This document shows, piece by piece, positions 1-32,007 of a stretch of DNA of 32,007 bases. The notes under the pieces were generated by a model. It saw only the letters and a program-made list of their open reading frames with translations. It had not been told where the DNA came from and did no database searches. The position numbers and the translations under genes were made by a program. How positions within the stretch are numbered: the first letter of the stretch is position 1; each line of letters begins with the position of its first letter. The stretch is from Chitinophagales bacterium (lineage in GTDB: Bacteria > Bacteroidota > Bacteroidia > Chitinophagales > CAIODY01), in NCBI GenBank assembly GCA_026461075.1, contig JAPJNH010000008.1:1-32007 (forward strand), read 5' to 3'.

Positions 1-2745
1 CAACTCTTCAGGTGTTCCGGTAAACACGATCTCGCCTCCACCAGCACCACCTTCTGGACCCAAATCGATCACATGATCGGCGTATTGGATAACGTCTAAG
101 TTGTGTTCCACAACGATCACACTATGTCCAATTTTAATCAAGGCATCAAAAGCGATGAGCAATTTCTGGATATCGTGAAAATGTAATCCCGTAGTTGGTT
201 CGTCGAAGATAAAGAGACCCGGTTTTGGTGAAGTACCTTTTACTAAAAACGAAGCAAGCTTAACACGTTGTGCCTCTCCCCCGCTTAAGGTGCTACTGCT
301 CTGCCCTAGACCAATATAGCCCAAGCCCACTTGTTGCAAAGGACGTAGACGGTCGACAATACCTTTTATGTTTTCAAAAAACACAAGGCCTTCATCCACG
401 GTCATATTTAAAATATCGTAAATGTTTTTGCCTTTGTATTTTACCTCAAGCACATTTGTTTTAAAACGCATTCCTTTACACTCTTCACATTGTAAGTGAA
501 GGTCGGCTAAGAACTGCATTTCTACAATCACCTCTCCATCGCCTTTACACGTTTCACAGCGTCCGCCTTCTACGTTAAACGAAAAGTGCTTCGGTAGCAA
601 ACCCTTTATTTTCGATTCAGGCAGTTTGGCAAATAAATCACGGATCTCATCATAAGCCTTCACATACGTAACCGGATTACTACGCGAGCTTTTACCCAAC
701 GGATTCTGATCCACGAGTTCTACGAAATGCAGCTTTTTGATATCACCGGCCAAGCCATCGAATAAACCGGGCTTCTGGTCGGCGGTTTGACCAAGTGCTA
801 TTTGTAGCGAAGGATGAAGGATTTGACGGATGAGTGTTGTTTTACCGGAGCCACTCACGCCACTCACCACTACTAAATTATTGAGTGGAATTTTGACGTC
901 TACATTTTTGAGGTTATTCTGACGGCAGCCGTTCAAGTCTAAATGATAGTTAGAAGCTCTTCTCGATTCCGGCGTAGGTATGAATAATTCTCCGCGAAGA
1001 TATTTAGTCGTAAGCGAACGCTCGTCGTTACCAAGGGCTTTATAATCGCCACTAAAGACTACCTCTCCGCCATGTATTCCCGCTTCTGGTCCCATATCAA
1101 TGATATAATCCGAAGCACGCATTACCTCTTCTTCGTGTTCTACCACTAATACGGTATTGCCTAGATCACGGAGACGTAATAAAACTTTTACCAAACGATC
1201 GGTATCACGTGGATGCAAGCCAACACTAGGCTCATCTAAAATATAAAGCGATGAAGTAAGATTACTTCCTAAGGAACGCGTTAGCTGAATACGTTGTGTT
1301 TCTCCCCCACTCAAGGTAGAAGAGTTTCTGTTGAGGTGTAGATAGCCAAGACCAACTTGTAAAAGAAATTCTAGTCGGTTATTGATTTCTGTAAAAATGA
1401 TTTTAGCGATACTCTGATCATGTGGATTCAATTTCAAACTTGCGAGGGTAGGTGCAAGATCTGAGATTGGCATTAATAGGAGTTCTCCGAGTGTTAATCC
1501 GTCGATTTTTACATAAGAGGTTTCTAGTCGAATTCTGCTACCATTACATTCAGGGCAAGTTGTTCTTCCGCGATAGCGAGAGAGCATCACCCGATATTGA
1601 ATTTTATAGGTCTGCGATTCCAACATTTTGAAGAAGCTGTTTAAACTTTCAAAATATTGATTGCCTGTCCACAGTAATTGATATTGTTCTTTCGTAAGCT
1701 CTTTAATAGGCCTATGAATAGGGAAGTTAAAGCGGTGTGCGTGTTGAATGAGGATCTGTTGATACTCGCTCATTTTTTCTCCTTTCCAAGGAGCAATCGC
1801 TCCGTCAAAGACACTCAGTCCTCTATTTGGAAAAACGAGTTCAGCGTCGATACCGAGCACGTGGCCAAAGCCTTCACACTTTTTACAAGCACCGAAGGGA
1901 CTGTTAAAAGAGAAGAAATGTTCGTTGGGCTCGTCGAAGCTCATGCCATCGCGTTCGAATTTATTGGAGAACCAATGTGTTTCGTTTTTGTCATGAATGA
2001 GGATGGCGCATTCACCTTGACCTTCTTCAAAAGCAGTTTTTATGGAATCGGCTATACGAAAAAGGTGGTCTTCGTCGTTATATGTAACTGCGAATCGGTC
2101 GATGAGAAGAAAACATGCTTGCGGTAGGGCTTTCGTGTTTTTGTTTTCTGTAAGCCAATCTTCAATTAAAAAAATCTCTTCGCCGATACGGATTCTCGAA
2201 AAACCGTTCTGTAAAAGGATACTGAGTTGTTGAGCGGCCGTACGTTCAGGATGCGCTTGGATGCGCGATAATACTAAAATACGGGTGCCTTCGATCTGGT
2301 TCTGTACAAACTGAACGATGTCGTTGACTTCGTCCTTTTTCACTTGTTCGCCGCTAATAGGAGAATAGGTTTTCCCTATACGGGCATAAAGAAGGCGTAG
2401 GTAATCGTATATCTCTGTAGCGGTACCAACAGTACTGCGCGAGGATTTGGTGCTAACCTTCTGTTCGATAGCGATCGCTGGTGCCAGTCCTTTGATATAT
2501 TCTACCTCGGGCTTGTCCATTCGTAGCAGGAATTGACGTGCGTAGGAAGAAAGACTTTCTACATAACGGCGTTGTCCTTCCGCGAATAAAGTATCGAAGA
2601 CGAGGGTAGATTTACCCGAACCCGAAACACCAGTAACGGTGACGAGTTTGTGCTTGGGTATTTGTACGTCAACCCCCTTCAAATTGTGCATGGAAGCGTT
2701 TTTGATGAGGATATGAGTATGTGGTGTGTACGTAGATTCGCGCAT
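1..2745 (-). CDS. uvrA: UvrABC excinuclease subunit A, 3' end cut by the window edge
   Basis: This is the damage-recognition ATPase of nucleotide excision repair; it works as a dimer in the cytoplasm and loads UvrB onto damaged DNA. The frame is open for 915 codons from ATG at 2745 to the window edge, and the family is usually about 940-950 residues, so only a short C-terminal tail is missing. Seen: first Walker A GVSGSGKS at residues 39-46; first zinc module CKKC near 286 and CPECNGSRIR near 400; second Walker A GVSGSGKT near 628-636; C-terminal zinc module CETCKGDGE through CEEC near 730-756; ABC signature LSGGEAQR near 818; Walker B FIFDEPTTGLH near 844. Both ATPase halves are intact with no frameshift. 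It is divergent from the exported protein at 2862 across a 116-bp gap. No LexA-type box was recognised upstream. Confidence 0.97.
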   Translation of the reverse strand, partial: MRESTYTPHTHILIKNASMHNLKGVDVQIPKHKLVTVTGVSGSGKSTLVFDTLFAEGQRRYVESLSSYARQFLLRMDKPEVEYIKGLAPAIAIEQKVSTKSSRSTVGTATEIYDYLRLLYARIGKTYSPISGEQVKKDEVNDIVQFVQNQIEGTRILVLSRIQAHPERTAAQQLSILLQNGFSRIRIGEEIFLIEDWLTENKNTKALPQACFLLIDRFAVTYNDEDHLFRIADSIKTAFEEGQGECAILIHDKNETHWFSNKFERDGMSFDEPNEHFFSFNSPFGACKKCEGFGHVLGIDAELVFPNRGLSVFDGAIAPWKGEKMSEYQQILIQHAHRFNFPIHRPIKELTKEQYQLLWTGNQYFESLNSFFKMLESQTYKIQYRVMLSRYRGRTTCPECNGSRIRLETSYVKIDGLTLGELLLMPISDLAPTLASLKLNPHDQSIAKIIFTEINNRLEFLLQVGLGYLHLNRNSSTLSGGETQRIQLTRSLGSNLTSSLYILDEPSVGLHPRDTDRLVKVLLRLRDLGNTVLVVEHEEEVMRASDYIIDMGPEAGIHGGEVVFSGDYKALGNDERSLTTKYLRGELFIPTPESRRASNYHLDLNGCRQNNLKNVDVKIPLNNLVVVSGVSGSGKTTLIRQILHPSLQIALGQTADQKPGLFDGLAGDIKKLHFVELVDQNPLGKSSRSNPVTYVKAYDEIRDLFAKLPESKIKGLLPKHFSFNVEGGRCETCKGDGEVIVEMQFLADLHLQCEECKGMRFKTNVLEVKYKGKNIYDILNMTVDEGLVFFENIKGIVDRLRPLQQVGLGYIGLGQSSSTLSGGEAQRVKLASFLVKGTSPKPGLFIFDEPTTGLHFHDIQKLLIAFDALIKIGHSVIVVEHNLDVIQYADHVIDLGPEGGAGGGEIVFTGTPEEL

Positions 2746-2861
2746 ACGTAATTTGGTGTATTCCGTTATAATTATACGTGATTATGCTGATGGTTTAGGC
2801 TCCTTTCACGAACTACCTTAGCAACATCGAAACAAAAAACTAATCAACAAAAACTCTAAAC

Positions 2862-3755
2862 ATGAAAAACTTAACAACAATCCTCGCCATTAGTTCTTTA
2901 TTCCTTGCAATAAGCAAAGATACATTGGCAAACACCAAATCTGCAGGATCTTTTGCAAATCCTGTTAACAGTATAAGTGTAGATGAGAGTAATACTAAAC
3001 GTATTAGCTTCACCAACACTGCTCCTGTTTTAAAAGATACATCCTATATCAATGGTAAAGCAGTCGTTACGACGTATTGCTTGACGAGTGGTAAGGAGCA
3101 AAAATTATTTAGCGTACACAATTTGAATAATGAGCAAATCGCTTACGTTACAAAATTGGGTATGTATAACGGACGTCATATCTATCGTACGTATTTCATT
3201 GGTACGCAACAAAGTATTACGGGTTCTTTGTATGAATCACCGTATGCATGGGTTGATTTGATCAGCGAAAAGGTAAAGGATGGCGCTATTAGTGCTAATG
3301 CGGTAGCAAGTTTAGCGAAAGAGCTACACTTAGAAGTTAGAAATGATGTTGCCTTTACAATGCCTGCTGCAGAGCAAGAACGTATCGCTTCTGCCTATGC
3401 TGCTGAAGTAGCACGTAAGGCTACAGTTGTTGCAACTACTGCAACTCCGGTAGTGGCTGTCTCTATGAAATTAGAGAACGAATCTTTAGAGAAGCAAATT
3501 GTTCAGTTTAATTACAATCATGCCTATGCTTCTGTTACCTCTGATAAAACAGTGGTAGAACCTGGTCACGCTCGCGTTATCGAATTGCGTAGCGGAGATT
3601 ATATCACTCTCTTGAACAAACAAGGTGCGATCATCGAACGCATTGAGGTGAAAAAAGGAATTCAAACTATTAACGTAAGTGCCGATGGAATGCATTTACA
3701 AGCGATGAGCATCGACGATATCAGCCAAGAGGCGGTAGCGATGGGAAATCGATAA
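2862..3755 (+). CDS. Exported protein of unknown function
   Basis: 297 residues. I do not recognise the family. The N-terminus (MKNLTTILAISSLFLAIS, then DTLANT) is a typical Sec signal peptide, probably cleaved near residue 24, so the protein is exported to the periplasm or beyond. After it come a mixed beta-type region (about 30-115), a helical, Ala-rich stretch (about 140-195, including AAEQERIASAYAAEVARK), a short Ala/Thr/Val linker (196-207), and a C-terminal region (about 208-275) whose alternating pattern suggests a small beta-sandwich. There is no T9SS tail, lipobox or obvious catalytic motif. It is a single gene; the upstream gap holds a TACCTTAG element (one mismatch to TAnnTTTG) about 40 nt before the ATG. 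It converges on the mazG-like gene with 5 bp between stop codons. Confidence 0.85.
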   Translation: MKNLTTILAISSLFLAISKDTLANTKSAGSFANPVNSISVDESNTKRISFTNTAPVLKDTSYINGKAVVTTYCLTSGKEQKLFSVHNLNNEQIAYVTKLGMYNGRHIYRTYFIGTQQSITGSLYESPYAWVDLISEKVKDGAISANAVASLAKELHLEVRNDVAFTMPAAEQERIASAYAAEVARKATVVATTATPVVAVSMKLENESLEKQIVQFNYNHAYASVTSDKTVVEPGHARVIELRSGDYITLLNKQGAIIERIEVKKGIQTINVSADGMHLQAMSIDDISQEAVAMGNR

Positions 3756-3762
3756 ACGATTT
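3746..3762. other. Small hairpin shared by two convergent stop codons
   Basis: AAATCG-ATAAA-CGATTT forms a perfect 6-bp stem with a 5-nt loop. It contains the TAA of the exported-protein gene (3753-3755), and its right arm overlaps the TAA of the convergent mazG-like gene (3763-3761 on minus). It has no clear T-run on either side, so it is at most a weak terminator. The stronger one for the plus strand lies at 3794-3830. Confidence 0.3.
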
Positions 3763-4087
3763 ATTTCAATTTAGAGTTAGTTTTATATCGATCAGCATCT
3801 CGAAGAGTTTTCTTCGAGATGTTGTTTTTTAGGGCCTCTGTTAAATCAATGCCCGTTTGATTGGCTAAGCAAATGACAACAAAAAGTACATCTGCTAATT
3901 CATCCGCCAACTGTTTCCCTTCATCAGATTTTTTCTTTGACTGCTCGCCATATTCTCTGGCGATGATACGCGCCACCTCTCCCACTTCTTCCGTCAACAT
4001 TGCCATATTGGTAAGCTCGTTAAAATAACGAACACCTGTGGTTTGGATCCAATTGTCGACTGTCTTCTGTGCTTCTTCAATAGTCAT
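3761..4087 (-). CDS. MazG-like nucleotide pyrophosphohydrolase
   Basis: 108 residues, the usual length for single-domain members of the all-alpha NTP pyrophosphohydrolase (MazG-like) superfamily, which hydrolyse NTPs or dNTPs to NMP plus pyrophosphate with Mg2+. Visible signature: E34-V-G-E37 in LTEEVGEVAR, followed after a helix by E63-L-A-D66 in ADELADVLFVV; this ExxE...ExxD pattern ligates the metal. The C-terminal KKTLRDADRYK resembles the conserved basic helix of the family. It is the last gene of a four-gene minus operon: its ATG overlaps the rhomboid stop by one base (TAATG), implying translational coupling. The exact substrate cannot be read from sequence. Its 3' coding region doubles as a terminator for the opposite strand. 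Confidence 0.88.
   Translation of the reverse strand: MTIEEAQKTVDNWIQTTGVRYFNELTNMAMLTEEVGEVARIIAREYGEQSKKKSDEGKQLADELADVLFVVICLANQTGIDLTEALKNNISKKTLRDADRYKTNSKLK
3794..3830 (+). terminator. Intrinsic terminator inside the convergent mazG-like coding sequence
   Basis: On the plus strand CATCTCGAAGA (3796-3806) pairs perfectly with TCTTCGAGATG (3811-3821) around a 4-nt GTTT loop. An A-T and a G-T pair extend the stem outward, and TTGTTTTTT follows (3822-3830). This is a canonical rho-independent terminator for the exported-protein gene ending at 3755. On the minus strand the same bases encode residues about 89-98 of the MazG-like protein (NISKKTLRDA), and no T-run follows in that direction, so it should act one way only. 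Confidence 0.8.
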
Positions 4088-4974
4088 TAGAAAAGGTTGT
4101 TTTTAATGCGGCGGTTCCAAATACGAATCAAAATAAAGGCGAATAACATTCCGCCTAAATGCGCGAGGTGCGCAACATTATCATTCGGATTATTTTGCCA
4201 CATAGCATATAGCTCCAAGGCGCCATAAATCATTACAAAGTATTTCGCTTTGATAGGAATGAAAAATTGGAAATAGATAATGGTATTCGGAAAAAGATAT
4301 CCGAAGGCGAACAATACGCCAAACACCGCTCCGGAAGCACCTACAAGGTTGGTAGCAAAACGAGTATCAAACAAATCAAGCGACTGCGCATTTTGAAGCG
4401 TGTACATGTTTTGTTGATAGTTGCGCATGATTTCTACTGCTTCATTCGCATAATGAGAACTACGTGGAAACGACTCCCATGGCTGAATTAGCTCCCCGAC
4501 TATATAATCAGGATCCAAACGCATATAATCGAGGAGATGGTGCGTGAATAAAAGATCGCGCAGACCAGAAGGGGTAGGATGACTTAAAAAGTGTTGTACT
4601 AATATCTCTGTTTGGTGCGCGTTAAACCACATCACGCTTAAATAGCACAGGGCGGCGCCTACACCAGTCAAAAGGTAAAAGATGACAAAGCGGCGTGTCC
4701 CCCAGTAGTTTTCTAAAACCGATCCGAACATGTAGAAAGCTAGCATATTCGAAAAGAGGTGCATAAAGCTTCCGTGCATGAACATGTGTGTTACTAACTG
4801 CCAAGGACGGAAATGCGGACTCTTTGGAAAGAACAAACCTAAATAGTCGTTCAGGTCGATGTGGTAAACATTGTTGAACACAAAGGTGGCAAACAACATT
4901 AAGCCGTTGATGATTAGGATGTTCTTGACCGCGATGGGTAGCAGACTAAACTGACGAGGACGAAATTCGTTCAT
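4087..4974 (-). CDS. Rhomboid family intramembrane serine protease
   Basis: 295 residues with about six membrane segments. Rhomboids cut transmembrane substrates within the bilayer using a Ser-His dyad. Seen: the HxxxxxxHxxxN element in MHGSFMHLFSN (residues about 66-76), the catalytic motif GASG with Ser214, and the catalytic His in AHLGG (His272, with another His at 269). All key residues are present, so an active protease is expected. A hydrophilic stretch of about 90 residues (roughly 118-208) sits between TM3 and the helix carrying Ser214, longer than in compact rhomboids such as GlpG. The start follows the oxygenase stop by one base and its stop overlaps the mazG-like start, so it is mid-operon. 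The substrate is unknown; the oxygenase and MazG-like neighbours give no obvious one. Confidence 0.93.
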   Translation of the reverse strand: MNEFRPRQFSLLPIAVKNILIINGLMLFATFVFNNVYHIDLNDYLGLFFPKSPHFRPWQLVTHMFMHGSFMHLFSNMLAFYMFGSVLENYWGTRRFVIFYLLTGVGAALCYLSVMWFNAHQTEILVQHFLSHPTPSGLRDLLFTHHLLDYMRLDPDYIVGELIQPWESFPRSSHYANEAVEIMRNYQQNMYTLQNAQSLDLFDTRFATNLVGASGAVFGVLFAFGYLFPNTIIYFQFFIPIKAKYFVMIYGALELYAMWQNNPNDNVAHLAHLGGMLFAFILIRIWNRRIKNNLF

Positions 4975-4975
4975 A

Positions 4976-5929
4976 TTATTTTTTCAATCCAATTTCGATG
5001 AGACGTTCGTTTAAATATTCTCCAGCTGTACATCCTGGGTAATGCGCAGGGTTTGCTTCATTGACACAGGTAGCTAAAACATCCAAGCGCATTTCATCGC
5101 GAGGGTGTAGGAAGAATGGAATAGAGAAACGAGAGGTATGCCATAATTCGCGAGGAGGATTTACCACACGGTGCGTGGTGCTACGTAAGACATTATTGGT
5201 AAGTCGTTGTAGCATATCTCCGACATTAATGACGATATGATCTGGTGAAGAACGAACAGAAATCCATTCTCCATCTAATGTTAAAACTTGTAAGCCATCT
5301 GCCGAAGCACCGATTAGCAGGGTGATAAGGTTGATGTCTTCATGTTGTTCTGCACGAATGGCAGAGGCTGGTTCTTGTGTGATTGGCGGATAATGAATGG
5401 CACGTAAAATCGAGTTGCCATTTTTTATCTTATCATCGAAGAAGTTTTCTGGTAATTGAAGATATAAAGAGATGGCGCGTAAAAGTTCGCTGCCGCTTTT
5501 TTCAAAGGCACGATAGGCCGCTTCAAATACTTGATTGAATTGTTCTATTTCTTCTCCTGTTGGGTTAGGAGGATAGTGCTCTGCACTCATTGTTTCACCT
5601 TCTACGATTTGCCCAAATTGCCAAAACTCTTTTAGGTCGCCTACTTCGCTTTGTTTCGCTTTTTCTTTACCGAAGGAGGTATAGCCGCGTTGACCAGCCA
5701 GACCAGGGATTTCGTATTTAAGCTTTGTCTCGAGCGGTAGTGCATAGAAGCGTTTTACTTCTTCGTACATATTAGCAATAAGCGCATCGCTGATACCATG
5801 ATTTTTTACAGAAACAAAACCGACGCTGGTGAAGGCTTCTCCGATTTGTTGGATGAATTGTGCACGTTGCGTTGCGCTACCTTGCGTGAATTCCGCAAGA
5901 TCGATAGATGGGATTTCCTTTAGCGCCAT
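4976..5929 (-). CDS. Isopenicillin N synthase-like Fe(II)/2-oxoglutarate-type oxygenase
   Basis: 317 residues, the standard length for the isopenicillin N synthase family. The N-terminal DIOX_N region spans about 5-120 (IPSIDLAEF, VGFVSVKNHGI, RGYTSFGKEKAK). The double-stranded beta-helix core carries the iron triad H196-E-D198 and H253 (STTHRVVNPP). R267-F-S269 matches the RxS 2-oxoglutarate-binding motif, so 2-oxoglutarate is the likely co-substrate. The protein is soluble and cytoplasmic. Bacterial members are mostly uncharacterised, and despite the family name nothing here suggests beta-lactam synthesis. It lies 2 bp after the small anchored hypothetical and 1 bp before the rhomboid, so it is co-transcribed with them. 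The substrate cannot be deduced. Confidence 0.9.
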   Translation of the reverse strand: MALKEIPSIDLAEFTQGSATQRAQFIQQIGEAFTSVGFVSVKNHGISDALIANMYEEVKRFYALPLETKLKYEIPGLAGQRGYTSFGKEKAKQSEVGDLKEFWQFGQIVEGETMSAEHYPPNPTGEEIEQFNQVFEAAYRAFEKSGSELLRAISLYLQLPENFFDDKIKNGNSILRAIHYPPITQEPASAIRAEQHEDINLITLLIGASADGLQVLTLDGEWISVRSSPDHIVINVGDMLQRLTNNVLRSTTHRVVNPPRELWHTSRFSIPFFLHPRDEMRLDVLATCVNEANPAHYPGCTAGEYLNERLIEIGLKK

Positions 5930-5931
5930 GG

Positions 5932-6360
5932 TTATTCTGCTTTAGCATTAGTAATCGAACATCTCACATCCTCAGCATCTGCAGGCTTTTCAATTTTGAA
6001 ATCGAAATTGATACTGCTGTTTGGCTTGACTGCTTGATGTAAAGTATAATCCATACTGCTTAGAACGGCGCCGTCCTTGGAGATGAATTCTAGCAGTAAT
6101 TCTATTTCGTTGAAGGTCGTTGCATTTGATTTGCTTGTGATGCTTCCAGAAATTTTAAACTTGGTTCCGACACCGAGGAGGGTGCGTTTCGCACTAGCTT
6201 CTAGACTAAGAAATTTGACAGGATTTGTTTTTTCTATTTTGCTGACGTCTTCTAGTTGACGGTTATATTTTTCAGGAGAGAAGGTGGAAGAGCCTGTGAT
6301 AAAAAAGTAACCACCGACCCCTAGGATGGCGATGATTAGAACGGTGATAAATATTCGCAT
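5932..6360 (-). CDS. Membrane-anchored hypothetical protein
   Basis: 142 residues, family not recognised. An N-terminal hydrophobic segment (residues 3-20, FITVLIIAILGVGGYFFI) is a signal anchor with no lipobox. The rest is a single soluble domain with the alternating hydrophobic pattern of a small beta-sandwich (KFKISGSITSKSNATTF, EIELLLEFISKDGAVL, SSINFDFKIEKP). This resembles FxLYD-type domains of periplasm-facing proteins, but I would not assign it. Its two Cys-free strands and one late Cys (VRCSITN) give no metal or disulfide clue. It is the first gene of the minus operon running through the oxygenase, rhomboid and MazG-like genes, so it shares their promoter. Confidence 0.75.
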   Translation of the reverse strand: MRIFITVLIIAILGVGGYFFITGSSTFSPEKYNRQLEDVSKIEKTNPVKFLSLEASAKRTLLGVGTKFKISGSITSKSNATTFNEIELLLEFISKDGAVLSSMDYTLHQAVKPNSSINFDFKIEKPADAEDVRCSITNAKAE

Positions 6361-6381
6361 TGTAGAAATAGATTTATTTTA

Positions 6382-6389
6382 CAAACCTA
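6382..6389 (-). promoter_or_regulatory. Putative -7 box (TAGGTTTG) of the 6360-3761 operon
   Basis: Read on the minus strand the bases are TAGGTTTG, a full match to the Bacteroidota -7 consensus TAnnTTTG. It lies 21 nt upstream of the ATG at 6360. No convincing -33 TTG at the usual spacing was found. It sits back to back with the asd box at 6431-6438. Confidence 0.5.
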
Positions 6390-6430
6390 CAAAAATGTTA
6401 GCAAGAAAGCGCGAGTCGTATGAATTGGAT

Positions 6431-6438
6431 TAACTTTG
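6431..6438 (+). promoter_or_regulatory. Putative -7 box (TAACTTTG) of asd
   Basis: A full match to TAnnTTTG, 14 nt upstream of the ATG at 6453. It lies inside the in-frame extension that starts at 6420, which argues for 6453 as the true start. It implies a leader of fewer than about 10 nt. Confidence 0.55.
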
Positions 6439-6452
6439 TAAAAACATTTTTT

Positions 6453-7448
6453 ATGCGTTTAGCCATAGTTGGTGCAACGGGTTTGGTAGGTGGTGAGATG
6501 ATGCGTGTCGTTGCGGAGCGAAAGTTTTCTTTTGATGAATTAATATTAGTGGCTTCTGATAAGTCGCAAGGACGAATGATTGCTTTCGAGGGCAAGGAGT
6601 ATCGTGTGCATACGATAGCGGAGGCTTTGGAGAAGAAGCCGCATATTGCTTTATTTTCTGCGGGCGGTAAAACGTCTAAGATGTATGCACAAGCTTTTGC
6701 AGCAGTTGGCACGGTGGTGATAGATAATAGCAGTGCATGGCGCATGGATCCGGATAAGAAGTTGATTGTGCCAGAGGTGAACGGTAAGGTTTTGACGGAG
6801 GCGGATCGTATTATAGCAAATCCTAATTGTTCTACGATACAGCTGGTGGTGGCTTTGGAGCCCTTGCGAAAGCGTTATGGGATTAAGCGCGTGGTGGTGT
6901 CGACCTATCAGGCGGTGACAGGGACGGGTGTGATTGGGGTGCGTCAGTTGATGGACGAGCGGCAAGGGATTGCGGACGGACCTAAGGCGTATGCGCATCC
7001 AATAGATTTAAACGTAATACCTCACGGAGGCGATTTTTTAGCGGACGGGTCGACGACAGAGGAGGAGAAGTTGCTGAAGGAAAGCAGAAAGATTATGGGC
7101 GACGACAGTATTGGTGTGAGCGCTACGGTTGTGCGCGTGCCGGTAACGGGCGGTCATAGCGAGAGTGTGAACGTAGAACTTGGCTCGGCTTATGAAATAG
7201 CAGAAATAAGACAAATTTTAACAATGGCACAAGGTGTGCGACTTTTGGACAACCCTTCACAAAACGAGTATCCTACGCCTTTACAAGCGGCGGGAAATGA
7301 TTGGGTGTGGGTGGGTAGAATACGTCGTGATGAGAGTGTCATCAATGGCTTGAATATGTGGGTCGTTAGTGACAATCTGAGGAAGGGTGCAGCGACTAAT
7401 GCTGTGCAAATAGCGGAACTTGTAAGAACTTGGAAATTTAGTATATAG
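6453..7448 (+). CDS. asd: Aspartate-semialdehyde dehydrogenase
   Basis: 331 residues. It reduces aspartyl-4-phosphate to aspartate-4-semialdehyde with NADPH, the branch point to lysine/diaminopimelate, threonine and methionine. Seen: N-terminal nucleotide-binding GATGLVGGEM (residues 8-17), catalytic Cys126 in NPNCSTIQL, and the substrate-binding and catalytic Arg228 and His235 in VRVPVTGGHSE. The length is normal. An in-frame ATG at 6420 would add 11 residues, but the Rossmann strand MRLAIVGATG fits a start at 6453, and the longer form would include the promoter-like box at 6431. It is probably monocistronic: a weak hairpin with a T-run follows at 7460-7480. Confidence 0.96.
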   Translation: MRLAIVGATGLVGGEMMRVVAERKFSFDELILVASDKSQGRMIAFEGKEYRVHTIAEALEKKPHIALFSAGGKTSKMYAQAFAAVGTVVIDNSSAWRMDPDKKLIVPEVNGKVLTEADRIIANPNCSTIQLVVALEPLRKRYGIKRVVVSTYQAVTGTGVIGVRQLMDERQGIADGPKAYAHPIDLNVIPHGGDFLADGSTTEEEKLLKESRKIMGDDSIGVSATVVRVPVTGGHSESVNVELGSAYEIAEIRQILTMAQGVRLLDNPSQNEYPTPLQAAGNDWVWVGRIRRDESVINGLNMWVVSDNLRKGAATNAVQIAELVRTWKFSI

Positions 7449-7459
7449 GGATGCGAAAA

Positions 7460-7480
7460 AAGGAAAAAATCCTTATTTTT
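7460..7480 (+). terminator. Weak terminator-like hairpin after asd
   Basis: AAGGA (7460-7464) can pair with TCCTT (7470-7474) over an A5 loop, followed by ATTTTT (7475-7480). The stem is short and A/T-rich, so this is a low-strength candidate. Its position 11 bp after the asd stop codon supports it. Confidence 0.4.
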
Positions 7481-7509
7481 AACCCAAGTTTGAAAATACT
7501 TAACCCAAG
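7479..7509 (+). repeat. Two 10-bp direct repeats, 21 bp apart, before the HU-like gene
   Basis: TTAACCCAAG occurs at 7479-7488 and again, identically, at 7500-7509, 14 bp before the ATG at 7524. The 21-bp period places both copies on the same face of the helix. That is the layout expected of a protein-binding direct repeat (an operator or nucleoid-protein site). Function is inference. Confidence 0.5.
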
Positions 7510-7523
7510 AAACCCTTAAGCAA

Positions 7524-7841
7524 ATGAGAAAAGCTGATTTATTTCAGGCCATTTCAGAAAAAACTGGCATTCCTAAAGTGGATGTGTTAGTGACTATGGA
7601 AGCCTTCTTCAAAGAAGTCAAAGACACTTTGAAGTCTGGAGAGAATATCTATGTACGCGGATTTGGCAGTTTTATTTTAAAGAAGCGTGCTGCAAAGGTG
7701 GGACGTAATATTAAAAAGAACACAACCGTTAATATTCCAGAGCATCATATCCCTTCATTTAAACCTGGCAAAGAGTTTATGCAAGAGGTAAAAAAGATTA
7801 AATTTGCTCCTGGAAAAATTAAGAAAGAAATTGAAGATTAA
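7524..7841 (+). CDS. HU/IHF family nucleoid DNA-binding protein
   Basis: 105 residues; HU is usually about 90, so there is a basic/acidic tail of about 12 (APGKIKKEIED). HU-type proteins dimerise and bend DNA with two beta-arms. Seen: helical N-terminus (MRKADLFQAISEKTG), core motif VRGFGSF (44-50), arm GRNIKKNTTVNIPEHH (60-75) and the closing PSFKPGKEF. Residue 63, where HU/IHF normally have the proline that intercalates and kinks DNA (RNP), is Ile; I recall such variants as common in Bacteroidota. The TPR gene overlaps its 3' end in another frame, so they are likely co-translated. It could be a general nucleoid protein or a specialised IHF-like one. Confidence 0.93.
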   Translation: MRKADLFQAISEKTGIPKVDVLVTMEAFFKEVKDTLKSGENIYVRGFGSFILKKRAAKVGRNIKKNTTVNIPEHHIPSFKPGKEFMQEVKKIKFAPGKIKKEIED

Positions 7842-8661
7842 GCCGATTTTACTTTTAGCAGGATCCTTTGTCCTGGTTATCGTATTATATTTTTATTTAG
7901 ACACTCAGGCTCCTAAAGCTTCCATGCCCGCAATGGCTAAGCGAAGTGGGAGCCTGATTGATTTAGATGCCTTATCGAAGAGTGCACGAACACAGATTGA
8001 TGCTCGTTGGGTTCCTTCATTGGACCGATTGGATGCGGAGCTTAAAGCGGGTAAACGTGATGAGGTAAGCATCTATAAAGAGTTGGCAGCTGTATGGGAT
8101 AGTGCAGGCGCCTCTATTTTGGCTGCTGAATACTATAATCGTATTGCGCAAAAGACACAATCGGAGTCCGACTATCGTCAGGCGGCAGATCGATTGATTG
8201 ATGTGATGCATCGCGCAGCAGACAGTGTAATGGCAAAAGCCTTGTTTGAAGACGCGTACGCTAGTGCTCGTCAGGCTTATGAGCTTGATTCCACTTCGTT
8301 AGATAACCAAACAAATCTGGGTGCTTGTATCATGGAACAGGGCTCAGAAGTGATGACAGGAGTGAAATTATTGCTCGGAGTTGTAAAAAAAGACCCGAAT
8401 CATTTGAAAGCTAACTTTATTTTAGCTAAATTTGCCGTCCTTTCGGGGCAGGTTGATAAAGCAAAGGCTCGTTTAGAGCATTTGTTAACTTTGGATAAAC
8501 ACAATATTAATGTGTATTTACTCTTAGCAGAAACCTATAACCGAATGGGAGAACGTTCGAAAGCTGTCGCTACTTTACGTACTTGTATCTTAGAAATCAA
8601 AGATGAAAAAGGCAAAAAGGAAATTCAGCAATACATCGAACAACTGGAAAAAGGAAACTAA
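7831..8661 (+). CDS. Membrane-anchored tetratricopeptide repeat protein
   Basis: 276 residues from TTG 7831. A longer in-frame version from TTG 7804 is possible but lies deep inside the HU-like gene; MKIKPILLLAGSFVLVIVLY reads as a natural signal anchor. The anchor spans about residues 5-20, followed by a linker and then helix-turn-helix TPR-like units: one near 70-110 (AAVWDSAGASILAAEYYNRIAQ) and clearer ones at about 155-265 (ANFILAKFAVLSGQVDKAKARLEHLL, VYLLLAETYNRMGERSKAVATL). TPR domains are protein-binding scaffolds; the partner is unknown. It overlaps the HU-like gene by 11 bp and precedes the 29-aa basic peptide by 31 bp, so all three are probably one transcript. The start codon is the least certain point. 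Confidence 0.8.
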   Translation: MKIKPILLLAGSFVLVIVLYFYLDTQAPKASMPAMAKRSGSLIDLDALSKSARTQIDARWVPSLDRLDAELKAGKRDEVSIYKELAAVWDSAGASILAAEYYNRIAQKTQSESDYRQAADRLIDVMHRAADSVMAKALFEDAYASARQAYELDSTSLDNQTNLGACIMEQGSEVMTGVKLLLGVVKKDPNHLKANFILAKFAVLSGQVDKAKARLEHLLTLDKHNINVYLLLAETYNRMGERSKAVATLRTCILEIKDEKGKKEIQQYIEQLEKGN

Positions 8662-8692
8662 AAGCTATTCTAAACATATTTAACGAACGACT

Positions 8693-8782
8693 ATGCCTTG
8701 CGGAAAAAAAAGAAAGCGTCATAAAATTGCTACTCACAAACGTAAAAAACGTTTGCGTAAGAATCGCCATAAGAAGAAGTAA
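8693..8782 (+). CDS. 29-residue Lys/Arg/His-rich conserved peptide
   Basis: Reads MPCGKKRKRHKIATHKRKKR (residues 1-20), then LRKNRHKKK and TAA. About two thirds of residues are Lys, Arg or His, with hardly any hydrophobic ones, the composition of small ribosomal proteins that snake through rRNA. I recall very similar peptides (starting MPSGKKRKRHK) upstream of the RNase G gene in other Bacteroidota, generally annotated as hypothetical. Conservation in that position argues it is real. A ribosome- or RNase-associated role is inference from composition and context. It lies 31 bp after the TPR gene and before rng. Confidence 0.8.
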   Translation: MPCGKKRKRHKIATHKRKKRLRKNRHKKK

Positions 8783-8833
8783 TAGGCTCTAGCCTTTTAC
8801 TCGCTTCTAGCGTGCAAGATTTTTTGACAATAT

Positions 8834-8882
8834 CCTTCACTACAATCTCAGCCGAATGGCGAAGGTGTGTTTAGTGAAGGGT
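8834..8882 (+). terminator. Stem-loop between the small basic gene and rng, possible terminator
   Basis: CCTTCACTA (8834-8842) pairs perfectly with TAGTGAAGG (8872-8880) around a 29-nt loop that contains its own hairpin, GCC-GAAT-GGC (8851-8860). GTTTTGTT follows (8881-8888). It could terminate the HU/TPR/peptide transcript or be a structured leader of rng. The long loop is atypical for a simple terminator. Confidence 0.45.
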
Positions 8883-8917
8883 TTTGTTGCATATAAACGT
8901 CAGCTTCGTTAACTTAT

Positions 8918-8951
8918 GTTCAATTAGCGTAAAACGCATATTCACTTGAAC
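8918..8951 (+). promoter_or_regulatory. Potential hairpin over the rng start codon
   Basis: GTTCAA (8918-8923) is the exact reverse complement of TTGAAC (8946-8951), whose first three bases are the TTG start codon of rng. Inside it, GCGT (8927-8930) pairs with ACGC (8934-8937). Folded, the start codon is base-paired. E. coli rne is autoregulated through its 5' leader, so a similar role is possible but unproven here. Confidence 0.35.
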
Positions 8952-10499
8952 AAGGAGCTAATTATTAATTGGAATGCCGAGGGTGTCGACATTGCTCTAT
9001 TGGAAGAGAAACGCCTAGTAGAACTTCATAAAGAACGTACAGGCAATCAATTCAACGTCGGAGATATTTATTTAGGTCGCGTCGCTCGTTTGATGACAGG
9101 TCTAAACGCCGCTTTCGTTAACGTAGGTTACGAAAAGGAGGCCTTTTTACATTATACCGATCTCGGACCGAATCTTCGTTCCCTGCTGAAATTTACCGAT
9201 AACTCCCTTAAAGGACAGCAAGGTAAATTATTGCAAGGATTCGAAATCGAGCCGGAAATTATCAAGACGGGGAAAATCAACCAAGTGCTGAAATCGCGTA
9301 TGCCGATTTTAGTGCAGATCTTGAAAGAACCTATTGGTACGAAAGGTCCGCGCCTAAACGCAGAAATCTCTCTTCCGGGTCGTTACCTTATTTTAAATCC
9401 ATTCACCAACTTCATCACGATCTCTAAAAAAATCGTCGATAAAGAAGAACGTATGCGCCTCACCAAAATTATGGAGAGTATTCGCCCGGATAACTTCGGC
9501 GTAATCCTCCGTACAGCGGCAGCAGGGAAGCAGACCGGTGAATTGCATCAAGACTTACTTCAGCTTTCTCAAAAATGGGAAGACATGAAGGCGGCATTGA
9601 ACAACGCCACCCCACCTTTGAAGGTGATGAGTGAGCTGGATAAAACCTCTTCTATCTTACGTGATTTGTTGAATGATAATTTCAGTAAAATTATCGTCAA
9701 CGATAAAAATATGTCAGCCGATCTAAAAGCCTATATCGGCAAGATTGCACCTGGCAAAGAAAGTATCGTCCATTTTTATAGTGGGCAGACGAATATCTTC
9801 GATGCCTATGGCGTGACGATGCAGATTAAAGCAAGCTTCGGAAAGCAAGTTCCTATGGGCTCTGGCGGTTCTTTAATCATTGAAAAAACAGAAGCCCTAC
9901 ACGTAATTGACGTTAATAGCGGGAACAATGTAGGAAGTGCGAATAAGGAACACGAAGAGAACGTTTTAAAAGTAAACTTAGAAGCCGCTAAAGAAGTTGC
10001 CCGTCAGCTTCGTCTTCGTGATATGGGTGGTATCATCATCATCGATTTCATCGATTTGAAAGATCCTAAGAATCGCTTATTGTTGTTTAACACCATGCGC
10101 GATGAAATGAAGAGCGATCGTGCAAAACATACCATTCTTCCTGTAAGCAAGTTTGGCGTTATGCAAATCACTCGTCAGCGTGTTCGTCCGGAAGTTCAAA
10201 TTACCACTACAGAGGCTTGTCCGACCTGTAATGGTTCTGGAAAAATTGGCGCATCTGTGTTGTTGGTGGATGAGATCGAAAAAGCGATGCATCATCTTTT
10301 CGTCAATAATAATCAGTCGTCCCTTAAATTGGTGGTACATCCGTTTGTCGAGAAGTATTTAAAAGCAGGCTTGTGGAGCACACGCATGAAGTGGATGTTA
10401 AAATATAAGCGTTCTATCCAAGTGATGGCCGACGCAAATTATCCTTTGACACAATACAAGTTTTTTGATAAGGTAGGCGACGAGATTGATTTAAAATAA
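8946..10499 (+). CDS. rng: Ribonuclease E/G family endoribonuclease
   Basis: 517 residues, RNase G-like in length with no long C-terminal scaffold. The family cuts single-stranded RNA in rRNA maturation and mRNA decay. Seen: N-terminal S1-like region (VGDIYLGRVARL, NAAFVNVGYEKEAFLHY, about 38-70) with an insert near 77-115; the RNase H/DNase I-like catalytic core with Mg2+-binding Asp322 (VIDVNSGNN) and Asp367 (IIIDFIDLKD); and the zinc-link Cys pair C425-P-T-C428, which in the E. coli enzyme joins protomers. The start is TTG (reading MNKELIINW), with no better ATG in frame; non-ATG starts are, as I recall, common for this gene in the phylum. It follows the basic peptide and is 18 bp before the DUF4159 gene. 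Confidence 0.95.
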   Translation: MNKELIINWNAEGVDIALLEEKRLVELHKERTGNQFNVGDIYLGRVARLMTGLNAAFVNVGYEKEAFLHYTDLGPNLRSLLKFTDNSLKGQQGKLLQGFEIEPEIIKTGKINQVLKSRMPILVQILKEPIGTKGPRLNAEISLPGRYLILNPFTNFITISKKIVDKEERMRLTKIMESIRPDNFGVILRTAAAGKQTGELHQDLLQLSQKWEDMKAALNNATPPLKVMSELDKTSSILRDLLNDNFSKIIVNDKNMSADLKAYIGKIAPGKESIVHFYSGQTNIFDAYGVTMQIKASFGKQVPMGSGGSLIIEKTEALHVIDVNSGNNVGSANKEHEENVLKVNLEAAKEVARQLRLRDMGGIIIIDFIDLKDPKNRLLLFNTMRDEMKSDRAKHTILPVSKFGVMQITRQRVRPEVQITTTEACPTCNGSGKIGASVLLVDEIEKAMHHLFVNNNQSSLKLVVHPFVEKYLKAGLWSTRMKWMLKYKRSIQVMADANYPLTQYKFFDKVGDEIDLK

Positions 10500-10517
10500 T
10501 CCTTCAAACCCTTTATA

Positions 10518-11171
10518 ATGGGGAAGCTTCGTTATTTATTGTTTTCCTTACTGTTGCTCACGAGCTTCAGTCCGGCACCTAAATTACGTTTAGGGCTATT
10601 GAAATATAATGGCGGAGGCGATTGGTATGCCAACCCTACATCTTTACCCAATCTTGCAAAATTTTGTAATCAGGAGTTAGGGACAAATCTCGACACAGAG
10701 AATGGTGTGGTTGAAGCAGGAAGTCCGGAAATTTTTCAATACGCCTTTATCCATTCTACCGGACATGGTAACATGACGATGAACGAGCAAGAGGCTGCGA
10801 ATATGCGCGCATACCTCCTTGCAGGCGGCTTTTGGCATATCGATGACAACTACGGAATGGATCCTTTTGTCCGCCCGACTTTAAAGAAAATATTTCCCGA
10901 AGCGGAATTGGTAGAACTTCCATTTGATCATCCGATTTATCATCAGCACTATCAGTTTAATAGTGGTCTTCCAAAAATCCATGAGCATGATGGAAAGCCA
11001 CCGCACGGCTATGGCTTAATAATAAAGGGACGTGTAGTGGTGTTTTATTCGTACGAATGCGATCTTGGCGATGGCTGGGAAGATTTCGCTGTGCACAAGG
11101 ATCCGGCTGAAAAGCATATTCAAGCCTTACAAATGGGGGCTAATATTTTACAATACGCCTTTACGCATTAA
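10518..11171 (+). CDS. Exported DUF4159 family protein
   Basis: 217 residues with an N-terminal signal peptide (MGKLRYLLFSLLLLTSFSPA). The mature part matches the DUF4159 pattern: LGLLKYNGGGDWYANP near 26-41, HSTGHGNM near 80, and LLAGGFWHIDDNYG near 98-112, followed by DHPIYHQHY and a Gly/His-rich segment. The fold of this family is thought to be related to class I glutamine-amidotransferase-like domains and its function is not known. The protein is probably periplasmic. It is 18 bp after rng and likely co-transcribed. Two adjacent acidic-aromatic motifs (HIDDNYG, YECDLGDGWEDF) could bind metal, but that is a guess. Confidence 0.88.
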   Translation: MGKLRYLLFSLLLLTSFSPAPKLRLGLLKYNGGGDWYANPTSLPNLAKFCNQELGTNLDTENGVVEAGSPEIFQYAFIHSTGHGNMTMNEQEAANMRAYLLAGGFWHIDDNYGMDPFVRPTLKKIFPEAELVELPFDHPIYHQHYQFNSGLPKIHEHDGKPPHGYGLIIKGRVVVFYSYECDLGDGWEDFAVHKDPAEKHIQALQMGANILQYAFTH

Positions 11172-11186
11172 AATCTGCAAAGCAGT

Positions 11187-11804
11187 TTATACAAACCAGT
11201 TGGCGACCATCATACCTACAAAGCCAACCATATAACCGGCATAGACCTCTTCCGTTTGATGTGCTTTTAAATAGATGCGACAGCTACCTACTAAACCACA
11301 AGCTAATAATACAATAACAAGAATGGTATTAAATGGATGTAGCGCAAAGCCGTGAGCAGCGATGGCTACGGCAGCTAAGCAGGCTGCACCCAGCGAATGA
11401 ATGCTAATTTTTAAAAAGGTATTGACGATAAAAGCGAATGAAATCGCTAAGCAAGAACCCAACATCATCCAATTCATAACAGGCGGCAGATATTGCTTAC
11501 GAATAACTAGATAAGCCCAGATATAAAAGATAAGAATGGCGATATAAGGCATGAAACGTTGTTTCTGACTTGCCAAATAATAGTCGTCGACGAAGTTGAG
11601 TTTCTTCATTAAGAACAAGGCGAATACCGGAAAGAAAAAAGTTAGGATGAAGATGAGTGGTATGATACCGAGTCCACCCCCTTTGATATGCGCAAATGCG
11701 TAAGGGTTGGCCCAGAAGAGGAGCAAAGATGCATAGGTTGGCAGCAGCAGTGGGTGAAAAATATAAGCGATGGATTTAAAGAAATACTTCAACACGTTAT
11801 TCAT
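11187..11804 (-). CDS. PAP2-like integral membrane protein
   Basis: 205 residues and about six hydrophobic segments. The last third resembles the PAP2 (phosphatidic acid phosphatase type 2) superfamily: S174-C-R176-IYLKA-H182-QTEE matches the third phosphatase motif SRxxxxxHxxxD, with one extra residue between Ser and Arg and Glu186 in place of Asp. The second motif (PSGH) is not intact; ISIHSLGA sits at its place. A possible first motif is K81-QRFMP. The protein may thus be a diverged lipid or undecaprenyl phosphatase, or a non-catalytic relative. Its ATG lies 2 bp after the rpoN stop, so it is in an operon with rpoN. It converges on the DUF4159 gene with 15 bp between stops. Confidence 0.7.
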   Translation of the reverse strand: MNNVLKYFFKSIAYIFHPLLLPTYASLLLFWANPYAFAHIKGGGLGIIPLIFILTFFFPVFALFLMKKLNFVDDYYLASQKQRFMPYIAILIFYIWAYLVIRKQYLPPVMNWMMLGSCLAISFAFIVNTFLKISIHSLGAACLAAVAIAAHGFALHPFNTILVIVLLACGLVGSCRIYLKAHQTEEVYAGYMVGFVGMMVANWFV

Positions 11805-11806
11805 AA

Positions 11807-13300
11807 TTATAATTCTTTACGTAAGCGAGCGACAGGAATATTTAATTGCTCACGGTATTTGGCGACCGTGCGGCGCGCGATATTATAGCCTTTGCGATTG
11901 AGTTCTTGCATCAAAAACTCATCGCTCAGTGGTTTTTTCTTGCTTTCTGCATCGATTAAATCTTGCAGAATCTTTTTCACTTCTTTGGTAGAAACTTCTT
12001 CACCAGAATCGGTGCTGAGGGATTCACTAAAAAAGCTTTTTAGGGAAAGGGTACCAAACTCTGTTTGCACAAATTTACTATTCGCCACACGAGATACGGT
12101 TGAAATATCTAGTCCGGTTTTTTCCGCGATATCTTTAAGAATCATCGGCTTCAACATTGTTTCGTCGCCCGTTTTGAAATAGGCTAATTGCTTATCGAGG
12201 ATGCTGCGCATTACTAGCAAAAGCGTATGCTGACGCTGTTTGATGGCGTCGATAAACCATTTTGCGGAGTCTAATTTTTGCTTGATAAATATTAGCGCTT
12301 CTTTTTGTTGTTTATCCTGCTTCGCTCCCTTTTGATATTCGCGCAACATATCCTTGAAGGAGTTTGATATGCGAAGTTCGGGTGCATTACGTGCATTGAG
12401 CGTGAGTGTTAATTCACCTTCATTATTTAAAATGATGAAGTCGGGAATCACATATTGTTCTTGTCTGCCGCTGCCGATAAATGCGCTACCGGGTTTGGGG
12501 TTAAGGCGAACGAGGATGTCTATCGCGAGCTTCATGACCTCTTCGCTTATTTCTAAGCTACGTGCAATTTTTTCGTAGTGTTTCTTTTTAAACTCTTCGA
12601 AGTGATTGCTGATAATCTCGATAGCAAGGCGTATGAGCGGGGTGTGGGTATCGCGACGATTTAGTTGCAGTAAAAGACATTCCTGTAAGTTACGTGCTGC
12701 AACACCAGGTGGGTCGAAGCTTTGTATCGTATGCAGGATACTTTCTATGCTAGGAATATCAGTAATGATATTCATAGAAAAGGCGAGGTCGTCGACCATG
12801 GCATCAAGTGGACGCGACATATAACCATCGTCGTCGACACTGCCAATGATTTGCTGCGCAATTAGAAAGTGTTCGTCTGAAAGATCACTTAGGCTTAATT
12901 GTTCTTCCAAATATTCTTGAAAGGAGAGATTCGTGTCTGCGGTAGGAATGCTCTTTTTGTCCTCCTCTTCATCGTTCGGGTCGTAGTTGTCGGCGTTGAG
13001 CTTATAGTCGGGCGTATCAAGGTCGTCCGGACTTAAATACTCATCGATATTGGTGAGTTCGTCGTTATCAACGCTCGTATCATCCGCATCTTTAACGGAT
13101 TGTTCTTCTTCTAGGTCTTTTAGGATATTGTTTTCATCCTCGTCGTTAGCGGCGCCATCTTCAAGTGCTGGGTTTAGTTCAAGCTCTTCTTTGATGCGTT
13201 CTTCCAATTGCGCAGTCGGCACCTGAAACAGTTTCATCAGTTGAATCTGTTGCGGAGACAGTTTTTGCTGTAGTTTGAGTGCTAAGGACTGTTTTAACAT
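11807..13300 (-). CDS. rpoN: RNA polymerase sigma-54 factor
   Basis: 497 residues, normal length. Sigma-54 directs RNA polymerase to -24/-12 promoters and needs AAA+ activators. Seen: region I, Gln/Leu-rich (SLALKLQQKLSPQQIQLMKL, residues 5-24) with ELELNPALE near 38-46; a strongly acidic region II (about 50-115, DANDEDENN-type); the core-binding domain; the HTH DISTVSRVANSKF near 395-410; and the RpoN box ARRTVAKYRE at 475-484. All domains are intact. It is first of two genes with the PAP2-like gene. A TAACTTTA element (13324-13317 on minus) 16 nt before the start is a promoter candidate. No sigma-54 activator is in this window. Confidence 0.97.
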   Translation of the reverse strand: MLKQSLALKLQQKLSPQQIQLMKLFQVPTAQLEERIKEELELNPALEDGAANDEDENNILKDLEEEQSVKDADDTSVDNDELTNIDEYLSPDDLDTPDYKLNADNYDPNDEEEDKKSIPTADTNLSFQEYLEEQLSLSDLSDEHFLIAQQIIGSVDDDGYMSRPLDAMVDDLAFSMNIITDIPSIESILHTIQSFDPPGVAARNLQECLLLQLNRRDTHTPLIRLAIEIISNHFEEFKKKHYEKIARSLEISEEVMKLAIDILVRLNPKPGSAFIGSGRQEQYVIPDFIILNNEGELTLTLNARNAPELRISNSFKDMLREYQKGAKQDKQQKEALIFIKQKLDSAKWFIDAIKQRQHTLLLVMRSILDKQLAYFKTGDETMLKPMILKDIAEKTGLDISTVSRVANSKFVQTEFGTLSLKSFFSESLSTDSGEEVSTKEVKKILQDLIDAESKKKPLSDEFLMQELNRKGYNIARRTVAKYREQLNIPVARLRKEL

Positions 13301-13316
13301 AGGACAATGTAGGCGA

Positions 13317-13324
13317 TAAAGTTA
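13317..13324 (-). promoter_or_regulatory. Putative -7 box (TAACTTTA) of rpoN
   Basis: Read on minus, TAACTTTA differs from TAnnTTTG at the last base only and lies 16 nt upstream of the rpoN ATG at 13300. Support comes from its matching distance to the boxes at asd and purD. Confidence 0.35.
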
Positions 13325-13368
13325 ATAAAATGAGCGTTGAGATTTACGAATAGGCGGGAAGAGTTGAG

Positions 13369-13376
13369 TATTTTTG
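13369..13376 (+). promoter_or_regulatory. Putative -7 box (TATTTTTG) of purD
   Basis: A full match to TAnnTTTG, 16 nt upstream of the purD ATG at 13393, implying a leader of about 10 nt. No -33 TTG at standard spacing was recognised. Confidence 0.5.
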
Positions 13377-13392
13377 GGCAATAATTTTTCCT

Positions 13393-14679
13393 ATGAAGAT
13401 TTTACTATTGGGTTCGGGTGGCCGCGAGCATGCTTTTGCCCATCAATTATCGAAGAGTCCGAACTGTGAACATTTGTATATAGCGCCAGGGAATGGCGGT
13501 ACGGGCGATTGTGGAGAGAATGTTGCATTGGCTATTGATGATTTTCCAGCGGTTGCTGCGTTCTGTTTAGAGAAGGGCGTTGAGATGATTGTGCCTGCTT
13601 CGGAAGCACCTTTGGTAGCGGGGATTTATGATTATTTTTTAGCAGATCCGCGCTTGTCATCGATAGCGGTGATTGGTCCTTCTAAAGCTGCGGCGCAGTT
13701 GGAGGGGAGCAAAGCTTTCGCGAAAGCTTTTATGGAGCGTAATGCGATACCGACAGCGGGATACCGCGAGTTTACAGTGTCGGAGTTGGAAGAGGGGAAG
13801 CGTTATTTAGAGGGCCAAGCTTTACCGATCGTTTTGAAGGCGGATGGTTTAGCGGCAGGTAAGGGTGTGGTGATTTGTGCGAGTGTGGAGGAGGCGAAGC
13901 AAGAGATGGAAGAAATGTTAGCGTCAGCGAAGTTTGGCGCTGCAGGAAGTAAGGTGGTGGTCGAAGATTTCTTGACAGGGATTGAGTGCAGTGTTTTTGT
14001 ATTAACGGATGGGGAGCATTATCGTTTGTTGCCAACGGCGAAAGACTATAAGCGCATTGGAGAGGGAGATACAGGGTTGAATACAGGTGGAATGGGAGCG
14101 GTATCACCGGTGCCGTTTGCGGATGCGGTGTTTATGGAAAAGGTGGAGCGAACGATAATATTGCCGACGATTGCGGGCTTGCGTAAGGAGGAGTTGGTGT
14201 ATAAGGGCTTTATTTATTTTGGGTTGATGAAAGTGGGTGATACGCCTTATGTGATAGAATATAACTGTCGAATGGGCGACCCGGAGACGGAGGCGGTTTT
14301 GCCAAGGATTACGAGTGATTTGGTGACGGAGTTTGAAAAGGTGGCAGCAGGAAGTTTGGAAACGAAGCCTTTAGAGGTTTGTGCGGAAGGGGCGGTGACT
14401 ATTGTTTTGGCAAGTAAGGGTTATCCAGAGGCTTTTGAAAAGGAGAAAGAGATTAAGTTGGCATCGATACCTGCGGGTGGTTTTGTCTTTCATGCAGGGA
14501 CGAAATTAAAGGACGGGAAGTTGGTTAGTAGCGGAGGACGAGTGTTGATGCTTACTAGTTTGGACAAGGATTTGCGCGAGGCTTTACGAAAAAGTAATGC
14601 ATTAGCACAAATGGTTGATTTTGAAAACAAATATTACCGCCGGGATATCGGATTGGATTTAGGGCTGGGCGAAGGATAA
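13393..14679 (+). CDS. purD: Phosphoribosylamine-glycine ligase (GAR synthetase)
   Basis: 428 residues, the usual length. It joins phosphoribosylamine and glycine with ATP to give GAR, the second step of purine synthesis. Seen: N-terminal LLGSGGREHA (residues 5-14); the ATP-grasp domain with LKADGLAAGKGVV (about 152-164), GLNTGGMGAVSP (about 227-238) and IEYNCRMGDPETEAVLP (about 288-304, holding Mg2+-binding acidic residues); and the C-terminal barrel-sandwich part with FHAGTKLKDGKLVSSGGRVL. No defects. It is a single gene, divergent from rpoN across 92 bp. Its codon use is unusually rich in GCG, GGG and GAG compared with the PKD gene that follows. Confidence 0.97.
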   Translation: MKILLLGSGGREHAFAHQLSKSPNCEHLYIAPGNGGTGDCGENVALAIDDFPAVAAFCLEKGVEMIVPASEAPLVAGIYDYFLADPRLSSIAVIGPSKAAAQLEGSKAFAKAFMERNAIPTAGYREFTVSELEEGKRYLEGQALPIVLKADGLAAGKGVVICASVEEAKQEMEEMLASAKFGAAGSKVVVEDFLTGIECSVFVLTDGEHYRLLPTAKDYKRIGEGDTGLNTGGMGAVSPVPFADAVFMEKVERTIILPTIAGLRKEELVYKGFIYFGLMKVGDTPYVIEYNCRMGDPETEAVLPRITSDLVTEFEKVAAGSLETKPLEVCAEGAVTIVLASKGYPEAFEKEKEIKLASIPAGGFVFHAGTKLKDGKLVSSGGRVLMLTSLDKDLREALRKSNALAQMVDFENKYYRRDIGLDLGLGEG

Positions 14680-14756
14680 TATTTGCAAGACGGATTAAAA
14701 TATCTTAAATTTAGGACGTGTTCTATCAGTTCGGTAGGACGCTGTTATTTATTACT

Positions 14757-17700
14757 ATGAAGTATATGCGACGTATAAGTTTATTATTAGTTGGATTGTT
14801 ATTCTTGAGTTTGAAGATTCAGGCACAAACAGCTTGCTTTTCTATTTCAGCTCCAGGAACAGCCTATAATCAAACGCATCAGTGTGTGCCGTTTCAAGCT
14901 ACATTGAATGATTGTAGTACGGGCTCTTATCATCATGCCATTTGGACATTATTAGTTGCGACGAATAGCAGCTGCTCTGGTCCATTTGGAACCTGGCAAG
15001 TAGTGGGTCCTTTAGCGCCTGGTACTCCAGCGTCTATGAACGTTAACGCGACAGGTGTTTACAATGTGCGATTAGATTTGTACGATGCTTCGAACAACTT
15101 ATTAGCGACGACTACTCAGAACTGTATTTTCCAAATTTTTCCAAAGCCTTCTATTAGTGCGACGGCGTCTCCGAACCCATTGTGTGGAGGTGGTCTTGTG
15201 AATTTTACACCAAGCGTAAGTGGTGGAACAGGGCCGAATGCCAATTGCGGATGGACTTATCAATGGAATTTTGGAGGAGGAAACCCGAGCACCTTTAATG
15301 GCTTAAATCCGCCACCGGTTAACTACTCTTGTCGTACAGCCCCTTACAGTGTGGTGTTCATTGCAACGGATTGTAATGGTTGTAATGATGTGTATGTGAA
15401 CGCGGCTGCTGTAACAGCGCCTTGTAAGCCGAACGCCTCTTATTTAGTTACTGCAGGAAGTACGTGTAGTGCACCTGCGAATTTAACGTTTGCAGCTAGT
15501 CCTGTAGGTCCAAATTACAGTTATGGTTGGTGGTTTCCAAGTACATTGCCTACAACAGGAGGTGCTACACAAACAGGTGTAAGTATCAATCATAATTTCC
15601 CTGCATTAGGTTGTTATAATATCCAGATGGCCGTGAAAGATAATACTACAGGCTGTTCGGATACTGTTTCTACGCCGAATGCTATTTGTATTGATGGATT
15701 TTCTGTTACCTCGATGACTTCCAATCAGACTAGTATCTGTAGTGGTCAATCGGTATGTTGTACCTTACATATTGTGACGACTTCGGGTGCGAATATGTCT
15801 ACTGCATTTTTCTCTGGAACGGCAACCCCTACCACAGCTGGAATCCCTACCACAGCTACGTTTAATTATATTGGTAATGGAGATTATGTAGGCTGTTTTA
15901 ATTTGGGTGCGAGTGCTAATACATTGACGTATACTATTTCAATTGGGACTATCACGAATACGCAAAACAACTGTACGATAACTTATTCAGGAACAAAATC
16001 AGTTGCTGTAAAACCGGCACCCGTCGCCAACATAAATATGCAAGCGCCATATGTCGATAATTATTGTGCGCCTTCGCATCAATTTTGTTTTACAGCATCT
16101 CAACCGGGGGTAAATGCCGGAGCGACCTACGACTGGTATTTAACAGCGGGTTATAACCCTTCCGTAGGATCTAGTCCGAGCTCATATTGTAATACATTTA
16201 ACGGTGTTGGCCAGCACAACATTTATCTGAAAGTTTGTATCAATAGTGCAGCGGGATTATGTTGTTCGTTTGATATGGATACGGTTTATTTACAGAAGCC
16301 TAATTTTAATTTCGTTGGAGATACATTAAATACTTGTGCTCCTTTTAATACGCATTTTATTGCATCGCCGTATAACGCCTCGAGTGATTCAATTTACAAA
16401 TGGTATCCTACAGGTTATCCAGCTCCTCCTGGCGCTGGTCCGTTTATAACCACCACCAATACGTTTACCTATACTTACAGTTCTCCATTAGATACTTGTT
16501 ATAGCGTGACATGTATTTTGGTAAAGAAGGCTGCAGGCAGTCCGGCTTACGCTTGTACGGATACGATTACAAAAAAGAATTATATAAAGGTTGGCCATAA
16601 AGTAACGCCTGTTGTAAATATTTTCCCTAACAACGTTTGTTTGGTTAAGAAGAGTGCTTGTGTGCAGTTGAATACAATTGTACCTGGTTATTCTTTGCCT
16701 ATACCAGCGGGTAAGTGTCCGACGCCTTTGTGTGATTGGTATTTTACTCGACCGGGAAGCAAGGCTGCGATTTTACACAATTATAATTGTGATTCGCCAA
16801 AGGTTTGTTTTTCAGATACCGGATATTATAATGCTCACTATCGCGTTTGTATAGGTAATTGTTGCGATACTGTGCATGTGGATTCTGCTATTGTTGTTTC
16901 GGGCATCATTGCTGATTTCTTAGATTCTACCCACTGTACCTCTGCAGGAACTTTGAATGCCGGAAACCCTACCGTAACGTTCAAGACGAAATATAAAATT
17001 TTCCCTCGTCCGACTTCTGGTAAAGTATATACGCAGTTAGTGATCAATGGCGTACCAAATCCGCTTACCGGAACATCGCCATATATTATTTATGATTCAT
17101 TAGATTATGGAACCCCGGGCAATCCTTTGACGCCAAGCTTTAAGCGATATACGGTCAATGCTTTTCCTCAAACAGGGTCTTATAATGTCTGTTATATTGT
17201 TAGTTATCCTCAGAGCGGTTGTCCACCTGACACTACTTGCAAGACGATTCAGCTTGTTCCTTTGACTGCTGTAATCCGTTTGGTGGGGCAGAATAAAACG
17301 ACCTGGAATCAATGCAAAGCAGCTACGTGGACATTCTCCTCTGCGGGATGTAGTCCGCAAAATCCTGCTGTTGTACAATGGATATTTAGTGATTCTCCGA
17401 ATGTGATTCATACGTATACGAATCCAACAGATACTTTAATTCCGCACACCTTTAAGAGTTGTGGTTACGTATGGGCGAAGTTGCGTATTTCTAATGCTTC
17501 CGGATCATGTAAAGATTCAGCGATTATTTCAGGATTGCAGGTTGTCGACTATACACCAAAATTTGTTTTAAAGCCAGTTAGTTCTAGTTGTAACACTTGT
17601 TTTTGGTTAGTGAATAATAGCACCTATTGTAATACTGGATTTGATAGTGTTTCTATCAACTGGAATTATTATAAACCGGGGGGTGAGATGATGTATTTAT

Positions 17701-20700
17701 CTAACGACTTCGACTCGGTGTATTATTGTGTAAATAATGTTCCTTATGGAGGAAGTTCTTCTGTTGTAGTTAACTTGGTTGATACCGTTGCTGGCTGTAT
17801 GAAGCAACAACAGTTTTTTTATTTTGCTTCGGGTGTTGTGGCAGATTTTAATATATCTACAGATACTGTAGTGTGTTCGGGTGCGAATGTGAGCTTCTTT
17901 AGTACGACTAAAGGATCACCTGATCCATCTCAATATGTTTGGAATATCAATAACGGTCCGTGTACAGGAGCGAAGACGGGTACTCAAGCTGCCAGCTCTA
18001 ATCCTAATTTCGCGAGCGGGGTTTCTGCTATTAGCAATACCTTCACTTCTCAGGGATACTATAATGTGACACTATATGCGAAAAATCCTGCGGGTTCTTG
18101 TTTTGATTCGATTTGTAAAACGATTCGTGTGCAAGATCCTGTTGCTTGTTTTACTTGGAAAAGAGACACATTAACGTGTCCTGGTTTGGATACTTTGTAC
18201 AATTGTAGTTATGGTGCGGGCGACTCCTTGATTGTTACATTCAAAACAAATAATGCAGCGGGTTCTGGCTTACCGTTCACTTATACTTCTTCCTTTTCGA
18301 AGCCTTTCCCTAAGAAAATCATTATCCCTGCGAAACTTCCTGGTGTATATGATGTATGTATGGAGTTGAGAAATAATTCAGTGGGATGTATGGACTCGAT
18401 GTGTAGAACCTTAACGGTAATGGGTCCGATAGGTTATGTAACATCGATACAGAACAGAGTAGTTTGTGCCGGTGACCCATCTCCTATCTGTTGGTACACG
18501 AATTCATTCACGCGACCGAATGTTATTTATTGCGATTCGCTTCCAATTTCTGTTCCGTATAGTTCAACTAATTCGTATTGTATCACCCACACGTTCAGAT
18601 ACCCAGGCTATTGTAAAAATCAGATTTGGATTCAGGATTCTGCAGGATGTTCGTATCCATTATCAGACACTGTGATTGTAGATAAACCTTTAGGAGGCTT
18701 CACTTGGTCGATCAATGGTAAGCCTGGTGTGAATGGTGCGTATTGCGGACCTATCACTATTTCTTTTGCAGATACATCTAAAAAGACGGTTTATAATTTA
18801 GATCCGTTAAGTTATAAATGGACCTTCTACCATGCGAATGGAACGGTGATTAGTACGTCTACACAGGTAAATCCTTCTGTCGTATTCTTCCCTCCAGACA
18901 CTATTAGCGCACGATTAATATTATCCTCACTCTATGGTTGTAAGGATACTGTTTATCAAAGCAATATCGCACGTTTATATTCGTTCCCAATCGCTGCTTT
19001 CCAAGCGACCGCAGATACGGTGTGTCGTAACGCTTGTGTAAACTTTACCAATACTTCTCTAAACTTGGATCCTGTCCAGCTTTATACATGGCATTATAAT
19101 TGGCCATCTTTATCGCCAGTAGATCATAATACGAATGGTTCTCAATGTTATAATACTGCAGGTAATTTTACAGCGGTATTAATTGATAGCTCAGTGAATG
19201 GCTGTGTGGATACAAGTACTACTCGTGTAGTGACAGCTCTTCCTGATTTGGTTGCTGCGTTTACTATCGCGAATGATACCTTATGTGGTGCTTCTGCAAC
19301 AGCTATATTTAATGATGCTTCTACGCCAACAAGCGGATTGTCTTATTGCTGGAATTTTGGTGATTTGTACGATGCAAATGGTAACCTTGATCCAAATACT
19401 TGTCAGTCTACCTTGGTGAATCCTACGCATGCTTATATTTTGAATCCTGCGAATGGAGCAGGCAACCAGTTTAATGTAAAATTGGTCGTAACTAGTCGAT
19501 ATGGTTGTATGGATTCTATCATGCACGACGTTTGGTTATTTGCAAATCCTGTTGCTCAATTGAGCTCTTCGCCATTAGTGGCTTGTGATCCGATGTTGAC
19601 GAATTTCATAGACTTATCCTCTTCGGTAAATCCGATTGCTAATTATCATTTGGTGTATGGTGATGGTAAGCCTGATTATAGCAGTCCAAATGCTATTGGC
19701 GGTGTGACTGGTCAGCATACATATAGCCCTGCAGGGTCTTATACAGCAAGTTATACCGTAACGACGATTCAGGGATGTTCAACTTCATCAACTTTGAATT
19801 TCACTGTTAATCCAAATCCGGTAGCATGTGCTGGTAATCAGGATACGATTTGTGCTGGAGATATCATCGCATTAGGCTGTATGCCGGTGCCAAATATTCA
19901 ATATAATTGGTTTAACCCTGGTGGTCCGATTTATACGCCGAATAACACAGTTGCACAACCAACGGTACATCCCTTCTTGTCAACTACTTATCAGTTGGCG
20001 GTAGTTAATCAGTTTGGCTGTTCGGATACCGATGACGTATTTATCTATGTATGGCCTTTGGTTTCTGTTACTGCAGGGCCAGATTCGAATGTATGTTATG
20101 GACAACCTATCACCTTGTGGGCTACGAATGTTGGTCCGATTATCGGTCCATTCCAATGGCATTCTTCACGCTATGATGTGGTGGCGAATACGCCTACATT
20201 GACAGTGTCTCCATTACATACGGATCTTTATACAGTAGCGGTGAACGGACCATGTAATAGCGATAGTACTTCGGTACAAGTCAATGTGTATATGCCTCCG
20301 CCAGTTACTTTAGAGCCGAGTGCAACGATTGTGGCAGGACAGCCTTATAGCATCCTTTCTGTTGGTAATGGAAATGCAAATTGGTATCCAAATTATATGA
20401 TCACTTGTACTGATTGTGTGAATCCGACGGTATCACCGGAAGTGAATACAACGTATCATGTCATTCTTACAGACATACATGGATGTATCGACTCTGCCAA
20501 GATTACGGTAACGGTATTGTGTGATCGTACGAATGCGGTTTATGTACCGAATGCATTTACACCTTCTAAGCCTGGTTTGAATGATCATTTCTATATTCAA
20601 GGAACCGGTGTGAAAGAGGTTAATTATTTACGTATTTATAATCGTTGGGGTAATTTAGTTTTCAGCAACGAACATTTCCAAATCAATCAAAAAGATTTAG

Positions 20701-20822
20701 GTTGGGATGGTCGATTCGGAGGACATGAACTTAGCTCTGATGTATTTATGTATCAAATGCAAGTTGAATGTGCTAATGGCAACGTGTTTCCGATATCTGG
20801 TAACTTTACATTAATACGCTAA
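14757..20822 (+). CDS. Giant Cys-rich PKD-type surface protein with T9SS type B sorting domain
   Basis: 2,021 residues. The signal peptide (MKYMRRISLLLVGLLFLSLK) ends with a typical QAQ cleavage site, so ATG 14757 is preferred over GTG 14718. The body is a chain of about 90-100-residue PKD/Ig-like beta-sandwich units, shown by recurring starts such as VVADFNISTDTVVC, IAAFQATADTVC and VAAFTIANDTLC, and by closing strands such as GYYNVTLYAKNPAG. The C-terminus (about 1925-2021: VYVPNAFTPSKPGLNDHF, LRIYNRWGNLVF, GWDGRFGG, GNFTLIR) is the gliding-motility-associated C-terminal domain, a type B T9SS signal. In sampled stretches there is about one Cys per 20 residues, suggesting many disulfides. 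Likely a surface adhesin or matrix protein; the ligand is unknown. It lies just upstream of the glycan-export genes. Confidence 0.93.
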   Translation: MKYMRRISLLLVGLLFLSLKIQAQTACFSISAPGTAYNQTHQCVPFQATLNDCSTGSYHHAIWTLLVATNSSCSGPFGTWQVVGPLAPGTPASMNVNATGVYNVRLDLYDASNNLLATTTQNCIFQIFPKPSISATASPNPLCGGGLVNFTPSVSGGTGPNANCGWTYQWNFGGGNPSTFNGLNPPPVNYSCRTAPYSVVFIATDCNGCNDVYVNAAAVTAPCKPNASYLVTAGSTCSAPANLTFAASPVGPNYSYGWWFPSTLPTTGGATQTGVSINHNFPALGCYNIQMAVKDNTTGCSDTVSTPNAICIDGFSVTSMTSNQTSICSGQSVCCTLHIVTTSGANMSTAFFSGTATPTTAGIPTTATFNYIGNGDYVGCFNLGASANTLTYTISIGTITNTQNNCTITYSGTKSVAVKPAPVANINMQAPYVDNYCAPSHQFCFTASQPGVNAGATYDWYLTAGYNPSVGSSPSSYCNTFNGVGQHNIYLKVCINSAAGLCCSFDMDTVYLQKPNFNFVGDTLNTCAPFNTHFIASPYNASSDSIYKWYPTGYPAPPGAGPFITTTNTFTYTYSSPLDTCYSVTCILVKKAAGSPAYACTDTITKKNYIKVGHKVTPVVNIFPNNVCLVKKSACVQLNTIVPGYSLPIPAGKCPTPLCDWYFTRPGSKAAILHNYNCDSPKVCFSDTGYYNAHYRVCIGNCCDTVHVDSAIVVSGIIADFLDSTHCTSAGTLNAGNPTVTFKTKYKIFPRPTSGKVYTQLVINGVPNPLTGTSPYIIYDSLDYGTPGNPLTPSFKRYTVNAFPQTGSYNVCYIVSYPQSGCPPDTTCKTIQLVPLTAVIRLVGQNKTTWNQCKAATWTFSSAGCSPQNPAVVQWIFSDSPNVIHTYTNPTDTLIPHTFKSCGYVWAKLRISNASGSCKDSAIISGLQVVDYTPKFVLKPVSSSCNTCFWLVNNSTYCNTGFDSVSINWNYYKPGGEMMYLSNDFDSVYYCVNNVPYGGSSSVVVNLVDTVAGCMKQQQFFYFASGVVADFNISTDTVVCSGANVSFFSTTKGSPDPSQYVWNINNGPCTGAKTGTQAASSNPNFASGVSAISNTFTSQGYYNVTLYAKNPAGSCFDSICKTIRVQDPVACFTWKRDTLTCPGLDTLYNCSYGAGDSLIVTFKTNNAAGSGLPFTYTSSFSKPFPKKIIIPAKLPGVYDVCMELRNNSVGCMDSMCRTLTVMGPIGYVTSIQNRVVCAGDPSPICWYTNSFTRPNVIYCDSLPISVPYSSTNSYCITHTFRYPGYCKNQIWIQDSAGCSYPLSDTVIVDKPLGGFTWSINGKPGVNGAYCGPITISFADTSKKTVYNLDPLSYKWTFYHANGTVISTSTQVNPSVVFFPPDTISARLILSSLYGCKDTVYQSNIARLYSFPIAAFQATADTVCRNACVNFTNTSLNLDPVQLYTWHYNWPSLSPVDHNTNGSQCYNTAGNFTAVLIDSSVNGCVDTSTTRVVTALPDLVAAFTIANDTLCGASATAIFNDASTPTSGLSYCWNFGDLYDANGNLDPNTCQSTLVNPTHAYILNPANGAGNQFNVKLVVTSRYGCMDSIMHDVWLFANPVAQLSSSPLVACDPMLTNFIDLSSSVNPIANYHLVYGDGKPDYSSPNAIGGVTGQHTYSPAGSYTASYTVTTIQGCSTSSTLNFTVNPNPVACAGNQDTICAGDIIALGCMPVPNIQYNWFNPGGPIYTPNNTVAQPTVHPFLSTTYQLAVVNQFGCSDTDDVFIYVWPLVSVTAGPDSNVCYGQPITLWATNVGPIIGPFQWHSSRYDVVANTPTLTVSPLHTDLYTVAVNGPCNSDSTSVQVNVYMPPPVTLEPSATIVAGQPYSILSVGNGNANWYPNYMITCTDCVNPTVSPEVNTTYHVILTDIHGCIDSAKITVTVLCDRTNAVYVPNAFTPSKPGLNDHFYIQGTGVKEVNYLRIYNRWGNLVFSNEHFQINQKDLGWDGRFGGHELSSDVFMYQMQVECANGNVFPISGNFTLIR

Positions 20823-20838
20823 TCTCCTTTAAATCACG

Positions 20839-20846
20839 TACCTTTG
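20839..20846 (+). promoter_or_regulatory. Putative -7 box (TACCTTTG) before the flippase gene
   Basis: A full match to TAnnTTTG; its last base is also the first base of the terminator stem at 20846. A transcript starting about 7 nt downstream would begin inside the left arm of that stem. Confidence 0.45.
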
Positions 20847-20883
20847 GTTGCTTTTCGAAGTAGAAGAGCAACCGATTTTTTTT
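20846..20883 (+). terminator. Intrinsic terminator of the giant PKD gene
   Basis: GGTTGCTTTTC (20846-20856) pairs with GAAGAGCAACC (20863-20873), 11 bp with a single T-G wobble, over a 6-nt loop. GA and eight T follow (20876-20883). It is a textbook rho-independent terminator 24 bp after the stop at 20822. The T-run ends directly at the ATG of the flippase gene (20884). Confidence 0.85.
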
Positions 20884-22362
20884 ATGTTTAAACGTATTTT
20901 TTCGGATGCTGTAGTATATGGGTCGGCTCGCGTACTTATGATGGGCGTGAGTGTTTTTTTAGTGCCCATTTATAGCCGACATTTTTCTCTCGGAGATTAT
21001 GGTGTGATAGAGACGTTTAATCTATTTATCAATCTCGTTTTACTGATTATTCCTTCAGGAATAGCGCAAAGCATGTTTCGTTTAGTATATACCATTAAAA
21101 CGAAGGAAGAACAAAGCGTTTTCTACTCGACGATTTTGCACTATTATCTAATGCTAGCCCTAGTATTTGCGACTATTGCCATTTTGTTCAGCGGCTTTTT
21201 TACAGATGCCTTAATTCAAGATCGACAGTATCAAAAAATATTTATCGCGGCATCCATGACGATTGTATTTCAGTTGTTGAACAGTTATAATCAAGATTTA
21301 CTTAGATCTCAATTTGAGAAATGGAAATATCTCGTTTTGTCGGTTGGTACAGTGATCTTCTTAGCTTCTGGAGGTATTTATACGGTCCTGGTATTAGGAA
21401 TGGGTGTTAAAGGCTTTTTCTATGTTGCTGCGTTCACGCATTGCCTTTTCTTTTTATTGGGCTTCCTGATCAATTATAAATGGTTTAGTTTAAAGTTTAG
21501 TAAAAAGAATCTCAATGAGCTCATTCGTTTAGGCTTACCCTTTATTCCTGCTGGATTGAGTTTGGCCTTGATGAAGTTTTTAGATCGAATCGTAGTACAA
21601 CGTGTAATGGGCGATGGCCAATTAAGTGGTTTAGACTATCTCGGTCTTTATGCCATGGCAATCAAGGTGAGCGTATTATTTGATATTATCAGCCAGGCAT
21701 TTGCAAGTGCGTGGTTTCCGTGGGCGATGAAGATTGCAACAGAGGAAGATGCAAAGGAGCAATATCGCGGTTTGTTTTTAAAAGTACTTTTAGCATTGAC
21801 CTTTGCCGTATTCTGTTTCACTTTAGTATCCAAAGAGATCTTACATATTTTAGTGGATAGCAAGTTCTGGGCTTGCTTACCTATGATACCAATCTTACTT
21901 TTTGGAACCTTACTGAATACTTCTAATTATGTGATTGGTTCTGGTATTTATGCCTCTGGAAAGACAAAATATATTTCAATACCTCCTATAGTTGGTGGTC
22001 TGGTAAATCTTTTGTTCTGTTGGTTATTCGCTATTTATTTCGGATTAGTTGGCGTGGCATTCAGTGTGGTGATGGGAAGCTTCGCCTATTTGAGCACCTC
22101 TTATTTTATATCGCAAAAACATTACCCGATCAATTATTCTATTGGAAAAGGATTTTTGGTTCTTAGTACCTTAATCGGATTTATGTTCGCGATTCATTGG
22201 GTAGATAGTTTAAGTGTTCAAATAAATTATATTGAATTAGGACTTAAAATAGTCATGCTTTTGGTTGCGGTAGTTTTAGTTTTCCTTTCTAGAGTTTATT
22301 CATTTGGAGAGATAGAAAACGCATTAAATAAATTTGTTTTTTCAAAATTGAAGCGTAAATGA
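20884..22362 (+). CDS. Polysaccharide (Wzx-type) flippase / lipopolysaccharide biosynthesis membrane protein
   Basis: 492 residues with about 12-14 hydrophobic segments; MOP superfamily, flipping undecaprenyl-linked glycans across the inner membrane. N-terminal family pattern: FSDAVVYGSARVLMMGVSVF followed by VPIYSRHFSLGDYGVIE. Further family-like segments include LGLPFIPAGLSLALMKFLDR (about 218-237) and LNTSNYVIGSGIYASGKTKY. A TTG at 20848 would add 12 residues but falls within the terminator stem, so ATG 20884 is preferred. Its TGA overlaps the next ATG (ATGA at 22359), showing translational coupling. It is the first gene of a four-gene glycan group, and the only transporter there. Which glycan it moves is unknown. 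Confidence 0.92.
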   Translation: MFKRIFSDAVVYGSARVLMMGVSVFLVPIYSRHFSLGDYGVIETFNLFINLVLLIIPSGIAQSMFRLVYTIKTKEEQSVFYSTILHYYLMLALVFATIAILFSGFFTDALIQDRQYQKIFIAASMTIVFQLLNSYNQDLLRSQFEKWKYLVLSVGTVIFLASGGIYTVLVLGMGVKGFFYVAAFTHCLFFLLGFLINYKWFSLKFSKKNLNELIRLGLPFIPAGLSLALMKFLDRIVVQRVMGDGQLSGLDYLGLYAMAIKVSVLFDIISQAFASAWFPWAMKIATEEDAKEQYRGLFLKVLLALTFAVFCFTLVSKEILHILVDSKFWACLPMIPILLFGTLLNTSNYVIGSGIYASGKTKYISIPPIVGGLVNLLFCWLFAIYFGLVGVAFSVVMGSFAYLSTSYFISQKHYPINYSIGKGFLVLSTLIGFMFAIHWVDSLSVQINYIELGLKIVMLLVAVVLVFLSRVYSFGEIENALNKFVFSKLKRK

Positions 22363-23345
22363 TTCTTGTTATTAGCCTTGTATTGCTAGCTTTATTGATT
22401 GCTACTGTTTTCGTAGGAAAACGCTTGTACAATGTATACCACAAAAACTTATTGATACGTTATGCAAACAAGTATGCCCACAAGTGGCATCCAGAGGAGT
22501 TTTCTATTGATGATGCACGACCAACTTTTTATTATGCCGACTTTTCGCCTTGTTTGCATGAGTACTGTTTTAATGAGAAAGGTGAAATTTTATATGAGTT
22601 TGAAACAGGTGAAGTAGCTTATCATCCTTGTATGATTGCGGAGTATGCGATTGTGAATGCGGAGGCCTATTTAAGAACGAATTCTGAGGAGAGCAAAGCT
22701 AAATTTAAAATACATGCAGATTGGTTGCTAAATAACCTAAAAAAGGATGAAAGCGGCGCGGGCGCTTGGTATTATGATTTTAATAATTCGGTTTTACAAA
22801 TGTATTTCTACTCCGGTATTTCACAAGGGGTTGGTATTAGTGCATTAGTTAGAGCCTATATTATTTTCAACGATCAACAATATTTGGATGCTGCCATAAG
22901 TAGTTTTAAATGGATGATTCGACCGTATAGCAATAACGGATGTTTATACGAAGAAGGTGAATGGAAGGGATGGATTGAAGAGGATACCGAAGGATTTCAT
23001 ATTTTGAATGGGCACATTTATGCTGCGATTGGTTTATACGATTTATGGCGCGTTACCAGAGACACCGCTGTTCATCAGCAATTTGAAAATGCATTAAGCG
23101 TATTAAAACAGCAGGTTCATAAATTTGATGTAGAATATTTTTCAAAGTATAGTCAACGTCCTGGCGCTTATTGTAATAACTCCTATCACCTTATTCATGT
23201 GTATCAATTCAATATTTTGCATAAGATAACGAAGGAGTCTTTCTATTTAGATTATGCGAAGCGTTTTGAGAATCAATATTATAGCAAGGGGAAGCGTTTC
23301 CAGTTTTATTTGAAGCTTGTTTCCTTGGCAATACTTAAGCGTTAA
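22359..23345 (+). CDS. D-glucuronyl C5-epimerase-like protein
   Basis: 328 residues. An N-terminal hydrophobic segment (2-19) anchors it in the membrane. The rest matches the C-terminal domain of heparan-type D-glucuronyl C5-epimerases (alpha/alpha barrel): YYSGISQGVGISALVRAY at 151-167, EEDTEGFHILNGHIYAAIGL at 207-226, and a Tyr-rich C-terminal helix set (RPGAYCNNSYHLIHVYQF). In that family the enzyme inverts C5 of glucuronate to give iduronate within a polymer. Bacterial homologues often sit in exopolysaccharide loci and few are characterised, so the exact sugar is uncertain. It overlaps the flippase gene by 4 bp and precedes the methyltransferase by 27 bp. Which side of the membrane it faces is not clear from the anchor alone. 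Confidence 0.82.
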   Translation: MILVISLVLLALLIATVFVGKRLYNVYHKNLLIRYANKYAHKWHPEEFSIDDARPTFYYADFSPCLHEYCFNEKGEILYEFETGEVAYHPCMIAEYAIVNAEAYLRTNSEESKAKFKIHADWLLNNLKKDESGAGAWYYDFNNSVLQMYFYSGISQGVGISALVRAYIIFNDQQYLDAAISSFKWMIRPYSNNGCLYEEGEWKGWIEEDTEGFHILNGHIYAAIGLYDLWRVTRDTAVHQQFENALSVLKQQVHKFDVEYFSKYSQRPGAYCNNSYHLIHVYQFNILHKITKESFYLDYAKRFENQYYSKGKRFQFYLKLVSLAILKR

Positions 23346-23372
23346 TTCGTTTTTATTTTCTAATTTAGTAGT

Positions 23373-24320
23373 ATGTCAACCCAAGCTGAAAATATTGAGT
23401 TCGTGCCCTGTAATTTGTGTGGCGCTAGTTCTTCAACAACTTACTACAAAGATGGAAAATGGTCGATTGTAAAATGCGATGTTTGTCAACATACGTATAC
23501 CAATCCTCGTCCAACAGCGAGCGCCTTACCTTCTTATTATACAGAGGATTATTTTCAGGATGAACGTCATAAAAAGAAATTTTATCACGTGGATGGCAGT
23601 CCGAAAGCAGTAGCAGATAGTTATTTGAATCGTGTAGCGGATGTAGAGAACTTTTGTGAAGCGAGAGGTCGCGTTCTAGAATTGGGTGCTGCTAGAGGTG
23701 CCTTTCTAAAAGTTTTGCAGGATAGAGGTTGGGAGGTACATGGAGTGGAAATATCTGCCGATGCCGTAGCCTTGGCGAAAACGCAGAATAATTTACAAAT
23801 ACACTGCGGTGTTTTAGAAGATTATCAAAGCGATTTGAAATTTGATGTGGTGTGTATGTATCAAACGCTCGAGCATGTCTTAACACCGGATTATGTTTGT
23901 AGAAGATCTGCTGAGTTATTGAAGCAAGGCGGAAAGTTGATTATCGAAGTTCCGAATAGAAATTGTTTTGAAATGAAGTGGAGCAAGCGCCGACGAGTCC
24001 TTAGCTACGACCTTCCTCGTCATATAAGCCACTTCTCTCCGGATATTCTTGCGAAGCATTTGAAAGGAGTAGGATTTTCTAAGGTGCATATTTACTATTA
24101 TCCTGATAAGTATGTTTTAGGCGTTTTCAATTTCATTGGAAGAATGATTAATCTTGTTCGTCCTAGTGCTCCGGCACAGGCAGCAAACGCGCAAACAGGC
24201 ACTGCAACGGCTAAGCAAATCCCGATGGCACGAATTTCTAGTGGAATCATGCATCGTGCTGTACAAAGAATTAGTTCCTTTATTCCTGGATGGCGTTTTA
24301 CTATAATCGCTGTTAAATAA
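23373..24320 (+). CDS. SAM-dependent methyltransferase with N-terminal zinc-ribbon motif
   Basis: 315 residues. An N-terminal four-Cys cluster, C13-N-L-C16 and C35-D-V-C38, probably binds zinc, as in sugar methyltransferases that carry a similar ribbon. Class I Rossmann methyltransferase motif I is VLELGAARGAF (101-111), followed by VHGVEIS (122-128), then FDVVCMYQTLEHVLTPDYV (motif IV region). The C-terminal third is extended, with an Ala/Thr/Gln-rich linker near 268-283 and a final basic/hydrophobic region (ISSFIPGWRFTIIAVK). It likely methylates a sugar or glycolipid intermediate, given flippase, epimerase and glycosyltransferase neighbours; acceptor and position are unknown. The next gene starts 2 bp after its stop. 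Confidence 0.9.
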   Translation: MSTQAENIEFVPCNLCGASSSTTYYKDGKWSIVKCDVCQHTYTNPRPTASALPSYYTEDYFQDERHKKKFYHVDGSPKAVADSYLNRVADVENFCEARGRVLELGAARGAFLKVLQDRGWEVHGVEISADAVALAKTQNNLQIHCGVLEDYQSDLKFDVVCMYQTLEHVLTPDYVCRRSAELLKQGGKLIIEVPNRNCFEMKWSKRRRVLSYDLPRHISHFSPDILAKHLKGVGFSKVHIYYYPDKYVLGVFNFIGRMINLVRPSAPAQAANAQTGTATAKQIPMARISSGIMHRAVQRISSFIPGWRFTIIAVK

Positions 24321-24322
24321 AA

Positions 24323-25540
24323 ATGAGTCGGCAACTATTGACATTATGGCTTTTGATAAATTTGCAGCTCGCATTTTTAATAACTGCGTTACTGAAAATT
24401 TATTTCAAGCTCTTTCCCGTACGCAAAAGAGTTGCCAATACTCTTCTCATATTAGAGTCTTTACCTATTGAAAATGCTGGCTATCAATATCGCGCTGCCA
24501 AATGGATTCCGCACTTCGCAACGCAAAAATGGCAACTAGATATTTGGACAATCATAGCGTCTCGTAAATCCTACGATTATCTCACACAGCCCGAAAATAT
24601 TTCACGTTATCTTATCCATACAATGTGGCTACGACTCCGTCAGATAGTCGCTTCTAGGCACTATAGCTGTGTTATCGTTCGAAGAGAATTATTGCAATAT
24701 AACGACTATGGCAAATGCTTTATGGAGCAATTATTAAGTGTAATTCATCCTACTGTCATATTGGATATCGATGATAATATAGCTGAGGCCAAGCGTGAGC
24801 CACGTGCCATACAATCGTGGTTTGGTAAAGTAAATCGTGAAGATGGAAGTAAGTTTATGAATAGCCTCTCTTACTATCATTCTTTCATCGTTGGCACACC
24901 GCACTTAAAGAGTTATGTGCAGAGCTTATATCCTAGTAAGGCGGATAACAACTTTTGCTTTATTCCTACTTGCGTAGATTATGATATTCACCCACCACGA
25001 ACGTATAATCAGGAGACATCTAAGATTATTTTTGGTTGGATCGGTGGCGTCGGCAACCTTGCCTATTTGGATTTTGTCATTCCTGCCTTGAATGAAATTG
25101 CAAATGGAAACGCTATAGAATTACAAATACTTTCGGGCGCAGATTTTGTTCCAAAAACAACTGCAATCTTTCCAATCATCAATTTGAAATGGAGCTTGGA
25201 TAATGAAGTAGACTATATCAAGTCGTGGGATATTGGACTTATGCCATTGCCTCAAAGTAAGCTGGCTAACGGCAAGTCGGGCTTTAAGCTGTTGCAATAT
25301 ATGGGACTAGGATTAGTATCGGTGGCGAATGATGTGGGTATTAATGGCGAGATCGTTCAATCAGGAAGCAATGGTTTCTTGGTGACGGAACATGCCACGT
25401 GGTACGAAGTGCTAAAAGAGGTTTTAGCAAAAAAAGCAGATTGGCCTTCGTTAGGTAAGGCGGCACGCAAAAGCATAGAAGAGAAATATACCTTCCATGC
25501 AAACGCACAGAAGTATATTCAATTCATCTCTTCTCGATAG
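24323..25540 (+). CDS. GT4-like family glycosyltransferase
   Basis: 405 residues. An N-terminal hydrophobic segment (about 5-30, LLTLWLLINLQLAFLITALL) suggests membrane association. The C-terminal half is the GT-B nucleotide-sugar domain of GT4-like enzymes: IIFGWIGGVGNLAYLDF (near 235), WDIGLMPLPQSKLANGKSGF (near 310-330), then LLQYMGLGLVSVAND and GEIVQSGSNGFLV. The usual E(x7)E motif is relaxed: K-S-G-F-K-L-L-Q-Y-M replaces the first Glu region, as in the Glyco_trans_1_2-type subgroup. The N-terminal half is diverged. It is last in the flippase/epimerase/methyltransferase group, 2 bp after the methyltransferase. Donor and acceptor are not predictable. It converges on the T9SS protein gene with 10 bp between stops. 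Confidence 0.9.
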   Translation: MSRQLLTLWLLINLQLAFLITALLKIYFKLFPVRKRVANTLLILESLPIENAGYQYRAAKWIPHFATQKWQLDIWTIIASRKSYDYLTQPENISRYLIHTMWLRLRQIVASRHYSCVIVRRELLQYNDYGKCFMEQLLSVIHPTVILDIDDNIAEAKREPRAIQSWFGKVNREDGSKFMNSLSYYHSFIVGTPHLKSYVQSLYPSKADNNFCFIPTCVDYDIHPPRTYNQETSKIIFGWIGGVGNLAYLDFVIPALNEIANGNAIELQILSGADFVPKTTAIFPIINLKWSLDNEVDYIKSWDIGLMPLPQSKLANGKSGFKLLQYMGLGLVSVANDVGINGEIVQSGSNGFLVTEHATWYEVLKEVLAKKADWPSLGKAARKSIEEKYTFHANAQKYIQFISSR

Positions 25541-25550
25541 GTACTCGATT

Positions 25551-28500
25551 TTATTCTTGTACGATAATTTTTCCGCAGCTTAGTTTATCAGCTGTTTTTA
25601 CACGATAGAAATAGACGCCGTTTTTCCATTTTGGAGTAATGCTTGTTGAGGCGCCAAAACTTTGACGATAGAAAAATCTTCCTTGATCATCATAAATCAC
25701 AATCTCTGAATAGACACTTGCAGGACAATTAATATTCACCGCATCTTGCTTCGAAATAATATTCGGATAAATAGTAATGTTATTTTCATCATTTGTTAGG
25801 TCTTCTATTGAAGTGAATGAACTATTGCTATTAGATGTTACCAGCAATTGCCCTTTAGCAGTGCGGTTACAGTTAGTGAACACTAATTTACCACGTGCTC
25901 CGGCAGATGCGCTATCAGCAGATTCAACAGAAGAACCCCAGGTAAATAAATCGGCGTGTGGCCCACGTTGATACATGGAAAAACTATTCGCATTTTGTGC
26001 GTCTGCAGCCGCGATTGGTCCGACATTACTCAATACTACTTTTTGCATACGTGCATTTGTATCGGAGCCGTAATTGTCAATCACCCAATAACAACGTCCG
26101 CTATTCAGCGTGTTCGGCAAAGTGTCTGGACGAAGATTAATACGCGTAGCTACTACTTCTCCGTTAGGACTCGCACTATTCCAAGTTAAGCTCGCACCGG
26201 TATTTCCGAAGGTATACGTTCCGGTGTTTGTAATATTCAAACGAGCGCTATTACCACCTCCCAAAGGAGCAGTAGACTTCACCTTGCTCGTACCATTGGA
26301 AGAAGTGCCATGAAAGCCATTCGCCTTATCTAAAAGATCACTACCATCTTCATTCATTTGATAATAAGCAATCAAGCTAGGATCTATTCCTGCAGGACGA
26401 GTTAAGTGCATATGCTCTCTAATTTCGTTTTGGGAAAGCGCACGATTATAAATACATACTTCATCTACTTTACCAGCAACATAACGGGCTCCACCATTCG
26501 GATCATAACCAATCATAGTGGCACTAGAAAAGGTTTCGGCATTATGAGTGCCGTTATTAACTTTCGCTATTCCGTTTACATAAACAGTACCTGAATTCGG
26601 TGTAATAACGAGTACTACGTGGTTCCATTCATTTGCGTTTAAGTACAAACCACTTCCCCAACTCCAATAATTATCATTCCAATGGTAACGCACTTCTAAA
26701 TTGTTACGAATACTAATTCCTGCTGCAGAGCCACTGCTACGAGAGAAAATCAATCCACCCCAATCGTGTTGTGTGGGATCGGGTTTTATCCAAGCCTCCA
26801 AGGAAACGTTATTGCTGTTTAGATTGAAGGCAGGTAAGGTCGCTTTGCCGCTGTTACCATCTAGTAGTAAAGCATAGCCAGGAATCGTATCTGTTTTACA
26901 TTGATCGTCGACACTAATGAATTTAGTAAGACTTTGTGTGCTTGTGCCGTTGGCGTCAGTTACCGTAAGGGACACTGATTTTTTGCCAGGACTCGTATAG
27001 ATCACTTTTGGATTACGTAGGGTAGAGCTGGAAGGAATACCACCTGGGAAGCTCCAGTTCCAAGTTGCGCCGTTAGCAGAAAGTGCGGAGTGGTCGAAGA
27101 AATAGAAGGTGTCACGCAAGCAGGCATGTGCAAATTGATCTACTGCAATACAAGCAACAGGAGCTGTATTTGGTTCGTATAAATCGCAGATATATGCACT
27201 ACGATTGGTGCCATTCACAATTTTACGGTTTTTATAGTCGATGACTAATTGTGTCGAACTAGTGATTGAAGGCAGATTGTTATTAAACAAAGCCCAGTCG
27301 CTCATCGTTTTGTTGCGGTAATAGACCGCACGGCGTGTGCCGATATATACTCCGCCATTACTTCCTTTCTGATAAACAATATTTGTAATGTATTCGTTGT
27401 TCAACAAAGGTGTAGTCAGATTGTTCCACGTGGTACCAGCATCGGAAGAATAGAAAACCTTATAACCGTTCAAATTATTATAGGTAGAGCTTTGCGGTGT
27501 ACGTACCAACCAGATTTCGTTTGGATTATCGCCAACGGCCATATCAAACGGAGCCCAGAGCTGCGCGTTCATTGTTGCCGAAGACGGCGTAATATCTATC
27601 CAAGTGCTGCCGGTATCTTGACTGACATATAATTTCTTAGCACCCCACCAGGAAGGATATACGGCTGCGTAAATTGTTTTTCTATCTGAAGCAATTTCGA
27701 GAGAAGTGACTTTTCCATTCGGAAAGGCGTGTACTAAATTGAAATTAGCACCGTTGTCTTTCGAATACCAAATAGCGCTGTCGTGAGCAATGTAGAGGCC
27801 ATTATAGGTGTTGGGATCAAATTCTAATTCTCCATCTTCACCCACAATATAGGAGCTAGAAGGTAATAAACTCATTGGCATATTTGTCTTATTCACCATT
27901 CGATTTCCACTTAGTTTGTGCTGTCCCCACTCTGTATAAATTAATCGGTCGTTACCGTAGTTAACCGAGCCCAAAGTGCCGTCTCCGCCGTTCATACACA
28001 CCCATCCGTTGGTATAGACATTATTGTCTTTTAACAAAGTTCCATTATGATAAGCACCACCAACCATCACTTGTGTTCCATCCCACCAGCCTGTTGCGAA
28101 GCCCCAAAAATCAGAGCCAGCAATACCAAACATCTTTCTATCGATGGTATCACCTGAAGTAGCAGAATAAAAAATTCCTCCGTCACATGCCATCCACAAG
28201 TCGTTTCCAAAGAAATTAATATCGTGAATATCTGCGTGGACGTAGTTTACTTTATAACTATGACTCCATGCTGAAGGGCAAGTAAAGTTTACACCACCGT
28301 CATGACTGATCCAGTGATTCACGGCTCCGACATGTACTTCGTTGCTGTCAATTGGTGAAACAGCTAATGCTAAGTCGTAATAGTATTGCCCTCCATCATC
28401 ACTTCCATCATCTGTCCAGGCACATAAATTCTTATTGGTATTGGGGTCTGGAGCACCACCAGGACCAGCTCCACAACATTGAAAGGACCATGTATCGCCT

Positions 28501-29585
28501 TCATCATGACTCACATAAATTCCGTATAAGCCACTGCCTCCGTTAGCTACTCCAGTTGCTAATGCATATACAATGGATGGTGCAGCAGGAGTTACCGCAA
28601 TTTCAACTCGTTTGTTTTCTTGTCCCGCAACACTCGGTGTTGGCCAGGTACCGCTTGTATTGGCGGTAAAGCTCACGCCTTGGTTTGTTGACTTCCAAAA
28701 GCTAGTAGAGACGCCACTTTGTGCTACGGCATATACAATAGAAGGGTTGTTAGTATGCCAATTTACTTCTAGCCAACGTCCGCTTTGTAACAGCGTCCAG
28801 TTTTGTCCGCCATCAATCGTTCTAAACAAACCTTGTTCGGTAGCAGCAATTAATTGATTGGTATCGATTGGACATTGTTGTAAATCGTTCAACTTACGGG
28901 TGGCAGCTTGGAATGTGGCGTCACCTGTAGCTGTGAAAGTGATTCCGCCATCTTGCGATTTCCAGATTTTTCTGCCATCGCCGAAATAAACAGTATTAGG
29001 GTTGAGGCTATTGATTTCTAAAGCATATACTTCCGCAACATCTCTAAAAAGTGTGAGTCCGTTCCAGTGTTGTCCTTTATCAATACTTTTCCAAAGTCCT
29101 GCATTAGCTGTACCGGCATAGAGGATAGAAGCGTTGCTGGCAGCTTGTTCTACGGTATATACGTGTGCAGCACCGGCAGCATAAGAACGTTGCACAGATT
29201 CTTTGTCGAAGTCGAATGGTCCGATACACGACCAAGCCGAAGTGGCTGATTTTGCAAGCGCATTCGATTGACAATGCAGTAAGTATTGGTCGAGCTCCTG
29301 CTGTGTAGCGGCAGTACGTGGGCCACCGAGTGCTGTTCCGTCATAATCGAGACGCACCGCATGTAAGAGCCTTTTATATTCCTGTGTTTCCGCATTTTTT
29401 TTGAAAGGATGCGAACGATAATAAGCGTTATAGGCTTCAGTTACTGTGCCGAGGTCGAGCGGTTGCGTATGCATCAACTGCACCCAGTTAGGAACATCAT
29501 TCGACTGTGCAAAGGCATTATTTAGCGTACCTGTCATTAGCAGAGAAAACAGGCAAAAGCTACTTATAAAGAGTTTCTTGATCAT
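25551..29585 (-). CDS. Large T9SS type A protein with BNR-like propeller, PKD and LamG-like regions
   Basis: 1,344 residues from ATG 29585 (signal peptide MIKKLFISSFCLFSLLMTGT, cleavage near AFAQ). A start at 29636 would add 17 residues and overlap the lipoprotein gene, so it is rejected. From about 110 to 790 there are repeated BNR/sortilin-type beta-propeller blades (GLWKSIDKGQHW, KIWKSQDGGITF, GLFRTIDGGQNW, KSTNQGVSF, IYVSHDEGDTW, LYVSQDTGSTW, VFYSSDAGTTW). A PKD domain follows (about 811-895), then a LamG/concanavalin-like domain (about 898-1065: DGNSGKATLPAFNL, VSLEAWIKPD, VAGKVDEVCIYNRALS). The final ~80 residues (ITIYPNIISKQ ... GVYFYRVKTADKLSCGKIIVQE, shown in parts) are a type A T9SS sorting domain. 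It is probably a surface or secreted binding protein; no sialidase catalytic set was identified. It lies 1 bp after the META lipoprotein gene. Confidence 0.93.
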   Translation of the reverse strand: MIKKLFISSFCLFSLLMTGTLNNAFAQSNDVPNWVQLMHTQPLDLGTVTEAYNAYYRSHPFKKNAETQEYKRLLHAVRLDYDGTALGGPRTAATQQELDQYLLHCQSNALAKSATSAWSCIGPFDFDKESVQRSYAAGAAHVYTVEQAASNASILYAGTANAGLWKSIDKGQHWNGLTLFRDVAEVYALEINSLNPNTVYFGDGRKIWKSQDGGITFTATGDATFQAATRKLNDLQQCPIDTNQLIAATEQGLFRTIDGGQNWTLLQSGRWLEVNWHTNNPSIVYAVAQSGVSTSFWKSTNQGVSFTANTSGTWPTPSVAGQENKRVEIAVTPAAPSIVYALATGVANGGSGLYGIYVSHDEGDTWSFQCCGAGPGGAPDPNTNKNLCAWTDDGSDDGGQYYYDLALAVSPIDSNEVHVGAVNHWISHDGGVNFTCPSAWSHSYKVNYVHADIHDINFFGNDLWMACDGGIFYSATSGDTIDRKMFGIAGSDFWGFATGWWDGTQVMVGGAYHNGTLLKDNNVYTNGWVCMNGGDGTLGSVNYGNDRLIYTEWGQHKLSGNRMVNKTNMPMSLLPSSSYIVGEDGELEFDPNTYNGLYIAHDSAIWYSKDNGANFNLVHAFPNGKVTSLEIASDRKTIYAAVYPSWWGAKKLYVSQDTGSTWIDITPSSATMNAQLWAPFDMAVGDNPNEIWLVRTPQSSTYNNLNGYKVFYSSDAGTTWNNLTTPLLNNEYITNIVYQKGSNGGVYIGTRRAVYYRNKTMSDWALFNNNLPSITSSTQLVIDYKNRKIVNGTNRSAYICDLYEPNTAPVACIAVDQFAHACLRDTFYFFDHSALSANGATWNWSFPGGIPSSSTLRNPKVIYTSPGKKSVSLTVTDANGTSTQSLTKFISVDDQCKTDTIPGYALLLDGNSGKATLPAFNLNSNNVSLEAWIKPDPTQHDWGGLIFSRSSGSAAGISIRNNLEVRYHWNDNYWSWGSGLYLNANEWNHVVLVITPNSGTVYVNGIAKVNNGTHNAETFSSATMIGYDPNGGARYVAGKVDEVCIYNRALSQNEIREHMHLTRPAGIDPSLIAYYQMNEDGSDLLDKANGFHGTSSNGTSKVKSTAPLGGGNSARLNITNTGTYTFGNTGASLTWNSASPNGEVVATRINLRPDTLPNTLNSGRCYWVIDNYGSDTNARMQKVVLSNVGPIAAADAQNANSFSMYQRGPHADLFTWGSSVESADSASAGARGKLVFTNCNRTAKGQLLVTSNSNSSFTSIEDLTNDENNITIYPNIISKQDAVNINCPASVYSEIVIYDDQGRFFYRQSFGASTSITPKWKNGVYFYRVKTADKLSCGKIIVQE

Positions 29586-29586
29586 T

Positions 29587-30018
29587 TTAAGGTTGTTTTG
29601 TGCTAGCGACGAAATTAAGTAGGGCGTGTCCATCACCGCTTATTAGGATAAGATGGCTACCACTGATCATATAGGCTTTCGCTTTTTGAAGATGTTCTAA
29701 AATTATCTCTTCGTTCGCCAATTCGTTGCAAGCGGTCTTTGTGCGATTGATGTTTGAAAATTGAATTTCCTGTGCTTGAAATTTCCAAATACCCCATATC
29801 ATATTACAGCCAGCATAACCGGTGAAGCGGCCATCGGTATTTAGTTGTACATGAACGGGCTGCGATGTTTCAGATTTATAATCCGTTCCATCCAATTGCC
29901 ATAATTTCCAATAGGTACTTTCTAGTGGTTGACTTGCCTTCTGAAATCCGATGGTTTCTTGTGTTTTACAAGCGACAAAAAGAAGAAAAGAGCAGACAAT
30001 AAGGATGGTATTTCTCAT
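29587..30018 (-). CDS. META-domain (HslJ-like) lipoprotein
   Basis: 143 residues. The N-terminal signal ends in a plausible lipobox with Cys17 (LLFVAC). The mature part matches the META domain: STYWKLWQLDG (34-44), GRFTGYAGCNMIWG (63-76), and IQFSNINRTKTACNE (85-99). Cys71 and Cys97 are the two conserved Cys of the family. The C-terminus (SHLILISGDGHALLNFVAS) completes the domain. META proteins are small envelope proteins of unclear function; E. coli HslJ is heat-induced and linked to novobiocin resistance. It is first of two genes with the T9SS protein, whose start is 1 bp after this stop. A direct repeat at 30046-30067 lies in its upstream region. Confidence 0.88.
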   Translation of the reverse strand: MRNTILIVCSFLLFVACKTQETIGFQKASQPLESTYWKLWQLDGTDYKSETSQPVHVQLNTDGRFTGYAGCNMIWGIWKFQAQEIQFSNINRTKTACNELANEEIILEHLQKAKAYMISGSHLILISGDGHALLNFVASTKQP

Positions 30019-30045
30019 AAACGGTTTTATACTACTGCAAAATAC

Positions 30046-30067
30046 AAAAAGCGACGTAAAAAGCGAC
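30046..30067. repeat. Tandem AAAAAGCGAC repeat in a divergent intergenic region
   Basis: AAAAAGCGAC occurs at 30046-30055 and 30058-30067 (period 12 bp), between the META lipoprotein gene and the E1 gene. The second copy also forms AAAGCG-9nt-CGCTTT with sequence to 30080. It could be a regulatory site or chance; no known motif was recognised. Confidence 0.3.
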
Positions 30068-30122
30068 TTGTGAACGCTTTGTTAGGATGATGAATTTATT
30101 TCAAGAATTGCTGACATCTTAG

Positions 30123-30130
30123 TATTTTTA
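30123..30130 (+). promoter_or_regulatory. Putative -7 box (TATTTTTA) of the E1 gene
   Basis: It matches TAnnTTTG except for the last base and lies 18 nt upstream of ATG 30149, the same placement as at asd, purD and rpoN. Confidence 0.3.
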
Positions 30131-30148
30131 TAACCTTAAGATAAGTGT

Positions 30149-32007
30149 ATGAAATTCATTCCTGGAAACGAGACCAAAGAGGAATTACTATCCTTGTATA
30201 AAGGCTTAGTATTACCTCGTATGATTGAAGAGAAGATGTTACTTCTACTTCGTCAAGGTAAGGTGAGTAAATGGTTTAGTGGCATTGGTCAAGAAGCGAT
30301 TGCCGTAGGTGTAACATCCGCATTAGATGCCGATGAGTATATTATGCCGATGCATCGTAATTTGGGTGTTTTCACCGGACGTAATATGCCATTGGATAAA
30401 CTTTTCATGCAGTTGCAGGGGAAGAAAGATGGTTTTAGTAAAGGACGGGAGCGTTCGTTCCACTTCGGAAGTAATGCGCATCATATTTGTGGGATGATTT
30501 CCCATCTTGGTCCGCAGTTGGCTATCGGAGACGGAATTGCCTTAGCACATAAGCTACGCAAGGAAGATAAAGTGTCTGTAGCTTTCACGGGCGATGGTGG
30601 CACTTCGGAAGGCGATTTTCATGAAGCATTGAATGTCGCTGCGGTATGGGGCTTGCCAGTTATTTTCATCATCGAAAATAATGGATATGGACTTTCTACA
30701 CCTGTCCGCGAACAATTCGTGTGCGATCAATTAGCAGATCGTGCGAAGGGCTATGGAATGAAGGGTGTGACGATTGATGGCAATAATATTTTAGAAGTTT
30801 ATCGTACGATGAAAGAAGCGCGTGAATATTGTATTCGCGAGCAAAAGCCAATGTTAGTGGAATGTATGACCTTCCGTATGCGCGGTCATGAAGAAGCTTC
30901 CGGCGTGAAGTATGTTCCAAAAGAGCTGATTGAAATGTGGGCGGTGAAAGATCCCGTTAAAAATTATGAAGAGTATTTACTTCGTCAAATGGTCTTGAAA
31001 CAAGAACAGATTGATGAACTAAAAGCACAGTATAAAGGAGAGATTGAAAGCGCGCTCACAACGTGCTTTGCGGCTGCCGAGCCAGTAGCAGATACAGCAG
31101 AAGAGTTTGGTGATTTATTTGCACCTCGTACGCTTCCGATGGCTGGTCCTGCTTCGCATGAGACGAAAGAAATTCGTTTGGTAGACGCTATTTCAGAAGG
31201 ATTACGTCAATCGATGGAACAAAATGATAATCTAGTTATCATGGGACAAGACGTTGCAGAATATGGTGGGGTATTTAAAATTACGGAAGGATTTGTAGAA
31301 GCGTTTGGTAAGGAACGTGTGCGTAATACACCATTGTGTGAAAGTGCAATTATTGGCGCAGCCTTGGGGATGAGTATCAAAGGAATGAAGAGCGTTGTTG
31401 AAATGCAGTTCGCAGATTTTGTTACCTGTGGTTTTAATCAAATCACGAATAACTTAGCGAAGATGCATTATCGTTGGGGACAAAATGCGGACGTCGTAGT
31501 ACGCATGCCGACGGGTGCTGGCGTAGGAGCGGGTCCGTTCCACTCACAAAGTAACGAAGCGTGGTTCACCCATACTCCGGGATTGAAAGTGGTGTATCCA
31601 TCGAATCCTGCAGATGCGAAAGGTTTGTTGATCGCAGCGATCAATGATCCGAATCCTGTTATGTTCTTCGAGCATAAAGCTTTGTATAGAAGTATTAGCG
31701 GCGCGGTACCGACGAATTATTACGAAGTGGAGATTGGAAAAGCGGCTATCGCAAGAGAAGGGGATGGCATTACGGTATTGACTTACGGAGCAGGGGTTCA
31801 TTGGGCATTAGAGCTTGCGAATCAACAGCCAGCTTACGATTTACATATCATCGACTTGCGAACTTTATTACCACTTGATTACAGCGCTATCGAAGCGGCG
31901 GTACGCAAGACGGGTAAAGTCGTAGTATTACATGAAGACTGTCTGATAGGTGGTATCGGAGGCGAAATTTCTGCTTGGATCAATGAGCATTGTTTCGAAG
32001 CCTTAGA
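30149..32007 (+). CDS. 2-oxoacid dehydrogenase E1, fused alpha and beta subunits, 3' end cut by the window
   Basis: 619 codons are visible; the fused family is usually about 650-700, so a short tail is missing. E1 decarboxylates 2-oxoacids with thiamine diphosphate and passes the acyl group to E2 lipoate. The alpha part spans about 1-330, with substrate/TPP elements YIMPMHRNLG (64-73), the TPP motif GDGGTSEGDFHEA (148-160) ending in ENN (176-178), and FRMRGHEE. The beta part runs from about 340, starting EIRLVDAISEGLRQSMEQN, with VIMGQDVAEYGGVFK, TPLCESAIIG, MQFADFV and MPTGAGVGAGPFHSQSNEAW. Sequence style suggests a branched-chain (BCKDH-type) rather than pyruvate enzyme, though I would not fix the substrate. 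It is divergent from the META gene across 130 bp. Confidence 0.94.
   Translation, partial: MKFIPGNETKEELLSLYKGLVLPRMIEEKMLLLLRQGKVSKWFSGIGQEAIAVGVTSALDADEYIMPMHRNLGVFTGRNMPLDKLFMQLQGKKDGFSKGRERSFHFGSNAHHICGMISHLGPQLAIGDGIALAHKLRKEDKVSVAFTGDGGTSEGDFHEALNVAAVWGLPVIFIIENNGYGLSTPVREQFVCDQLADRAKGYGMKGVTIDGNNILEVYRTMKEAREYCIREQKPMLVECMTFRMRGHEEASGVKYVPKELIEMWAVKDPVKNYEEYLLRQMVLKQEQIDELKAQYKGEIESALTTCFAAAEPVADTAEEFGDLFAPRTLPMAGPASHETKEIRLVDAISEGLRQSMEQNDNLVIMGQDVAEYGGVFKITEGFVEAFGKERVRNTPLCESAIIGAALGMSIKGMKSVVEMQFADFVTCGFNQITNNLAKMHYRWGQNADVVVRMPTGAGVGAGPFHSQSNEAWFTHTPGLKVVYPSNPADAKGLLIAAINDPNPVMFFEHKALYRSISGAVPTNYYEVEIGKAAIAREGDGITVLTYGAGVHWALELANQQPAYDLHIIDLRTLLPLDYSAIEAAVRKTGKVVVLHEDCLIGGIGGEISAWINEHCFEAL

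Follow-up and report, generated by a model that had tools for sequence, protein, structure and literature searches.

The gene at 22359-23345 of the window, by which is meant the whole 32,007-nucleotide stretch of Chitinophagales DNA analysed here, encodes what its sequence indicates to be a real and probably active relative of the uronyl C5-epimerases. Its fold and chemistry are known, and its compact form and its operon are unusual. We lean, with confidence a little better than even, towards a membrane-anchored uronyl C5-epimerase that consists of the catalytic alpha domain of glucuronyl C5-epimerase (GLCE) alone and would edit a lipid-linked oligosaccharide before its export by a flippase.

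The open reading frame lies on the plus strand and encodes 328 residues, with exactly the coordinates given by a first-pass annotation of this DNA, in which it was described as carrying C-terminal segments of the GLCE family. The frame is real: both peptides that had been singled out, SGISQGVGISAL and LNGHIYAAIGLYD, are present in the protein. No other open reading frame of at least 100 residues lies inside 22359-23345, and the single minus-strand frame that was translated across it has many stops. The protein belongs to Pfam family PF06662 (C5-epim_C), which matches residues 135-304 with an E-value of 2.6e-32 and 112.3 bits (cut-off 23.3) and is covered from position 5 to position 187 of its 188. 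An NCBIfam scan of the protein gave no match at E 0.1, and a literature search for PF06662 found no paper. The best matches by sequence among solved structures are human and zebrafish GLCE, with E 4.2e-12 for the single sequence and 1.5e-46 for an 18-sequence profile. GLCE is the best match by structure as well, and the earlier assignment to the C5-epimerase family is thus borne out. Identity with GH127 or GH88 was rejected, the similarity being under the Pfam cut-offs.

An AlphaFold2 model was built from an alignment of 18 sequences, drawn from the 22 found in the order, and has a mean pLDDT of 82.3, with poor regions at residues 28-56 and 144-148. GLCE chains take ranks 1-8 in a Foldseek search with the model. 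VIA-align superimposes it on human GLCE (6hzz) with Z 31.2 and an rmsd of 3.0 over 269 residues, model residues 35-318 being aligned with human residues 156-617. The best structure other than GLCE is a GH76 mannanase (Z 17.4 in VIA-align), and GH76 mannanases and 2-epimerases, with Z of 17.4 and lower, were therefore rejected as nearest kin. The model contains helices plus two short strands. Besides the helical catalytic domain, GLCE has further domains that include an N-terminal beta-hairpin, used for dimerisation, and a beta-sandwich (PMC13308652). The alpha-helical catalytic fold is present in the model, and both beta domains are absent from the 328-residue protein. As only 269 residues align, and these to human residues 156-617, the protein is modelled as corresponding to the helical catalytic portion of GLCE and as lacking the beta-hairpin and beta-sandwich domains.

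The catalytic residues can be placed by profile alignment to 6hzz together with the family alignment; the chain position in 6hzz plus 90 gives the human GLCE number, in agreement with the end of the structural alignment at 617. Glu499, Asn510, Tyr560 and Tyr578 of GLCE correspond to E208, N217, Y264 and Y276. In GLCE, Tyr578 is the base and Glu499 the acid (PMC12834895), and Tyr500 is also among the key residues listed (PMC13308652). The family alignment holds 35 sequences, all picked by their PF06662 match: the 22359-23345 protein, 21 homologues from the order and 13 from the phylum. E208 and Y276 are invariant in all 35. The N217 column has Asn in 27 sequences and Asp in eight, and the Y264 column has Tyr in 31, Phe in three and His in one. 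The first-pass annotation had proposed that a predicted structure be set against GLCE and the active-site Tyr and Glu compared; with Z 31.2 to GLCE and the pair found as Y276 and E208, the comparison came out in its favour.

The neighbourhood of the catalytic Glu is different. Asp209 stands where GLCE has Tyr500, and the homologue in a congener, genome G001, likewise has Asp; over the 35 sequences the position following the Glu holds Tyr in 27, Asp, Leu and Ile in two each, and Gly and Ala in one each. The loop from the Glu to the Asn or Asp has 8 residues, compared with 10 in GLCE, 10 to 12 in 32 of the 35 sequences and 6 in one. In a tree the protein and its G001 homologue form their own deep branch (support 100/99, stem 0.93). 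The replaced Tyr500 and the shortened loop, read from the alignment, count against the reading we lean towards, and they are what a distinctly unlikely alternative would build on, namely that the protein is a relative in fold that has become a lyase, a binding protein or an inactive tailoring factor. That alternative could also point to the 40% identity of the epimerase between the congeners, compared with 46-64% for five other genes. It is opposed by the Glu, the Asn and both Tyr, the equivalents of E208, N217, Y264 and Y276, which are kept in both congeners, and by the Glu/Tyr pair found in 35 of 35 sequences. Most probably the protein has the ordinary chemistry of its family, and it is the active-site loop that is out of the ordinary. 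To judge from the analysis it would work as GLCE does; the label of a heparan-type GLCE, which the first-pass annotation had used, was too strong and is withheld, because the protein lacks both beta domains of GLCE and has Tyr500 replaced.

The gene is the second of four in an operon that is followed by a gene on the other strand. The features of the region are as follows:

14718..20822, plus strand: neighbour outside the cassette, a PKD-repeat protein of 2034 residues with a CHU_C type IX secretion signal domain.
20824..25549, plus strand: the cassette segment, which has no counterpart in sister genome G002 (59 bp there).
20844..20875, plus strand: terminator-like element, a 13-bp hairpin and then a U-tract running into the flippase ATG.
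20884..22362, plus strand: Wzx-type flippase (Polysacc_synt, PF01943, 38.5 bits, cut-off 28.2).
22359..23345, plus strand: C5-epim_C protein of 328 residues, with an N-terminal hydrophobic anchor (about residues 1-19) and then an alpha/alpha catalytic domain.
23373..24320, plus strand: SAM-dependent methyltransferase (Methyltransf_23, PF13489), missing from the operon of the congener.
24323..25540, plus strand: group 1 glycosyltransferase (PF13692, 29.6 bits, cut-off 27).

We placed the start of the flippase at the ATG from which onwards it resembles its counterpart in the congener; in the listed open reading frame the start is a TTG at 20848. The end of the flippase overlaps the ATG of the epimerase by 4 bp (the corresponding gap in G001 is 1 bp), and the epimerase is followed by gaps of 27 bp to the methyltransferase and 2 bp from there to the glycosyltransferase. 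The neighbours are those that had been named at first pass, and the context of glycan export is supported by an operon that contains a flippase. The place of the methyltransferase in the group proved unstable, as G001 has flippase, epimerase and glycosyltransferase without it.

Two features beside the operon may be described here. The U-tract of the hairpin runs directly into the flippase ATG in both genomes that carry the cassette, and the hairpin found at this place in G001 has, as judged by eye, different stem bases. The two hairpins (window 20838-20885; L039 4088-4130, minus strand) have energies of -19.1 and -20.1 kcal/mol, with z of -6.2 and -5.3. The empty site of G002 also has a terminator-like hairpin (-22.7, z -6.6). 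The element may just terminate the transcript of the giant PKD gene, or it may control whether transcription reads through into the cassette; the idea of a NusG-paralogue antiterminator working at this site was rejected, since there is just one NusG match in the genome. The giant protein (14718-20822) contains 32 motifs of the form D-[ST]-[AILMVT], compared with 6.5 in shuffled sequences. This motif is the O-glycosylation sequon of Bacteroidota (PMC12871550). Four orthologues have 29-39 such motifs whether or not the cassette is present, and the PKD repeat patterns may account for part of the excess. A link between the cassette and this excess was rejected because the cassette-less sister G002 has an equal one (31 compared with 32).

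The N-terminal membrane anchor that had been proposed is present at about residues 1-19. No Lys or Arg precedes it, and the next 20 residues hold five Lys or Arg and no Asp or Glu; the 20 residues after the anchor of the G001 homologue hold four and none. By the positive-inside rule, the positive charges after the anchor predict that the catalytic domain is on the cytoplasmic side. As most of the other 33 homologues have no such N-terminal segment or a different charge pattern, this topology cannot be transferred to the family. Taken together, the predicted cytoplasmic domain and the flippase in the operon make it more likely that the enzyme acts on a lipid-linked oligosaccharide that has yet to be exported. 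Of the first-pass proposal of a lipid-linked or exported chain, the first part therefore fits and the second does not, the charges predicting action before export.

AlgG acts on alginate in the periplasm. A C5-epimerase working in the same manner on an exported or polymerised glycan is an unlikely alternative here, though one with some footing, for the membrane anchor by itself is compatible with either side, and GLCE is known to carry out its C5-epimerisation, as a rule, inside a polymer (PMC13308652). It is opposed by the positive charges that follow the anchor in this protein and in its G001 homologue, the two members of the subfamily, and by the coupling of the gene to a flippase in a four-gene operon that contains no polymerase gene. 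That the topology rests on the charge rule counts, in turn, against a cytoplasmic enzyme.

By combining what was observed, that is, the family, the predicted fold, the catalytic Glu/Tyr pair, the operon context and the variable presence among close relatives, it is possible to describe how the anchored enzyme might act. At the inner membrane, on its cytoplasmic face, the substrate would be a short oligosaccharide linked to a lipid. Y276 would abstract the proton from C5 of a uronic acid in this chain, and E208 would re-protonate the opposite face, turning the D-gluco into the L-ido configuration. The flippase of the operon would then export the edited oligosaccharide, which in the window species is perhaps also methylated.

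The cassette is present in some close genomes and missing from others. Sister genome G002 has 85-98% identity to the window genome over the ten flanking genes compared, and there the giant gene lies directly beside a 1361-residue gene, with 59 bp between them compared with about 4.7 kb in the window; a PF06662 search of G002 at E 0.001 gave no match. The G+C content of the cassette segment is 0.380, compared with 0.421 for the adjoining 10 kb on the left. The congener G001 has rpoN, purD, the giant protein, the flippase, the epimerase and the glycosyltransferase in the order of the window, minus the methyltransferase. The identities to the window genome are 64% for purD, 63% for rpoN, 59% for the giant protein and for the flippase, 46% for the glycosyltransferase and 40% for the epimerase, which is the least conserved of the six locus genes compared. 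As the site and order are the same and the divergence of the flippase is near that of the flanks, inheritance of the cassette from an ancestor of the genus and its loss in G002 fit the data; two separate gains are less likely. A contig search with the single protein gave no match, and with an alignment of the two sequences it gave one record, G001-like in content.

Different genes follow the giant gene in G003 and G004, which represent the family's other genus. In G014, from another family, relatives of the flippase, methyltransferase and glycosyltransferase stand in order (L128 465-3979; 25, 41 and 45% identity), with no space for an epimerase between the first two. The run is thus flippase-epimerase-methyltransferase-glycosyltransferase in the window, flippase-epimerase-glycosyltransferase in G001 and flippase-methyltransferase-glycosyltransferase in G014. 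Because the runs of G001 and G014 differ in them, the epimerase and the methyltransferase look like exchangeable tailoring modules.

The first-pass annotation had hinted at a glycan containing uronic acid, and nucleotide-sugar dehydrogenases encoded elsewhere in the genome could indeed provide uronic acids. A TuaD-like enzyme scores 551 bits and a TviB-like (UDP-GlcNAc 6-dehydrogenase-like) enzyme 503 bits; these are under the curated equivalog cut-offs of 700 and 592, and both exceed the general TIGR03026 cut-off. A Bac_transf sugar transferase is encoded about 1.5 kb from the TuaD-like gene, on the opposite strand, and the two are separated by ftsY and a phosphatase; a Polysacc_synt_2 protein is also near. 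Orthologues of it occur in five of the six genomes of the family, G002 among them (96%). G002 has in addition a 42-residue fragment (G002:C7:111556-111681) that is 100% identical to the end of the TuaD-like dehydrogenase of the window genome and is a partial duplicate, a transfer or an assembly fault.

No UDP-glucose dehydrogenase orthologue was found in the epimerase carrier G001, a genome that is 89% complete. That the TuaD-like gene is missing there speaks against a shared glucuronate substrate, though less strongly given that completeness, and it counts, with the scores under the equivalog cut-offs, against the editing enzyme that we favour. The TviB-like protein is present in both carriers, with 84% identity between them. 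Together with the missing orthologue and an active-site loop unlike GLCE at Tyr500, it would suit a C5-epimerase of a 2-acetamido-uronic acid, e.g. GlcNAcA, and not of glucuronate. We nevertheless consider this substrate improbable. The TviB-like protein is also found in G003 (80%), which is without the epimerase and the cassette, so it does not track the epimerase; moreover, G001 is just 89% complete, and the substrates of the dehydrogenases are inferred from scores below the equivalog cut-offs. A bolder and more doubtful proposal joins these elements: in a modular cassette of flippase, tailoring enzymes and glycosyltransferase, a pared-down GLCE domain with a re-made loop might invert C5 of a non-glucuronate uronate, such as an N-acetyl-uronate, on a lipid-linked oligosaccharide, giving an L-configured uronate in a surface or protein-linked glycan of Bacteroidota. 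The passages of the literature cited here describe no Bacteroidota glycan of this kind.

Strong PF06662 matches occur in 22 of 396 genomes of the order (E at most 1.8e-23) and in 14 of 395 genomes of the phylum (E 1e-10), the window genome being included in each count. The first-pass remark that such a glycan is uncommon in bacteria has to be altered as regards the enzyme family, which in this phylum is patchily distributed and not rare. Looser counts in the order are 58 of 396 at E 0.001 and 39 of 396 over the curated cut-off. Matches beyond the 22 (E 1.1e-7 to 0.001, in frames of 201 to 811 residues) were dropped, and these weak matches are probably other alpha/alpha-barrel proteins. Of the 21 homologues in the order outside the window, 12 were judged by their neighbours (24 of 68 listed neighbours scanned) and the G001 locus was read fully; one contig (L043) was too short, and seven were left out. 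A glycosyltransferase adjoins the homologue in five of the 12 loci, in three of them along with an asparagine-synthase-like protein. In the other seven none adjoins, which counts against the favoured role in oligosaccharide editing; all seven come from one clade of nine, and they have a hydrophobic segment near the C-terminus. An MbnP-family gene adjoins the C5-epim_C gene at two loci of that clade (L046 8514-9221 and L048 9884-10594), which hints at a different role for it.

As a compact bacterial form with a single domain and a link to a flippase, the protein could serve as a small model enzyme for the family, and it would show if Tyr500 is dispensable or sets the substrate. The window genome and G002 form a natural pair of close genomes, with and without the cassette, in which iduronate-type sugars can be sought.

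Several known systems can be compared with this locus. The LFG-type O-glycosylation loci of Bacteroidota, as described in PMC12871550, likewise have a wzx flippase first, then variable genes and a glycosyltransferase last. They start with metG, whereas the operon of the window is preceded by the type IX secreted giant PKD/CHU_C protein, and they end with two glycosyltransferases, whereas the operon has one and then a gene on the opposite strand. With human and zebrafish GLCE (PDB 6hzz and 4pw2) the protein shares the catalytic alpha/alpha domain and the residues E499, N510, Y560 and Y578. It differs from them in having neither the beta-hairpin dimerisation domain nor the beta-sandwich domain, in the change of Tyr500 to Asp, in a loop that is two residues shorter and in an operon with a flippase.

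RED65_08024 of Bermanella marisrubri (Raedts et al. 2013) is reported to act on desulfated heparan sulfate or heparin, and its native glycan is given as unknown in the passages cited (PMC4432689, PMC13308652); the second source calls it the only identified bacterial glucuronyl C5-epimerase. By description, and not by sequence, it resembles the 22359-23345 protein in being a bacterial enzyme of the same chemistry. For Agl32 of Halobacterium salinarum it is reported that a short glycan, still linked to its lipid, undergoes C5-epimerisation and is delivered across the membrane afterwards (PMC13308652). The Agl32 model, as reported there, has none of the GLCE catalytic residues, whereas the 22359-23345 protein has four of the five. 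The two are alike, again by description, in the proposed order of steps, with epimerisation preceding the crossing of the membrane.
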